Part shown: in pieces, positions 1 through 64,000 of the stretch
How positions within the stretch are numbered: position 1 is the stretch's first letter
How the letters are laid out: each line of letters starts with the position of its first letter
NCBI RefSeq assembly: GCF_964186625.1
Contig: NZ_OZ075108.1
Span: 1-64,000, forward strand
Origin: Asticcacaulis sp. MM231
GTDB lineage: Bacteria > Pseudomonadota > Alphaproteobacteria > Caulobacterales > Caulobacteraceae
Length of the DNA stretch: 64,000 bases
Direction: 5' to 3'
Translations under genes and position numbers: made by a program
Notes under the pieces: model-generated
Databases searched by the model: none
Seen by the model: only the letters and a program-made list of their open reading frames with translations
What the model was told of the DNA's origin: nothing

Positions 1-1425
1 ATGACAAGCTGGTCACCGATTTTACCTGAAACGGTATGGTCAAAAGTAGCGACAGTCCTCCGGCGCGAGTTGGGCGAAGGTCCGTATAATTCCTATGTGG
101 CGCCATCGAACGTGCGCCCCGGCCCTTACGGCGATCCGGTTCTGGTAACGCCGACGGCCTATGCGCGTGACTGGATCGCGCGCAACGCCGCCCGCCGCGC
201 ACAGGAATTGTGGACCCAGCACGATCCGGATTCGCGTGTGCTCGATATCAAGTCGCGTGTTGAATATGAAGACGCAACCCGTGGCGCCGTAGCAGCGCCT
301 GCAGTGGCGCCGGTGGCCGAGACCGCGCCTGCCCGCCCTGAAGCCGTCATGCCGATCATCGAGGTGGCCGCTCCAAACCGCATCGGCGGTTTGCAGGAAC
401 GCCTGACCTTTGACAGTTTCGTGGCCGGCCGCGGCAATGAATTCGCCTTCCAGATGTCGCGCCAGGTGGCGAGCTGGGCCGACGGGCATTTCAATCCGGT
501 ATTTTTCCATGGCCCCTATGGCTACGGCAAGACCCACCTTCTGAACGCCATCGGCTGGGAAGCGCAGACGCGCCGCCCCGACGCGAAAATCGTCTATCTG
601 ACGGCCGAAAAATTCACCTCTACCTTCGTCAAGGCGCTGATGGACAAGTCGACCTCGGCGTTCAAGGATGAAATCCGCGGTGCGGATCTTCTGCTGGTCG
701 ATGATGTGCATTTCATCGGCGGCAAGACTTCCAGTCAGGAAGAGCTGTTCCACACGCTCACCTCGCTGATCGAAAACAATCGTCGTGTCGTTTTCACGGC
801 CGATCGTCCGCCCTCGCAACTGACTGAAATCGAAGCGCGCCTGCGTTCGCACCTGTCCTCCGGGCTGGTGTGTGCGCTGGATGTGGCCGATCAAAGCCTG
901 CGCATGGGCATTATCGAGCGCAAGCTCGAACAGTTGTCGCAACGTCTGGGGGCTGCTCAGAACCCGCGTTCCGACGTTTTACATTTTCTGGCCGAGCGTG
1001 TGCCGGGGTCGATCCGTGAACTTGAAGGTGCGGTCAATACCCTGGTGGCGTCCGCTGGGCCGCGTCTTGGGAGTTTGACTTTGGAAGAAGCTATGGCTTT
1101 GTTGCAGCCGAATTTGAAGGTGGCCGTCGAGCGCCGCGTCACCGTGGATGAGATCCAGAAGCTGGTCTCCGATCACTTTGGCCTGAAGCAAGCCGATCTC
1201 CTGTCGGAGCGTCGCACCCGCGCCATCGCCCGTCCGCGCCAGGTCGCCATGTGGCTGTGCAAGCAGCACACCACGCGCTCCTATCCCGATATCGGCCGTC
1301 GTTTCGGCGGTCGTGACCACACGACCGTTCTGCATGCGGTTAAGAAGGTTGAGGAACTGCTGCAGGCCGACGATCAGATCGCCCGCGACGTCGAGGCGCT
1401 CACCCGTAAACTCCGTAACGTTTAA
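1..1425 (+). CDS. dnaA: Chromosomal replication initiator DnaA
   Basis: DnaA is the AAA+ ATPase that binds DnaA boxes and opens the origin. The 474-aa protein has the family order: an N-terminal domain (about 1-90), an Ala/Pro-rich linker (about 95-125), a Walker A motif GPYGYGKT at 171-178, a Walker B LLLVDDVHF near 230, and a C-terminal DNA-binding domain with the signature GGRDHTTVLHAV near 436. It begins at the first base of the window with ATG, so its promoter and any adjacent origin lie outside. It heads a co-directional replication block with dnaN, recF and gyrB. Length is normal for alphaproteobacteria and no key residue is missing. Confidence 0.98.
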   Translation: MTSWSPILPETVWSKVATVLRRELGEGPYNSYVAPSNVRPGPYGDPVLVTPTAYARDWIARNAARRAQELWTQHDPDSRVLDIKSRVEYEDATRGAVAAPAVAPVAETAPARPEAVMPIIEVAAPNRIGGLQERLTFDSFVAGRGNEFAFQMSRQVASWADGHFNPVFFHGPYGYGKTHLLNAIGWEAQTRRPDAKIVYLTAEKFTSTFVKALMDKSTSAFKDEIRGADLLLVDDVHFIGGKTSSQEELFHTLTSLIENNRRVVFTADRPPSQLTEIEARLRSHLSSGLVCALDVADQSLRMGIIERKLEQLSQRLGAAQNPRSDVLHFLAERVPGSIRELEGAVNTLVASAGPRLGSLTLEEAMALLQPNLKVAVERRVTVDEIQKLVSDHFGLKQADLLSERRTRAIARPRQVAMWLCKQHTTRSYPDIGRRFGGRDHTTVLHAVKKVEELLQADDQIARDVEALTRKLRNV

Positions 1426-1430
1426 GGGGC

Positions 1431-1523
1431 GTGGGGTCTTGACCCCACATCTTTTTCCTTGCCTTTTCCTCGCCTTGAGGCGAAGAAAAGACAAGGAATT
1501 AAAGGTATGGGGCCGAGGCCCCA
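1431..1523. repeat. Three consecutive hairpins between dnaA and dnaN
   Basis: The dnaA-dnaN gap is almost entirely palindromic. A perfect 18-bp palindrome with arms GTGGGGTC/GACCCCAC lies at 1431-1448, five bases after the dnaA stop. A long imperfect hairpin lies at 1457-1496, with arms of about 19 nt. A perfect 16-bp palindrome TGGGGCC-GA-GGCCCCA lies at 1508-1523. None has a run of T that would make it a clear intrinsic terminator. It could be a 3' stabiliser, a terminator of another kind, or a small repetitive element. dnaN starts 30 bases downstream. Confidence 0.75.
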
Positions 1524-1553
1524 AACCCCATTTGAAGTTGGTAGGATAACCAG

Positions 1554-2675
1554 ATGCAATTTACCATCGAACGTGGCGCGCTGCTCAAGGCCCTGGGCCA
1601 CGTCCAGAACGTTGTCGAACGTCGCAACACCATCCCTATCCTGTCCAATGTGCTGCTGTCCGCCGAGCGTGGTCAGGTGTCCTTTTCGGCCACCGATCTC
1701 GATATGGAAATTGTCGATACCGCCGAAGCCAGCGTACAGGTGCCGGGCCAGATCACGGCCCCCGCACATACCCTTTATGAAATCGTGCGCAAGCTGCCCG
1801 ATGGCGCCGATGTTGAGCTGAAATTCGCTGCCGGTGACGATCCCCGCCTGTCGGTCTCGGCCGGTCGTTCGCGCTTTGCCCTGCCAGTGCTGCCCGCCGG
1901 TGATTTCCCGATCATGTCGAACGATCACGAAGGCGTCTCCTACCAGATCCTGCGTGACGACCTGAAGCGCCTGATCGACAAGACGCGCTTCGCCGTCTCG
2001 ACCGAAGAAACCCGCTATTATCTCAACGGCCTGTTCCTGCACTGCCTGTCGGAAGACGGCTCGAACTATCTGCGCGCCGTGGCGACCGACGGTCACCGTC
2101 TGGCGCTCGCCGAAATGCCCGCGCCGGAAGGCGCCATGGGCGGCGCCGGCGTCATCATTCCGCGCAAGACGATCGACCAGGCCCGCCGCCTGCTCGATGA
2201 CGGCACCGGCTATGTCGACCTGACCGTGTCGCCGGCCAAGATCCGCTTCCAGTTCGGCAATGCCTCGCTGACCTCCAAGATCATCGACGGTTCGTTCCCC
2301 GACTATGGCCGCGTCATTCCCAAGGGTAATGACAAGGTGATGACCGTCTCTGCCGGCATCCTGTCCAAGGCCGTCGATCGCGTCTCGACCATTTCAGCGG
2401 AAAAGTCGCGCTCGGTGAAGATGACGATCGAGACCGGCCGCCTGACCCTGTCGGTGCGCAACATCGAAGCCGGTCAGGCCGTCGAAGAAGCCGAGATCGA
2501 TTACGACAACGAGACGCTCGATATCGGCTTCAATGCCCGCTACATCATGGATGTCATGGGCCAGATCGGCGGCGATACGGTGGAACTGCGCTTCTCGGAC
2601 GCCTCGTCACCGACGCTCGTGCTTGATCCGGTCGATAACGGCGTGCAGTACGTGCTGATGCCGCTGCGGGTCTAG
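1554..2675 (+). CDS. dnaN: DNA polymerase III sliding clamp (beta subunit)
   Basis: The 373-aa product is the ring-shaped processivity clamp that tethers DNA polymerase III to DNA and recruits other replication factors. It begins with [20 protein letters not shown] and ends with [10 protein letters not shown], both typical of DnaN, and the length matches three tandem clamp domains. The ATG at 1554 follows a weak purine-rich stretch (GGTAGGA). The stop codon overlaps the recF GTG start by one base (TAGTG), which suggests translational coupling. Confidence 0.98.
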
Positions 2676-3799
2676 TGACGCCCGATAATCACGCGCTCCA
2701 GCACCTCTCCCTGACCGAGTTCCGGTCCTATGAGCGGCTGGATTTCGCTGTGGGCGGCCAGTCGGTCTATCTTTATGGCCCCAACGGCGCCGGCAAGACC
2801 AACCTGCTCGAAGCCATCAGCGTGCTCAATCCCGGCCGCGGCCTGCGCGGGGCAGCGTTTGCCGATCTCGGTCGTCGCCTGCCAGATGAAGCCAAAGGCC
2901 GCGCCTGGGGCGTCGCCGCCCGTTTTCACAGCGGCGAGGCTGAGGTCCACCTCGGCACCGGCTCCGATCCGCGCGATATCACCAAGCGCCTTGTCCGGCT
3001 CGATGGCGAAAGCGTCACCGCCGCCCGCCTGCTCGAACATGTCCGGGTGATCTGGCTGACCCCGGCGCAGGACCGCCTGTTCGTTGAGGCCCGCGCCGAA
3101 CGCCTGCGCTTTTTCGACCGCCTGGTCTATGCCTCCGTGCCGGCCCACGCCTCGGTCGTCAGCGCCTACGAAAAGGCCCTGCGGGAACGCCTGCGGCTGC
3201 TGACCAACGCCTACGCGCGCGACATAACGCCGGATGACGCGTGGCTCGGTTTGCTGGAGCAGAAACTGGCCGAGACCGGTGCGCAAATGATGGACGCCCG
3301 TCATGAGGCGCGCGATGCCCTGCAGGCCGAGATCGAGGCGCACCAAGGGGCCTTCCCCAAGGCCGATCTCAGCTTTACCGGCGATATCCCGCCCGATGAT
3401 CTGCTCGAAGGCTACCGCCGCGCCCGTGGCCGCGATGGCGCCGCCGGACGTTCGCTGTTCGGGCCGCATCGCATGGATCTGGCCGTGCTCCACCGCGAGA
3501 AAAACCGCCCTGCCGCCGACTGTTCGACCGGCGAGCAGAAGGCGCTTTTGCTCAATATCATCCTTGGGCAGGGGGCGCGTCTGGCGAAAGCGCAAACCCT
3601 TTCCAAGCCTATACTTTTGCTCGACGAGGTGGCAGCCCATCTCGACCCCTTGCGCAGGCACGCATTGTTTGACGAGACCCATGCTTTGGGGCTACAAACC
3701 TTCTTTACAGGGACTGATTTGGTCCTGTTCGACGGCCTCAAGAATCGCGCGCTCGGCGTGCGCGTTGAGGCTGGTCAATTCATTGATTTTGTTGATTAA
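2675..3799 (+). CDS. recF: DNA replication and repair protein RecF
   Basis: RecF is an SMC-like ATPase that, with RecO and RecR, loads RecA at gaps. The 374-aa protein shows Walker [10 protein letters not shown] near residues 36-44, the ABC signature [10 protein letters not shown] near 286, and Walker [13 protein letters not shown] near 310. The GTG start overlaps the last base of the dnaN stop codon, and no better ATG lies nearby. It sits between dnaN and gyrB, as in many bacteria. Confidence 0.96.
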
Positions 3800-3804
3800 A
3801 CTGA

Positions 3805-6252
<2,448 letters not shown>

Positions 6253-6253
6253 A

Positions 6254-6271
6254 GCAGGGACACGTCCCTGC
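6254..6271 (+). repeat. Perfect hairpin directly after the gyrB stop
   Basis: GCAGGGA-CACG-TCCCTGC starts one base after the gyrB stop codon. There is no T-run, and a classical terminator follows 15 bases later. It resembles in position the palindromes found at the ends of dnaA, the alpha-2-macroglobulin gene and dnaJ in this window. Confidence 0.6.
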
Positions 6272-6285
6272 ACCGAATATGAGTG

Positions 6286-6317
6286 AAGGCCCCGTCAAGC
6301 GATTGGCGGGGCCTTTT
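6286..6317 (+). terminator. Intrinsic terminator after gyrB
   Basis: Arms GGCCCCG and CGGGGCC are separated by 12 bases and flanked by AA on the left and TTTT on the right. It ends the replication block and faces the convergent regA gene, for which the AA/TT symmetry could also help termination. Confidence 0.85.
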
Positions 6318-6346
6318 GCTGGCAAGGTGCGCCACCGGCGGAGAGC

Positions 6347-6925
6347 CTATTTCGGTGCGCGTTTGGCGAGGATGCGCTGCAAGGTCCGGCGGTGCATATT
6401 GAGACGGCGGGCGGTTTCAGAGACATTCTGACCGCACAGCTCATAAATGCGCTGGATATGTTCCCAGCGCACGCGATCAGCCGACATCGGATTTTCCGGT
6501 GGCGGCGGGGCATGATCCGCAACCGCCAGCAGGGCCTTGACCACATCATCGGCATCGGCCGGCTTCGACAGGTAATCGATGGCGCCCGATTTCACCGCCG
6601 CCACCGCCGTGGCGATATTGCCATAGCCGGTCAGCATGATGGCGCGGGCGTCGGCGCGTTTCTTGTGCAGGGCTTCGACCGCCTGAAGACCGTTGCCGTC
6701 TTCCAGGCGCATGTCCATCACCGCGAAGGCCGGCGGGTTGGCCTCGATCATCTCCAACGCCTGCTGCACGCCCTCGGCTACCACCACGGTGAAGCCGCGC
6801 GTCTCCAGCGCCCTTGCCAGGCGATTGCGGAACGGCGCGTCGTCGTCCATCAGCAAAAGCGTCTTGTCCGCCAGGGCGGCGATGGCGCTTTTCAGCGCTT
6901 CATGTGGGTCGGTTACGATATCCAT
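6347..6925 (-). CDS. regA: RegA/ActR/PrrA-family redox response regulator
   Basis: The 192-aa protein has an N-terminal receiver domain (about 20-135) with acidic residues MDDDA, phospho-acceptor Asp71 in VMDMRLEDGNGL and lysine in LSKPAD. A proline linker APPPPEN and a Fis-type helix-turn-helix (GQNVSETARRLNMHRRTLQRIL) close the protein. The HTH is almost invariant in the RegA/ActR/PrrA family, which controls respiration, carbon fixation and nitrogen genes according to redox state. It lies nine bases downstream of its sensor kinase gene and is co-transcribed with it. Confidence 0.95.
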   Translation of the reverse strand: MDIVTDPHEALKSAIAALADKTLLLMDDDAPFRNRLARALETRGFTVVVAEGVQQALEMIEANPPAFAVMDMRLEDGNGLQAVEALHKKRADARAIMLTGYGNIATAVAAVKSGAIDYLSKPADADDVVKALLAVADHAPPPPENPMSADRVRWEHIQRIYELCGQNVSETARRLNMHRRTLQRILAKRAPK

Positions 6926-6934
6926 TGGGAACCT

Positions 6935-8341
6935 CTATGCGTCGGGTGTCAGGATATCCATTTGATCGCGCTGCCACAAGGCCCGAACGTAGGCACCGCC
7001 TTCATCGCGGTTACCGAAGGTCACATTGGCGCCGGTATGCTCCAGAAGGGTCTTGGCGATGAAAAAGCCAAGGCCCATACCCGAGTGGCTTTGCGCGCCT
7101 AGGTTTTTACCCACCTTGGCCACGTCGTCGTTGTCGTAACGCGAGGAAATATAGGGTTCGCCCAGACGCGACAATATGTCCGGCGCGATTCCGGGGCCAT
7201 CATCCAGAAAGGTCAGGCTGACAAAGCCTTTCGTCACCTCGGCCACGACACTGACCTCGGAACGGGCAAAATCGACGGCGTTTTCGATAAAGGCCGAAAA
7301 GGCGTGGAGCCATTCGGGCCGCCGCCGGATCAGGATCGCCTTGCCGGCTTCGGGATCATCGGAACCCGGCACCTCGACAGCGATGCGGATGGCGACGCGC
7401 GCGCTTTGGTAAGGCTCGGCGGCGCTGCCAAGGAAAACCAGCAAGGGTATCTGGTCATACACCGTATCGCGGGTTTCCGGCTTGGCGGAGAGCGCCTTCA
7501 GGATATCGCGGCAGCGCTGGCTCTGCGACACCAGCAGTTCGGCATCTTCATAGAGCGGATCAGTGGGTTTCAGGCTGTGCAGCATTTCGCGCGCCACCAC
7601 CTGAATGGTGCCAAGCGGCGTGCCGAGTTCATGCGCCGCCGCCGCCGCCAGACCGCCCAGCGCGCTCAGGCGGGTTTCCTTTTCCAGCACGGCCTGCGTG
7701 GCGGCCAGGGCCTGCTCCATGCGCGCCGATTCCAGCGCCGCCTGCCAGGTATAGCCCGCAGTAAACATGATCCCGACCAGAATGGCCCCCAGAAAACCGA
7801 GGCGATACATCTGCGGCAAAACAAAAGCCTCGCCCACATGCCACGGCAGATTGAGCGACCAGAAGGCCAGGGCTACGCTGGCGGCCATGGAAACGGCCAC
7901 GACCGCGAGACCATGCCGCGTCGGTAGGTTGGCGGCCGCCACCGTCGGCGGCGCGATCAGCATGAGGCAAAACGGATTGTTGAGCCCGCCCGTGACACCG
8001 AGCAGCAGGGCAAGCTGGATGGCATCGAAGCTCAGTTGCAAAGCGGCTTCCCAGCCGCGCGCCCTCTGGGTAGACGGCCGCCCGAGGCTGAGAATGACGT
8101 TCAGCCAAGCGCTACCCATGATGATGCTGAGGCAAAGCCACAGGCGGATTTCATAATTAAAGCCATAGGCGATCAACAGCACCATGGCGGTCTGGCCCAG
8201 AATGGCCAGCCAGCGCAGCATGATCAGGGTGCGCAGGCGCAGATTGTCCTTTTCGCCCCCCGCCGAGACGATTGTCAGCGGTGCGACATCCGAACCGTTT
8301 AAAAAGGCAGAGATATGGGTTAGGGTCTTGCTGACAAACAT
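6935..8341 (-). CDS. regB: RegB/ActS/PrrB-family redox sensor histidine kinase
   Basis: This is the membrane sensor partner of RegA. The protein (468 aa from ATG 8341) has about six N-terminal membrane segments and the quinone-binding heptad GGLNNPF between helices. The H-box AHELGTPLG has its phospho-acceptor at His237, followed by the family Cys in RCRDIL and a C-terminal ATPase with the G-box motifs DDGPGI and GMGLGFFIA. In this family the conserved Cys and the quinone site sense redox state. I chose ATG 8341 because the open frame further upstream runs into the divergent SCO1 gene. Confidence 0.94.
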   Translation of the reverse strand: MFVSKTLTHISAFLNGSDVAPLTIVSAGGEKDNLRLRTLIMLRWLAILGQTAMVLLIAYGFNYEIRLWLCLSIIMGSAWLNVILSLGRPSTQRARGWEAALQLSFDAIQLALLLGVTGGLNNPFCLMLIAPPTVAAANLPTRHGLAVVAVSMAASVALAFWSLNLPWHVGEAFVLPQMYRLGFLGAILVGIMFTAGYTWQAALESARMEQALAATQAVLEKETRLSALGGLAAAAAHELGTPLGTIQVVAREMLHSLKPTDPLYEDAELLVSQSQRCRDILKALSAKPETRDTVYDQIPLLVFLGSAAEPYQSARVAIRIAVEVPGSDDPEAGKAILIRRRPEWLHAFSAFIENAVDFARSEVSVVAEVTKGFVSLTFLDDGPGIAPDILSRLGEPYISSRYDNDDVAKVGKNLGAQSHSGMGLGFFIAKTLLEHTGANVTFGNRDEGGAYVRALWQRDQMDILTPDA

Positions 8342-8387
8342 GTGAATCCTGGCATTGAAATCTTGGCAAGAAAGTCCTGCTCTATCT

Positions 8388-9017
8388 ATGACGAAATTCC
8401 GATTGGCCATTATCGCCACCGCCTTCGCATTGCTGATCGGCCTCGCCGGCTACAACTGGTACAGCAGCCTGCATCCCAGATCAAACGTCACGACGTCACA
8501 GGTCGATCCGGCGGTGCGTATCGGCGGCAATTTCACCCTGACCGATCAGGACGGCAAGACGGTCGACCAGACGATCCTGAACGGCAAGTGGACGGCGGTT
8601 TTCTTTGGCTACACCTATTGCCCCGATGTCTGCCCCCTCACCCTCCAATCGCTGGCGCGCATCAAAGCCGCACTGGAGAAAAGTATTGGGGGAAAACAGG
8701 CTGACAAGCTCCAGATCGTCTTTATAACGGTCGATCCCGCGCGTGACACCCCGGCCAATATGAAGGCCTATCTGGCCAGCGGCGGCTTTCCGTCGGGCGT
8801 CATCGGCCTGACCGGCACGCCGGAGCAGATCACCGCGGTCGAGCGCGCTTATCGCATCAGCGCCGCCAAGGTGGGTGAAGGCGATACCTATACCTACAAC
8901 CACACTTCCCTGGTCTATCTGATGGACCCGCAAGGGCATTTCCATTCGCCGCTGATGAGCGACCTGATGCCACAGCAAAGCGCCGAGCAGATTACAGACG
9001 CCATGAAGGGGCGGTAG
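8388..9017 (+). CDS. SCO1/SenC/PrrC copper-binding thioredoxin-like protein
   Basis: Sco proteins deliver copper to the CuA centre of cytochrome c oxidase and have a thioredoxin fold. The 209-aa protein has an N-terminal signal anchor (MTKFRLAIIATAFALLIGLA), the copper motif CxxxC in YTYCPDVCPLT, and the distal histidine in YTYNHTSLVY. The start is the ATG at 8388; an upstream TTG would add 11 unlikely residues. It is divergent from regBA, the arrangement usual for senC/prrC, which links the redox pair to oxidase maturation. Confidence 0.93.
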   Translation: MTKFRLAIIATAFALLIGLAGYNWYSSLHPRSNVTTSQVDPAVRIGGNFTLTDQDGKTVDQTILNGKWTAVFFGYTYCPDVCPLTLQSLARIKAALEKSIGGKQADKLQIVFITVDPARDTPANMKAYLASGGFPSGVIGLTGTPEQITAVERAYRISAAKVGEGDTYTYNHTSLVYLMDPQGHFHSPLMSDLMPQQSAEQITDAMKGR

Positions 9018-9143
9018 GGGTGCGGAGCGTTTGCGAAATTGCCGCACCGCACAATTTTTTTATTTTCCGGCGTTCGTAATCAATTGGCAGGGTTGCCGTG
9101 TTAGTGTTAGCTAACCATAACGGTAACCCGAGTTGAAAATCCC

Positions 9144-10394
9144 ATGCTCTATGCGTTGCACGAATATGCCTATTATACCGCCGCCCCGATGCGGGCGATG
9201 GCGCAGATGACACGGGATTTCTGGGGCTCGAAGCTCAATCCGGCCTCAGATACCGCCGTCGGTCGCACGCTTTACGCCTCCGCCGAATTGTTCAGCAATG
9301 TCACCAAGCGCTACGGCAAGCCCGAATGGGGCATCAACACCATCGCCATCAATGGCCATGATGTTCGCGTCAGCATTATCGAAGACTGGTCGAGCCCGTG
9401 GTGCCGGCTGCTGCAATTCCAGCGCGATGTCTCCGATCTGCGCCGCGCCGGCCAGAAGAAGCCCGCCCCGGCCGTCCTGATCGTGGCGCCGCTCTCCGGC
9501 CACTACGCCACCCTGCTGCGCGGCACGGTGCAGGAATTCCTGATCGACCACGACGTCTACATCACCGATTGGACGAATGCCCGTCTGGTGCCGGTGCTCG
9601 AAGGCCGCTTCGACTTCTACTCTTACATGGACACCATCCGCGACATGCTGACCGCCATCGGCAGCCGCGTCCACGTCGTGGCCGTCTGCCAGCCGGGACC
9701 GCCGGTGCTGGCCACGGCCTGCCTGATGAGCGAAGACAACGATCCGTGTCGTCCCGCCTCGATGACCTTTATGGGCTCGCCGATCGACGCGCGCTTCAAC
9801 CCCACCGTCACCAACGACCTAGCGCAGGAAAAGCCCTTCACCTGGTTCAAGTCGAACATGGTCCACACCGTGCCGCCGCCCTATCCGGGCCTTGGTCGCC
9901 GCGTCTATCCGGGCTTCGTCCAGCTCTACAGCTTCATGAGCATGAACGAGGAACGCCACAAGGACGCGCACTGGGAATACTTCCATTCTCTGGTCGATAA
10001 TGACGGCGACGCCGAGACCAAGCACCTTGAATTTTATGACGAATATCTGTCGGTGCTCGATCTGACCGAGGAATTCTACCTCCAGACTATCGATCTGGTG
10101 TTCCAGAAATTCGCCCTGCCCAAGGGTGAACTGGTCCATAACGGCCGCGTGGTCGATACCAAGGCCATCACCGACATCGCTTTGATGACGGTCGAGGGCG
10201 AAAAGGACGATATCTCCGGCGTCGGCCAGACCCAGGCCGCCCACGCCATGTGCCCCAATATCCCCGCCGACAAGAAGCTGCTCTATGTCCAGAAGGGCGC
10301 CGGCCACTATGGCGTCTTCAACGGCCGCCGCTTCCGCGACGAGATCTATCCGCGCATCCGCGACTTCATCGCCCAAAATGATAGCGTCGCTTAA
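9144..10394 (+). CDS. phaZ: Intracellular polyhydroxyalkanoate (PHB) depolymerase
   Basis: This enzyme mobilises intracellular polyhydroxybutyrate granules. The 416-aa protein matches the PhaZ1 type. It starts MLYALHEYAYYTAAPMRAMA and carries the nucleophile box AVCQPGPP, in which Cys replaces the usual Ser of alpha/beta hydrolases. The C-terminal part (about 200-410), with MTVEGEKDDISG and a His in KGAGHYGVFNG, completes the triad. It has no signal peptide. The last 17 bases overlap the next gene. The 126-nt upstream region holds a GTTAGCTAAC palindrome (9106-9115). Confidence 0.94.
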   Translation: MLYALHEYAYYTAAPMRAMAQMTRDFWGSKLNPASDTAVGRTLYASAELFSNVTKRYGKPEWGINTIAINGHDVRVSIIEDWSSPWCRLLQFQRDVSDLRRAGQKKPAPAVLIVAPLSGHYATLLRGTVQEFLIDHDVYITDWTNARLVPVLEGRFDFYSYMDTIRDMLTAIGSRVHVVAVCQPGPPVLATACLMSEDNDPCRPASMTFMGSPIDARFNPTVTNDLAQEKPFTWFKSNMVHTVPPPYPGLGRRVYPGFVQLYSFMSMNEERHKDAHWEYFHSLVDNDGDAETKHLEFYDEYLSVLDLTEEFYLQTIDLVFQKFALPKGELVHNGRVVDTKAITDIALMTVEGEKDDISGVGQTQAAHAMCPNIPADKKLLYVQKGAGHYGVFNGRRFRDEIYPRIRDFIAQNDSVA

Positions 10395-11130
10395 AGCGCT
10401 GCTGCGACCTTCCGAGCCGGCCTATACGGCGGGGCAGGCCATTGATTTTGGTGACTATATCCTGCGCCTCAAGGTCAATGCCCGCGCGCGCCGCATCAGC
10501 CTGCGCCTCGACGCCAGGACCGGCGAGGCCGTAGTCACGGCGCCGCGCCCGAAGCACCTCAAGGACGCTGTCGCTTTCGCCAAAAGCCGCCATGACTGGA
10601 TCATTGAGCATCGCCGCGCCCAGCCGCAGGTCGAGCGTTTCACCCCCGGCATGACGATCCAGATTCGCGGTCACAGCGTGGTTCTGGCGGAAAAAGCCGG
10701 CATCATCACGGCGCGGCCACTGCAAGGGGAAGATGGCTCATGGCAACTGGTCACCAGCGGTGACGCAACGCTGTTTGCCCGCCGCATCGAGCGTTACCTG
10801 CGTCAGCAGGCGCTGAAAGCCCTCCAGACCGAGACCGATCGTTACGCCGCCATGCTCGACGTCTCGGGGGTGAAGATTTCGCTCTTCGACGCCAAGGGGC
10901 GCTGGGGATCGTGCACCCCGTCGCGCAAGACCATCCGCTATAGCTGGCGGGTCATTCTGGCGCCGCCCAAGGTGCTGGAATATCTGGTGGCGCACGAATG
11001 CGCCCACCTGCGCCATCCCGATCATTCGGAGCGCTTCTGGAACGAGGTGACGGCGATGTTCGGCGATTACAAACCGGCGCGCAAGTGGCTCAAGACCGAG
11101 GGGCACACCCTGTTTCGGTACAGCAGCTAG
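10378..11130 (+). CDS. YgjP-like zinc metallopeptidase-domain protein (M48/DUF45)
   Basis: The 250-aa protein belongs to the YgjP/DUF45 family of gluzincin-like metal-dependent hydrolases. It shows a beta-rich N-terminal region (about 20-90) and the conserved RWGSC motif (KGRWGSCTPSRKTIRYSW). The zinc site is HECAHLRHPDHSERFW, an HExxH variant with a downstream His. ATG 10378 overlaps the end of phaZ by 17 bases, so the pair is probably co-transcribed. The substrate is unknown. It has no signal peptide. Confidence 0.88.
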   Translation: MIASLKALLRPSEPAYTAGQAIDFGDYILRLKVNARARRISLRLDARTGEAVVTAPRPKHLKDAVAFAKSRHDWIIEHRRAQPQVERFTPGMTIQIRGHSVVLAEKAGIITARPLQGEDGSWQLVTSGDATLFARRIERYLRQQALKALQTETDRYAAMLDVSGVKISLFDAKGRWGSCTPSRKTIRYSWRVILAPPKVLEYLVAHECAHLRHPDHSERFWNEVTAMFGDYKPARKWLKTEGHTLFRYSS

Positions 11131-12485
11131 AGCCGTTCATAGCTGGCCCTGGACAGACTGACCACGCTGGCCAAGACGGCAAAGCCACCCGCCAGAATCA
11201 GGGCAATATTTGAAGCAGACGCCAGCGACGCAAACCCGAAGATAATCGACATGACGATGGCGCCAAAGGTCTGGCCGGTCAGACGCGCCGTCCCCTGCAT
11301 GGCGCCGGCCGCACCGCTGCGTGACTTTGGCACCGACAGGAGCAGGATACGGTTGTTAGGTGTTTGAAACAGCCCAAAACCCATGCCCGCAATAACGGTG
11401 CCGATCAGTAAGCTGAGATGACGCGAATCAGACGGCCCTACGGCAACGATCAGCAGACCCAGGCTCATGAGAGCCGCCCCCGCCGCGCACAACCAGGCGG
11501 TGGGCACGCGATTAGCCAGCCGGCCGGCTATGGGGGCTACGACCGCCACGGCCGCCGGCCAGGGCATCATGTAAAGTCCGGCCTGCGTCGGTGTCATGTG
11601 AACCGTCTCTTGCAGGTAAAATGGCAAGGCGACGTAACTCAGCATCTGCCCCGTGAAGCAACAGACCGAGGCAACGATCGCCACGCGGAAGGCCGGATCC
11701 GCGAACAGATCGATCGGCACCAGCGGTGTCCGGCTATTGCGTTCCAGGCGCAAAAGACCAACCAGGCACAGGCCAGCGGCGACCATCAGACCCGTGCCGC
11801 TAACGGGTGCCTTACCCAGACGATCAGCGCCCATGAAAAACAAAAGAAACATCAGGGAGTTCAGGGCCAATGCGCCGGCGTCCAGTCGGCGGGCAACACC
11901 GGGGGTATGAGCCAGAAAGCCGCCACACAAAAGGATGAGGACGCCTATGGGAAGGTTAACGGCGAACAGCCATGGCCACGTCGCCACGGCCAGGATGGCC
12001 CCGGCAATACCGGGCCCCGCCGCCGATGAGATGGCGATGGTCATGGCATTTATGCCGATAATCGTTCCGAGCAGACGTTGCGGCACAGCAAAACGCAGGT
12101 TCATGACGGCGAGCGCCATAATGGCGCCGCCACCCAGGCCCTGGATGAAGCGCGCCGCCACCAGCATGGGCAGGCTGACGGACAGGGCGCAAGCCAGCGA
12201 GGCGATAACGAAGACGACTATGCCGATAAGGAAGACTCGACGTGGGCCGAATATTTCACCCAGCGCCCCACAGGGCAGCAAGGCGAGCAGGACCGCGAGT
12301 TGGTAACTGGAAACAACCCACACCGTATCGGCGGCGCTGGCGTGCAGCGACCTGGCCATGGAGGGCAAGGCGATATTGGCGATGGCGCCATCAAGCACGA
12401 TCAGCGCCAGGCTCATCAGCAGGACGGCGACGGCCAGGTAACGGCGGGGGCCCGGAAGGCCATCGGCAACAGATATATCAGACAT
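11127..12485 (-). CDS. MFS drug-resistance exporter (DHA2/EmrB-QacA-like)
   Basis: This 452-aa integral membrane protein has about 12-14 hydrophobic segments. The family pattern near the N-terminus is clear: VVLDGAIANIALPSMARSL (motif D1-like) and GEIFGPRRVFLIGIVVF (motif A). It probably exports a toxic compound by proton antiport. It is divergent from a LysR regulator, with a T-N11-A palindrome between them, so the regulator is likely to control it. Its stop codon overlaps the end of the convergent YgjP-like gene by four bases. Confidence 0.9.
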   Translation of the reverse strand: MSDISVADGLPGPRRYLAVAVLLMSLALIVLDGAIANIALPSMARSLHASAADTVWVVSSYQLAVLLALLPCGALGEIFGPRRVFLIGIVVFVIASLACALSVSLPMLVAARFIQGLGGGAIMALAVMNLRFAVPQRLLGTIIGINAMTIAISSAAGPGIAGAILAVATWPWLFAVNLPIGVLILLCGGFLAHTPGVARRLDAGALALNSLMFLLFFMGADRLGKAPVSGTGLMVAAGLCLVGLLRLERNSRTPLVPIDLFADPAFRVAIVASVCCFTGQMLSYVALPFYLQETVHMTPTQAGLYMMPWPAAVAVVAPIAGRLANRVPTAWLCAAGAALMSLGLLIVAVGPSDSRHLSLLIGTVIAGMGFGLFQTPNNRILLLSVPKSRSGAAGAMQGTARLTGQTFGAIVMSIIFGFASLASASNIALILAGGFAVLASVVSLSRASYERL

Positions 12486-12529
12486 AGGTCACCTCGGTAT
12501 GATGAGTCCGATATAAGGTAATCAACGAG

Positions 12530-12544
12530 TTGCGCCAGACGCAA
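12530..12544. promoter_or_regulatory. LysR-type operator (T-N11-A palindrome)
   Basis: TTGCG-CCAGA-CGCAA is a perfect interrupted palindrome with the T-N11-A geometry typical of LysR-family recognition sites. It lies midway in the 109-bp gap between the divergent MFS exporter and the LysR gene, so it can serve both promoters. Confidence 0.65.
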
Positions 12545-12594
12545 TCAATTCAAATTAGGATTGCACAGAACGCCATAGATGAATATATCGACTT

Positions 12595-13515
12595 ATGGCC
12601 GATCTCGATCTGAACCTGCTTGTCGCCCTTGATGCCCTGCTCAGCGAACGCAGCGTAACGGCAGCGGCGCGCAAACTGAACCTCAGCACCTCAGCTATGA
12701 GCCGGCAATTATCACGTCTGCGCGAGGCAATGGGCGATCCGGTATTGGTTCCGGCGGGCCGCGCCATGGTGCCGACACCGCGTGCCGAAGCCGTCGCCAG
12801 CCAGGTGCGGGCGCTGAACGCCGAGATTCGCTCTGTCCTGCAACCCGCCACCACGGCGGATATCCGCACCTTGAAGCGCATTTTTACCCTTCGGGCCAAT
12901 GAAGCCTTCGTCATTATCCATGGCGCCCGGCTGACGGCGGCGGTGGCCGAGGTCGCGCCGGACGTGAAGCTGTGCTTCGCCCCCAAGCCCGACAAAGATA
13001 TCCGCGCTTTACGGGACGGGACAGTAGATCTCGACATCGGGGTTATTTCCGGCGATGGCGCTGAGCTTCGCGCGCAGACCCTCTATCATGATGCCTTTGT
13101 CGGCGTCACACGCACAGATCACCCCCTGCTGGCCCAAGAGATCACCCCCCAACGCTTTACCGCCTATGGGCATGTTGTGACGTCCCGGCGTGGCCAGTTT
13201 CGTGGACCAGTCGATGCCGCGCTGAACACTCTGGGGCTGTCGCGTAACGTTCAGGTCGTCGTGCCGAGCTTTCCTGCCCTCCTGGCGATCGTGGCGACTT
13301 CAGACCTGATCGGACAGGTGCCGCGGTCCTTTTGCGAGGCCGGCAACACTATCGCGGTTATGACCTTCCCGCTGCCTGTCCCCACACCGCAGATCACGGT
13401 CTCGCAGATATGGCATCCGCGCATGGACGCCGACGCCGGACACCGCTGGCTGCGCGGCGCGATATTCAGCGTTTTCCAGAAAAAAAGCCCCGGCCTTGCG
13501 ACCGGGACTCTGTAG
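12595..13515 (+). CDS. LysR-family transcriptional regulator
   Basis: The 306-aa protein has an N-terminal winged helix-turn-helix (about 3-62: LNLLVALDALLSERSVTAAARKLNLSTSAMSRQLSRLRE). A co-inducer-binding domain follows (about 90-290). The sequence style, LDLNLLVALDALL, is that of the NodD/NahR-like branch. It is divergent from the MFS exporter and probably controls it and itself. Its last 30 bases double as an intrinsic terminator for the convergent pbp1A gene. Confidence 0.92.
   Translation: MADLDLNLLVALDALLSERSVTAAARKLNLSTSAMSRQLSRLREAMGDPVLVPAGRAMVPTPRAEAVASQVRALNAEIRSVLQPATTADIRTLKRIFTLRANEAFVIIHGARLTAAVAEVAPDVKLCFAPKPDKDIRALRDGTVDLDIGVISGDGAELRAQTLYHDAFVGVTRTDHPLLAQEITPQRFTAYGHVVTSRRGQFRGPVDAALNTLGLSRNVQVVVPSFPALLAIVATSDLIGQVPRSFCEAGNTIAVMTFPLPVPTPQITVSQIWHPRMDADAGHRWLRGAIFSVFQKKSPGLATGTL
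13480..13508 (-). terminator. Intrinsic terminator for the PBP1A gene, inside the lysR 3' end
   Basis: Read on the minus strand, a CCCGG...CCGGG stem is followed by seven T. It lies about 50 bases past the pbp1A stop codon but within the final codons of the convergent LysR gene. It therefore works across a coding region. Confidence 0.7.
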
Positions 13516-13555
13516 CGATTTCGGATGCAGGGCCAAAAGTGTCTTTGGAACCCTG

Positions 13556-15673
13556 CTATTGGTTTTTTTTCTGCGCTTCCGAGAACAGCTCATCGACGGC
13601 ATCGGCCTTTTTAGGCTTTTCTTCCGGATTAGGGATGGGCTGCATGGTGACGATCGGCGGCGCTTCGCCCCCATTCTGACCGTTATCATTCGCCGCTTGC
13701 GATGCCTGCACCATGCCCGCCTGGGTGCCGAGCAGGTCCTGCAGGGCGCTTTCGGCGACGGGGGTCAGGGAGCCGCTGGGCGGCGCCCCTTCGGGAATGG
13801 CGTTGACCTGGATGCGCTTGAGCGCCGAGGTCATATAGGTTTTCCAGATGGCCGCCGGCGTGCTGGCGCCCGTGACCTTGCCCTTCATGGGCGTATTGTC
13901 GTCGCGGCCGACCCAGACGATGGTGACGAAACCGCCGGTAAAGCCGTCGAACCAGGCGTCACGGTAATCGCTGGTGGTGCCGGTCTTGCCGGCGATGTCG
14001 TAACCGGCAATATTGGCGCCGGCGCCGGAACCATGGGCCATGACGCCGCGCATCATCAGGTTCATATTCGACAGGGCCGGATTGCTGACCACGCGCACGC
14101 GGCCGCCGTCTTCGCCCGGATCGCGGTACTGATAGAGCACCTTGCCGGTTTCGGTGCGGATGCGGATAACGCCGTGCACCGTGGCGCGATAGCCGCCGTT
14201 GGAGAAGGGGATATAGGCCTGCGCCATTTCAAGCGGCGTGGCTTCGGAGGTGCCGAGCGCCATGGCCGGATCGGTGTTGATCTTGGCGGTCAGGCCCATG
14301 CGGCGGGCGGTATTGGCGACATTATCCCGGCCGACATCGTTGGCGAGGCGCGCCGCAACGGTGTTGATCGATTGCGCCAGGGCGGTTTGCAGGTCGATCA
14401 GGCCCATATAACGCTTGGTGTAGTTTTCCGGCGACCAGTCACCGATCGAATAGGGCTCATCGACCACCGGTGTGGTCGGCTGATAACCGGCCTCCATGGC
14501 GGTCAGGTAGACGAACGGCTTGAACGAAGAGCCGGTCTGACGGTGGGCTTCGGTGGCGCGATTGAACTGTGACTCGCCGTAGGAAACGCCGCCGATCATG
14601 GCGCGGATGCGGCCTTCGCCATCGACCGAGACGACCGCGGCCTGTTGCACGCCCTTCTTGACGTCACGTTCCATGATCGCCTTGACCGCGCGTTCGGCGT
14701 CGGTCTGGATCGGCAGGTCGAGCGTGGTCTCAACGATCAGGTCTTCAGTATTTTTCGGATCGACCAGCGAGCGGATATCCTTGTCGAGCCAGTCGATGAA
14801 ATATTGCGCATGCGCCGAGGCCAGGGTCTTCGACACGCTGATCGGCTGCTTCAGGGCCTCGTCGCGCTGCTCGGCGGTGATGACCTTGGACTGGACCATT
14901 TCATTGAGCACGATGAGCGCGCGGCGGCCGGCGCGTTCCTGATCGGACAGCGGCGAATAAGAGTTGGGCGCCTTCATCAGGCCGGCCAGCATGGCGGCTT
15001 CGCCGACGCTCAAATTCTTGGCCGGCTTGTTGAAATAGCGTTGCGACGCGGCCTCGATGCCATAGGCGCCGGCGCCGAAATAGACGCGGTTGAGGTAGAG
15101 TTCGAGGATTTCCTTTTTGGTGTACTTGTGCTCAAGCCACACCGCGATCATCAGTTCCTGAACCTTGCGCTTGTAGTTCTGGTTGGCGCTGAGGAAGAGA
15201 TTACGCGCCAGTTGCTGGGTGATGGTCGAGCCACCGGCCAGGTTGGCGCCCTTGCGCTTGGTCAGGTTTCTCAAGACCGCACGGCCCATGCCGACCGGAT
15301 CGAAACCGGGGTGGGTGAAGAAGCGGCGGTCTTCGATGGCCACGAAGGCCAGCGGCACATAATCGGGCAGGTCTTCGATCTTGACAGGCGCCGAGGCCTG
15401 GCTGCCGCCGCGCACGGCGACGAGCGCGCCGGAGCGATCGAGATAAGTGATCGACGGCTGCTTATTAGGCTGATCTAGCGATGAAATATCTGGCAGGTCG
15501 ATGGCCATAAAGCCGATAAAGGCCACGCCGAAGAAAGCGATCCAGATACAGGCGATGGTCAGCCAATAGAAGATGGCCTGCAAGGGCGAGCGCTGACCAG
15601 AATGCCGGCTAGCGCGCCTGCCGCCACCTGAGCTGCCGCCAGAACCGTTATCGGGGCCATGACCGTTCGCCAT
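13556..15673 (-). CDS. Class A penicillin-binding protein 1A
   Basis: This bifunctional peptidoglycan synthase is 705 aa. Order: a Gly/Ser/Arg-rich cytoplasmic tail, one membrane anchor (about 32-58), a GT51 transglycosylase (EDRRFFTHPG, GGSTITQQLARNLFL), and a transpeptidase. The transpeptidase has Ser-x-x-Lys in TGSSFKPF, SxN in QSINTVAA and KTGT in GKTGTTSDYRDAW. I chose ATG 15673, which has GAGGA eight bases upstream, over a TTG one codon earlier. It is monocistronic here. Confidence 0.95.
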   Translation of the reverse strand: MANGHGPDNGSGGSSGGGRRASRHSGQRSPLQAIFYWLTIACIWIAFFGVAFIGFMAIDLPDISSLDQPNKQPSITYLDRSGALVAVRGGSQASAPVKIEDLPDYVPLAFVAIEDRRFFTHPGFDPVGMGRAVLRNLTKRKGANLAGGSTITQQLARNLFLSANQNYKRKVQELMIAVWLEHKYTKKEILELYLNRVYFGAGAYGIEAASQRYFNKPAKNLSVGEAAMLAGLMKAPNSYSPLSDQERAGRRALIVLNEMVQSKVITAEQRDEALKQPISVSKTLASAHAQYFIDWLDKDIRSLVDPKNTEDLIVETTLDLPIQTDAERAVKAIMERDVKKGVQQAAVVSVDGEGRIRAMIGGVSYGESQFNRATEAHRQTGSSFKPFVYLTAMEAGYQPTTPVVDEPYSIGDWSPENYTKRYMGLIDLQTALAQSINTVAARLANDVGRDNVANTARRMGLTAKINTDPAMALGTSEATPLEMAQAYIPFSNGGYRATVHGVIRIRTETGKVLYQYRDPGEDGGRVRVVSNPALSNMNLMMRGVMAHGSGAGANIAGYDIAGKTGTTSDYRDAWFDGFTGGFVTIVWVGRDDNTPMKGKVTGASTPAAIWKTYMTSALKRIQVNAIPEGAPPSGSLTPVAESALQDLLGTQAGMVQASQAANDNGQNGGEAPPIVTMQPIPNPEEKPKKADAVDELFSEAQKKNQ

Positions 15674-16031
15674 CAAACTTCCTCACTCATAGATCCTGCA
15701 GCGGGGCCCGCGCGGGGCTGCCCGGCGTCTGTATAGCCAACTCTGATCAGGATGTCGCGTTAAACATACTTTAGCCAAGCGGTCACCACGCAGCACAGCG
15801 CCGGCATGAAATCCATGCCGTCAAACCGCGCTTTCAGCGCCACCAGATTGCTTCGGATTCGCCCCCCGTTGCCATCAGCTCAGAGTAAAGCGCCGTATTT
15901 GGGCAAAAGCAAGGCCAGGGTCGCGGCCCTGGCCCCTTAAGTCTAGGTGAAGAGTATCAGAGCGAAGGTTTCCGTTCATACAGCCGTGATTTGTCTTGGC
16001 CATTGCGCCAAAGCACCGTAATTCTGCCGCC
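15674..16031. promoter_or_regulatory. 358-bp divergent region between pbp1A and recQ
   Basis: I see no gene here. It holds a near-CtrA motif (TTAA-N7-TTAG) at 15760-15774 on the pbp1A side, a perfect 7-bp inverted repeat CGGCATG/CATGCCG at 15802-15820, and an 8-bp hairpin GGCCAGGG/CCCTGGCC at 15913-15934. None can be assigned a firm role. Confidence 0.45.
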
Positions 16032-17595
16032 ATGCCCTTATCCGCGACCCTTGACCGCCCCCACGCCGACCAGATGGCGCGCGCTGAAGATATCCTGCGT
16101 ACAACCTTCGGCTACGAGTTGTTTCGCGGCAAGCAGGCCGAGGTCATCGAACTCGATCCTGTCGGGCCGCGACACACTGGCCGTGCTGCCGACCGGCGGC
16201 GGCAAGAGCCTGTGTTACCAGATCCCCGCCATCCTGAGCGGTCGTATCGGCATCGTCATCTCGCCGCTCATCGCCCTGATGAGTGATCAGGTGATGGCGC
16301 TGAAGGCGCGTGGTGTCCGCGCCGAACGGCTCGATTCGTCGCAATCGATGGAGGCGCGCAACCAGCTCTGGGACGACGCCTTTTCCGGCAAGCTCGACCT
16401 GCTCTACCTGTCGCCGGAAGCGCTCGCGCCGTTCGTGCTTGATCGTCTGGTCAAGCTCAAACCCTCGATCATGGCCATCGACGAGGCCCACTGTATCAGC
16501 CAGTGGGGTCACGATTTCCGGCCGGAATATCGCGCGCTCGGTCAGCTTAAATCACTGTTGCCCGATGTGCCGACCCTGGCGCTCACCGCCACCGCCGATG
16601 CCCATACCCGCGCCGATATCAAGGCCGCCCTGCATATCGATGACGCCACCGAAATCGTCGCCGGTTTCGATCGCCCCAATCTTTCGCTGCGCTTTGTCCG
16701 CCGCAAGGGCGCGGTACTGAAATCGATCGTCGATATTCTGAAGCGTCAAAAAGGCGCCGCCGGCATCATCTATTGCGGCTCACGCGATGGCACGGAAAAA
16801 CTGGCGCAAAACCTGACCAAGGAAGGCTTTTCGGCCTCGGCCTACCATGCGGGCCTGTCCGCCCAGGTGCGCGAAGACCGGCTCAAAGCCTTCATGGCCG
16901 GCAAGTCGAAAATCATGGTCGCCACCATCGCCTTTGGCATGGGCATCAACAAGACTGATGTCCGCTTCGTCATCCACGCCGACCCGCCGTCCTCGACCGA
17001 GGCCTACTGGCAGGAGGTCGGCCGCGCCGGTCGTGACGGCCAGCCCGCCGCCGGTATCTGTTTCCATAATCCCGGCGATCTCGGCTGGGCGATCCGACGG
17101 TTGGGATTGCGTGAGAATGAGGGCGCGGCCGATCAATCGGTGCAAAAGCAAAAGGCGCGCGATTTCTTCCAGATGGTGCTCGGCACCGATTGCCGCAAAA
17201 ACGCGATCCGCCAGTATTTCGGCGACGCGGCGACCGAGCCCTGCCGCACCTGCGACAACTGCCTGAGCCGCGGCAAACTACGCGATGTCACCGAGCCCGC
17301 GCAGATGCTGATGTCGGCGCTCTATCGCCTGAACGGCCCGCGCGGCCGCAAGAAGCTGATCGAGCACGTCCTGGGCAAATCGACCGGCGCCGATTACACC
17401 ACGCGCATCAAGACCTTCGGCATCGCCCGCGATTATGACGCTGACCTGCTCACCCATGTGCTCGATCAGTGCGAGGCGGCGGGTATCATCGAGGAAGAGC
17501 TGTACGACAACAAGATGCCGATCGTCGGGCTGAAAAACTCCGACCTGCTGAAAGCCCTTTTCAAGGGTGACCTCCGGTTCGAGGTCAAGCTTTAA
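16032..17595 (+). pseudogene. recQ: ATP-dependent DNA helicase RecQ, interrupted by a +1 frameshift
   Basis: RecQ is a 3'-5' superfamily 2 helicase in recombination repair. The N-terminus is in one frame from ATG 16032 (residues to about QAEVIE). The rest ([25 protein letters not shown] box, RecQ zinc cysteines CRTCDNC, winged helix) is in the next frame. Removing one base near 16149-16155 joins them into a 520-aa protein with the expected spacing EVIE-x-x-L-x-GRD. Either the gene is inactive or the assembly has one extra base. An ATG in the second frame at 15991 gives a nonsense N-terminus. No HRDC domain is seen at the C-terminus. Confidence 0.88.
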
Positions 17596-17742
17596 GCGAT
17601 ACGTTTAAGAACACGGTTAAAGCCCCAATGCCGGCGCCAGTCGCAGCCCAGCCGCAACCGTCCCGACCGCCGATGGCGTCGAAGAGCCGCTGAACCTCCG
17701 CACCACGATCGACGTGCAGCCCTAAGGTCTGACGAAACTCCA

Positions 17743-17785
17743 AAGAAAAAGCCCCGCTGGATCAGCGGGGCTTTTTCTTTTTTAA
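17743..17785. terminator. Bidirectional intrinsic terminator
   Basis: A perfect 16-bp stem, AAGAAAAAGCCCCGCT against its complement with a GGATC loop, is followed by further T. Because the stem itself begins with A and ends with T runs, it can terminate in both directions. It closes the recQ transcript and separates it from the IS element. Confidence 0.9.
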
Positions 17786-17887
17786 AGGCCAAGGTGACTT
17801 CAGCCTTTACTGTAAATTCTATTTATGACGCTTTACCAGAATTAGCGATTATGGTTTTTGTAATAGGGTACAAACTATAATGGCTTC

Positions 17888-17898
17888 TGTAACGGTCC
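17888..17898 (+). repeat. IS1111 subterminal inverted repeat, transposase 3' side
   Basis: TGTAACGGTCC matches the reverse complement of 19262-19272 exactly over 11 bases. The flanking bases do not continue the match on either side. Confidence 0.85.
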
Positions 17899-18140
17899 AT
17901 ATGTCAACTCCCGATAAGGCTCAGTCCTCGTCGCCGGCTTCATGCTTCTGTACGTAGTCACCGCCAAGGCGCTACAAGATGGTTGTCCTAACGAACCAGG
18001 CCGACCAATCTAGGAACGCGCAGTCACCCAAAGAGCTGCTCCCGTTTCACCGGCCTGACCTGATCCGTGCGTCCCGGCGACGGGACCTTGCCATCAGGCG
18101 TGGTGGTCTATCCGCCTGAATCTTTTATCTTTAACGCCCC
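17899..18140 (-). ncRNA. Predicted bridge/seeker RNA region of the IS1111 element
   Basis: This non-coding segment lies between the transposase stop codon and the subterminal repeat, on the side where IS1111-group elements encode the guide RNA that pairs with target and donor DNA. It contains clear hairpins: GTCCCG-GCGA-CGGGAC at 18071-18086, and CAGGCG/CGCCTG at 18095-18118 with a 12-nt loop. I see no open reading frame worth calling. Exact RNA ends and guide loops cannot be fixed by eye. Confidence 0.55.
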
Positions 18141-19166
18141 CTATGCAGCCGCAAGGGCGGGATCAAAACATGTGCCGTCAACCAGCATCCGGTGCATTAC
18201 GACCGCCAGCTTGCGCGCTAACGCAACTTTGGCCTTCTTCATGCCCGATCGTTGTGCAACCCTTGCCGCCCAGCTTTTGAGCTGGGAGCCCTTCACTGGC
18301 CTCGTCAGGATAATGTTCGCCGCTTCGTATAGGGCGGTACGAACCTCCTGATCCCCGCATTTAGAGATCCGGCCGGTAATGTCTGTCTCTCCCGACTGAT
18401 ACTTGCGCTGCGTCAGGCCGAAGTGCGCGCCGACGGTTCGCGACGATCGGAAGCGCCCCGGATCATCGATCGCGGGCACAAAGGTAAGCGATATCGGGCC
18501 CCCTACGCCAGGAACCGTCATCAACAAGCCCGCACGTTCGTCCTTGCGTGCGCGCACAATCATGCGCGCGTCAAGGACGCGGAACTGTTCGAACAGAACC
18601 GCCCGCGCTTTGAGAAGGGCCTCGGTGACTTCTGCCAGGCCCGGGACATCTGCCGCAAGTTCGCGCACCCTCGGCTCGAAGGTTTTGCGGGTCGTCTCTC
18701 CCACCTTCAAGCCGTAGCCACGCAAAAGGCCACGCAGGCTCATCTCAAGATCATGCCACTTGCACTGAAGGACTTTGCGGGCAGCCAGAAGCGTGCGGTT
18801 ATCTTGAGCATCCACCGATTTGCAGTGAACCTGCCGGTACCAGCCCAGGCGCATCAATTGCGCGATTCCCCGGGCATCCTTGCGATCCGTCTTCACCGGC
18901 ATTGAGCGAAACGCATCACGGACATGCCGGGTCTCAAGAAGGGCAACATCCAGTCCGGCGGCTCTCAATCCCGCGTAAAGCCATTGAGATAAAGGACCGG
19001 CTTCAAGCCCAATCCGCTTCACCGCAAAGCCCAGAGCCGAAAACCATGCCAAGAGCGCTTCCGGCTCGCTAGCGACCTTGGCCTCCTTCACGACAACCCC
19101 GGCTTCGTCAACCACGCATAGATGCGAGGCTTCCAAAGAAACGTCGATACCCGTATAGTACAACAT
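18141..19166 (-). CDS. IS110/IS1111-family DEDD transposase (bridge recombinase)
   Basis: The 341-aa protein has the RuvC-like DEDD catalytic set: Asp8 in YTGIDVS, Glu55 in GLEAGP, and Asp94/Asp97 in KTDRKDA. The C-terminal Transposase_20 domain has the PGVGGPISLTF helix-hairpin-helix and the serine in RKYQSGE-TDITGRIS. The family recombines a circular or excised intermediate into a site chosen by an element-encoded RNA. The gene looks intact, so the element may be active. ATG 19166 begins MLYYTGIDVS. Confidence 0.95.
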   Translation of the reverse strand: MLYYTGIDVSLEASHLCVVDEAGVVVKEAKVASEPEALLAWFSALGFAVKRIGLEAGPLSQWLYAGLRAAGLDVALLETRHVRDAFRSMPVKTDRKDARGIAQLMRLGWYRQVHCKSVDAQDNRTLLAARKVLQCKWHDLEMSLRGLLRGYGLKVGETTRKTFEPRVRELAADVPGLAEVTEALLKARAVLFEQFRVLDARMIVRARKDERAGLLMTVPGVGGPISLTFVPAIDDPGRFRSSRTVGAHFGLTQRKYQSGETDITGRISKCGDQEVRTALYEAANIILTRPVKGSQLKSWAARVAQRSGMKKAKVALARKLAVVMHRMLVDGTCFDPALAAA

Positions 19167-19261
19167 GGTGGTCTCCTATGATGCTTGGCGCAGTCCAAAC
19201 ACTGACGCCGTAAAACCATCATACCGGGAGGCCACCACCCTTCAAAGGGCCTGCAGCGACC

Positions 19262-19272
19262 GGACCGTTACA
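19262..19272 (-). repeat. IS1111 subterminal inverted repeat, transposase 5' side
   Basis: GGACCGTTACA is the exact complement of the repeat at 17888-17898. It lies 96 bases upstream of the transposase start codon and only 47 bases before the next gene on the plus strand. Confidence 0.85.
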
Positions 19273-19318
19273 CCATCTAGAAAGCGGATTGATCTTCACT
19301 AAAACCACTGAGGGATAT

Positions 19319-20170
19319 ATGTTCAGACTAGTCTCTATCGGCGCCCTCAGTTTAGTGACTGCTTTTATCGCTTATGCTACCTATACTGGCTATGTATCTT
19401 ATAAAGCACCAAGGCGCTCAGTAAGTGATTATCATATCGTAGCCGAATGCTCACACATCCCGTTCAATTCCAATCGCTTTCAAGGCTCACCCCTTGAATG
19501 TGAGGCTCGCCTGCGGGAGGAAAAATTGCATGTGAAGCACCCCACCCTTATGGTTCGTGAGGGCGATAAGCTAACGATTTTTTATCAAGGCGCGCCTTCG
19601 GTCAGCCTTATTCCTGATTTAGGCGCCCGAGAAGGATGTGACAGCTATAACTTACGTAGCATAGTACCGACTTATGACCCGCTTAAACAACAGATGGACT
19701 ATCTTGCTGAAATTTCATGCCACACGGGTGAGTTCGAAGAACGTTTCATAGTCATGCCCAGCGGGGAGCGATGGAACGTGAATGGAGTTATGGCGTCGCC
19801 AAGCGGTCACCTCATAGGCGTCGGTCAAAACAACGTTGCGAACGACGGCTTTGGCGGCTTTACTATACAAGAATGGCCATCACGAAAAATAGTTGCGCGC
19901 TTTAAGCCAAGATGCCGTGTTGTAAGCTGGCAAGACGATGCAAATTTAACCGTAACGTGCTTACATGAGCTAAAGCCTTTAGGCGCAGACCTCGATTACT
20001 ACGTGGCCTTCGATGCCTCCGTCACACGTGACCAAAAACAACGCTGGCGTATGAGAACGTCTCGCTGGCTTAACCCAAGAGCACAAGATTATAATAAGGC
20101 CGGAGACGGAGAGTATGCTCCGACCTTATCCCTCCAGTGGCCACTGAATTTTAAACCGGTTACTAACTGA
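19319..20170 (+). CDS. Unrecognised membrane-anchored or secreted protein, AT-richer than neighbours
   Basis: I do not recognise this 283-aa protein. An N-terminal hydrophobic segment (about 5-25) could be a signal anchor. The rest is soluble, with paired Cys residues (AECSHIP...SPLECEARL, REGCDSY, ISCHTG, KPRCRVV...TVTCLHE) that suggest disulfides outside the cytoplasm. ATG 19319 has GAGGG six bases upstream and is preferred over an upstream TTG. Codons are rich in A/T at third positions compared with neighbours, as is the DNA left of the IS. This suggests acquired DNA into which the IS inserted. Confidence 0.7.
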   Translation: MFRLVSIGALSLVTAFIAYATYTGYVSYKAPRRSVSDYHIVAECSHIPFNSNRFQGSPLECEARLREEKLHVKHPTLMVREGDKLTIFYQGAPSVSLIPDLGAREGCDSYNLRSIVPTYDPLKQQMDYLAEISCHTGEFEERFIVMPSGERWNVNGVMASPSGHLIGVGQNNVANDGFGGFTIQEWPSRKIVARFKPRCRVVSWQDDANLTVTCLHELKPLGADLDYYVAFDASVTRDQKQRWRMRTSRWLNPRAQDYNKAGDGEYAPTLSLQWPLNFKPVTN

Positions 20171-21397
<1,227 letters not shown>

Positions 21398-21419
21398 GAG
21401 CGCGTTTAGCGGAATACGT

Positions 21420-21447
21420 AAAAGGACGCCTGCTGGCGTCCTTTTTT
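21420..21447 (+). terminator. Intrinsic terminator after mdh
   Basis: The stem AAAAGGACGCC/GGCGTCCTTTT has a TGCT loop and continues into T. It separates mdh from the convergent YciI gene and shows that mdh is not co-transcribed with sucCD. Confidence 0.9.
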
Positions 21448-21463
21448 GTTGTGGCCAGCGGCG

Positions 21464-21751
21464 TCAGGCCTTGGTCAAAAAGGCCAGTCGCGTATCGGTG
21501 CGGCCGGGTGTGACTTCGGTTATTTCGGCTGTCACCACGCCTTCCACAACGAAGGGATCGTCGGCAACGTGGTGTTCGAGTTCGGTACGCGACAAGCCGT
21601 GGGCCAGAACAACGCCGCCGGCGGATGGCTGCAGGCTGCCGGACAGCAGGAAAATGCCGTCATCGAAACGGCGCCTGAGCCAGGCATTGTGGCCCTCCAT
21701 GTGGGCGGGTGCCTTGGCCTTGTCGGCGAACCTGAGTGTGACGATAAACAT
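21464..21751 (-). CDS. YciI-like protein
   Basis: The 95-aa protein has the dimeric alpha/beta-barrel YciI fold. It starts MFIVTLRFADK and has the conserved histidine in APAHMEGHNAWLRRRFDDG and the ending DDPFVVEGVVTAEITEV. Members are thought to be small enzymes; the role here is unknown. It lies 11 bases downstream of a TetR gene and is probably its operon partner. Confidence 0.88.
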   Translation of the reverse strand: MFIVTLRFADKAKAPAHMEGHNAWLRRRFDDGIFLLSGSLQPSAGGVVLAHGLSRTELEHHVADDPFVVEGVVTAEITEVTPGRTDTRLAFLTKA

Positions 21752-21762
21752 GCAAACCTCTG

Positions 21763-22338
21763 TCAGATATGTATGGGGGATTGGGCATCGAGCCAGGCCT
21801 CCATTTCGGCGACCTCGCGGCGTATAAAGTCTTCGTCACGGAAAGCTGTTGCCAGCGCAGCCACGCCCTGGCTGCGCATCAGCAGGTGGAGGGCCAGAGC
21901 CTCAGCGTCGACAGCGCGGCCCAGTGCCGTAAACTGCCGTGCCAGCCAGTCGCGAAAAAGCGCGAAAAGCTGGGCGGCATCGCTCTTGGCGCAGTGATCC
22001 AGCTTGGCCAGTTCATTGCACAGGGTGCCAACGGGGCAGCCATAGGCCATGATTTTTGTTTGGTTACGTATCAGCATATGGATGAAGCTGCGGATCGTTT
22101 CGCCGGGTGTCGCTCCTTCCGCTTCCCACTGGCCGAGCATAGCGCGCGTCCGATCAAGGCGCAGGGCAATGACCGCTGTGAGAATCTCGTCCTTGGTTTT
22201 GAAGTGATAATAGAAATTGCCACGCGACAGCCCCACCTCCGCGGCGATATCAGCAAAGGAAGCGCTCTCAAAACCCTGCTCGTAAAACAGCCGGTCCGCC
22301 GCTTCGATAATGTGCTGACGCGTATCGTTCGTTGCCAT
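21763..22338 (-). CDS. TetR/AcrR-family repressor
   Basis: The 191-aa protein has an N-terminal TetR HTH (about 5-50: DTRQHIIEAADRLFYEQGF, then FADIAAEVGLSRGNFYYHFKTKDEIL) and a ligand-binding C-terminal domain with two Cys (YGCPVGTLCNELAKL). The Cys-containing motif is seen in TetR branches linked to thiol or electrophile sensing. ATG 22338 sits at the edge of a long perfect operator-like palindrome, so it is surely autoregulated. It forms an operon with yciI and is divergent from the lipoprotein gene at 22463. Confidence 0.92.
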   Translation of the reverse strand: MATNDTRQHIIEAADRLFYEQGFESASFADIAAEVGLSRGNFYYHFKTKDEILTAVIALRLDRTRAMLGQWEAEGATPGETIRSFIHMLIRNQTKIMAYGCPVGTLCNELAKLDHCAKSDAAQLFALFRDWLARQFTALGRAVDAEALALHLLMRSQGVAALATAFRDEDFIRREVAEMEAWLDAQSPIHI

Positions 22339-22348
22339 GTGGACTTCC

Positions 22349-22391
22349 AATTAGGACGATCGACCCAATAACTAGGTCAATCGTCCTAATT
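22349..22391. promoter_or_regulatory. TetR operator palindrome
   Basis: Arms AATTAGGACGAT (22349-22360) and ATCGTCCTAATT (22380-22391), plus inner GACC/GGTC (22362-22365 and 22375-22378), all share one centre at 22370. It lies between the tetR start codon and the divergent lipoprotein gene. Binding would block the tetR-yciI ribosome-binding region and could affect both promoters. Confidence 0.85.
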
Positions 22392-22462
22392 TGTCAATGT
22401 TGGAAACGCATCGACTTTTCATTCGGTATACGCCAATCTGTGCCGTCAAGGAGTGATTGATC

Positions 22463-23152
22463 ATGAAGCTTTATTTCGCACTCACCATCGCCACCCTGAT
22501 GACCGCCTGCGCGCCCAGCCAGAAGGCCGAGGCGCAAAATTCCGCCAGCGCCGCCGCTTCCGATCAGGCCAGCGCTGCCATCGCACCCCTGGCACAGGCC
22601 GCTGCGGCCACGCCCAGCTTCGATTGCGCGAAGGCGACGCTCAAGGCCGAAACCGCCATCTGCGCCGACCTGCGTCTGGCGCAGCTCGATGTCGAGGTCA
22701 CGCGCCTCTACGACCTGATCGGCAAGGCACCCGGTGTCGATCGCGCCGCGCTCCAGCGTCAGAAGGGGATCTGGCTCAACAAACGCAACACCTGCGCCAC
22801 CACCGACAACATCGAAACCTGCCTGCTCAATGTCTATGCCGGTCGCATCAGCGACCTGCGCGCCGGCTATCCGGTGGCGCGCAGCGATACCGCGGTCAGC
22901 ATCGGCCCCGTAGCCTGGCGCTGCCCCGGCGCCAGCGATCTTTCGACCACCTTCATCAATGGCGAAACCTCCATGGCCTATGTCAAATGGGCGGAGAAGA
23001 GCGCGGTTCTGACGCAAGGCCTGAGCGCTTCGGGCGCGCGCTACGCCATCACCCTGCCGGAAGGCGATTACGAATTCTGGACCAAGGGCGACGAGACGAT
23101 GTGGACCGCGCCCGGTTCGGTCATGATGACCTGTACGGAGCAAAAACAATGA
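22463..23152 (+). CDS. Lipoprotein with DUF1311/LprI-like and MliC-like domains (lysozyme-inhibitor type)
   Basis: The 229-aa protein has a lipoprotein signal (MKLYFALTIATLMTAC), an Ala/Ser/Gln-rich linker, and a DUF1311-like segment near 50-125 (SFDCAKATLKAETAICADLRLAQLD). The C-terminal half resembles MliC (WRCPGASDLSTTFINGE, SASGARYAITLPEGDYEFWTKGDE, CTEQ). Both parts are linked to lysozyme inhibition in other bacteria, which would protect peptidoglycan. AAGGAG lies eight bases before ATG 22463. It overlaps the next gene by ATGA. Confidence 0.82.
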   Translation: MKLYFALTIATLMTACAPSQKAEAQNSASAAASDQASAAIAPLAQAAAATPSFDCAKATLKAETAICADLRLAQLDVEVTRLYDLIGKAPGVDRAALQRQKGIWLNKRNTCATTDNIETCLLNVYAGRISDLRAGYPVARSDTAVSIGPVAWRCPGASDLSTTFINGETSMAYVKWAEKSAVLTQGLSASGARYAITLPEGDYEFWTKGDETMWTAPGSVMMTCTEQKQ

Positions 23153-23463
23153 AAAAGATGACCACCTTCTGCGTATTGGCCGGGCTGTTGCTGCTCACCG
23201 CCTGCGCCAAGCGGCCGATGGGCGGCCCGAACGATCCGGCGCTGGTGCGCGGCATCATCGACGGCCTTTTTGCGCCGATCTCCTTCGTGCTCAGCCTGTT
23301 TTCCGATACCGTCCGCATGTACGCCTTCCCCAATATCGGCCGCTGGTACGATTTCGGCTTCCTGATCGGCTTGAGTGCCTGGGGCGGCGGCGCCTCGACC
23401 GTGACGCGCTATGTCTATATCGATCGCCGCAGCGGTCGCACGCTCGATGTCGAGGAACGCTGA
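23149..23463 (+). CDS. Small lipoprotein of unknown function
   Basis: The 104-aa protein has a clear lipoprotein signal (MKKMTTFCVLAGLLLLTAC, Cys19). A hydrophobic segment follows (GLFAPISFVLSLFSDTVRMYAF), and the mature part ends YIDRRSGRTLDVEER. The ATG overlaps the stop of the preceding lysozyme-inhibitor-like lipoprotein (ATGA), so the two are translationally coupled and may act together. I recognise no domain. Confidence 0.78.
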   Translation: MKKMTTFCVLAGLLLLTACAKRPMGGPNDPALVRGIIDGLFAPISFVLSLFSDTVRMYAFPNIGRWYDFGFLIGLSAWGGGASTVTRYVYIDRRSGRTLDVEER

Positions 23464-23498
23464 CTTGACGGCGGCGCGCCAAAAGGTAAACCGGAAGC

Positions 23499-24080
23499 AT
23501 GACAAACCTTCCGCACACCTCTCCTCTGGGCCCGACACTTGAAACCGAACGCCTGATCCTGCGTCCGCCGGTCGATGCCGATTTCGCTGGTTTCTGCGCC
23601 TTCCATGCCGATGACAAGGCCATGACCTTTCTCGGCGGCCTGTCCTCGCCCCCCGTGGTCTGGCGCATCATGCGCACCATCGCCGGTTCGTGGGCGCTCG
23701 ATGGCTTCGGCATGTTCAGCGTCATCGAGAAAAGCTCCGGCGACTGGATCGGCCGCATTGGCCCGCTGCATCCGCATGGCTGGCCGGAACGCGAGGTCGG
23801 CTGGGGTTTACTCAGCACAGCGCAAGGCAAGGACTATGCGAAGGAAGCCGCCATCGCCTGCATGGATTTCGCAGCGGACAGGCTGGACTGGGACGTGATC
23901 ATCCATAGCATCGACCCCGGCAATCTGCCCTCGGCGGCGCTGGCGAAAGCGCTCGGCTCCTCTGTCATGCGTCAGGCCCGCCTGCCCGATCCCTATGCTA
24001 ATATGATCGTCGATATTTGGGGCCAGACCCGCGCCGAATGGCGGATCAATCGTGAGAAGCTGCTGAATAACAAGGCTTAA
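23499..24080 (+). CDS. GNAT-family N-acetyltransferase (RimJ/RimL type)
   Basis: The 193-aa protein starts with the RimJ/RimL-like LETERLILRPPVDADF. It contains the cofactor region EVGWGLLSTAQGKDYAKEAAIACMDFA and a C-terminal NLPSAALAKALGS. It should acetylate an amine with acetyl-CoA; the substrate is unknown. It stands alone, 35 bases after the lipoprotein pair, with its own start at ATG 23499. Confidence 0.88.
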   Translation: MTNLPHTSPLGPTLETERLILRPPVDADFAGFCAFHADDKAMTFLGGLSSPPVVWRIMRTIAGSWALDGFGMFSVIEKSSGDWIGRIGPLHPHGWPEREVGWGLLSTAQGKDYAKEAAIACMDFAADRLDWDVIIHSIDPGNLPSAALAKALGSSVMRQARLPDPYANMIVDIWGQTRAEWRINREKLLNNKA

Positions 24081-24116
24081 AATTTTCCTAAGGGCTCACG
24101 CTTGACTCCATGCCCT

Positions 24117-24152
24117 ATTTAACCGATAAGTTATTTAACAATTCGGTTAAAT
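24117..24152. promoter_or_regulatory. ArsR-type operator palindrome
   Basis: ATTTAACCGA (24117-24126) and TCGGTTAAAT (24143-24152) form an AT-rich inverted repeat 12 bases ahead of the arsR start codon. It is in the right place for autoregulation of the arsR-SRPBCC operon. It also contains TTAAC words that could be part of the promoter. Confidence 0.65.
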
Positions 24153-24163
24153 TGAGTTTGCGT

Positions 24164-24502
24164 ATGTCTTCAGATCGCCTGTCCCAGACCCTGACCGCGC
24201 TTGCCGATCCGACGCGACGCGCCATACTGGCCCGTTTGTCGCTTGGCGAAACCACGGTCACCGAACTGGCCGAACCCTTCGCCATGAGCCTGCCGGCGGT
24301 TTCCAAGCATCTCAAGGTGCTGGAAAAAGCCGGGCTGATCTCGCGCGGTCGTGAGGCTCAGTGGCGACCGTGCAAGCTGGAACCGGAACCGCTGAAAGAG
24401 GTGGATGCCTGGATCGGCGAGTACCGCAAGATGTGGGAAGCCCGTTTCGACCGCCTCGACGCCTATCTCAAGACACTCAAACCCGATGGCCCCACCAACT
24501 GA
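24164..24502 (+). CDS. ArsR/SmtB-family transcriptional regulator
   Basis: The 112-aa winged-helix protein starts MSSDRLSQTLTALADPTRRAILARL and contains the recognition helix FAMSLPAVSKHLKVLEKAGLI. It ends with the tail EYRKMWEARFDRLDAYLKTL that marks the ArsR branch always found with SRPBCC/AHSA1 proteins. There are no metal-site Cys residues. I prefer ATG 24164 over ATG 24110, because the latter would put the operator palindrome inside the gene. It heads the SRPBCC array. Confidence 0.9.
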   Translation: MSSDRLSQTLTALADPTRRAILARLSLGETTVTELAEPFAMSLPAVSKHLKVLEKAGLISRGREAQWRPCKLEPEPLKEVDAWIGEYRKMWEARFDRLDAYLKTLKPDGPTN

Positions 24503-24539
24503 TGCCCAGCTAACCGCAAAGTGAATTGAGGCGACCGCC

Positions 24540-24635
24540 ATGTGGTGGCAAGACTACAAGGCACTCTGGCAAGCCCGCTTCGATCGCCTGGCGATCTATC
24601 TGAAAACCCTACAGGAAAAGGGACGAGACACGTGA
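24540..24635 (+). CDS. 31-residue ORF duplicating the ArsR C-terminal tail
   Basis: Reads MWWQDYKALWQARFDRLAIY and eleven more residues. It aligns with the last 30 residues of the upstream ArsR protein (YRKMWEARFDRLDAYLKTL against YKALWQARFDRLAIYLKTL). The stop overlaps the GTG start of the next SRPBCC gene (GTGA). It may be the remnant of a duplicated arsR gene now kept as a leader peptide coupling translation of the SRPBCC gene. Whether it is translated is unknown. Confidence 0.55.
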   Translation: MWWQDYKALWQARFDRLAIYLKTLQEKGRDT

Positions 24636-25078
24636 CCGAGATAACCGACACCCCCGCCTTCGAGGTGATCAATACGCGCCGCTTATCCTTTTCGCCGGCG
24701 CAGGTGTTTCAGGCCTTCACCGATCCGGAGCAGTTGCAGATCTGGTGGGGCCCGGAAGGCTTCACCAACCGCTTCGAGACCTTCGATCTGCGCGTTGGCG
24801 GAAGCTGGCTGTTCACCATGATCAATGAAAACGACCGCGAATTCCCAATCGTGAAGGAATTCATCGAGGTGACGCCGCAGCGAATCATCATGAAGCACAT
24901 CCAGCCGATGCACGACTTCGTCATGACCATCACCTTCCAGCCCGGCCCTGACGAAACAACCGACCTGACCTGGATCATGGACTTCGCGCCCGGCCAGGAT
25001 GACGGTCTCGCCACCTTTCTCCACGCCGCCAACGAACAGAATTTTGACCGGCTTGAAGCCCATTTAAACAGCCTCTGA
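24632..25078 (+). CDS. SRPBCC/AHSA1-domain protein (1 of 5)
   Basis: The 148-aa protein has the START-like helix-grip fold of the AHSA1 branch. Marks are FSPAQVFQAFTDPEQLQIWWGPEGFTN near the N-terminus, DLRVGGSW, and the final helix NFDRLEAHLNSL. Such proteins bind hydrophobic ligands; the ligand is not known. GTG 24632 is the likely start, as it overlaps the stop of the small ORF and the open frame further upstream has no family similarity. It is the first of four coupled SRPBCC genes. Confidence 0.88.
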   Translation: MTEITDTPAFEVINTRRLSFSPAQVFQAFTDPEQLQIWWGPEGFTNRFETFDLRVGGSWLFTMINENDREFPIVKEFIEVTPQRIIMKHIQPMHDFVMTITFQPGPDETTDLTWIMDFAPGQDDGLATFLHAANEQNFDRLEAHLNSL

Positions 25079-25089
25079 GGACTTACATC

Positions 25090-25605
25090 ATGACTCTGGA
25101 AACACCCGCCGCCGAAGACGAGGCCTTCAAGCTTGCCCGCACCTTCGATGCCTCGAAAGCCCTGTTGTGGGACGTGGTGACCAAGGCCGAGCATCTTGCC
25201 AACTGGTTCGGCCCCGCCGGCATGAAACTGATCGTCAAATCACTGGACCTCAAGGTCGGCGGCACCTTCCTCTATGGCATGCAAATGCCCACGGGTGTGA
25301 CCATGTGGGGCAAGTGGGTGTTCCGCGAGATCAGCGCGCCGGACAAGATAGCTTATGTCGTCTCCTTCTGTAACGAAGCCGGCCAGCCGGTGCGTCACCC
25401 GATGGCGCCGCTGTGGCCGCTGGAAGTGCTGGCGATCCAGACGCTCACCGAAAAAGACGGAAAGACGATTTACGAGAGCCGTTCCTTCCCGATCAATGCC
25501 ACACCGGAAGAACGCGCCATCTTCAAGGCGGGCCATGCCAGTATGCAGATGGGCTTCGGCGGCACCTTCACGCAGCTCGAACTGTACCTGGCCAAACTCA
25601 AATGA
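25090..25605 (+). CDS. SRPBCC/AHSA1-domain protein (2 of 5)
   Basis: The 171-aa AHSA1-type protein has FDASKALLWDVVTKAEHLANWFGPAGM, DLKVGGTFLYGM, and a C-terminal helix KAGHASMQMGFGGTFTQLELYL. It begins 11 bases after the previous gene. The stop overlaps the ATG of the next gene (ATGA). It is only distantly similar to its neighbours, so the array is not a recent tandem duplication. Confidence 0.88.
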   Translation: MTLETPAAEDEAFKLARTFDASKALLWDVVTKAEHLANWFGPAGMKLIVKSLDLKVGGTFLYGMQMPTGVTMWGKWVFREISAPDKIAYVVSFCNEAGQPVRHPMAPLWPLEVLAIQTLTEKDGKTIYESRSFPINATPEERAIFKAGHASMQMGFGGTFTQLELYLAKLK

Positions 25606-26093
25606 CCCAGCCCGTTCTGATCCGGGCCGCCAAGCCCGAAACCTTTACGGTCGAACGCGATTACGCCCATCCCGTCTCGCTTGTCTTCTGGGCCTTCACC
25701 GATCTGGAAGCCAAGCAGATGTGGTATGGTGGCAAGCCAAAATGGGAGGTCACGCACCACACGCTCGACTTCACGGTCGGCGGCTGGGAAAAATGGCGCG
25801 GCCGCCCCCATGGCGATGCACCGTGGATGACCAATGACGGCCTCTATCTCGATATCCTGCCGGATGAGCGCATCATTCATCAGTACACCATGACCATGGA
25901 CGGCAAGCTGTTCACTGTGTCGCAGCAGGTGCTGGAATTTGCATCCAAAGGTTCCGGCTCTAACATCAGGCTAACCGAGCAGATCCTGTTTATCGATGGC
26001 GTCGATCATCTCGAAGACCGTATCGACGGCACGCAAGGCATGCTCAACTCGCTAAACGCCCACCTCTACACACTTCCGGAAAAAAAGAAATGA
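25602..26093 (+). CDS. SRPBCC/AHSA1-domain protein (3 of 5)
   Basis: The 163-aa protein has YAHPVSLVFWAFTDLEAKQMWYGG, the DFTVGGWEKW strand pair and an end helix GTQGMLNSLNAHLYTL. ATG 25602 overlaps the stop of gene 2 and its own stop overlaps the ATG of gene 4, so all are translationally coupled. The ligand is unknown. Confidence 0.88.
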   Translation: MTQPVLIRAAKPETFTVERDYAHPVSLVFWAFTDLEAKQMWYGGKPKWEVTHHTLDFTVGGWEKWRGRPHGDAPWMTNDGLYLDILPDERIIHQYTMTMDGKLFTVSQQVLEFASKGSGSNIRLTEQILFIDGVDHLEDRIDGTQGMLNSLNAHLYTLPEKKK

Positions 26094-26635
26094 TGGCACT
26101 CATTATCATCCTGATTGTGGCGGCGCTCGTCACCTTCCTGCTCGTGGTCGTCAGCAAGCCGAACAATTTCCGCATGCAGCGTTCGCTGACCATCAACGCC
26201 CCGGCCGAGGTCATCTACGCCCAGATAAACGATTTTCATAAGTGGCAGGCCTGGTCGCCATGGGAACAGCTCGATCCGGACCTCACACGCACCTATAGCG
26301 GCGCGCCTTCCGGCATCGGCGCGGTCTATGACTGGACAGGGAACGGCAAAGCCGGTCAGGGCCGCATGTCGATCCGCGAAGCGACGCCCGGCCATCGGCT
26401 GCTGATCCATCTCGACTTCATCAAGCCTTTTCCGGCCACCAACAGCGCCGAATTTCTGCTCCAGCCGGCTTCGGGTTCGGACGGTAACAGCACCGTGGTG
26501 ACCTGGGCCATGTTCGGACCGTCGCCCTTCATGTCGAAACTCATGGGCAGCCTGATGAAAATGGACGACCTGATCGGCAAGGACTTTGAGCGCGGCCTGG
26601 CCAATCTCAAGACCCTCAGCGAAAAAGCCGCTTAA
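26090..26635 (+). CDS. Membrane-anchored SRPBCC/polyketide-cyclase-like protein (4 of 5)
   Basis: The 181-aa protein differs from its neighbours in having an N-terminal transmembrane segment (MMALIIILIVAALVTFLLVVV). The SRPBCC domain then starts with RSLTINAPAEVIYAQINDFHKWQAWSPWE, a sequence typical of the polyketide-cyclase-like branch. The ligand-binding domain probably faces the periplasm or is held at the membrane. It is coupled to gene 3 by ATGA overlap. Confidence 0.87.
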   Translation: MMALIIILIVAALVTFLLVVVSKPNNFRMQRSLTINAPAEVIYAQINDFHKWQAWSPWEQLDPDLTRTYSGAPSGIGAVYDWTGNGKAGQGRMSIREATPGHRLLIHLDFIKPFPATNSAEFLLQPASGSDGNSTVVTWAMFGPSPFMSKLMGSLMKMDDLIGKDFERGLANLKTLSEKAA

Positions 26636-26662
26636 GCGGCGATAACAACAAGGAGACCCCGG

Positions 26663-27349
26663 ATGAAACGCCTGCTCATGACCTGCGCAGCCCTGACACT
26701 TTGCGCCTGCTCGCCCGCCCCCAAGGCCACGCCGACCGCCGCGGAATCGGTCTCTGCTTCGGCCAGCGCCGTCCCGTCCATCGAAGGTATACCGGCGGGC
26801 GATTACAAGACCGACCCGACTCACACCGCCCTGACCTTCACGGTCAATCACCTCGGCTATTCGCACTACACGGCGCAGTTCAACACGATCGACGCGCGCC
26901 TGAAACTGGATCCGGCGCATCCCGAACAGGCGTCCCTGACGGTCGAGATCGACCCGCTGTCGCTCGATCTGCCGGCACCGCCCAAGGGCTTCCATGACGA
27001 GTTGATGGGCAAGGCGTGGTTTGACGCCAAGGCCTTCCCGAAGATCACCTTCATTTCCAATAAAATAGAAACGACCGGCGCCCACACAGCGAAGGTCACC
27101 GGTAATCTGACCCTTCACGGCGTCACCAAACCGGTCACGCTCGATGTCACCTTCAACGGCGGTTACGCCGGCATGGCGGGTTACGATCCGAACGCCCGCA
27201 TCGGCTTCTCGGCCACGGGCTCGCTCAAGCGCGCCGATTTCGGCATCGCCTATGGCATCCCCGCCCCCGGCACCACCATGGGCGTCAGCGATGCCGTCGA
27301 TTTTCGCATCGAGACTGAAATGACCGGTCCGGCGCTCAAAGCCAGCTAG
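26663..27349 (+). CDS. YceI-family lipoprotein
   Basis: The 228-aa protein has a lipoprotein signal (MKRLLMTCAALTLCAC), a Ser/Ala-rich linker and a YceI lipocalin-like barrel. Marks are GDYKTDPTHTALTFTVNHLGYSHY, FDAKAFPKITFISNKI, VTGNLTLHGVTKPVTLDVTF and RIGFSATGSLKRADFGI. YceI proteins bind isoprenoid-like lipids in the periplasm. Its place after the SRPBCC genes suggests a common hydrophobic ligand. GGAGA lies seven bases upstream of the start. Confidence 0.92.
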   Translation: MKRLLMTCAALTLCACSPAPKATPTAAESVSASASAVPSIEGIPAGDYKTDPTHTALTFTVNHLGYSHYTAQFNTIDARLKLDPAHPEQASLTVEIDPLSLDLPAPPKGFHDELMGKAWFDAKAFPKITFISNKIETTGAHTAKVTGNLTLHGVTKPVTLDVTFNGGYAGMAGYDPNARIGFSATGSLKRADFGIAYGIPAPGTTMGVSDAVDFRIETEMTGPALKAS

Positions 27350-27360
27350 GAGTTCTGACC

Positions 27361-27777
27361 ATGAACATCACACCCTATCTCAACTTCCCCGGCACCTGCG
27401 CCGAGGCTTTCAGATTTTACGCCGAAACGCTTCAAGGCGAGATCATCTTCCTGCAAACCCACGGCGACAGCCCCATGAAGGACATGGTCGGGCCGGAATG
27501 GCAGGACAAGGTTATGCACGCCACGCTTAAGGTCGGTGATCATGAAATCTCCGGCTCGGATGCGCCCCTGCATATGTTCGCCAAGCCCGCCGGCTTCATG
27601 GTGACGATCAACCCCGCCGATCCCGAACACGCGAAACGCATCTTCGCCGCTTTCAAAGAGGGCGGCGAGGTCAAGATGGAGCTTCAGGAAACCTTCTGGA
27701 CGCCGCTGTTCGGCATGGTCACCGATCGTTTCGGCACACCGTGGATGATCAGTCTCGAAGCAGGAGCGCCGGCATGA
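27361..27777 (+). CDS. VOC-family protein (PhnB-like)
   Basis: The 138-aa protein shows a PhnB/YjdN-type glyoxalase fold: MNITPYLNFPGTCAEAFRFYAETL, DHEISGSDAP, and the ending WTPLFGMVTDRFGTPWMISLE. Members of this branch often lack clear enzymatic activity. It begins 11 bases after yceI, and its stop overlaps the ATG of the fifth SRPBCC gene. Confidence 0.9.
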   Translation: MNITPYLNFPGTCAEAFRFYAETLQGEIIFLQTHGDSPMKDMVGPEWQDKVMHATLKVGDHEISGSDAPLHMFAKPAGFMVTINPADPEHAKRIFAAFKEGGEVKMELQETFWTPLFGMVTDRFGTPWMISLEAGAPA

Positions 27778-28607
27778 GCCACCTAACCGACCTGACCACC
27801 GAGGCGAACGATATCGTCCTTGTCCGCCATTTTGATGCGCCGCGCTCGCTGGTCTTTATGGCCTGGACCGATCCGGTCATGCTGGCCGAATGGTGGGGGC
27901 CGGAAGGCTTCACCGCCAAGGTCGAGGCAGATGTACGCGAAGGTGGCGAGATGTCGCTGACCATGTACAGCGCGGAAGGCGAGGCCTATCCGATCGGCGG
28001 CCATTTCGGCGAGATCGTGCCCAATGAGGTGCTGGTCATGATCATGGATGCCAGCCGCCATTCGGAAGGCTGGCATGAGGCGGTCAAGGCCGGCTTTATC
28101 GAGGCTGGCGGCAAGGCCGAAGACTATAATGCCGATCCGATCGAGACCCGCATCACGTTCGACGACGACGGCGAGGGCACGAAGGTCACCGTGCGCCAGA
28201 CCTTCACCATGGCCACGATGCGCGACGCCCACGTCAGGCTTGGCAGCGCGGTTGGCTGGAGCGGCAGCTTCAACAAGCTCGACGCTGTGCTGGCGAAGGC
28301 AAATCCTCAAGGGTTTCTTGAAGCAGCGAAAGCCGAAAACAACTCAGAACTCGCAAACATGCTCACCACTCCGCAGGGGCAAATCGCTAACTATGATGGC
28401 GAATATATCGAATTGGGCAGGAGACGCACACGTTTGTCACAAGTGAATACGGCGGCCTTGTTCAATATACGCGATCAATTCGTCACGGCGATTGATGCGA
28501 AACGGAAGGCGATTGAGCCTGGTCTTGTAAGGATGCCGACCCCGCCACAGGTCGAGTTACCCGGGCCTTTCATATACGACACGCCAGAGACAAAAAATAC
28601 GCGCTAA
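27774..28607 (+). CDS. SRPBCC/AHSA1-domain protein with extra C-terminal tail (5 of 5)
   Basis: Residues 1-180 form an AHSA1 domain (HFDAPRSLVFMAWTDPVMLAEWWGPEGFTAKVEADVREGGEMSL in outline) ending SFNKLDAVLAKA. About 95 further residues have no counterpart in the other four copies (LTTPQGQIANYDGEYIELGR, then PFIYDTPETKNTR at the end). Their DNA is visibly richer in A/T. The tail may be an acquired domain or fusion. ATG 27774 overlaps the VOC stop codon. The stop overlaps by four bases the convergent LytTR gene. Confidence 0.82.
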   Translation: MSHLTDLTTEANDIVLVRHFDAPRSLVFMAWTDPVMLAEWWGPEGFTAKVEADVREGGEMSLTMYSAEGEAYPIGGHFGEIVPNEVLVMIMDASRHSEGWHEAVKAGFIEAGGKAEDYNADPIETRITFDDDGEGTKVTVRQTFTMATMRDAHVRLGSAVGWSGSFNKLDAVLAKANPQGFLEAAKAENNSELANMLTTPQGQIANYDGEYIELGRRRTRLSQVNTAALFNIRDQFVTAIDAKRKAIEPGLVRMPTPPQVELPGPFIYDTPETKNTR

Positions 28608-29437
28608 AACCAGCCGTCGTGGCGCAGCGCCTTATGAAAGCTGCGGCTGACCGGTGCGGTCACATCGCCCTTGAGTGTAAAGCCGACACGGCCGTTCGAA
28701 CGGTTCGTGTCGGTCACCGCGTCGCGCGCCACCCACCACGAGCGATGGGTCTGAGAGCCCTCGATACCGTCAAGTTCGCGGATGGCATCATAGAGCCGCA
28801 TCAGGATCAGGGTGTCGCCGGCCGAGGTATGGACGCGCAGGTAATGGTCCTCGGCTTCCAGTGCATAGATCTCGGCGTGGCGGTATTTGAACGGCAGGCG
28901 TTCGCGGAAAATGGCCCCCGGTTCGGTCTTGTCTTCGGCCTTGAAGGCGTGGCTTTGCGCCGGCGTGCCGCTGATCAGGACGTGCAGCGCCGCCATGGCC
29001 AGGGTGATCACCAGCACCGGCCCGAAGAGATAAATCAGGCGCGCCGGATGCAGGCTGTGGTCTGTGCTGAAACCCGCGGTCACCAGCCACACCATGACGC
29101 AGATCAGCGGCGTGGTGATGGCGATCATCGCCACGAGGGTCTGCCACAGATTGAAATTGGCGAAGCGATCGAGCGCGCGGCCGGTGACCTGCGCCGCCAG
29201 CGTCCCCAGCACCAACACCACCACCCAGTAAGCAAAGCGTATAAGAAGCGGGATGCCGTCCGTGCCGTTGGCGGCGGTAAAGGTCAGCAGCAGGGCCATG
29301 CCGAGCGCGATGCCGTAGGTGCGCAGCCAGTGCGGCCCCACGAGGGTGGCGATCAGGTCTGTCATCCGCGAAGCGCCAGTGGCAGGGGCTGTCTTTTCAC
29401 GAAGAAGGTCGGGCGTTTCACGCATGCGTCCGGGCAT
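28604..29437 (-). CDS. Membrane-bound LytTR-family DNA-binding regulator
   Basis: The protein (277 aa from ATG 29437, or 253 from ATG 29365) has four membrane segments (about 35-165). A C-terminal LytTR domain follows (FKYRHAEIYALEAEDHYLRVHTSAGDTLILMRLYDAI, then SQTHRSWWVARDAV). Membrane LytTR regulators act without a phosphorylated receiver and sense signals at the membrane. It is convergent with the SRPBCC array with a 4-bp overlap, so it may sense or control the same response. The start codon is uncertain. Confidence 0.86.
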   Translation of the reverse strand: MPGRMRETPDLLREKTAPATGASRMTDLIATLVGPHWLRTYGIALGMALLLTFTAANGTDGIPLLIRFAYWVVVLVLGTLAAQVTGRALDRFANFNLWQTLVAMIAITTPLICVMVWLVTAGFSTDHSLHPARLIYLFGPVLVITLAMAALHVLISGTPAQSHAFKAEDKTEPGAIFRERLPFKYRHAEIYALEAEDHYLRVHTSAGDTLILMRLYDAIRELDGIEGSQTHRSWWVARDAVTDTNRSNGRVGFTLKGDVTAPVSRSFHKALRHDGWF

Positions 29438-29490
29438 CCAAAAGGGTTTGCGCCTTTATGGGGCAATCACGCCTTCAAAGGAAGCCCAGC

Positions 29491-29931
29491 ATGTCGACCC
29501 AAGCCTCATTTCTCTCCGCCTACGCCCATCCGCACCTGCCGAACCTGGCCCTGATCGGCGAAGTGTCGCCGGTGATCCAGATTCACCTGCTGGCTGCCGT
29601 AGCTGCATTTGTGATCGGCGCGGTACAGATTTTTGGCCCCAAGGGCACAGGCATGCACCGCATCCTCGGCTGGACCTGGATCATCTTCATGATGGTGGTG
29701 GCGGGATCGTCCTTCTTCATTAAGACCATCAATCACGGCAGTTTCAGCTTTATCCATATCCTGTCGGGCGCCACCCTGATCGCCGCGCCGATGATCGTCT
29801 ATGCCGCACGCAAGAAGGACATCAAGGCGCACCGGAAATACGCCACCCGCCTCTATACCGGCGCCTTGCTGATCGCCGGCCTGTTTACCTTCCTGCCGGG
29901 CCGCCTGATGTGGCAGATGCTGTTTGGCTGA
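29491..29931 (+). CDS. DUF2306 membrane protein
   Basis: The 146-aa protein has four membrane segments, the GTGMHRILGWTWIIFM motif and a late HRKYATRLYTGALLIAG motif with conserved His and Arg. This family may bind haem, but its function is not known. AAGGAA precedes ATG 29491. It is divergent from the LytTR gene with a 53-bp gap, which suggests regulation by it. Confidence 0.85.
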   Translation: MSTQASFLSAYAHPHLPNLALIGEVSPVIQIHLLAAVAAFVIGAVQIFGPKGTGMHRILGWTWIIFMMVVAGSSFFIKTINHGSFSFIHILSGATLIAAPMIVYAARKKDIKAHRKYATRLYTGALLIAGLFTFLPGRLMWQMLFG

Positions 29932-29956
29932 ACATAGTGTTCTGGCTAGCTTCAAT

Positions 29957-30127
29957 CTTCCCCTCTCCCCTCGTGAGGGGAGAGGACGGGAGCTGAGCAA
30001 AGCGATAGCGACCGGGTGAGGGGCGATCCATAAGCCGACACAAGCCCCTCACCCGACATTCTGCGGCCAAGGCTTACGCCTTCGCCTGGCCTGTCGTCCT
30101 CTCCCCATAGTCATGGGGAGAGGGGAT
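29957..30127. repeat. Dispersed 170-bp nested-palindrome repeat, copy A
   Basis: Outer arms (CTTCCCCTCTCCCC against GGGGAGAGGGGA) enclose inner arms (CCGGGTGAGGGGC against GCCCCTCACCCG) and the word GACATTCTGCGGCC. The same layout recurs at 62827-63001, with fragments at 61941 and 49335. It codes for nothing and lies between DUF2306 and the sucC promoter. It may fold as RNA or be a MITE-like element. Confidence 0.85.
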
Positions 30128-30181
30128 AAAGTGTATAACCCTTTGCCCAGGCTTGTTATTGTGCACACGCAACAATCAGCC

Positions 30182-30206
30182 TTGACAACGCTGTCGCCTT
30201 TATAGG
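30182..30206 (+). promoter_or_regulatory. Probable sucC promoter
   Basis: TTGACA at 30182-30187 and TATAGG at 30201-30206, 13 bases apart, fit the short-spaced housekeeping promoters of Caulobacter better than the 17-bp E. coli type. It lies about 200 bases upstream of sucC and just before a 12-bp palindrome. Confidence 0.5.
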
Positions 30207-30212
30207 GTCGAC

Positions 30213-30224
30213 GTTAGCGCTAAC
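30213..30224. promoter_or_regulatory. Operator-like palindrome upstream of sucC
   Basis: GTTAGCGCTAAC is a perfect 12-bp palindrome of the kind bound by LacI/GalR-family repressors (CG-centred). It lies seven bases after the predicted -10 box, a position suited to repression of the suc operon. The regulator is not in this window. Confidence 0.5.
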
Positions 30225-30403
30225 ATTCTTGTCGCAGCAAGCAAAACCGTTAAGCGCGAAATAGCCGGATTTCAGGAAATTTATATCTGTGAGCGGTTGC
30301 ACACAGGCACGCGCCTCTCTATAAAGCGTCCGTTCGAAGGACGGGCGCGATGATCCGTACCTAGCACCTCTTTGCCTCTGGCAAGCATCACAAGACCGGT
30401 TTC

Positions 30404-31609
30404 ATGAACATTCACGAGCATCAAGCTAAGGCCGTCCTCAAAGAGTTCGGCGTCGCCGTTCCGCGCGGATTCGCTGTATATTCCCCCGATGAGGCCCTGA
30501 AGGCCGCCAAGGATCTGGCCAAGGACACGGGCACGAAAGTCTTCGTCGTCAAGTCGCAGATCCACGCTGGCGGTCGCGGCAAGGGCAAGTTCGAAGGCCT
30601 CGGCGCCGACGCCAAGGGCGGCGTCCGCGTCGTCTTTTCGCCTGAGGACGTCAAGTCCAACGCCGACGAAATGCTCGGCCGCGTGCTCGTCACGCACCAG
30701 ACCGGCCCTGCCGGCAAGCAAGTCAACCGCCTCTATATCGAAGAAGGCGCCGATATAGCCAAGGAACTCTACCTGTCCCTGCTGGTCGATCGCGTCTCGT
30801 CGCGCGTCTCGGTCGTCGCGTCGACCGAAGGCGGCATGGACATCGAAGACGTGGCGCACAACACGCCTGAAAAGATCCACACCTTCACCATCGATCCGGC
30901 CACCGGCGTTTTCCCGACCCACGGCCGCACCCTGGCCAAGGCGCTGGGCCTGAAGGGCGACCTCGCCAAGCAAGGCGCCAAGCTGCTCGGCCAACTGTAC
31001 GCGGCGTTCAACGCCAAGGACATGGACATGCTGGAAATCAACCCGCTGATCATCACGGGTGACGACAAGCTGATCGTGCTCGACGCCAAGGTGTCGTTCG
31101 ATTCGAACTCGCTGTTCCGCCATCCGGACATCTTCGCCCTGCGCGACGAAACGGAAGAAGACCAGAAGGAAATCGAAGCCTCAAAGTACGACCTCAGCTA
31201 CATCGCCCTCGACGGTGAAATCGGCTGCATGGTCAATGGCGCAGGCCTGGCCATGGCCACGCTCGACATCATCAAGCTCTACGGTTCCGAGCCCGCCAAC
31301 TTCCTCGACGTCGGTGGCGGCGCCACCACGGAAAAGGTGACGGCGGCGTTCAAGATCATCACCTCCGATCCGAAGGTCAAGGGCATCCTGGTCAACATCT
31401 TCGGTGGCATCATGAAGTGCGACATCATCGCGGAAGGCGTCATCGCCGCCGTGAAGGAAGTCGGCCTGAAGGTGCCGCTCGTGGTGCGCTTAGAGGGCAC
31501 CAATGTCGAACTCGGCAAGAAAATCATCAATGAGAGCGGCCTGAACGTAATCGCCGCCAACGATCTGGCCGATGCGGCCGCCAAGATCGTCAAGGCCGTG
31601 AAGGGTTAA
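30404..31609 (+). CDS. sucC: Succinyl-CoA synthetase beta subunit
   Basis: The 401-aa protein is the nucleotide-binding (ATP-grasp) subunit that, with SucD, makes ATP or GTP from succinyl-CoA in the TCA cycle. It starts [20 protein letters not shown], and has [14 protein letters not shown] and the C-terminal [18 protein letters not shown]. It is followed six bases later by sucD. The leader is long (about 200 nt) and holds the probable promoter and palindrome. Confidence 0.98.
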
Positions 31610-31615
31610 GTATCA

Positions 31616-32503
31616 ATGTCTGTTCTAATCGATCGCAACACCAAGGTTATCACGCAGGGTTTCACCGGCGCGCAAGGCACCTTCCACTCCGAACAAGCCA
31701 TCGCCTACGGTACGCAGGTCGTTGGCGGCGTCACCCCCGGCAAGGGCGGTCAGACGCACCTTAACCTGCCGGTCTATGACACCGTGGCCGAAGCGCGTGA
31801 GCGCACCGGCGCCACCGCCACCGCTATCTACGTGCCGCCCCCCTTCGCCGCCGACTCGATCCTGGAGGCCATTGAGGCCGAAATGGAACTGATCGTCTGC
31901 ATCACCGAAGGCATTCCGGTGCTGGACATGGTCAAGATCAAGCGCGCCCTGTCGGGTTCGAAGTCGCGCCTCATCGGCCCGAACTGCCCCGGCGTCCTGA
32001 CCCCCAACCAGTGCAAGATCGGCATCATGCCGGGCAACATCTTCTCGGCCGGTTCGGTCGGCGTTGTGTCGCGCTCCGGCACGCTCACCTATGAAGCCGT
32101 GTTCCAGACCACTAACGCCGGCCTCGGCCAGACCACCGCTGTCGGTATCGGCGGCGATCCGGTCAAGGGCACCGAGTTCATCGACATCCTGGAAATGTTC
32201 CTCGCCGATGAAGAAACGAAGTCGATCATCATGATCGGCGAAATCGGCGGTTCGGCCGAAGAAGACGCCGCGCAGTTCATCCGTGATGAAGCCAAGCGCG
32301 GCCGCAAGAAGCCCATGGCCGGCTTCATCGCTGGCCGCACGGCGCCTCCGGGCCGTCGCATGGGCCATGCCGGCGCCATCATCTCCGGTGGCAAGGGCGG
32401 CGCGGAAGACAAGATCGCGGCCATGGAGGCAGCGGGCATCAAAGTCGCCCCTTCCCCCGCCGCTCTTGGCGAAACGCTCCTGAGCGTCTTAAAGGGTCTT
32501 TAA
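31616..32503 (+). CDS. sucD: Succinyl-CoA synthetase alpha subunit
   Basis: The 295-aa CoA-binding subunit starts [29 protein letters not shown] and carries the phosphohistidine motif [18 protein letters not shown] near residue 245. It also has [22 protein letters not shown]. It forms the enzyme with SucC and is translated from the same transcript. A strong hairpin follows the stop. Confidence 0.98.
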
Positions 32504-32515
32504 ATAGTCTGATTT

Positions 32516-32545
32516 ATGCCCCAGAGCCTTATGGCCCTGGGGCAT
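32516..32545 (+). terminator. Hairpin after sucD
   Basis: ATGCCCCAG-A-GCC and GGC-C-CTGGGGCAT pair with one mismatch around a TTAT loop, 12 bases after the stop. The following TAATTTCG is only weakly U-rich. It could attenuate rather than end transcription into sucA, which follows 177 bases later. Confidence 0.6.
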
Positions 32546-32721
32546 AATTTCGTGTAAAGAGTGAAAACTGCACGGCTTGCCGGGCAAAACTAAAGAACCG
32601 GACGTGTGGTGTCGTTATTGGCCATGGTCCAAATCCGTCCTCAAACCCTAAGGGTGGTTGGACAACAAGCATATTTCGAAAGGCAGGCGGTGTCGTAGTT
32701 GGCCGTCTGAACAGGAAGCAC

Positions 32722-35688
32722 ATGGCAGACGACAGCGGTCGGCTTAATCAGGTGTTCGCGGAAACTTCGTTTCTGTACGGCACCAACGCGATCTTCATCG
32801 AGCAGATGCAGGAACGCTGGGCGCAGGATCCCACTTCGGTTTCCCCCGAATGGCGCGCCTTCTTCGATTCCCTCATGGACAGACCCGAAACGGTCAGCGC
32901 CAACGCCAATGTCGGCGGCTGGGCACAACCGGTCAATGTCCCGCGCGATGACCTGATCTCCGCCATGGATGGCGTGTGGCCAGCCGTGCAGGCCAAGGTC
33001 GAAAAAACCATCGCCACCAAGAACCCCGGCGCCTCCCCCGCCGATCTCCAGGCCGCCTCGCGTAACTCGATCCGCGCCCTGATGCTGATCCGCGCCTTCC
33101 GTATCCGCGGTCACCTGCAATCGAACCTCGACCCGCTGGGTCTTGAGCCGGTTCACCAGAACCCTGAACTGACGCCGGAATACTGGGGCTTCACCGCCGC
33201 CGACCAGGATCGTTCGATCTTCATCGATGGCGTGCTGGGTCTGGAATCGGCCACCCTCAAGGAAATTATCGCCATCGTGCGCCGCACCTATTGCGGCAAT
33301 ATCGGCGTGCAATACATGCACATCGCCGACCCGGTCGAAAAGGCCTGGGTGCAGGAACGCATCGAAGGCCGCGACAAGGAAATCAGCTTCACCAAGGAAG
33401 GCAAGATCGCCATCCTCAAGAAGCTGATCGAAACCGAAGGCTTCGAGCGCTTCTGTCACCGCCGCTTCCCCGGCACCAAGCGCTTCGGGCTTGATGGCGG
33501 CGAAGCCATGATCCCGGCGCTGGAGCAGATCATCAAGCGCGGTGGCGCGCTCGGCGTGAAGGACATCATCTTCGGCATGGCCCACCGTGGCCGCCTGAAT
33601 ACGCTGGCCGGCGTCATGGGCAAGCCCTATCGCGCCATCTTCCACGAATTCCAGGGCGGTACCTCGCTGCCTTCGGATATCGAAGGCTCGTCGGACGTCA
33701 AGTATCACATGGGCGCCTCGTCGGACCGTGAGTTCGACGGCAATAAGGTCCACCTGTCGCTGACCGCCAACCCGTCGCACCTTGAGATCGTCAATCCGGT
33801 CGTGCTCGGCAAGACGCGCGCCAAGCAGGCCTTCCATCTGAAAAACAACCCGGAACCGAACACCGAAAACGGTCCGGATCGCGGCATGGCCATGGGCCTG
33901 CTGATCCACGGTGACGCCGCCTTCGCGGGTCAGGGCGTCGGCATGGAATGTCTCGCGCTGATGGGCCTCAAGGGTTACAAGACCGGCGGCACGATGCACT
34001 TCGTGATCAACAACCAAATCGGTTTCACCACCGCGCCGCGCTTCTCGCGCTCGTCGCCCTATCCGTCGGACGTGGCGCTGATGGCGCAGGCGCCGATCCT
34101 GCACTGCAACGGTGATGATCCGGAAGCCGTGGTCTTCGCCGCCAAGATGGCGACCGAATTCCGCCAGAAGTTCGCCAAGGACGTGGTCGTCGATATGTTC
34201 TGCTATCGCCGCTTCGGTCACAACGAAGGCGACGATCCCACGTTCACGCAACCGATCATGTATGCCAAGATCAAGGACCATCCTTCGACGCGCGAACTGT
34301 ACTCGGCGCGCCTGATCAAGGAAGGCGTGCTGACGCAAGCCGAAGCCGATGGCTTCATTGCTGAGTTCGATGCTTTCCTCGATGCAGAATTCGAAGCCGG
34401 CAAGGTCTACAAGGCTACCAAGGCCGATTGGCTGGACGGCAAGTGGCAAGGCCTCGGCCTGCCGGAAGAAGACGAACGCCGTGGCTCGACCTCGGTGCCG
34501 CGCGCCAAACTCGTCGAACTCGGCTCCAAGATCACCGTGATCCCGAACGAGGTCGACGCCCACAAGACCCTGCGCCGCGTTATCGACGCCCGCCGCCAGA
34601 TGATCGAAACCGGTGAGAACCTCGATTGGGCCACCGCCGAATCGCTGGCCTTCACCTCGCTGCTCGATGAGGGCTTTCCGGTCCGCCTGTCGGGTCAGGA
34701 TTCGATCCGCGGCACCTTCTCGCAGCGCCACTCGGCCTTCGTCGATCAGCGCACGGAAAACCGCTACTTCCCGTTCAACCACATCCGCGACGGTCAGGCC
34801 CTCTATGAAGGCATCGACTCGGCCCTGTCGGAAGAAGCGGTTCTGGGTTACGAATACGGCTACTCGCTGGCCGATCCGAACACGCTGACCCTGTGGGAAG
34901 GCCAGTTCGGCGACTTCGTCAACGGCGCCCAGGTCATCATCGACCAGTTCATCAGTAGCGGTGAGCGCAAGTGGCTGCGTATGTCGGGTCTCGTCATGCT
35001 GCTGCCGCACGGTTACGAAGGTCAGGGCCCCGAGCACTCCTCGGCACGTCTTGAGCGCTTCCTGCAACAGTGCGCCGAAGACAATATGCAGGTCGCCAAC
35101 TGCACGACGCCGTCGAACTACTTCCACATCCTGCGCCGTCAGATCCACCGTCCGTTCCGCAAGCCGCTGATCCTGATGACGCCGAAGTCGCTGCTGCGTC
35201 ACAAGAAGGCCGTGTCGTCGCTGTCGGAAATTTCCGAAGGTTCGTCGTTCCACCGCGTGCTGCATGATGACGCCGAGCGCCGTCCCGAGGTTTCCGGCAT
35301 CAAGATCGCTTCGGACGACAAGATCCGCCGCGTCGTGCTGTGCTCCGGCAAGGTCTATTACGACCTGCTCGAAGACCGCGAAAAGAAGCAGATCAAGGAC
35401 GTCTACCTGATGCGCCTTGAGCAGTTCTATCCGTGGCCGATGAAGTCACTGATGACCGAACTGGGCCGCTTCAAGAACGCCGAGCTGGTATGGTGCCAGG
35501 AAGAACCGAAGAACATGGGCGGCTGGACGTTTGTCGAGCCGTGGCTTGAACTGACGCTCGCCCGCCTCTCCATCAAGGCCAAGCGCGCCCGTTATGTCGG
35601 CCGTCCGGCCTCGGCCTCGACCGCCGCCGGCACGATGAGCCGCCACCTCAAAGAACTCGAAACGTTTTTGAATGAAGCCTTCGCCTAG
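32722..35688 (+). CDS. sucA: 2-oxoglutarate dehydrogenase E1 component
   Basis: The 988-aa thiamine-diphosphate enzyme decarboxylates 2-oxoglutarate and passes the succinyl group to SucB. It has the N-terminal peptide that binds E2 ([17 protein letters not shown]), the TPP domain ([17 protein letters not shown], then [15 protein letters not shown]) and the transketolase-like C-terminal half ([19 protein letters not shown]). The leader of 218 bp carries small hairpins but no recognised riboswitch. ATG 32722 follows ACAGGAAGC. Confidence 0.98.
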
Positions 35689-35765
35689 CGGCGAAGCTTC
35701 TTCGGAACGTCTTTCTCAAATCCTTCGCTGAACAGCACACAAAAATCAAAATTGGAGCCTTACCC

Positions 35766-37286
35766 ATGGCTGACATCCTCGTTCCCGTTCTGGGAGAATC
35801 CGTAACCGAAGCCTCGATCGCCAAGTGGACAAAAAAGTCCGGCGAAACCGTCAAGAAGGACGAAGTGCTCGTCGAGCTGGAAACCGACAAGGTTTCGCTC
35901 GAAGTGGCCTCGCCGTCCGATGGCGTTCTCACCATCCTCGTCGTTGAAGGCGAAACCGTAACGCCGGGCGTCGTGCTCGGCACCGTCGGTGGCGCCGGTT
36001 CTTCTGTGGCCGCACCGGCCGCAAGCCCTGCTGCGGCGGCACCTGCTGCGGCTCCGGCGGCCGCTCCTTCCGCTTCTGGCAGCCTGCTCGACGTCAAGAC
36101 CCCGGTCATGGGTGAATCGGTCGCTGAAGGCACAATTTCGACCTGGCGCAAGAAGAAGGGCGACGCGGTCAAGAAGGACGAGATCCTCGTCGAAATCGAA
36201 ACCGACAAGGTCGCCGTTGAGGTCGCTTCGCCAGCCGATGGCACACTGGCCGATATCCTGGCCGCCGATGGCGCCACGGTAACACCGGGCCAGGTCATCG
36301 CCCGCATCTCGACCGATGGCTCGGTTGCCGCCTCGGCGCCAGCACCCGCCACAGCGGCTGGGCCCGTCGCTGCCGCGCCCGTCGCTACCGCTCCGGCCAC
36401 CGACAAACCGCTGTCGCCTTCAGTTCAGCGCATCGTCACCGAAACCGGCCTTGACCCGAACAAGGTCGATGGCACCGGCAAGGACGGCCGCATCACCAAG
36501 GGCGACGCCCTCGCCGCCCTGTCCGCGCCGGCTCCGGTCGCCACCGTGCCGGTTGCCGCCGCACCTGCCGCCCCGCGCGCCATCGGTCCTCGTGAAGAGC
36601 GCGTGAAGATGACGCGCCTGCGCCAGACCATCGCCCGCCGCCTCAAGGAATCGCAATCCACCGCCGCCCAGCTCACGACCTTCAACGAAGTCGACATGAC
36701 CACGGTCATGGCCCTGCGCGCCACCTACAAGGACGCCTTTGAAAAGCGCCACGGCGTAAAGCTGGGCTTCATGTCGTTCTTCGCCAAGGCCGTTGTCGCC
36801 GCGCTGAAGGACATCCCGGCCGTCAACGCCGAGATCGACGGCACCGACATCATCTACAAGAACCACTATGACCTCGGCGTCGCTGTTGGCACCGAAAAGG
36901 GTCTGGTCGTTCCGGTTCTGCGAGATGTCGACACCCTGTCGCTCGCCGGCATCGAAAAGGGCATCGCCGCGCTGGGCAAACAGGCCCGTGACGGCACGCT
37001 CAGCATCGACCAGTTGCAAGGCGGCACCTTCACCATCACCAACGGCGGCATCTACGGCTCGCTGATGTCGACGCCGATCCTCAACATGCCGCAGGTCGGC
37101 ATCCTCGGCATGCACAACATCGTGCAGCGCCCGATGGTGGTCAATGGCCAGATCGTCGCCCGCCCGATGATGTACCTCGCCCTCTCTTACGATCACCGTA
37201 TCGTCGATGGCAAGGAAGCCGTGACCTTCCTGGTTCGCATCAAGGAAGGCCTCGAAGATCCGCAACGCTTTATACTCGACGTCTAG
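35766..37286 (+). CDS. sucB: Dihydrolipoamide succinyltransferase (E2) with two lipoyl domains
   Basis: The 506-aa E2 core of 2-oxoglutarate dehydrogenase. It has two lipoyl domains rather than the usual one, each with the lipoylated Lys in ETDKVSLEV (about 42) and ETDKVAVEV (about 155), joined by Ala/Pro linkers. A peripheral-subunit binding domain (about 220-257: [32 protein letters not shown] in outline) and the acyltransferase follow, with the active-site His in [11 protein letters not shown]. The gap to sucA is 77 bases. Confidence 0.97.
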
Positions 37287-37303
37287 GACTAAGCCCGCAC
37301 ACT

Positions 37304-37333
37304 AAAAAAGCCGCTCCTCACGGGGCGGCTTTT
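37304..37333 (+). terminator. Intrinsic terminator after sucB
   Basis: AAAAGCCGCTCC and GGGGCGGCTTTT pair, with one G-T wobble, around a TCAC loop. It ends the sucCDAB transcript, so lpdA is transcribed separately. Confidence 0.88.
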
Positions 37334-37374
37334 CATTTACCAAGCCTGTGCTAAGGTCATTGAAAGAGGTCTTC

Positions 37375-38571
37375 ATGCCGTCGCTCCGTACTTTCCGCCT
37401 TATGCTCGCAGCTTGCGCCCTGCTGTCGCTCGGCGGCTGCCTGACGGTGCCGCGTGATGCCAGCGTGCCCAATGAAGCGGCGGCGGCGATCGTGCCCCAG
37501 TTCCTCAATGCCCGCTTCAATGCCGACGATCCCACCCTGTCGGCGCGGCTGGAGACAGACCTGCGCGCCACCGCCGCGAAGGCCACCACCACCGGCCCTT
37601 ACCAGATTTTGGCGCTCTCCGGCGGCGGGGCCGACGGAGCCTATGGCGCCGGCGTGCTGATCGGCTGGACCAAGCGTGGCGACCGCCCGCAGTTCGACAT
37701 GGTCACCGGCGTCTCAACCGGCGCCCTGATCGCCCCCTTCGCCTTCTTGGGCACGGACTATGACGACAAGCTGCGCGAAGCCTATACCAGCGGTGTCGCG
37801 GCAAGTCTGACACGCAAGCGCGGGCTCTATGCCGCCTTCACGCCGGGCATTTTTCAGGCGGGCGAACTGCGCAATCTGGTGGCGCGCTATATCGATGACG
37901 ACCTGATCGAGGCCATCGCGCGTGAACAACTCAAAGGGCGCCGCCTGTTCGTCGCCACCACCAATCTCGATAGCCAGGAAGGCGTGGTCTGGGATATCGG
38001 CGCCATCGCTCTGGAGGCAAAGACGCACCCGTACAAGCGGGCGGCGGCGCGTGATCTGATCTGCAAGGTGCTGGTCGCCTCGGCCAGCGTGCCGGGTGCC
38101 TTCGCGCCAGTGATGATCGAGACCGACACGGTGGGTGACCAAAACCCTGAAGCGCAAGGCCCCAAAGGCCATCCCCTGCAGGAAATGCATGTCGATGGCA
38201 GCGTGACCCTGCCGTTCTTTATCCTGCCGGAATCGATGCTCGACTGGACCGTGCCCACCGACCTGCGGCGTGGTGGCCACGTCTATGTTCTGGTCAACGG
38301 CAAGATCAATCCGGCCTATGCCGTGACGAAAAACAACGCCGTCACCATCGCCGCGCGCAGTCTGGAAACCATCACCAAGGCGCAGGCGCGCGTCACCCTA
38401 GTGGCCTTGCGCGGCTTTGCCGAACGCAACGATCTCAGCATGTCTGTCACCGCCATACCCGATGATTTCGTCGAGGGCGGGATGCTGGCCTTTGATACGC
38501 AGAGCATGAACAAGGTCTTCGACAAGGGCTACGCCGTCGGCCTGTCTGCGCAAAACTGGACGGATAAATAA
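37375..38571 (+). CDS. Patatin-like phospholipase lipoprotein
   Basis: The 398-aa protein starts with a lipoprotein signal (MPSLRTFRLMLAACALLSLGGC). A patatin domain follows, with the oxyanion motif SGGGADGAYGAG, the nucleophile in GVSTG (about 115) and the catalytic Asp in DGS. It is probably a lipid acyl hydrolase at the envelope. ATG 37375 lies after GAAAGAGG; an upstream GTG is unlikely. It is not typical for the suc cluster. Confidence 0.9.
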   Translation: MPSLRTFRLMLAACALLSLGGCLTVPRDASVPNEAAAAIVPQFLNARFNADDPTLSARLETDLRATAAKATTTGPYQILALSGGGADGAYGAGVLIGWTKRGDRPQFDMVTGVSTGALIAPFAFLGTDYDDKLREAYTSGVAASLTRKRGLYAAFTPGIFQAGELRNLVARYIDDDLIEAIAREQLKGRRLFVATTNLDSQEGVVWDIGAIALEAKTHPYKRAAARDLICKVLVASASVPGAFAPVMIETDTVGDQNPEAQGPKGHPLQEMHVDGSVTLPFFILPESMLDWTVPTDLRRGGHVYVLVNGKINPAYAVTKNNAVTIAARSLETITKAQARVTLVALRGFAERNDLSMSVTAIPDDFVEGGMLAFDTQSMNKVFDKGYAVGLSAQNWTDK

Positions 38572-38671
38572 GCCACACTCCGTTGCTCTCGCACAGACCC
38601 AGCACCTAAAGCGCTGGTGTAATAGCGGTGCGTGAATTAGTCTCTTTGAAATAATTAAAAAGGGACCAGGG

Positions 38672-39535
38672 ATGAAGACGTTTCAGCTATTGGGTTTGGC
38701 CGCCTTGTGCCTGCCGCTTGTTATCGGCACGACCGCGCAAGCCGCCGGCAAAAAACGCGAACTCAGCAATAAGGAAACCTTCACCGCCGCCGACGCGTTG
38801 AAAGGTCAGGCCTATGTCAGCGCCGCCATGACCACCCCGATGATGGACCTGTTGAGCAAGGCCGATGTCCAGCATCCTGATATCATGCTAGAATATGGCC
38901 TGGCGCTCGATCTGGGCCGTCCATCGGTGTCGAAAAACATGAGCAAGGACGACCGCGAAAAGCTGAAGCGCGGTTTCCGCACCATGCTCGATCTCTATCT
39001 CAACAAGAGCGACAAGTTCGATATCACCTTCGATGAAGACGCCATGCTCGATCAGTCCGAATTCTGGATCTATCTCGCCAAGCATGTCGGCCGCCCCAAG
39101 CCGCGTCAGGCTCAGCTTAGCCAGCAGGTGGACCCGATGTCCCCAAATGGCGTGGGCGGCCTGGCCTTCGTGCCTGACAATTCTGATCAGGACAAGGAGT
39201 TCAACCTGAACACCGACCTGATCCTCAAGCCCAATGTCGTCAATGCCGCCGCCACCTGCGCACAGTCCGCTTTCGCCTTCGCCCGTATGCGCAAGGCCCA
39301 GACCGTCGATATCGCCGAGACAAAGCTGACGCCGGAGCAATTCGCTACCGTCCAGACCGCTGCCGTCAAGGCTTACCGCTTTGCCTATGCCGAGGGCCAG
39401 ATGGCGTGCGGCGATCGTGATTATTTCAACACCGTGGTCGATTTTTCCAGCCACAATCTCGGCCTTCTCGGCACGATGAAGGACAACCCCAACGCCGCGG
39501 TGGCGGCGCTGGGCGAGATCAAAATAGAGAACTAG
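38672..39535 (+). CDS. Periplasmic protein of unknown function
   Basis: I do not recognise this 287-aa protein. It has a cleavable signal peptide (MKTFQLLGLAALCLPLVIGTTAQA) and a mature part rich in charged residues. The two Cys, in AAATCAQSAFAFARM and EGQMACGDRDYF, could form a disulfide. The stop overlaps the end of the convergent PEBP gene by four bases. There is no membrane helix beyond the signal. Confidence 0.78.
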   Translation: MKTFQLLGLAALCLPLVIGTTAQAAGKKRELSNKETFTAADALKGQAYVSAAMTTPMMDLLSKADVQHPDIMLEYGLALDLGRPSVSKNMSKDDREKLKRGFRTMLDLYLNKSDKFDITFDEDAMLDQSEFWIYLAKHVGRPKPRQAQLSQQVDPMSPNGVGGLAFVPDNSDQDKEFNLNTDLILKPNVVNAAATCAQSAFAFARMRKAQTVDIAETKLTPEQFATVQTAAVKAYRFAYAEGQMACGDRDYFNTVVDFSSHNLGLLGTMKDNPNAAVAALGEIKIEN

Positions 39536-40068
39536 CGCCCATAGGTGAAGGTCAGGGTCGCTTGACCGAGCAGGTTGGCATGCGTCATGAAACCGACCAG
39601 GGCCGGCGTGGCATTGGCATCGACCGGCAGGGCGTCGATCTTCAAGGCCGACAGGGTGAAGACGTAGGTATGCGTCTCCCCCGCCGGCGGACAGACACCG
39701 AGGAACCCGGGCACACCGATATCGCTGCGCGTCTGCAAAGCCTTCGTCGGCAAGACGCCGGAAGCTGCGATCGCCGTCTGATCGACCGGGATATTGACTA
39801 CCACCCAGTGCATGAAGCCTATGCCCGTCGGCGCGTCCTTGTCATAGAGCGTCAGCACGAAGCTTTTGGTGCCCACCGGTGCATGACTCCAGATCAGGGC
39901 GGGGGCGATATTGGCACCGTCGCAGCCAAAGCCATAGGCCCTCGCCAACACCATGCTTTCCGGCGCCTTGCCGCCCTGAATATCGGGGCTCGACAGGCTA
40001 AAATCCTCCGCCTGAGCACCTGCGGCCAGGGCCATGCCGGCCATGAATGCGAATAGGAATGAGCGCAT
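39532..40068 (-). CDS. YbhB/YbcL-type phosphatidylethanolamine-binding-like protein (periplasmic)
   Basis: The 178-aa protein has a signal peptide (MRSFLFAFMAGMALAAGAQA). It carries the PEBP pattern of the bacterial YbhB branch: GANIAPALIWSHAPVGTKSFVL, DKDAPTGIGFMHWVVVNIPV and the late GETHTYVFTLSAL. Such proteins bind phospholipid or other anions; the substrate is not known. It is divergent from an AraC-family regulator, which probably controls it. Confidence 0.9.
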   Translation of the reverse strand: MRSFLFAFMAGMALAAGAQAEDFSLSSPDIQGGKAPESMVLARAYGFGCDGANIAPALIWSHAPVGTKSFVLTLYDKDAPTGIGFMHWVVVNIPVDQTAIAASGVLPTKALQTRSDIGVPGFLGVCPPAGETHTYVFTLSALKIDALPVDANATPALVGFMTHANLLGQATLTFTYGR

Positions 40069-40129
40069 TATCAATCTCCTTGTGGTAAGGTGATGATTTT
40101 GGCACATATCTCAGCGCTTTGTGACGCTT

Positions 40130-41017
40130 ATGAGCGCATATTTCGTGCTGATTTGCGCAAACGGCGACCTGATGGACACAAGCCTGCTGACCAGTATCCG
40201 CTCGGCGGACTATGAACGGTGCATCGACATGCGGCCGGACATCGGCGCTACCGCCTCGGTGCACCAGCGCTCGCGTCTACGCTTCGCCCACCTGTCCGTG
40301 TCACAACCCTCCCTCATTGTGGTGATCAATGGCGAAAAAACGCTTCAGTATCATGGCCAACATCAGGCGATAACAACCACCGTGGCGGCAGGTCAGGCCA
40401 TCCTGCTCGATCACGGCACCTATGACATCATCAACCGGCCAGCCGCGGACGGCCTGTACGAAGCCTTCTGGCTGGCCTGGGACCATGGCCACATCACCGC
40501 TTTCGCCACGCGAACGCCGCCTATAAAACCAACCTGCCCGCAGCACCTCCGGCATATCGAGCCTGACTTTTATGCCGCCCTGCTCCGCGCCCGACAGGCC
40601 CTGATGTGCGCAGATATTCCGGCCGCCATCGCCCTGCACCGCATGGAAGAGGTGCTGTGGTGGCTGTATGAACAAGGCATCGCCTTCGAAGCCCGCACCA
40701 CGCCGTCGCTGATAACCCGCCTCGGTCACCTGCTCTCCGGTCAGCCTGACCATGGCTGGACCCTGGCAGAGGTCGCCGACCGGCTGGCGGTGGGGCAGGC
40801 CACTCTAAGACGACGGCTGGCGGCGGACGGCAAGACCTTCTCTGATATCCTGATCGATACGCGTATGTCGCTGGCCCTGACCCTGTTGCAATGCAGCGAT
40901 CAGCCGATCAACCGCATCGCGCTCGATGTCGGCTACGAATTGGCCTCGCGCTTCGCCGTGCGCTTTCGCAAGCGTTTCGGTTTCGCCCCCAGCGAAGTAC
41001 GCGGTCACAGCCGGTAG
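40130..41017 (+). CDS. AraC-family transcriptional regulator
   Basis: The 295-aa protein has an N-terminal cupin-like sensing domain (about 35-170) and a C-terminal AraC HTH (TLAEVADRLAVGQATLRRRLAADGKTF, then SDQPINRIALDVGYELASRFAVRFRKRFGFAPSEVR). The start is uncertain: GTG 40121, ATG 40130 or ATG 40172 are in frame, and none has a strong ribosome-binding site. It is divergent from the PEBP gene. Confidence 0.87.
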   Translation: MSAYFVLICANGDLMDTSLLTSIRSADYERCIDMRPDIGATASVHQRSRLRFAHLSVSQPSLIVVINGEKTLQYHGQHQAITTTVAAGQAILLDHGTYDIINRPAADGLYEAFWLAWDHGHITAFATRTPPIKPTCPQHLRHIEPDFYAALLRARQALMCADIPAAIALHRMEEVLWWLYEQGIAFEARTTPSLITRLGHLLSGQPDHGWTLAEVADRLAVGQATLRRRLAADGKTFSDILIDTRMSLALTLLQCSDQPINRIALDVGYELASRFAVRFRKRFGFAPSEVRGHSR

Positions 41018-41036
41018 CCAACCGCAAAACTTTGCG

Positions 41037-41052
41037 TTAAGCTCCGGTTAAC
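41037..41052 (+). promoter_or_regulatory. CtrA-type binding box
   Basis: TTAA (41037-41040), seven bases, then TTAAC (41048-41052) matches the CtrA consensus TTAA-N7-TTAAC in full, and CAT follows. It lies 27 bases before the ATG of the following membrane protein gene, which has GGAGGGGG as its ribosome-binding site. Confidence 0.6.
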
Positions 41053-41078
41053 CATAATTGGATGGAGGGGGTATCGGC

Positions 41079-41621
41079 ATGAAGTTTCTGCGTTGGCTCA
41101 TCGTGGCGGTGGTTCTTGCCTATGTCGGCTGGATCGCCTTTCCCGTCGTCAAAGCCTTCCTGGTGCCGGCGCCGGATTACGGCCCCGCCATCAGTTCGCG
41201 CGCCATGGACCAGAGCGATTATTCCGGCGGCTTCAACACCCCGATGAATCCCGATGTCGCCGAACCCGTGACCACCTCGATCCAGGGCGATACGGCGGTC
41301 GAGGCCATCGTCACCGACAACAAGCCCGTGGTGTGGCTGTGGGGCGCGGTGATCACCCTCTATCTGCTGGCCGCCTTCCTGCACGCGAACGGCAATATCC
41401 GCGCCGCCCTCATCTACGGCCTGGGCTTCATCGCCGACCTGATCCTGACCTACCTGACCAATGGCGACAAGAGCCTGGGGCTGGTCGATAAGCTCTATAC
41501 GGTCCTTTCGGGCTGGGACCCGCGCTATGTGCTGACCCTCGTCGCCATGGTCCTTGGCTTCTTCGTCTATATGTCGCGCTTCCGGCCGGTCAAGAAACTG
41601 TCCGGCGCGCTTTCCGCCTGA
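41079..41621 (+). CDS. Membrane protein of unknown function, possible CtrA target
   Basis: The 180-aa protein has an N-terminal membrane segment (LRWLIVAVVLAYVGWIAF), a soluble loop (about 27-75), and three further membrane segments ending in a basic tail (RFRPVKKLSGALSA). I do not recognise a family. The CtrA box directly upstream and the strong ribosome-binding site suggest cell-cycle control. Its neighbours (AraC, lpdA) do not point to a role. Confidence 0.75.
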   Translation: MKFLRWLIVAVVLAYVGWIAFPVVKAFLVPAPDYGPAISSRAMDQSDYSGGFNTPMNPDVAEPVTTSIQGDTAVEAIVTDNKPVVWLWGAVITLYLLAAFLHANGNIRAALIYGLGFIADLILTYLTNGDKSLGLVDKLYTVLSGWDPRYVLTLVAMVLGFFVYMSRFRPVKKLSGALSA

Positions 41622-41737
41622 GGCGTGAAAGCCGTCTGGCAAAAAAGTCCGAAAAGTCTGCGTAATTGACTTGACCCGAGGGGGCTGGGCTCCTAGCTAA
41701 CAGGCAGCAGATTTACCTTATTGGAGAGGGCTTTCGC

Positions 41738-43148
41738 ATGGCTGAGGACAGCATTTTCGACGTGGTCATCATCGGTGGCGGACCCGGTGGCTATAATGCC
41801 GCCGTGCGCGCCGGCCAGCTTGGCCTGAAAACCGCTATCGTCGAATTGCGCGGCGTGCTCGGCGGCACCTGCCTCAATGTCGGCTGTATGCCGTCGAAGG
41901 CGCTACTCCACGCTTCGGAACTGTTCGAGACCGCTGGTCATGAGTTCGCCAATATCGGCATTGAAGTTCCCGCGCCCAAGCTCAACCTCGTACAGATGAT
42001 GAAGGCCAAGCAGGACAGCGTCACCGCCCTGACCAAGGGGGTCGAGTTCCTGATGAAGAAGAACAAAGTGACCTATTTCGTCGGCCGCGGCACTATCGCC
42101 AGCGCCGGAAAAGTCACCGTGACCGGCAATGACGGCGCCGTGCAGACGCTCTCCGCCAAGAACATTGTCATTGCCACCGGCTCCGAACCGACCCCGCTGC
42201 CAGGCGTTGATGTCGACCAGAAGCAGATCGTCGATTCCACCGGCGCCCTGTCGCTGTCCGCCGTGCCGAAGTCGATGGTCGTCGTCGGCGCCGGCATCAT
42301 CGGCCTCGAACTCGGCTCCGTCTGGCGTCGTCTGGGTGCGCAGGTGACCGTGGTCGAATTCCTTGACCGCATCACGCCGGGCATGGACACCGAAACCGCC
42401 ACCGCCTTCCAGAAGGTCCTGACCAAGCAAGGCTTCGCCTTCAAGCTCGGCACCAAGGTGACGGCCGCCAAGACCGGCGCGAAAGGCGTTGAACTGACGC
42501 TGGAACCCGCCGCCGGCGGTGCGCAGGAAAAACTGACCGCCGATGTGGTGCTGGTCGCCATCGGTCGCCGCCCCTACACCAAGGGCCTCGGCCTGGAGTT
42601 CGGTCGGCATCGCCACCGATCCGCGCGGCTTCATCCCGACCAGCCATTTCAAGACCCAGGCGCCTGGCGTCTGGGCGATCGGCGACGTGATCCTTGGGCC
42701 CATGCTGGCGCACAAGGCCGAAGAAGACGCCGTCGCCTGTATCGAACTGATCGCCGGCAAGGCCGGTCACGTCGATTACAATCTGGTGCCGTCGGTCGTC
42801 TACACCTTCCCCGAAGTGGCGTGGGTCGGACAGACCGAAGAGCAGGTCAAGGCCTCGGGCGTCGCTTACAAGACCGGCAAGTTCCCCTTCATGGCCAACA
42901 GCCGCGCCAAGATCAACCACGAGACCGATGGCTTTGTGAAGTTCATCGCCGACGCCAAGACCGACAAGGTTCTGGGCGTCCATATGATCGGCCCGCAGGT
43001 CGGTGAAATGGTCGGCGAGGTCTGCGTGCTGATGGCCTTTGGCGGCGCATCCGAAGATCTGGCCCGCACCTGCCACCCGCACCCGACCCGTTCGGAAGCG
43101 GTCAGGCAGGCGGCCATGGGTGTCGAAAACTGGACGATGCAAATGTAA
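41738..43148 (+). pseudogene. lpdA: Dihydrolipoamide dehydrogenase, interrupted by a +1 frameshift
   Basis: This E3 reoxidises the lipoyl groups of 2-oxoglutarate (and possibly pyruvate) dehydrogenase. The first frame has the FAD motif IIGGGPGGYNAA, the redox disulfide GGTCLNVGCMPSK and the NAD motif VVGAGIIGLELGS, then turns to nonsense after GLGLE at about 42596. The next frame carries on with VGIATDPRGFIPTSHF through to the dimer-domain His/Glu (CHPHPTRSEA). Removing one base of GAGTTCGG restores a 469-aa protein of normal length. It is either a mutation or an assembly error. Confidence 0.93.
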
Positions 43149-43159
43149 GTTTGGCTAAA

Positions 43160-43186
43160 ATTCAGGGCCATACCATGGCCCTGAAT
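43160..43186 (+). terminator. Strong hairpin after lpdA
   Basis: ATTCAGGGCCAT and ATGGCCCTGAAT form a perfect 12-bp stem with an ACC loop, 11 bases after the lpdA stop codon. There is no T-run on the plus strand. A TTTT is found on the minus-strand side. Confidence 0.6.
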
Positions 43187-43203
43187 GTGCTTATCTGCGG
43201 ATT

Positions 43204-43805
43204 ATGATCAAAGTTTTTTTTGTTTTGCAGTCTTTTTCTGTGTTTGTATTCCGGCCCAGCGATGGCGCAGTCTGCCGATGAGGCGGATCCGGTTGCGGGC
43301 CTACCGACTGGTATGTCTGAGGTCGTGGAATTGGTTGAAAGGGCGCTTGTCGATCCTGTCGCAGATTTACAAACGCAGGCGCGTAAAGGCAATGGGCGTG
43401 ACAGGCTCGTTTATGGACTGGCGCTAAAGGTCGGTCGGATGGGCCCGACCGAGAGTAAAAACGCCGAAAAATGAAATCAAAAAGGCCAGTAATTCTTTTG
43501 AACGTCCCGGGTCGTCATCCAATTCGACGACAGCCGGGGGAGCTGAGCAGCCCGCACTCAACTTAGAGAAAAAAAGCTATTCTAACGGAATAGCTATCCC
43601 AACTCAGAGCACGGGTGGAAGGACAACACAAAGTTACATTGCGCCGAGTTATCCTTCAGCTATGAACACCGATTTGATCCTGGTCGCTGTAGCCTGCGTA
43701 GACGCGCTTATGATATCGCCCGATCCTCGCGCCAATATAGACGCATGCGGCGGCGAATCCGAGTATCATCGTCTTCAGGCGTTGATGCCAAAGTCCGAAA
43801 ATTAA
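43204..43805 (+). pseudogene. Secreted protein gene split by two homopolymer frame breaks (reconstructed)
   Basis: Three frames join into one plausible 199-aa product if one T is removed from the T8 run at 43214-43221 and one A from the A5 run at 43467-43471. It would start MIKVFLFCSLFLCLYSGPAM, a good signal peptide with AMA-Q cleavage. The mature part is Sel1-like in style (DLQTQARKGNGRDRLVYGLA) and ends HRLQALMPKSEN. As given, the middle frame (ends 43474) and the final frame (open from 43428 to 43805, first ATG at 43662) are separate. I know no family. Confidence 0.55.
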
Positions 43806-43874
43806 TCTGACTATAACTCGGACCAGATAGACGCGCCCACTAAGCTAATCAGCAACCTCGCCCGCTAAAGTCAA

Positions 43875-44384
43875 TCAGTGTGAGAGATTGACCTTACCGA
43901 CCTGACCGACGTGCGGCCTTTCGCCGGCGACAAAGGCCTTGATATAGGCCAGCCCCGTCACCACCGGCCCGGGCGCATCCCAGAATTCGGCATCCTCGGC
44001 GTCAAAGCGGATCAGCACCAGGTTGGGATCGTCCTTGCCTTCGGGAAACCACGCCTTGTTAAAATCATTCCAGTATTCATCAATCTTCGCCTGATCGCGC
44101 ACGATCCGGGCATGGCCGGAAATCGACACATAGGCCTGGTGGCCCGGCTCGGCATAGGTCAGAAGCGCGCGTGACGTATGAGCGATCTCACGGGCCTTGC
44201 GCGTATCAGCGCCGGTGAAAAACCACAGCGTGCCGTCAAAATCCGCCTTCATGTTCTGCGCCATCATCGGGCGGGCATGGAAGATGCGCCCTTCTTCATC
44301 AAAGGTCGCCATCAGCGCCACCTTGATATCCTTGATCAATGACCAGATCTTGTCGCGCGCCTGCGCGCCATACAACGTGTCCAT
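43875..44384 (-). CDS. General-stress/PNPOx-type FMN-binding split-barrel protein
   Basis: The 169-aa protein belongs to the pyridoxamine-phosphate-oxidase-like split-barrel superfamily: ALMATFDEEGRIFHARPM, GTLWFFTGADTRKAREI, AYVSISGHARIVRDQAKI, and WNDFNKAWFPEGKDDPNLVLIRF. The last is typical of the general-stress-protein 26 branch. It probably binds flavin or a related cofactor. GAGGAGA lies eight bases before ATG 44384. Confidence 0.9.
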   Translation of the reverse strand: MDTLYGAQARDKIWSLIKDIKVALMATFDEEGRIFHARPMMAQNMKADFDGTLWFFTGADTRKAREIAHTSRALLTYAEPGHQAYVSISGHARIVRDQAKIDEYWNDFNKAWFPEGKDDPNLVLIRFDAEDAEFWDAPGPVVTGLAYIKAFVAGERPHVGQVGKVNLSH

Positions 44385-44518
44385 GAGTCTCTCCTCTAAT
44401 TGAGGGGCAAGCATGAACCGTGCAGTGTAAGGATGCGATGGCTTGCGGCCGCTGCGGAGCTACGACTATTGATAAAGCTCAGGCGGCGCTTTAGCCGTAA
44501 CGCTTTGGTGAAGACGTT

Positions 44519-47044
44519 TTACCTGACGGTCACGATACGGCTGTAGCGCCAGCCATCCGGCGCCACCGAACGGGTGTCGACCGGCCCCCTGACCTCGACC
44601 GCGCCCGTATAGGTCGTCCACTTGCCGCCCTTGGGGCGATACTGGATGGCCAGGTCGGCATAGGCCAGATTGGCCTCGAAGATGCCGCCGGTGATACGCG
44701 CGCCCGGTGCCGGCAGGCGATACTGCACGCCATCGCGATCGAGCTCGGCCAGACGCGGCGTCAGGCGATCATTAAAGCCCTGCCAGTCGGCCCGCAGTTG
44801 CGCAGCGTTCACCTGGCCGTCGCCATAGGTATAGCTCTTGCCGGAGACATAGGCCGGCTCCCAGGCGCCGGTGTGCCAGGCACGTTCGGCCAGGGCCAGC
44901 ACGCGCGGATAGAACAGATATTCGGCAATGCCGTCGGTGCGGACGCCTTCGCTCCACAGTTGCGCCTGCATACCGGTGATGCGGCGGCCGGCGGCCAGGG
45001 GTTCGCTGTCGGCAATGGTGCGGCCATGGTTCTGAATATCGGTCATCACGGTGGCGTTGGCCGGCAGGTTTTCCGGCATGAAGGCGAAGACCTTGAAGAC
45101 ATCGGTGCCGCGTGACGCCCAGTCCATACCGCGTTCCTTCGGGTCTGGCGCATAGGGCATGTCGAGATAGAGCACTTCCGGCGTTGACATCACCACATCC
45201 CAGCCGCGATTGGCGTGGCGATAGGCCTCGGCCACACCGCCGGCGAACAGACCGCCCCAGCTATTGGATTGCACCACTTTGGGCATCTCTTCCGGCTTGA
45301 CGTGGCCCATGCCATCGCTCCAGCCGGCCGGTTCAAGGCCCTTCCTGCCGAGGATCTGCGACACCTCGGTGATGAAATAGGGCGTCATGTGCGCCGGATC
45401 GAGCCCCTTGGCCTTCACCAGCGCCTGACAGGCGGGTGAGTTGGTCCAGGCGCCCGCGGTTTCATCGGCGCCGATATGGTAGATTTTCAGCGGCGTGCCG
45501 GCCTCGTCGTGCATGGCGCGGATATCGTCGATCACCGTCTCGATGAAGTGGTAGGTCGAGGGGATGCAGACGTTCAGCGTGTTGTCGTTATAGTGCTGGA
45601 TAGAATCGTAGACCGTGGTGTCGTCCGGGTCCTGCAGGCGGAATTCATTGGCGGCCTCAGGCTTGCCTTCGGCCATCAGGCGGCGATAGCGCGCCTCCAT
45701 CGAACGCACGGCGGCGCGGGAATGACCCGGCATGTCGAACGACGGGATGACCTCGATATGGCGCGCCGTCGCCGCCCTGACGATCTCGATATAGTCGGCG
45801 CGCGTCAGATAGCCATCGACTGTCGGATTGCCCTGCGGCCCCGCGCCCAGTTGCGGCATAAGACAGGTGTCTTCTTTCAGATCGTGACAGCGATGACCGC
45901 CGATATCGGTCAGTTCCGGCAGACCCTTGATGGCCAGACGCCAGCCCTCGTCATCACCCAGATGCAGGTGCAGACGGTTGAGCTTGTACTCGGCCATGCG
46001 GTCGAGGGTGCTGAGAATGAAGGCCTTGGAGTGGAAATTACGCGCCACATCGATATGCAGGCCGCGGAAACCAAAGCGCGGCGCATCGGTGATCTCGATC
46101 GGCTTGAGGCGATTATGCTCAAAAGCCGCCTGTTGCGACAGGCTTTCCAGCGCATAGGCCGCACCGGCGGCATCGGCGGCGGTGATGACGATCTTGCCGT
46201 CCTGCGCGAGCAGATGATAGGATTCGGCAACGCCTTTGCCATCGACCGTGATCCTGACCGGCACACCACCGGCCGCCTGACGCAGGTGCGAGGCCGCAAG
46301 CGCCGCTGTGATATCGGCTGGCGTCAGGCCGGTCAGGCTGAGCCTTATGCCGGCCGCCAGATTGAGCGCCTTACCTTCCAGATGCTTCGCCGAAACCGGC
46401 GTCGGCAGGATGATAATATCGGGCCTGGCTTGCGTCACCGTGCGCGAGGCATTGAGCACGAAGGCGCGTTCCGGCGTCAGCCATTCGGTGGCGTCGGCCG
46501 GTCCGGACTTGGCCGTTTTCTCATCGGTGAAGGGCGTGACGAAGGGCAGGGCTTCCAGCTTGCTCGCCGGATCAAAAACGGGGCGCGTGGCGGCGATGAT
46601 GCGCGGCTTCAGCCCCTCGACGGCGATATAGGCATTGGGCATGGCCAGATATTCGGAACGCGAAGCCCCCGCCATCACCACTGCGTAGGTGGCCCCGCCT
46701 TTCAGTGCCGCACCGGCCTTGGGCGTCAGGCGGTAATTGTCGCCGTTGACGTGGGTGAGATCGAACGGGCCGCTGACCACCTTTCTGACATCGATGGCGG
46801 CAACCGAGCCGAAATAGAGCGCCCAGCCGCTATCGGGCAAGGTCTTCGGCAGGGTCAGGTCAAGGCGGGTGTCGAAGCTTGTGCCCGCCGCATCGGGCAC
46901 GACCGTCAGCTTGAAACCAAAGGCGTTGGCGAAGCTGTCGAGCTGTCCTTGCGTCGTCGCGTAAGCGGGAAACGCCGGCACCAGTGCGGTGGTCGCCAGC
47001 AAGGCGGCAGCACCCAGAAGACCGTTACGAAACAGGTGAGACAT
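44519..47044 (-). CDS. Beta-N-acetylhexosaminidase (GH20), secreted
   Basis: The 841-aa protein has a signal peptide (MSHLFRNGLLGAAALLATTA), an N-terminal carbohydrate-binding CHB_HEX-like domain (about 30-180), and a GH20b domain (about 195-330). The TIM-barrel catalytic domain has the Asp-Glu pair in HIGADETAGAW (Asp527, Glu528), and a C-terminal CHB_HEX-like domain follows. It removes N-acetylglucosamine from chito-oligosaccharides or glycans. GAGGAAG lies five bases before ATG 47044; an upstream in-frame ATG is spurious. Confidence 0.93.
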   Translation of the reverse strand: MSHLFRNGLLGAAALLATTALVPAFPAYATTQGQLDSFANAFGFKLTVVPDAAGTSFDTRLDLTLPKTLPDSGWALYFGSVAAIDVRKVVSGPFDLTHVNGDNYRLTPKAGAALKGGATYAVVMAGASRSEYLAMPNAYIAVEGLKPRIIAATRPVFDPASKLEALPFVTPFTDEKTAKSGPADATEWLTPERAFVLNASRTVTQARPDIIILPTPVSAKHLEGKALNLAAGIRLSLTGLTPADITAALAASHLRQAAGGVPVRITVDGKGVAESYHLLAQDGKIVITAADAAGAAYALESLSQQAAFEHNRLKPIEITDAPRFGFRGLHIDVARNFHSKAFILSTLDRMAEYKLNRLHLHLGDDEGWRLAIKGLPELTDIGGHRCHDLKEDTCLMPQLGAGPQGNPTVDGYLTRADYIEIVRAATARHIEVIPSFDMPGHSRAAVRSMEARYRRLMAEGKPEAANEFRLQDPDDTTVYDSIQHYNDNTLNVCIPSTYHFIETVIDDIRAMHDEAGTPLKIYHIGADETAGAWTNSPACQALVKAKGLDPAHMTPYFITEVSQILGRKGLEPAGWSDGMGHVKPEEMPKVVQSNSWGGLFAGGVAEAYRHANRGWDVVMSTPEVLYLDMPYAPDPKERGMDWASRGTDVFKVFAFMPENLPANATVMTDIQNHGRTIADSEPLAAGRRITGMQAQLWSEGVRTDGIAEYLFYPRVLALAERAWHTGAWEPAYVSGKSYTYGDGQVNAAQLRADWQGFNDRLTPRLAELDRDGVQYRLPAPGARITGGIFEANLAYADLAIQYRPKGGKWTTYTGAVEVRGPVDTRSVAPDGWRYSRIVTVR

Positions 47045-47231
47045 GGCTTCCTCGTCTTTCTTATCCCGTCCGTGGCTTCGGGATGCGGGGCGGCAGGCTT
47101 TAAAGCCTGCGTAGAGAGCCAAGGTGGCGCAGGACCACCCGCTTGTCAATCGCCGAACAAGACCGATTTGGTACTTTTAAGATGCCAATATAAGACCAAT
47201 TTTGAGCCCTTACCGCTCTGTTTTCCGGCCT

Positions 47232-49328
47232 CTAACGCGTATCTGCACGGATGGACCTGACGCGGACATGGCTGCGGTCTTCGTGGCCCTGCGCATCGAT
47301 CACTTTCAGATCGTAAAAACCTTCGGCCGGCGGCGTCCAGCTCCATTCGCCGTTAGCATCCAGCTTCAGCGGCTGGCCGTCAATAAACCATTCGACCGGC
47401 CGGACGCCCCGCGCCGACAGTTTCAGCGGTCGCACGGCATCGAGCTTTTCGCCCGCACCCTTCACTTCCACATAGACCGTGGCATTGTTCGGCGGGAACA
47501 GGATCGACGCCCGCGCCCCGCCCGCACCGGTCATCATCTTGAGCCCCTGCGGCGCATTATTAGGATCAATCGCCTGCGGCAACTGGCTGGGCGCCTGGAG
47601 CTGGTCAAAGACGTCAAACAGCAGGGGCGCCGAGGCCTCGCGTCCGGTCTGATCGGCCCGCGCACCACCATCGGGGCGGCCGGTCCACACCAGCACGGCA
47701 TAGCCGCCGGCCACCCCCACCGCCAGGGCATCGCGGTAGCCGTAGGAGGTGCCGGTCTTGAAGGCGGGACGGTTCGCGTTCTTCATCAGCGGCCCGGGCA
47801 GGCGGCCCTCAGGCGGCGGCGTTTCCCGTAATATAGAAATGACGCGATCGGCGGCCTCGGCGCGCATCAGGCGGTGCCCACCGGAGGCCTTTTCATCGGT
47901 CAGGGTATAGGTCAGAGGCCGCGCCAGACCGTGATCGCCAAGGGCTGCATAGAGGAGGGCCAGATCGCTGATGCGGATGCCTTCGCCACCGAGCGCCAGC
48001 GCCAGACCGGATTGTTTGAGCCCCGATTTCGGCACCACCAGCGGCACCCCGACCAATTCGATGCGGCCCTGAAAAGCCTCAGGCCCGATGCGATTGAGCA
48101 CCGCCACCGCCGGAACATTGAGCGAGTTGATCAGGGCTTCCTTGACCGACACCTCGCCATGGAACACGCGGTCGAAATCCTCCGGCTGATAATCGCCAAA
48201 GCGCGTCGGCGAATCCATCAGGCGGGTATCGGGCGCCACCACGCCATCCTCAAAGGCGAAACCGTAGATGAAGGGCTTGAGCGCCGATCCCGGCGACCGG
48301 ATGGCGCGCGTCATGTCCATCCAGCCACCCGGCCGATCCAGTCCGCCGCCACCGACACTGGCGCGCACGCCACGCGTCTTGATGTCGATCACCAGAATGG
48401 CGACCGAGGAATTGGGGCCCTGCTCTTTCGCCGTGGCCGCTGCCATGGCCTCCAGCCGCGTTTGCAGATTGGCGTCGATCGTCGTTACCACCGTCGCCTG
48501 CAAGCCTTTGACGTTGCGCGCCAGACGCCCCGCCGTATGCCAGGCCAGCGCCGGAAAGACGAAGCGAGACGTCACCATCGGCTCGTTCATCGCCTCATGG
48601 GCCTGCGAGGAACCGATGATGTTCTGCGCCGCCATGCGCGTCAGGATCAGGTTGCGCGCCTTCAGCGCGTTCTCCGGACGGCGATCCGGTCGGCGCGCTT
48701 CGGGTGCCTGCGGCAGCGAGATGAGCAGGGCCTGTTCGCCAAGTGTCAGGCTTTCCGGTTCGTGGCCGAAATAGGAGAGCGAGGCGGCGCGCACTCCTTC
48801 GAGATTGCCGCCATAGGGGGCGAGCGTCAGATAGAGCGCCAGGATTTCGCGCTTGGAATAGCGCATTTCAAGCTGCACGGCGCGCAAGGCTTCGATCAGC
48901 TTGTTGCCATAGTTGCGCGGGTGCGGATTGAGCAGGCGCGCCGTCTGCATGGTGATGGTCGAGCCGCCGGAAACGATATTGCCGGCGTGCAGATTGGACA
49001 GAAGCGCCCGCAGGATCGAGGTCGCATCGACGCCGGGGTGGAGATAGAAACGCTCGTCCTCGACCTTGAGCAGGTTGCGCACAAAGGTCGGGTCGGTGCG
49101 CTTGAGATCGGCGCGGATACGCCAGCGGCCGTTATCGACCGGCAGGGCGCGCAGCCAGGCGCCGTTGCGGTCCAGCGCCACGGCGGAGGCGGTTTGAGCG
49201 CGTGACATATCCGGCGGAAAGATCAGGTTGACGGCGGCGATGACGCACTGAAACCCCAGCACGCCGATCAGGGTTTTGACCAGCGGCGGGATCAGGGTTT
49301 CGGGATTGAAAAGTTTAAGCCTGAACAA
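47232..49328 (-). CDS. pbpC: Penicillin-binding protein 1C
   Basis: This class A PBP of about 698 aa has a membrane anchor (about 13-35). Its GT51 domain shows VEDERFYLHPGVDATSILRA and GGSTITMQTARLL; its transpeptidase has the nucleophile in SPGSALKPFIYG, SLN and AFKTGTSYGYRDA; a C-terminal BiPBP_C domain follows. I prefer TTG 49328, which follows GAGGGGGAA. A frame open to GTG 49391 would read through a repeat fragment. It is next to alpha-2-macroglobulin, the usual partner in bacteria. Confidence 0.93.
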   Translation of the reverse strand: MFRLKLFNPETLIPPLVKTLIGVLGFQCVIAAVNLIFPPDMSRAQTASAVALDRNGAWLRALPVDNGRWRIRADLKRTDPTFVRNLLKVEDERFYLHPGVDATSILRALLSNLHAGNIVSGGSTITMQTARLLNPHPRNYGNKLIEALRAVQLEMRYSKREILALYLTLAPYGGNLEGVRAASLSYFGHEPESLTLGEQALLISLPQAPEARRPDRRPENALKARNLILTRMAAQNIIGSSQAHEAMNEPMVTSRFVFPALAWHTAGRLARNVKGLQATVVTTIDANLQTRLEAMAAATAKEQGPNSSVAILVIDIKTRGVRASVGGGGLDRPGGWMDMTRAIRSPGSALKPFIYGFAFEDGVVAPDTRLMDSPTRFGDYQPEDFDRVFHGEVSVKEALINSLNVPAVAVLNRIGPEAFQGRIELVGVPLVVPKSGLKQSGLALALGGEGIRISDLALLYAALGDHGLARPLTYTLTDEKASGGHRLMRAEAADRVISILRETPPPEGRLPGPLMKNANRPAFKTGTSYGYRDALAVGVAGGYAVLVWTGRPDGGARADQTGREASAPLLFDVFDQLQAPSQLPQAIDPNNAPQGLKMMTGAGGARASILFPPNNATVYVEVKGAGEKLDAVRPLKLSARGVRPVEWFIDGQPLKLDANGEWSWTPPAEGFYDLKVIDAQGHEDRSHVRVRSIRADTR

Positions 49329-49334
49329 AGCAAC

Positions 49335-49368
49335 AATCTTCCCCCTCGCCCCGCTTACGGGGAGAGGG
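49335..49368. repeat. Fragment of the dispersed repeat before pbpC
   Basis: CTTCCCCCTCGCCCCGCTTA and the matching GGGGAGAGGG resemble the outer arms of the 170-bp repeats at 29957 and 62827. It lies between the A2M stop and the pbpC start, at the pbpC ribosome-binding site. Confidence 0.5.
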
Positions 49369-49406
49369 TTTATTAAGGCTACGACACGCACTGTCGAGTT
49401 ATGGGT

Positions 49407-49425
49407 GCAGGGGCTGAGCCCCTGC
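49407..49425 (-). repeat. Perfect palindrome abutting the A2M stop codon
   Basis: GCAGGGGCT-G-AGCCCCTGC directly follows the stop codon of the alpha-2-macroglobulin gene (minus strand). No T-run is seen. It is similar in position and composition to the palindromes after dnaA and dnaJ. Confidence 0.65.
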
Positions 49426-52400
49426 TTAACGTGCTGAAATCACCGTGCGGCCGCCGGCTGTGCGGCCAAAGGTTTCCGGACGGTAGAAGTCCTTGGCCTC
49501 AGCACCCGGCAGGTAGAAGTCGCCTTGCGTCACCGCCCGCGCGATATAGGCCAGGGTGAAGCTGTTCGACGACGACACGTCGAGCGCGGCGATAAAGCGA
49601 TCATCGCGCGCCTCCGAGACCTTCAGCGCCGTCAGTTCCCCGACAAAGCGGAAGGGTCCGTTTTGCGCGTCCTCGTTGGTGAGCGTCGATTCGATCTCGA
49701 AGCCCGCCGGCAAGGCGTCATCGACCACGATGGGCCGCAACTCGGCGCGGTCCGAACGGCCGGCGATCACCACCAGAATCTTCTGACCCTGAGTGATGTT
49801 CGAGGGATCAAGGCGCGACCCGTCAAGCGCGTAATAGGTCTTGACCAGACTGATGCCATGGCTCTCCGCACCCGGTGCGGACAGCGGCGTGCCGATCACC
49901 GTGACCGTGCGCCAGATCGCGCCGGCGCCGGTGTTTTTCAGCTGAGCCGAGGCCAGCGCGCCGATACCAAAGCGCTGGACATTGAGACCACCCGGCAGGG
50001 CCTTGACGCCCTGCGGCTGGATCTTCACCGGACCGGTCGCTTTCAGCATGTAGGACGCCGCCTTGAGCACATAGGCGCTCTCGATGGTGTTCATCTGCGA
50101 CGGGCTCTTCATGGCGTTTTCCAGACGCGCGGTCAGCGAACGGGCGATGTCGTCCTCACCGGCCTCATAGGCCAGCGCAATGACACCGGCCAGATCGCGC
50201 AAGGGCGTCTGATACCAGTCGTTCGGATCGGTATAACCCAGCGACTTGATAGCTTCGCGGAAGCTCTGGCGTGCGCGGGCGCGATCACCCATCATGGCCA
50301 GACCGGCGGCCACCTGAGCCCGGGCCAGCGGCGACTGTTCTTCCTTGAACTGGACATCGTGATACCAGCGCAGGCGGGCCAAATCACCGCTATGCGCCTT
50401 GGCCAGCACATAGAGCGAATAGGCCGAGGCGCGTGACCGCATCTGCTTGGTCAGCTTCTCGCCGGAGACGCCGAACCAGTTCCAGCTCGACGGCACGCTC
50501 AGGCGATAATTGACATTGGCATAGCCATCGGGACGCGCCATCTGACGCATGGCGTTCAGCGACTTGTCGATGGCCTCCTGCGGCACATAGACGCCGCGCG
50601 CCTTGGCTTCGAGCAGGAAGTCGGTGGCATAGGCGCCGATAAAGCCATCGGCATTGCCATCACCCGGACGCCACAGACCAAAGGCGCCGTCTTCCGACTG
50701 ACGATCGAGGATCTTGTCGACCGCCACTTTCAGCGCCGCATTGCCAGGTTTCGCCGCCGTCTTGCCGACCAGCAATTCCGAGACGAACAGCCACGGCATC
50801 GCCGCCGAGGTCACCTGCTCGGTGCAGCCGTAAGGATACTTGGCGAGGTTGGCCGCCAGAGGCGCGGGATCGATATTGCGGAAGGGCGAATACGACACCT
50901 CGACCGTGGCCGATCCGGGTTGCAGACCGGCCAGCAGATCGGCCGGCGGCGTCCACACCGTATTGACCGCCTGCGATGCCGTGGCGACACGGGTCTGCGG
51001 TCCCCAGCCGTTGCGGGTCTGGAGATTGAAGCTGTCGTTGAAGGCGTAGCCCTGCCCGTTCAGCCCGATCTGCACAGACGAGACACCGGTGCGGTTCGGC
51101 GCATTGATGGCGATGGATTCGATGACGCGCTGGCCCTTGTCGAGGTTGAACGCCTTCTCGAACGCCACGACCAGACCTTGCAGGCCCTTGACGATGGCCG
51201 TGTAGAGGCCCGGCTTGCCGTCGGTATTGTCGAGTTCCAGCGTGGCGAAGGCCTTGTCGCCCGGCGCCAGGAAGCGCGGCAGGGCGAGATCGACCACCAC
51301 CGGCTCGCGGATGATCATGCGGCTGTCGACCGAGCCGACGGCATCGTCGGTCCAGGCCACGGCCATGACGCGCAGTTCGCCGTTGAACTTCTCGATCGGC
51401 AGGCGGACATAGGCCTTGCCGTCAAGGCCAGTCTGGACCACGCCCGACCACAGGGCGATGGTGCGGATCGGCGTCGTGGTCAAGCCTTCGCCACCCAACT
51501 GATCACCGCCATAGGTGGGGGCGGCGGCGCCCAGGTTCGGATCGAGCAGGCGGCCGTAATCGTCGTTATAATCGACGCCGAGCGCGCGCTTGCCGAAATA
51601 CCAGCCGACCGGATCGGGCGACTTGAACTTGGTCAGGTTGAGGATGCCCTGATCGACCACGGCGATGCTGACGCGGGCGCGATCGCCCAGCTTCACACCG
51701 GAGACCTGAACCGGCACGTCAATGAAGTTGCGGCCGTTTTTGTCGGTTTGCGGGCGTTGCGGCTGATCGCTGGCCAGCACCTTGAGGCCGAGCTTGCGCG
51801 ATTTCGGATCGAGCGGCACATAGACGAGCCCGATGGCGCGGCGCGGCTTGGAGGCCGTCACCGGATCACGCGGCTGCATGACGCTGACCATGACATAGGC
51901 TCCGCCACCCCAGGCGGCTGAGGTTTTCAGCCGCACTGTGGTGCCGTTTTCGCCGATCGAGACCGTCTTGAGATCGATCAGGTGATCGGTGGCGACGGCG
52001 ATCTGCGCCTCGCCCTTATAGGGGCCCTTCAGCGTCACCTCGACCGTATCGCCCTGATTATAGCTCTTGTTGCCCGTGGTGATGCGGACGAAATCGGGCG
52101 CATCCGTGCCCTTCTGCGTCGAGCCCCAGCCCGACGAGAAGCGCGTGACCGTCTTGGCCTGTCCCGGCACCTCGACCTCAAGGCGGTAATCGCCCCAGTC
52201 GAGATTGCGCTCAAACGACGCGCCGGTATTGGCGTTGAGATCATAGGCCTTGGTCGAGACCACCACGTCGCGGTGGGTCGAGCGCCAGTTCCATTTGCCG
52301 TCGGAAATATACCAGTCGTAATCCCAGATTTCCGAGATCAGCTTGACGGTGGCGCCCTTGACGGCGCGCTTGTCGCCCTGCGGTGTCAGGCCGATGATGT

Positions 52401-54417
52401 TGAAGGCCATGCGCGGGGCATCCTTCCACGAACCGTCCTTCTGATCGACCTTGACGCCGAGATAGAGCGGCGCGGTCTTGATACGCAGGGTCTGGCTTTC
52501 GCGCACCGGCCGGCCGCCGGGCTCAAAGACCGACGCGGTCAGGAGCACGGTCAAAGGTTCAGTCGTATCGCCCGCCAGCGCCGCATCGAACGGGAAGAGG
52601 GCATTGCCCTGGCCATCGGTCGTGGTGGCCGGCAGATCGACATATTTCTCTTCGTAGGGCTTGGTTTCGTCACCGAAGCTGTAATCGGTGAATTTCGGGA
52701 ACGGGTTGCCGTCAGCGCGGATGCGCGCCTCGCCGGTCACCTGCAGGCCGGAACCGATGGCGCCATAGAGATAGCGCGCCGCCACGGTCACTGGACGGGT
52801 TTCGCCGGCTGAGAGCAAAGGCTTGGTGGCGTCGGCCTTGATATCAACGCCCAGACGCTGCGGCGCGAAATCCTCGACCGCGAAGCTGGTCGAGCCCGCC
52901 GCTTCGTCCATACCGACCAGTTCGACACGCGCTGCCCACTGGCCGCGCGGCGCCGATTTCGGCAGGTTGACATTGACGCTGGCAAAGCCGAGCGGCGTCT
53001 TCTCGAAGCTGAAACGGAAAGCTTCCACGCCCGAAGGCCGGGTGACGACGATGAAGCCCTTGCGGTCCTTGATCGCCTTGCCTTCCGGATCGCGCACCAT
53101 GGCGACGAGGCGGACGGTTTCGCCGGGGCGATAGATGCCGCGGTCGCTATACATGTAGGAATCGACGCCGGTGGCGTTAGCGCGGCCGGTGCCGGTTTCG
53201 CCCGCTTCGCTGCGGCCGCCGACGCCATGCGAGGTCAGGTCCATCGGCGAACGGTCGAGATCGACGGCGGTGAAATCATCGGCGCCGCCATAGGCCATGA
53301 TCATCTTGGGCGTCAGGGCGTCCTTGCCCTTGAGCAACGCGCCGTTGAAGCTGGCGCGGCCATCGGCGCCGGAGCGCACTTCGCCCAAAGTATCGCCATT
53401 GGTAGCCACGAGATCGACCTTGACGCCCGACAGCGGCTTGGCCGTTTTCAGCGAGCGTACCACGACATCAAGCCCATTTTGCCCCTTGTAGGTGGTCAGG
53501 GCCATGTCGGTATAGAGCACCCAGCGACGGGCCTGCGCCGGCTCATCATCGCTCTTCTTGTCGCGGCCACCCGAAGCGTCGCGCACCTTGATGACATAGG
53601 CGCCGGCCTTCAGTGTTTTCAACACCGCACCGAGCGGAAACACGGTCGTGACGCGTTCGCCATTGCCGGTCTTCACCGCCACCTTGCCGGTCCAGATCTT
53701 GACGCCGATATCGTCGGCGGCATCGTCACCATAGGCATAATCATATTCGCCCTCGGCCACCGGATCGGGCGCGGAGACCGACTTTCTCACCAGGTTGCGG
53801 TCAGATACATGCCAGACCTCGAACGCCAGGGCCGACACATTGACGGTTTCGACCGCCACGCCATCGGCTTCCTCACGCGGCAGGATGACACCATTGCCGG
53901 CGAAGCCGACATAGGGCGGCTTCTCACCGAAGCTGAAATCGAGATCGGCATTGGCTTTCAGTTCGTCATTGCCCTTGCCGGGCAGGCCTTTGAGCAGGGT
54001 GATGCGGCGATCGACGAAATCGAGACCGGAAACGCACAGGGTGGCGTCCTTCACCGAAACGGCCGGCGCATTGGGCAGGGCGGGCGAGACAACGACATAG
54101 TCGCCATAGGGCTTGGCCGGATCGAGCGGCTTGGAGAATTCGACGCAGGCCTTGGGCGACGGGCCGCTGGTGTCGAGGTTCTGGTGCCAGACGGCAAACC
54201 CGGCCGGGCGCGCATCGCCGGCGCGCGGGGCGTTTTTATCGCGCAGCTTGCCAAACAGGCCGGTGGCCGGCTTGCCGACCTCGCCGGAGGCCGCCGCCTC
54301 GGCCTTGTGTTTGGCATTGCTGCTGAGTGCATGATCGGTGAGGAAGCCGATGCCGAAACCGGCAATCAATACCGCCGCGGCGCCCGCGATAAGGGTCCGG
54401 TTGTGCCAGTCGATCAT
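49426..54417 (-). CDS. Bacterial alpha-2-macroglobulin (thioester type)
   Basis: This 1663-aa periplasmic protease trap has a signal anchor (HNRTLIAGAAAVLIAGFGIGFL) and several MG domains. A bait-like region follows (about 800-1000), and the intact thioester motif YGCTEQ has Cys1198. A terpenoid-cyclase-like alpha barrel (TED) and a receptor-binding-like end complete it. It covalently traps attacking proteases, while PBP1C repairs the wall. I chose ATG 54417; 27 upstream residues do not resemble the family. The downstream palindrome lies at the stop. Confidence 0.95.
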   Translation of the reverse strand: MIDWHNRTLIAGAAAVLIAGFGIGFLTDHALSSNAKHKAEAAASGEVGKPATGLFGKLRDKNAPRAGDARPAGFAVWHQNLDTSGPSPKACVEFSKPLDPAKPYGDYVVVSPALPNAPAVSVKDATLCVSGLDFVDRRITLLKGLPGKGNDELKANADLDFSFGEKPPYVGFAGNGVILPREEADGVAVETVNVSALAFEVWHVSDRNLVRKSVSAPDPVAEGEYDYAYGDDAADDIGVKIWTGKVAVKTGNGERVTTVFPLGAVLKTLKAGAYVIKVRDASGGRDKKSDDEPAQARRWVLYTDMALTTYKGQNGLDVVVRSLKTAKPLSGVKVDLVATNGDTLGEVRSGADGRASFNGALLKGKDALTPKMIMAYGGADDFTAVDLDRSPMDLTSHGVGGRSEAGETGTGRANATGVDSYMYSDRGIYRPGETVRLVAMVRDPEGKAIKDRKGFIVVTRPSGVEAFRFSFEKTPLGFASVNVNLPKSAPRGQWAARVELVGMDEAAGSTSFAVEDFAPQRLGVDIKADATKPLLSAGETRPVTVAARYLYGAIGSGLQVTGEARIRADGNPFPKFTDYSFGDETKPYEEKYVDLPATTTDGQGNALFPFDAALAGDTTEPLTVLLTASVFEPGGRPVRESQTLRIKTAPLYLGVKVDQKDGSWKDAPRMAFNIIGLTPQGDKRAVKGATVKLISEIWDYDWYISDGKWNWRSTHRDVVVSTKAYDLNANTGASFERNLDWGDYRLEVEVPGQAKTVTRFSSGWGSTQKGTDAPDFVRITTGNKSYNQGDTVEVTLKGPYKGEAQIAVATDHLIDLKTVSIGENGTTVRLKTSAAWGGGAYVMVSVMQPRDPVTASKPRRAIGLVYVPLDPKSRKLGLKVLASDQPQRPQTDKNGRNFIDVPVQVSGVKLGDRARVSIAVVDQGILNLTKFKSPDPVGWYFGKRALGVDYNDDYGRLLDPNLGAAAPTYGGDQLGGEGLTTTPIRTIALWSGVVQTGLDGKAYVRLPIEKFNGELRVMAVAWTDDAVGSVDSRMIIREPVVVDLALPRFLAPGDKAFATLELDNTDGKPGLYTAIVKGLQGLVVAFEKAFNLDKGQRVIESIAINAPNRTGVSSVQIGLNGQGYAFNDSFNLQTRNGWGPQTRVATASQAVNTVWTPPADLLAGLQPGSATVEVSYSPFRNIDPAPLAANLAKYPYGCTEQVTSAAMPWLFVSELLVGKTAAKPGNAALKVAVDKILDRQSEDGAFGLWRPGDGNADGFIGAYATDFLLEAKARGVYVPQEAIDKSLNAMRQMARPDGYANVNYRLSVPSSWNWFGVSGEKLTKQMRSRASAYSLYVLAKAHSGDLARLRWYHDVQFKEEQSPLARAQVAAGLAMMGDRARARQSFREAIKSLGYTDPNDWYQTPLRDLAGVIALAYEAGEDDIARSLTARLENAMKSPSQMNTIESAYVLKAASYMLKATGPVKIQPQGVKALPGGLNVQRFGIGALASAQLKNTGAGAIWRTVTVIGTPLSAPGAESHGISLVKTYYALDGSRLDPSNITQGQKILVVIAGRSDRAELRPIVVDDALPAGFEIESTLTNEDAQNGPFRFVGELTALKVSEARDDRFIAALDVSSSNSFTLAYIARAVTQGDFYLPGAEAKDFYRPETFGRTAGGRTVISAR

Positions 54418-54630
54418 GGAAATTATTCCCCGCCTGCTCTTGGGTATCTCTACCCTGCTCGTATTTGTCGCAGGCGAATCAAGAGCAGATTGCGGCAAAG
54501 ATCAATCTTTAGTTTTGTGAATTGCACAAATAAGGATAGTGATTCTGCATCAGAGATGTTTACCGGCGGGGGCGATATCCATATTCAATTCCGCATACTG
54601 GTAAGCCATGCCCGCTGGAGAGTATGAGCC

Positions 54631-55134
54631 TTGAGCCAATTTGCACGCGTAATGGTGCTCGTGGTTGACGACAACCACTACATGCGGGTGATTGTCGGCA
54701 CCATGCTGCGGTCGATAGGCATCACCCAGATTCGTGAAGCCTCCGATGGTATTGATGCGCTGGAAATCGTGCGCGACTGGCGTCCCGACGTCATCATCCT
54801 AGACCTGATGATGGAACAGCTCGACGGCATTGAATTCACCAAGCTGGTGCGCCGCGGCACCGACAGCCCCAACCCCTACGTCCCCATCATCATGATGACC
54901 GGCCACACCGACCGCCGCCGCGTGATAGAGGCGCGCGACGCCGGCGTCAACGAGTTCGTGGCCAAACCCCTGACCGCGCGCGCTCTGATCGACCGGATGC
55001 GCAGCGTGATCAAAAACGAGCGCGGCTGGGTGAAATCGGCCAACTATGTCGGCCCCGACCGCCGCCGCCGGAACAATCCGAACTACAAGGGGCCGTTCCG
55101 CCGCGTCGCCGACAAGGCCGACGGCAAGATGTGA
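54631..55134 (+). CDS. Single-domain response regulator with a basic C-terminal tail
   Basis: The 167-aa protein has a CheY-like receiver (about 8-125) with acidic DD, phospho-acceptor Asp58 in VIILDLMMEQLDG and lysine in FVAKPL. The tail has the motif NYVGPDRRRRNNP and a basic end, as seen in alphaproteobacterial stand-alone regulators that end in PDRRRR. There is no output domain and no sensor kinase nearby. The likely start is TTG 54631, with GGAGAG upstream; ATG 54652 is possible. Confidence 0.88.
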   Translation: MSQFARVMVLVVDDNHYMRVIVGTMLRSIGITQIREASDGIDALEIVRDWRPDVIILDLMMEQLDGIEFTKLVRRGTDSPNPYVPIIMMTGHTDRRRVIEARDAGVNEFVAKPLTARALIDRMRSVIKNERGWVKSANYVGPDRRRRNNPNYKGPFRRVADKADGKM

Positions 55135-55148
55135 AAGGCGAGGCCCCT

Positions 55149-55877
55149 TCATCCGTACGTAACGGCGCCGGGCGTAGATGACCGGTTCCGGTTGGGGGAA
55201 CGCTTAGCCACAACCAGACCCAGACCCGTCACGATCAGCCAGAGCGTCAGCGCCAGATAGGCGGTGATCGAAAACAGTGAGAACAATTCATCCGAACGAC
55301 CGAGGGCCAGAACCAGTCCGCCGCCTGATCCGGCGAGCATCAGCGCCGTCGTCAGGCCACCGATAGTGGCCACCCAATGCTTGCGCTCCTGCCATTGCAG
55401 AACGGCGACCAAACCGACGAACAGGCCGGTGAAAATCTGTCCCATATGCTCACCAACGGTGACACCGGCATAGGCGTTCATCAGGTCGAACTGGTGCTGC
55501 GCAATGACGCTCTGCGGATCCTGCGCCAGAATCGGCACCACAAACACCCAGCGCAACAGCCCCATGCCCTGCACCAGCCCCGCCAGCGCTCCGGCCAGCG
55601 CCGCGCCGACCGCGACCGCCGCAGACCGCCTGAGGCGATCAGGAGTCAGGGAGAGCGCGATCGCCAGGGGCACGAAAGCCAGCACCGACAGGCCGAACAC
55701 ATACCACGCCCAGATCAGGCCCTGGCCACCGGCCGCGAAGGCCGCCAGCACCTCGCCGGAGGGTTGACGCAGGATATCCGGATAGCCGAAATTTTGCGCC
55801 AGATAACCATACGGCAGATTGAACACAACGGCGAGACTGATGGCCGCAACACCCGTTAATTTGCTCGATATCGACAT
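55149..55877 (-). CDS. Integral membrane protein, DUF4386-like pattern
   Basis: The protein (242 aa from ATG 55877; ATG 55889 is possible) has six or seven membrane segments and small soluble loops. It begins with ISSKLTGVAAISLAVVFNLP, which resembles DUF4386-type proteins. The role is unknown. It is divergent from a TetR regulator, and an operator palindrome abuts its start (55890-55907), which points to repression by that TetR. Confidence 0.75.
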   Translation of the reverse strand: MSISSKLTGVAAISLAVVFNLPYGYLAQNFGYPDILRQPSGEVLAAFAAGGQGLIWAWYVFGLSVLAFVPLAIALSLTPDRLRRSAAVAVGAALAGALAGLVQGMGLLRWVFVVPILAQDPQSVIAQHQFDLMNAYAGVTVGEHMGQIFTGLFVGLVAVLQWQERKHWVATIGGLTTALMLAGSGGGLVLALGRSDELFSLFSITAYLALTLWLIVTGLGLVVAKRSPNRNRSSTPGAVTYG

Positions 55878-55889
55878 GATTTTTTCCAT

Positions 55890-55907
55890 TGTCACTGATT
55901 GGTGACA
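55890..55907. promoter_or_regulatory. TetR operator-like palindrome, site 1
   Basis: TGTCAC-TGATTG-GTGACA is a perfect inverted repeat directly upstream of the membrane protein gene. It shares the TCAC/GTGA core with site 2. Confidence 0.65.
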
Positions 55908-55942
55908 TGCAAATAGCAAAACAATCCACAGGCCTCAAGCAT

Positions 55943-55964
55943 TAAATCACCAGCCGGTGACTTA
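55943..55964. promoter_or_regulatory. TetR operator-like palindrome, site 2
   Basis: TAA-A-TCACC-AGCC-GGTGA-C-TTA is an inverted repeat with one mismatch. It is 40 bases ahead of the tetR gene and has the same core as site 1. Confidence 0.65.
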
Positions 55965-56004
55965 AGCGCTTTTTCTCTGCGTGAAAATCTGCTTAAATGG
56001 CTCC

Positions 56005-56616
56005 ATGACCCGCCCCAGAAACCGTGAAGCGACGCGCGCAGCGCTGTTGAAAGCCGCCAAGACAACTCTTGCCGAGCAAGGCTTTCAGGTATTCGGTATC
56101 AATGCGGTAGCCCGTCAGGCAGGTTGCGACAAACAGCTTATCTATCGCTATTTCGATGGGCTTGAAGGGTTGCTGGAGGCCATAGGTCAGGATGTGGCGC
56201 AGTGGATCGGGGCGGCGACTGACAACGGGACCTCTTCACAGGACGAAACCTACACCGAAAAGATGATCCGCTTCGCCGATGTCTATTTGCTGGCCCTTCG
56301 CGCCAGCCCGTTGATGCAGAAAATTCTGCTGTGGGAACTCTCCGCCCCCGCCGAACAGGTCAAGCCGCTGGCCGAGGCGCGCGGCAAGGCGATGTTCCTG
56401 TGGATGAAGCGGGCACGTGGCGACGCCATTCCGCCCCCGGGCGCCGACTACGCCCTGATCAATGCCTCGGTCGTTGCCATCATTCATCAGATGGTCCTGT
56501 CCTCAAGCGTTTCGGGCGGCTTTTCCGGCCTGCCCCTGCAATCAGAGGCTGACTGGCAGCGCCTGCGCGATGGCCTGAAAGCGTTTCTTTCGCGACTCTA
56601 TGCGGTTCCGGCCTGA
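56005..56616 (+). CDS. TetR-family regulator
   Basis: The 203-aa protein has the HTH ([21 protein letters not shown], then [28 protein letters not shown]) and a helical ligand domain. The palindromes in the gap to the divergent membrane protein gene are its likely sites. ATG 56005 is preferred over the in-frame GTG at 55981, since [13 protein letters not shown] is a normal TetR start. Confidence 0.9.
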
Positions 56617-56701
56617 AAGCGACGATTTGCCGCTTTCGTACCGTACATTTAACCACTTTTCCCCTTCGCAAATTTATCCTTTTCGGGCTACAAAGCCCGT
56701 C

Positions 56702-57490
56702 ATGACCCAACACGCCACCTCCCCCTTTGGTTTCAAGGATGTCGACGCCCGCGAAAAGGTGGAGATGGTCCATGATGTTTTCAAAAATGTCGCCTCGAAC
56801 TACGACCTGATGAACGACGTCATGTCGGGCGGGGTTCATCACCTGTGGAAGGACGCGGCCTGCGCCCGCCTCAATCCGCAGCCGGGTGAAGTCATCATCG
56901 ATTGCGCCGGCGGGACCGGCGATATCGCCCGCCGCCTCGCCAAGCTGGCGCGCGCCGCCAAGGCCCGCCGTCAGTCACGCGGCTATGCGGCGAAGGACTC
57001 CGAGATCCGCATCATCGACTATAACGAGGCCATGATCATGGCCGGCCGTGAAAAGTCGGCGAAGCAACATCTCGATGAGCCGGAAATCTCGTGGTCGGTC
57101 GGTGACGCCATGAACCTGGCCATCGATGACAACACGATCGACGCCTACATCATCTCGTTCGGCATCCGTAACGTCGCCGATGTGCAGGTCGCGCTCAACG
57201 AAGCCAAACGCGTGCTCAAGCCGGGCGGCCGCTTCTTCTGCCTCGAATTCTCGCACCCGACCTCGTCGGTGATCTCGAAAATCTACGAAACCTATTCGTT
57301 CAAGGTCATCCCCTTTATGGGCGAACTGGTGGCGAAGGACCGCGACAGCTACCAGTACCTCGTCGAGTCGATCCAGCGCTTCCCCGATCAGGACACCTTC
57401 AAGGGCATGATGGACAAGGCCGGTTTCCGCGCCACCCGCTATACCAACTTCTCCGGCGGGGTCTGCGCCCTGCATGAAGGCTGGGCATAA
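56702..57490 (+). CDS. ubiE: Demethylmenaquinone/2-polyprenyl-benzoquinol methyltransferase
   Basis: The 262-aa SAM-dependent C-methyltransferase acts in ubiquinone biosynthesis. It has [18 protein letters not shown], the SAM motif [16 protein letters not shown], and the C-terminal [21 protein letters not shown] short Ala/Arg/Ser-rich insert (about 84-98) after the SAM site is longer than in E. coli UbiE. ATG 56702 is preferred over an upstream frame open to 56600. It overlaps ubiB by 17 bases. Confidence 0.95.
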
Positions 57491-59012
57491 CAGCTTGTCG
57501 GGTCTGAACTCATGGCTGCGTATGTTCCGCACGGGTCTTGTCCTGTTGCGTTACGACGCCCTGTTGCCGAAAGAAACGGCGCACCTGCTGCCGCCGGTAC
57601 CGCGCGCCTTCGCCGGTCTTTTGCGCGGCATGTTCGCCAGGAAAACCAACCTTCGCCCCGGTGAGCGCTACGCCATCGCCCTGCAGCAGTTGGGGCCCGC
57701 CTTTATCAAGCTCGGCCAGGTGCTTTCGACGCGCGGCGACATCTTCGGCCAGCAGTTCATCATCGACCTGGCCCACCTGAAGGACAACCTGCCCGCCTTC
57801 CCGCAATCGGTGGCCGAGGCCAGCGTGGTCGAATCGCTCGGCAAGCCGGTCGACGCCATTTTCAGCCATTTCGGCGATGTGCTGGGCTCGGCCTCTATCG
57901 CCCAGGCGCACGAAGCGATCCTGCTCGATGGCCGCAAGGTCGCGGTCAAAATCCTGCGCCCCGATATCGAGACGGTCATCGCCTCCGACATCGACATGAT
58001 GGTGCTGGCCGCCAGCATGGTCGTCTTCTTCTTCCCCTCGACGCGCCGGCTGGAGCCGGTCGCTTTCGTCGATACCGTGGCGCAGTCGCTGCTGCTCGAA
58101 CTCGACCTGCGCCTCGAAGCTTCGGCCTGCGACGAGATCGGCAAGATCATCAATACCGAGCCCTGGATGCGTGCGCCGAAGGTGGTGTGGCATCAGGTGT
58201 CGCGCCGCGTTCTGGTCACCGAGTGGGCGCAGGGCACGCCGCTCAGCCGCCCCGAAGCCCTGACCCTGCCCGGCCTCGCCCACAAGGAACTGGCCGACAA
58301 TCTGATCCGTGCCTTTCTCAGCCAGGCGCTCGATCACGGCGCCTTCCACGCCGATCTGCACGAAGGCAATCTGTTCGTCAGCGCGCCGGCGCAGATCACC
58401 GCCATCGATTTCGGCATCATTGGCCGTCTGCGCCCCAAGGAGCGTCGCTATCTGGCGGAAATGCTGTGGGGATTCCTGCGCCGCGACTACAAGCGCGTCG
58501 CCGAGGTCCATTTCGAGGCCGGTTATGTGCCGCGCCACCATAATGTCGATAGTTTCGCCCAGGCCCTGCGCGCCGTCGGTGAGCCGGTGCTGGGCCAGAA
58601 GGCCACCGAAGTTTCCATGGGCCGCCTGCTGACCCAGTTATTCGAGATCACGGCGCAGTTTGATATGCACCTGCGCCCCGAACTGGTGCTGCTGCAAAAG
58701 ACCATGGTGTCGGTCGAGGGCGTGGCGCGCCGCATCTATCCCGAACACGATCTGTGGGAAGCCGCCCGTCCGGTGGTCAAGGACTGGATTTCGCGCGAAC
58801 TGTCGCCGGTGGTCCAGACCCGCCGTATCGTTGAAAAGCTGATCAGCCGCCTGCGAACCGATGATGATGAGTATAATGCCCCCGCCAACCGCCAGGCCGT
58901 GGAACTGGCGGCGCTGAAAGTGGTGGCCGCGCAGGGACGCACCTTCGGCCTGATCGCCTTGGTCGTCTCGGTGATCTCGCTGGCGGTACTCATCTGGCTG
59001 GCCGTGCGGTGA
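57474..59012 (+). CDS. ubiB: Ubiquinone biosynthesis regulatory protein kinase UbiB
   Basis: The 512-aa ABC1/ADCK-family atypical kinase-like protein supports ubiquinone synthesis or traffic. It shows the KxGQ motif in [15 protein letters not shown], the Ala-rich ASIAQAHEA, the catalytic [11 protein letters not shown] and metal-binding IDFGIIGRL. Two C-terminal membrane segments ([21 protein letters not shown]) end the protein. It is translationally coupled to ubiE (17-bp overlap). Confidence 0.95.
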
Positions 59013-59618
59013 TCACTCGCTATACCCGTCACGCCTTGGCGTCCGGCGTTCGCTTTCGATCTGTTTCTGCTTCTGCCAATAGGCCGCGCCGTTATCCGGC
59101 CTGAACATAGTGCGCGGCGCACCCTGCTTCGTCATCATCGCAAAGACATTGCCCTTCGGATCGTAAAACAGTGTATCGCCATTGCTGCGCCTAAGCGTCT
59201 GGGTGCCCAACGGCGGGCTATGGATGAAGCCGTGCACCATAGCCATATAGTCCGGATAGGACTTGGCGCTAAATTCCGGATCATGCTTCTCGAAATGATA
59301 GTGAGCGTTTTCATCGGCCGAATATTTGCGGTTCTTCGACCATAATGGCCAGTCGCCATAGTGGCTGTCCGTGATCCGGGCGCGATCCGCGGCGATCGGC
59401 AGGGCCGCGCCCGCCACCGGCGCCGGATCATCGACCATCGGCATCGAAGCCTGCTCAACCGGCTTATCGGCGCCCGCCCAGACCGGCTTTTTACCCGGCT
59501 GCACCTGCTCGGCCGGCGCCTTGCCGGCGCGATCCGGCAAAACCGCCGACGGCCCGGCATCGCAGGCCACCAGCCCGATAAATCCCAGCAAACCGAGTAA
59601 AAGTCTTATCCCCCGCAC
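59013..59618 (-). CDS. Lipoprotein with a C-terminal domain like those of polymorphic toxins
   Basis: The 201-aa protein has a lipobox ending at Cys19 (MRGIRLLLGLLGFIGLVAC) with Asp at +2, which in E. coli keeps lipoproteins in the inner membrane. After a Pro-rich linker (about 20-80), residues 100-185 show a pattern I link to BECR-fold nuclease domains of large pyocin-like toxins. It includes FEKHDPEF, YMAMVHGFIHSPPLGTQT, NGDTLFYDPKGNVFAM and APRTMFRPD. The gene is convergent with ubiB and divergent from coaBC. GTG 59618 is the start, as a longer open frame would overlap coaBC. Confidence 0.68.
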   Translation of the reverse strand: MRGIRLLLGLLGFIGLVACDAGPSAVLPDRAGKAPAEQVQPGKKPVWAGADKPVEQASMPMVDDPAPVAGAALPIAADRARITDSHYGDWPLWSKNRKYSADENAHYHFEKHDPEFSAKSYPDYMAMVHGFIHSPPLGTQTLRRSNGDTLFYDPKGNVFAMMTKQGAPRTMFRPDNGAAYWQKQKQIESERRTPRRDGYSE

Positions 59619-59684
59619 ACCTTGTCCCCTTGCTTCGCGCGGCTTACCTATGGCACAAGCGGCGCAATTGCGAAAGGGAACGGC

Positions 59685-60881
59685 ATGGCCGACACCAAAC
59701 GGATACTCTTGATCATCGGCGGGGGCATCGCGGCCTATAAATCGCTCGAACTGATCCGCCTGATCAAGAAGGCCGGTCTCAATGTGCGCGTCGTCCTGAC
59801 CAAGGCGGCGCACGAATTTATCACGCCCCTGACCGCCGCCGCCCTTTCCGGTGACAAGGTTTATACCGACCTGTTCGATCTCACCGACGAGACGGAGATG
59901 GGCCATATCATGCTGTCGCGTCAGGCCGATCTCGTCGTTGTGGCGCCCGCCACCGCCGACATGATGGCCAAGCAGGCGCAAGGCCTCGCCAGCGATCTGG
60001 CCTCGACGCTTCTGCTCGCCACCGACAAGCGCGTCCTGCTGGCCCCGGCCATGAATGTGCGCATGTGGCACCACGCCGCCACCCAGCGTAATGTGACCAC
60101 CCTCAAAGGTGACGGCGTCCTCTTCACAGGCCCCGACGAAGGCGACATGGCGTGCGGCGAATTTGGCCTTGGCCGCATGAGCGAACCGGAAGCGATCCTG
60201 GCCGCCATCGAGTTCCATATCACCGGCGGGGTTGATGGGCCTTTGGCCGGCAAGAAGGTGGTCATCACCGCCGGCCCAACCTTTGAGCCGCTCGATCCGG
60301 TTCGCGGCCTGACCAATCGTTCCTCCGGCAAGCAGGGCTATGCCATCGCCGAAAAACTGGCGCGCGATGGCGCCGACGTCACCCTGATCTCCGGGCCTGT
60401 GGCGCTGCCGACGCCGGTCGGTGTGACGCGCCTAGATGTCGAGACGGCGCAGGACATGTTCGACGTCGTCCACGCCCAGCTTCCGTGTGATGTGTTCGTA
60501 GGGGTGGCGGCGGTGGCCGACTGGCGCGCCAAGGATATAGCCGCGGAAAAGCAGAAGAAGACCACCGACAACGAACTATCGATCACCTTCGTCAAGAACC
60601 CCGACATCCTCGAAGCCGTGTCGAAGCATCTCGATCTGCGCCCGCGTCTTGTCATCGGTTTCGCCGCCGAAACGCAGAAGCTGGAAGACTATGCCAAGGC
60701 CAAGCTGGCTTCCAAGGGCTGCGACGCCATCGTGGCCAATGACGTCTCCACCGGCGTGTTTGGCAGCAACAGCAACGCCGCCACCCTCGTCGATCTCGAC
60801 GGATTCACCCCGATCGCCGGCCAGACCAAGGCCGATATCGCCGATTTCCTCAGCTCCTATATTCAAAAGCGCATCTCATGA
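59685..60881 (+). CDS. coaBC: Bifunctional phosphopantothenoylcysteine decarboxylase/synthetase
   Basis: The 398-aa protein makes 4'-phosphopantetheine for coenzyme A. The N-terminal CoaC flavoprotein domain (about 1-185) has [11 protein letters not shown] and the catalytic Cys in [16 protein letters not shown]. The CoaB synthetase (about 190-398) has [18 protein letters not shown] and the lysine motif EKQKKT. ATG 59685 follows AAAGGGAACGGC. It overlaps dut by ATGA. Confidence 0.96.
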
Positions 60882-61330
60882 CCGTTACCGCCCACGTTCT
60901 CCAACTCCCGCACGCCGTCGGCCTCGCCCTGCCCGCCTATGAAACCGAAGGCTCGGCCGGTCTAGACCTGCGCGCCGCTATCCCCGAAGGCGACGAAATC
61001 ACGCTGAAGCCGATGGGCCGCGCGCTTGTGCCGACCGGGCTGAAGATGTCGGTGCCGCAGGGCTATGAGGTGCAGGTCCGGCCGCGTTCGGGTCTGGCGC
61101 TGAAGTTCGGCATCACCTGCCTCAATTCACCCGGCACCATCGACAGCGATTATCGCGGCGAGGTCGGCGTCATTCTGGTCAATCTCAGTACGGAAGATTT
61201 CGTCATCCGTCGCGGCGACCGCATCGCCCAGATGATCGTGGCGCAACACGCCCGCATCGTGTGGGAAACACCGGACGCCTTGGAAACCACGGCGCGCGGC
61301 GAAGGCGGCTTCGGCTCTACCGGGAGGTAA
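60878..61330 (+). CDS. dut: dUTP diphosphatase (dUTPase)
   Basis: The 150-aa trimeric dUTPase removes dUTP and supplies dUMP. It has motif 1 ([11 protein letters not shown]), motif 2 (PRSGLALK), motif 3 ([14 protein letters not shown]), motif 4 ([10 protein letters not shown]) and motif 5 ([11 protein letters not shown]). The start overlaps the coaBC stop (ATGA). The coaBC-dut pair is a common cluster. Confidence 0.96.
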
Positions 61331-61338
61331 TTCCCGCA

Positions 61339-61361
61339 TCAGGCGAGCGCAACTCGCCTGA
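61339..61361 (+). terminator. Hairpin after dut
   Basis: TCAGGCGAG and CTCGCCTGA form a perfect 9-bp stem around CGCAA, eight bases after the stop. A-rich DNA follows rather than T, so it may be a weak terminator. Confidence 0.5.
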
Positions 61362-61551
61362 AAACACACATCTGTGATCCCGTAGAGACACATTTCCACT
61401 TTGCAAGAAACGCGAAGCGCTGCACCGTATCATCATACGTACACGGAATGACCACGCCTGAACCGGACGTGAACCGAAACCTCAAAAGAGGTTCAGACTT
61501 CAAGCCTTTAATGGAACCGAGCTGAACGATCCTTTTGCAAAGGTGACACCG

Positions 61552-61908
61552 ATGGGTGATTTTACACAGTTTCTCTGGGCGATGTGGGATGCGGGCCAAG
61601 CGGCGATGATTGGCCTCAATCCGGTTCCTGTGCTCCTCATCAGCCTGGTTCTTGGCATGATCCAGCCCCGGCGAAGCTCCGCGTTTCTTCTGGCGTTCTT
61701 GGCACTGATACCGGCCGTCATCGTGACCGCGCTTTTGCCGATGGCGCTGGGTTATCAGGCGATCTGGCCCGATCTTAGCCAGCTTGAGGTCGAAATGCAG
61801 TTGGTGATGCTGTTCGCACTCAGCTATGTGGTGATCCGCGCTATGGGCCTGATCAAGCTGACCCTTTCGCTGGCCCTGCCCAGGCCAAATGGCCATAAAC
61901 CGGTGTGA
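61552..61908 (+). CDS. Small membrane protein of unknown function
   Basis: The 118-aa protein has three membrane segments (about 18-40, 44-66 and 80-105) and a short tail ending PRPNGHKPV. I recognise no family. ATG 61552 has AAAGGTG seven bases upstream; a GTG nine bases earlier is possible. It lies alone after the dut hairpin with a 220-bp leader in which I see only the hairpin. Confidence 0.65.
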   Translation: MGDFTQFLWAMWDAGQAAMIGLNPVPVLLISLVLGMIQPRRSSAFLLAFLALIPAVIVTALLPMALGYQAIWPDLSQLEVEMQLVMLFALSYVVIRAMGLIKLTLSLALPRPNGHKPV

Positions 61909-61940
61909 CCGGCCATATCAGTGGTGGCTCTTAAATAGTT

Positions 61941-61968
61941 TCCCTCACCTGACATTCTGCGGCTTCAG
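61941..61968. repeat. Truncated third copy of the dispersed repeat
   Basis: TCCCTCACCTGACATTCTGC matches the inner word of the two long copies (CCCTCACCCGACATTCTGCG) with one change. It lies immediately before the dapB stop codon (minus strand). Confidence 0.65.
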
Positions 61969-61970
61969 GC

Positions 61971-62723
61971 TTAAAACCCAAGCACATCCTGCATATCGTA
62001 AATGCCGGGCTTTTGCTTGCGGCCCCACTGGGCGGCCTGCACCGCGCCGCGCGCGAACAGCGTGCGGTCGCGGGCGCTGTGCGAGAAGGTGATGATCTCG
62101 TCTTCCGAGGCGAACAGCACGGAGTGCTCCCCGACAATGCCGCCGCCACGAATGACCGAGAAACCGATATCGCCGTCCTTGCGCGCACCGGTGATGCCAT
62201 CGCGCGCCGCCACCTTGACGTCCTTCAGATTGACGCCGCGCCCGTAGGCCGTGGCCTCGCCGAGCATCAGGGCCGTGCCCGAAGGTGCATCGACCTTGCG
62301 CTTGTGGTGGCCTTCGAGGATTTCGATGTCCCAGTCTTTGGCGTTCAGGCGGGCGCTGGCCTGTTTGAGCAGGCCGATCATCAGATTGACGCCGAGCGAG
62401 AAATTACCCGACTGGATAATCACCACCTCGTCGGCATAGAGCGCCAGCCGATCCTGCTGCTCCGGCGTGAACCCGGTCGAACCGATGACCTGCACGATGG
62501 GGCGCGGACGGCTGAGGCCCTCGCTGGCGCAGGCCTCGCACAGCGCCAGTGACGCTTCCGGCGTCGAGAAATCGATCACCACGTCCGAGCGGGTGAGATC
62601 GAACATGTCGCCCTGCTCGAAACGCGCCGATATGGTCTGTCCGGTTTCTTCCAGCACACGCCCGACGGCCTGACCCATACGGCCTTTGGCGCCATTGATG
62701 GCAAAACGTGTAGTCGCGGACAT
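61971..62723 (-). CDS. dapB: 4-hydroxy-tetrahydrodipicolinate reductase
   Basis: The 250-aa enzyme works in the lysine/diaminopimelate pathway. It has the NAD(P)H-binding INGAKGRMGQAVGRV, VVIDFSTPEASL, NFSLGVNLMIGLL and the catalytic EGHHKRKVDAPSGTA. ATG 62723 begins MSATTRFAIN. Diaminopimelate feeds wall synthesis. Confidence 0.96.
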   Translation of the reverse strand: MSATTRFAINGAKGRMGQAVGRVLEETGQTISARFEQGDMFDLTRSDVVIDFSTPEASLALCEACASEGLSRPRPIVQVIGSTGFTPEQQDRLALYADEVVIIQSGNFSLGVNLMIGLLKQASARLNAKDWDIEILEGHHKRKVDAPSGTALMLGEATAYGRGVNLKDVKVAARDGITGARKDGDIGFSVIRGGGIVGEHSVLFASEDEIITFSHSARDRTLFARGAVQAAQWGRKQKPGIYDMQDVLGF

Positions 62724-62826
62724 GAGCAGGCCTTGTGCGTGAAGGAGGTCTTTCCCGAATAGGCATAAGGCTGCGTGAGGTCAACCGCCGAGTTGCTAAC
62801 CAAGGCCCTAGCGAAATGCTCTTAAT

Positions 62827-63001
62827 CTTCCCCTCTCCCCATGACTATGGGAGAGGACGGGAGCCGAGTGAAACGAAGGCGACCGGGTGAGGGGCGCTTT
62901 CGCAAGTTGACATAAGCCCCTCACCCGACATTCTGCGGCCTCGCCTTGCCTGTCGTCCTCTCTCCTCGTGTGAGGGGAGAGGGGAGAGGGGAGAGGGGAA
63001 G
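62827..63001. repeat. Dispersed 170-bp nested-palindrome repeat, copy B
   Basis: Same layout as copy A at 29957-30127, with most of the inner words conserved (GAGAGGACGGGAGC, GCGACCGGGTGAGGGGCG, CCCCTCACCCGACATTCTGC, CTGTCGTCCTCTC). The 3' outer arm is expanded by tandem GAGAGGG units (about 62973-62999). It lies between dapB and dnaJ; there is no gene in this 407-bp gap. Confidence 0.85.
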
Positions 63002-63060
63002 TAAAGACAGTTCACGCCATCGAGAAAAGACAGCGGCGTCGCCAGGGAGGTATAAAATAG

Positions 63061-63090
63061 AAAATCCCGCCAGTTGAACACCGACGGGAC
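63061..63090 (-). terminator. Intrinsic terminator for dnaJ
   Basis: On the minus strand, GTCCCGTCGG and a pairing TGGCGGGAT, with wobble, are followed by TTTT. It is about 40 bases beyond the dnaJ stop. Confidence 0.7.
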
Positions 63091-63115
63091 TTCCAAACCT
63101 TACCGCGATTCCGGT

Positions 63116-63135
63116 CCTAGGGGCTTGCCCCTAGG
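63116..63135 (-). repeat. Perfect palindrome overlapping the dnaJ stop codon
   Basis: CCTAGGGGC-TT-GCCCCTAGG contains the dnaJ TAG stop codon in its first arm (minus strand). A terminator follows, so this is a separate structure. It resembles palindromes at the ends of dnaA, gyrB and the A2M gene. Confidence 0.65.
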
Positions 63136-64000
63136 CGTTGGCGCCGGTGATATCTTCCCAGAAACGCTTGGCCTTATGCATAAAGCCTTGCGACTGGGCA
63201 TAGGACTGCTCCTCGGCCAGGGTGGCGAATTCCTTCATCAGCTCCTTCTGGCGGGCCGTCAGGTGCTTTGGCGTCTCGATGAACAGCTCAACGATCAGGT
63301 CGCCCTTGTGCTTGGAATTGAGCACCGGCATGCCGCGGCCCTTGAGCTTGACTTTATGGCCGGTCTGGGCGCCTTCAGGCACCGCGATCTGCAGCTTGCA
63401 CTGGCCATCGCAGTTTTCGCCGCCCATCAGGCAGGGCACTTCGAGCTCACCACCTAGAATGGCCTTGGTCATCGGCACCGGGATCGAGCAATGCAGATCG
63501 GCGCCATCGCGCTCGAAGATCTCGTGATCGGCCACGGTGAGGAAGATATAGAGGTCGCCCTTGGGGCCGCCCTTATGGCCGGCCTGACCCTCACCCTTGA
63601 GCAGGATGCGCGCGCCGTCATCGACGCCGGCCGGGATGCGGACCTTGAGGGTCTTGTTCTGACGCACCTGACCATGACCATTACAGTTGGTGCAGGGGTC
63701 CTTGATCATCTGGCCCTGGCCGTTACAGGTCGGGCAGGTGCGCTCCACGGCGAAGAAGCCGTTCGAGGCGCGCACACGGCCCTGACCGCCGCAGGTCGAG
63801 CAGGTGACGGGCTTTGTGCCGGGCTTGGCGCCCGAGCCATGGCAGACTTCGCAGGTCATGGTGGTGGGGATATCGAGCTCGACATCTGCGCCCTTATAGG
63901 CCTGCTCCAGCGTGATTTCGTAATCGGCACGGACATCGGGCCCGCGCTGCGCGCCTTGCGGCCCACGGCGCTGCTGCTGGCCGAAGATATCGCCGAACAT
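63131..64000 (-). CDS. dnaJ: Chaperone protein DnaJ (3' part; 5' end beyond the window)
   Basis: DnaJ delivers substrates to DnaK. The 289 residues seen lack the J domain, which lies past position 64000. They begin near the Gly/Phe region (MFGDIFGQQQRRG) and hold four zinc repeats: CEVCHGSG, CSTCGGQG, CPTCNGQG and CTNCNGHG. The client-binding and dimerisation domains follow. The apparent Met at the window edge is an internal residue, so the gene is truncated only by the window. Confidence 0.95.
   Translation of the reverse strand: MFGDIFGQQQRRGPQGAQRGPDVRADYEITLEQAYKGADVELDIPTTMTCEVCHGSGAKPGTKPVTCSTCGGQGRVRASNGFFAVERTCPTCNGQGQMIKDPCTNCNGHGQVRQNKTLKVRIPAGVDDGARILLKGEGQAGHKGGPKGDLYIFLTVADHEIFERDGADLHCSIPVPMTKAILGGELEVPCLMGGENCDGQCKLQIAVPEGAQTGHKVKLKGRGMPVLNSKHKGDLIVELFIETPKHLTARQKELMKEFATLAEEQSYAQSQGFMHKAKRFWEDITGANA

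Follow-up and report, generated by a model that had tools for sequence, protein, structure and literature searches.

An IS1111-group element of Asticcacaulis sp. MM231 with a predicted bridge/seekRNA: target guides, donor bases and a putative shared AG core modelled from its relatives

The window, i.e., the whole 64,000-nucleotide stretch of contig NZ_OZ075108.1 of Asticcacaulis sp. MM231 that was analyzed, carries on its minus strand an insertion sequence of the IS1111 group (about 17884..19279). The gene recQ (15991-17595) lies on one side of it, while on the other side an ORF (19319-20170) is followed by a lactate/malate dehydrogenase gene (mdh). A single intact ORF, the transposase gene (18141..19166, minus strand, 341 aa), is placed between perfect subterminal inverted repeats (11/11 bp), the left repeat TGTAACGGTCC at 19262..19272 and the right repeat GGACCGTTACA at 17888..17898, both read on the minus strand. 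Non-coding sequence covers 95 nt upstream of the gene and 242 nt (17899-18140) downstream, from the stop codon to the repeat. Downstream of recQ, a perfect 18-bp inverted repeat with a T-run (17742-17780) is a likely terminator, beyond which the nearest genome (G002) differs. The ORF at 19319-20170 encodes 283 aa and is without a Pfam match; homologues at E 0.001 are present in 12 of 25 same-genus genomes, its own included, and are for the most part distant.

The transposase matches both DEDD_Tnp_IS110 (2.6e-17) and Transposase_20 (8.1e-19) above their cut-offs, and together with the perfect repeats this upholds the description of an intact IS1111-type element given in an earlier note on this DNA. 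The combination of both domains in 341 aa (about 330-350 in the IS1111 group), repeats of 11 bp (11-13 bp) and a longer downstream non-coding region is that of the IS1111 group; the features of the IS110 group (IS621 type), namely a guide RNA upstream of the gene and no long subterminal repeats, are not those of the window element. It is an ordinary element of this group and of a known kind. Its nearest solved structures are ISCro4 (9t56) and IS621 (8wt6), to which the serine region aligns well and the N-terminal domain weakly. Based on this alignment and on conservation, catalysis probably involves D8, E55, D94, D97 and S258, which are retained in 31/31, 33/35, 35/35, 34/35 and 34/36 of the relatives' aligned segments, respectively. 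In the IS1111 motif GL-P----S(t)G, the window protein reads GLTQRKYQSG, with SG kept and P replaced by Q. Compared to a sister copy (locus L009), 115 of 1023 bases differ and only 18 amino acids (dN 0.029, dS 0.488), and the transposase has therefore been under selection. The own genome contains 17 protein-level matches to the transposase, of which two are intact at 61% identity and one, at 60%, has a stop.

The earlier note had taken 17888..19272 as the limits of the element, but these positions mark the outer borders of its subterminal repeats. Two copies (L009 and L010), with a transposase 95% identical to that of the window, occupy two other sites in the same-genus genome G006. The sequence common to the window and both copies runs over 17882-19280 with nothing shared beyond, which defines a conserved block of 17885-19279. 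Across relatives, the conserved end blocks are TAGATGG (7 bp) on the left and GAA (3 bp) on the right. From the empty sites of relatives, a shared AG is assigned to 19278-19277 and to 17885-17884 (minus strand). The putative left core (19277..19278) is supported by the empty sites of four relatives and by AG in all 28 elements with a kept left end; the G of the putative right core (17884..17885) is the first base past the conserved block and is present after the right end in all 44 loci. The limits 17884..19279 thus include both AG cores and a T at 19279 that would derive from the target, and are consistent with the ends in relatives, their empty sites and the divergence of the flanks from L009 and L010. 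Since the RecQ proteins of the window genome and G006 are only 64% identical, as opposed to 95% for the transposase, the window copy probably arrived by horizontal transfer.

The 242-nt segment downstream of the gene has the length that the earlier note gave, and its structure is borne out. As a single RNA sequence it folds better than 200 of 200 dinucleotide-preserving shuffles (z -2.42). The comparison with relatives that the note had called for gives a conserved structure: the consensus fold of 22 aligned relatives contains 28 pairs, with compensatory changes at 15 of them, and 94.8% of the cells are paired, compared to 86.2% after shuffling (0/500 shuffles as high). Each of the five covariation measures is above its value in every one of the 500 shuffles, a result to be read with the caveat that related sequences may beat shuffles even without structure; when the pair partners are slid by 1-3 columns, pairing falls from 94.8% to 26-50%. 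In this fold the target loop is an internal loop and the donor loop a multiloop, a layout that agrees with a prediction for IS1111 elements in the part of PMC11208160 used here. Comparison thus shows a conserved two-loop fold, and we propose that the segment encodes a bridge/seekRNA whose predicted body spans 17931..18080 (minus strand), closed by the stem 18080-18074/17937-17931. A putative local hairpin (18086-18082/18075-18071) is well paired and shows no covariation. Rfam has no family at gathering score anywhere in the window. Elements of the IS1111 group have an RNA that binds the transposase and form a circle whose junction carries a promoter. Near the right repeat of the window element, TTGACA (17902..17907, minus strand) is a possible -35 box that would act across the circle junction; TTGAC is invariant in the 22 aligned relatives, and no -10 box fitting both circle models was found.

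To relate the loops to insertion sites, 90 loci were examined. Twenty-four were chosen by shared ends for the first alignment; once further loci had been added, 44 had the right-end motif, and 36 of these were used. The eight loci excluded from the guide tests were six repeats (L003, L091, L107, L132, L134, L139), L017 and L059. L017 has two right ends in tandem (CCCGTTACAGAAGGCCCGTTACAGAA), as though one element had landed next to, or within, the end of a second one. In L059, a shift of four bases is needed for the guide zone to agree with the flank, and the left core is AA (by eye), as in a displaced or degraded copy. Because the search motif prescribed A for LE+2 and GAA for the right end, these letters do not count as evidence; it left the G at RF+1 and the first left base unconstrained.

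The right target guide (guide1; 18050-18040, minus strand) was located by eye in the first alignment and then tested. In the first 23 elements it matches the own right flank at 7.26 of 9 positions, against 5.64 for swapped flanks (0/20,000 permutations), and with all 36 elements the values are 7.50 and 5.00 (sd 0.16; 0/20,000). Thirteen hold-out elements, unseen when the guide was located, give 7.54 versus 4.92 (0/50,000), and the 33 elements with distinct guide zones 7.52 versus 5.00. The sense flank, the left flank and the merely reversed flank, used as controls, remain at background. Among the 36 elements, L084 fails (4/9), and L020, L002, L027 and L031 fit weakly (6/9). The left target guide (TTCC plus the T before the core, 18012..18016, minus strand, same sense as the left flank) is shorter and weaker: its last four bases score 1.88 on the own flank versus 1.14 in 26 elements (0/5,000). 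The first left-end base varies (T, G or A); in 27 of 28 elements, a few of which share one RNA, it equals the RNA base that ends the left guide (14.9 expected; 0/100,000). This pre-core base also ranked first (z 4.5) in a blind column scan of 24,080 tests, where the guide columns were mixed with noise because the spacing between guide and core varies. The long right guide and the short left guide of loop 1 thus track the flanks of each relative. Within the RNA, guide1 lies 5' of guide2 (18016-18013), i.e., the top-strand guide comes before the bottom-strand guide. Judged from the sequence and by comparison with IS621, the AG that follows at 18010..18011 (minus strand) is a putative copy of the core, and the next two bases, AT at 18009-18008, are those of the left end after its core and possibly handshake bases. 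Target sites that form hairpins were rejected as a general rule: the DNA folds of 26 reconstructed sites have a mean z of -0.32, and three of them (L026, L142, L144) lie below -1.5.

Uninterrupted sites were aligned with the joined flanks of four relatives, L009 (L176, L178), L140 (L172, L190, L191), L141 (L187, L188, L189) and L144 (L173, L174). In all ten alignments the uninterrupted site is longer around the junction by a net two bases, a difference made up of several gaps in L190 and L191. At the core, seven of the sites have AG and three (L174, L176, L178) have AA, and the first base of TAGATGG equals the base in the empty sites of L140, L009 and L144. In the simplest reading, which we infer here, element and target share an AG core, complementary to the CT of IS621, and the guides are in reversed order. 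A target left-N-AG-right would then become left-N-AG-ATGG ... ACAGA-AG-right upon insertion. A clean empty site was not found for L010 and L143. In two loci of G002, an alignment across the L010 junction shows one base fewer instead of two more; it extends only about 10 nt beyond the junction, and these loci were not taken as empty sites. The left flank of L010 ends in a repeat present at at least nine further places in G006, and the sequence of its right flank is repeated in multiple copies in several same-genus genomes.

Loop 2 shows, by the same comparison, bases that are equal or complementary to the element ends and that would form the donor guides. CCATCT (17977..17982, minus strand) is the complement of the left end AGATGG, and ACAGAAGC (17944..17951, minus strand) has the same sense as the right end ACAGAAG plus the next flank base, with ACAGAAG present in 36/36 elements. 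The loop tracks the left end at LE+7 (24/28, 19.1 expected, 1/20,000 permutations as high) and weakly at LE+8 (15/28, 674/20,000 as high), with rows L013 and L031 mis-anchored in both statistics. On the other side, the base for RF+2 agrees with the flank in 21 of 36 elements (15.9 expected, 10/20,000 as high), all four switches to A coming from one element group. RF+3 is weak (8/36), and RF+4 gave no donor-guide signal in the 36 elements.

The window copy fits its own site on one side. The earlier note had expected the target to be readable from the flanks: the left guide does match the own left flank at 4 of 5 positions, a value reached by 0.65% of window AG sites (4,000 sampled from 6,387), while the right guide GTGAAACGGGA matches the right flank GCCATTATAG at the background level of 5/9, as do 26 of 35 foreign flanks and 61.5% of window AG sites. 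Summed over both guides, the match is 9/14 for the window (1.9% of AG sites), 9/14 for L009 (2.6%) and 10 for L010 (0.55%), and both sister copies fit the opposite way, with a good right and a poor left side. With a conserved structure and with loops matching the flanks and ends of relatives as well as the left flank of the window copy, the note's proposal of a guide RNA downstream of the transposase is supported, and half of its flank prediction is borne out. The window right guide fits the flank of L010 at 8/9, and none of the 36 guides matches the window flank above 6/9; the guide is thus probably still tuned to a CCCGNTTCA target. A site that fits the left guide only makes it probable that the window copy is an off-target insertion, or that its original right flank was lost or replaced. 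In the former case the original site would carry GCCATTATAG, in the latter NAG-CCCGTTTCA. No empty site was found for the window copy; genomes vary in their recQ-mdh interval, which is also different in G002, and the homologues of the ORF at 19319-20170 in L092 and L093 have other upstream sequence. A phage search was without match.

Several other explanations bear on the family as a whole. A structured 3' segment without guide function, such as a regulatory RNA or a transcription terminator, would be compatible with the single-sequence fold alone; the guide-flank permutation tests contradict it for the family and make it scarcely credible. The published boundaries of 7 and 3 bp might also hold, the extra bases of the empty sites then reflecting a 2-bp loss on insertion without any shared core. 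The conserved blocks TAGATGG and GAA have just these lengths, and PMC11187229, in the part used here, gives 7 and 3 bp without added bases for the tested IS1111 members. Yet the first base of TAGATGG changes along with that of the RNA and recurs in the empty sites of three relatives, and a shared AG requires no loss and agrees with the IS621 scheme, so that we regard these boundaries as unlikely for this clade.

For the window copy, the possibility that it is stranded, i.e., intact and yet unable to excise for want of the needed right flank, has a chance just short of even. The background match of the right guide fits this possibility, as do the 13 exact CCCGTTTCAC sites of the own genome, one of which is the guide itself and none of the other 12 of which comes after AG; for ISEc11, changes of target bases on either side are described to stop circle formation and transposition (PMC11187229, in part). 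Against it, the left guide fits, and the summed match equals that of L009, so that the window site may be good enough; nor was an empty site found that would show the original flank. A guide changed after insertion, with the old flank left behind, is a poor candidate: two of the eleven bases do differ between the window guide and the sister guide, but the latter also misfits the window flank (5/9), while the window guide matches the L010 flank at 8/9, and the best of the 36 guides reaches 6/9 on the window flank. No close relative was found in which the same site goes with a fitting guide.

In this study, we propose, with high confidence, a complete IS1111-group element that would move by RNA-guided recombination, with target guides in loop 1, end bases in loop 2, a shared AG core and a geometry mirroring IS621; the window copy would be horizontally acquired and, fitting its left guide only, probably off-target or deprived of its right flank. 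The transposase-RNA complex would join the circle (ACAGA-AG-ATGG) to the target (left-N-AG-right) at the shared AG, leaving AG at both element ends. In IS621, every guide includes the CT core, the left guide precedes the right one for the target and again for the donor, and in both loops the second guide is followed by two handshake bases (PMC11208160; PMC11208158; both in part). Read on the opposite strand, the window RNA has the same order and core, with handshake-like bases in the same places (AT after the target-loop AG, C after the donor-loop AG). Together with the donor tracking at LE+7, this leads us to infer that IS1111 is IS110/IS621 in mirror image, with a CT core, guides ordered left-right-left-right, handshake bases on the short second guide and the RNA in the matching end, a reading that we hold somewhat more probable than its opposite. 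Comparison supports the guide RNA strongly and the two extra target bases well, and the mirrored mechanism by inference. If true, the mirror reading would predict that, relative to the gene, cutting and exchange begin on the opposite strand. It would also account for the reversed guide order, which PMC11187229, in the part used here, took as a possible difference in mechanism, and IS110 and IS1111 would share one mechanism. The ends used for reprogramming IS1111-type recombinases would then differ by 2 bp from convention, at least in this clade.

Like IS621 and the IS110 group, as far as PMC11208160 and PMC11208158 describe them in the parts used, the window element has a target and a donor loop, long and short guides, a putative shared core dinucleotide and alignable catalytic residues. 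Unlike them, it has its RNA behind the gene, in the right end, and not ahead of the gene in the left end; the guide order is reversed, the core on the gene's strand is AG and not CT, and the subterminal repeats are long. The members ISEc11, ISKpn4, ISPa11 and ISPst6 in PMC11187229 (in part) share the subterminal repeats, the domains and size of the transposase and the long downstream non-coding region. The IS1111 members of that source also have the top-strand guide before the bottom-strand guide, a target that differs per element and natural retargeting between relatives. Different from these members, the first left base varies with the target, the empty sites of relatives are two bases longer, the window right guide misfits its own flank, and the RNA and mobility of the window element are predicted from sequence. 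In the same source, all of the 7 and 3 bp are part of the IS, whereas we propose a target-derived first base and a core. Target and donor guides around a core, with donor bases in the multi-loop, have already been predicted for the IS1111 elements ISPa11, ISAzs32 and ISCARN28 in PMC11208160, whose Extended Data Fig. 10c gives the guides and cores of three IS1111 elements (source used in part). An AG core or a mirror geometry for IS1111 was not found in the titles and abstracts searched, a scope outside which most subscription papers and preprints fall. The clade is useful since, among close relatives, one RNA scaffold occurs with 33 different guide zones, a natural retargeting experiment from which scaffold, guides, core and ends can be read by comparison. 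Part of the loci L042-L060 represents a second IS1111-like group with the left end ACGATGACGTAATTGCGG, the right end CCGCAATTAAAGGG and a recurrent flank.
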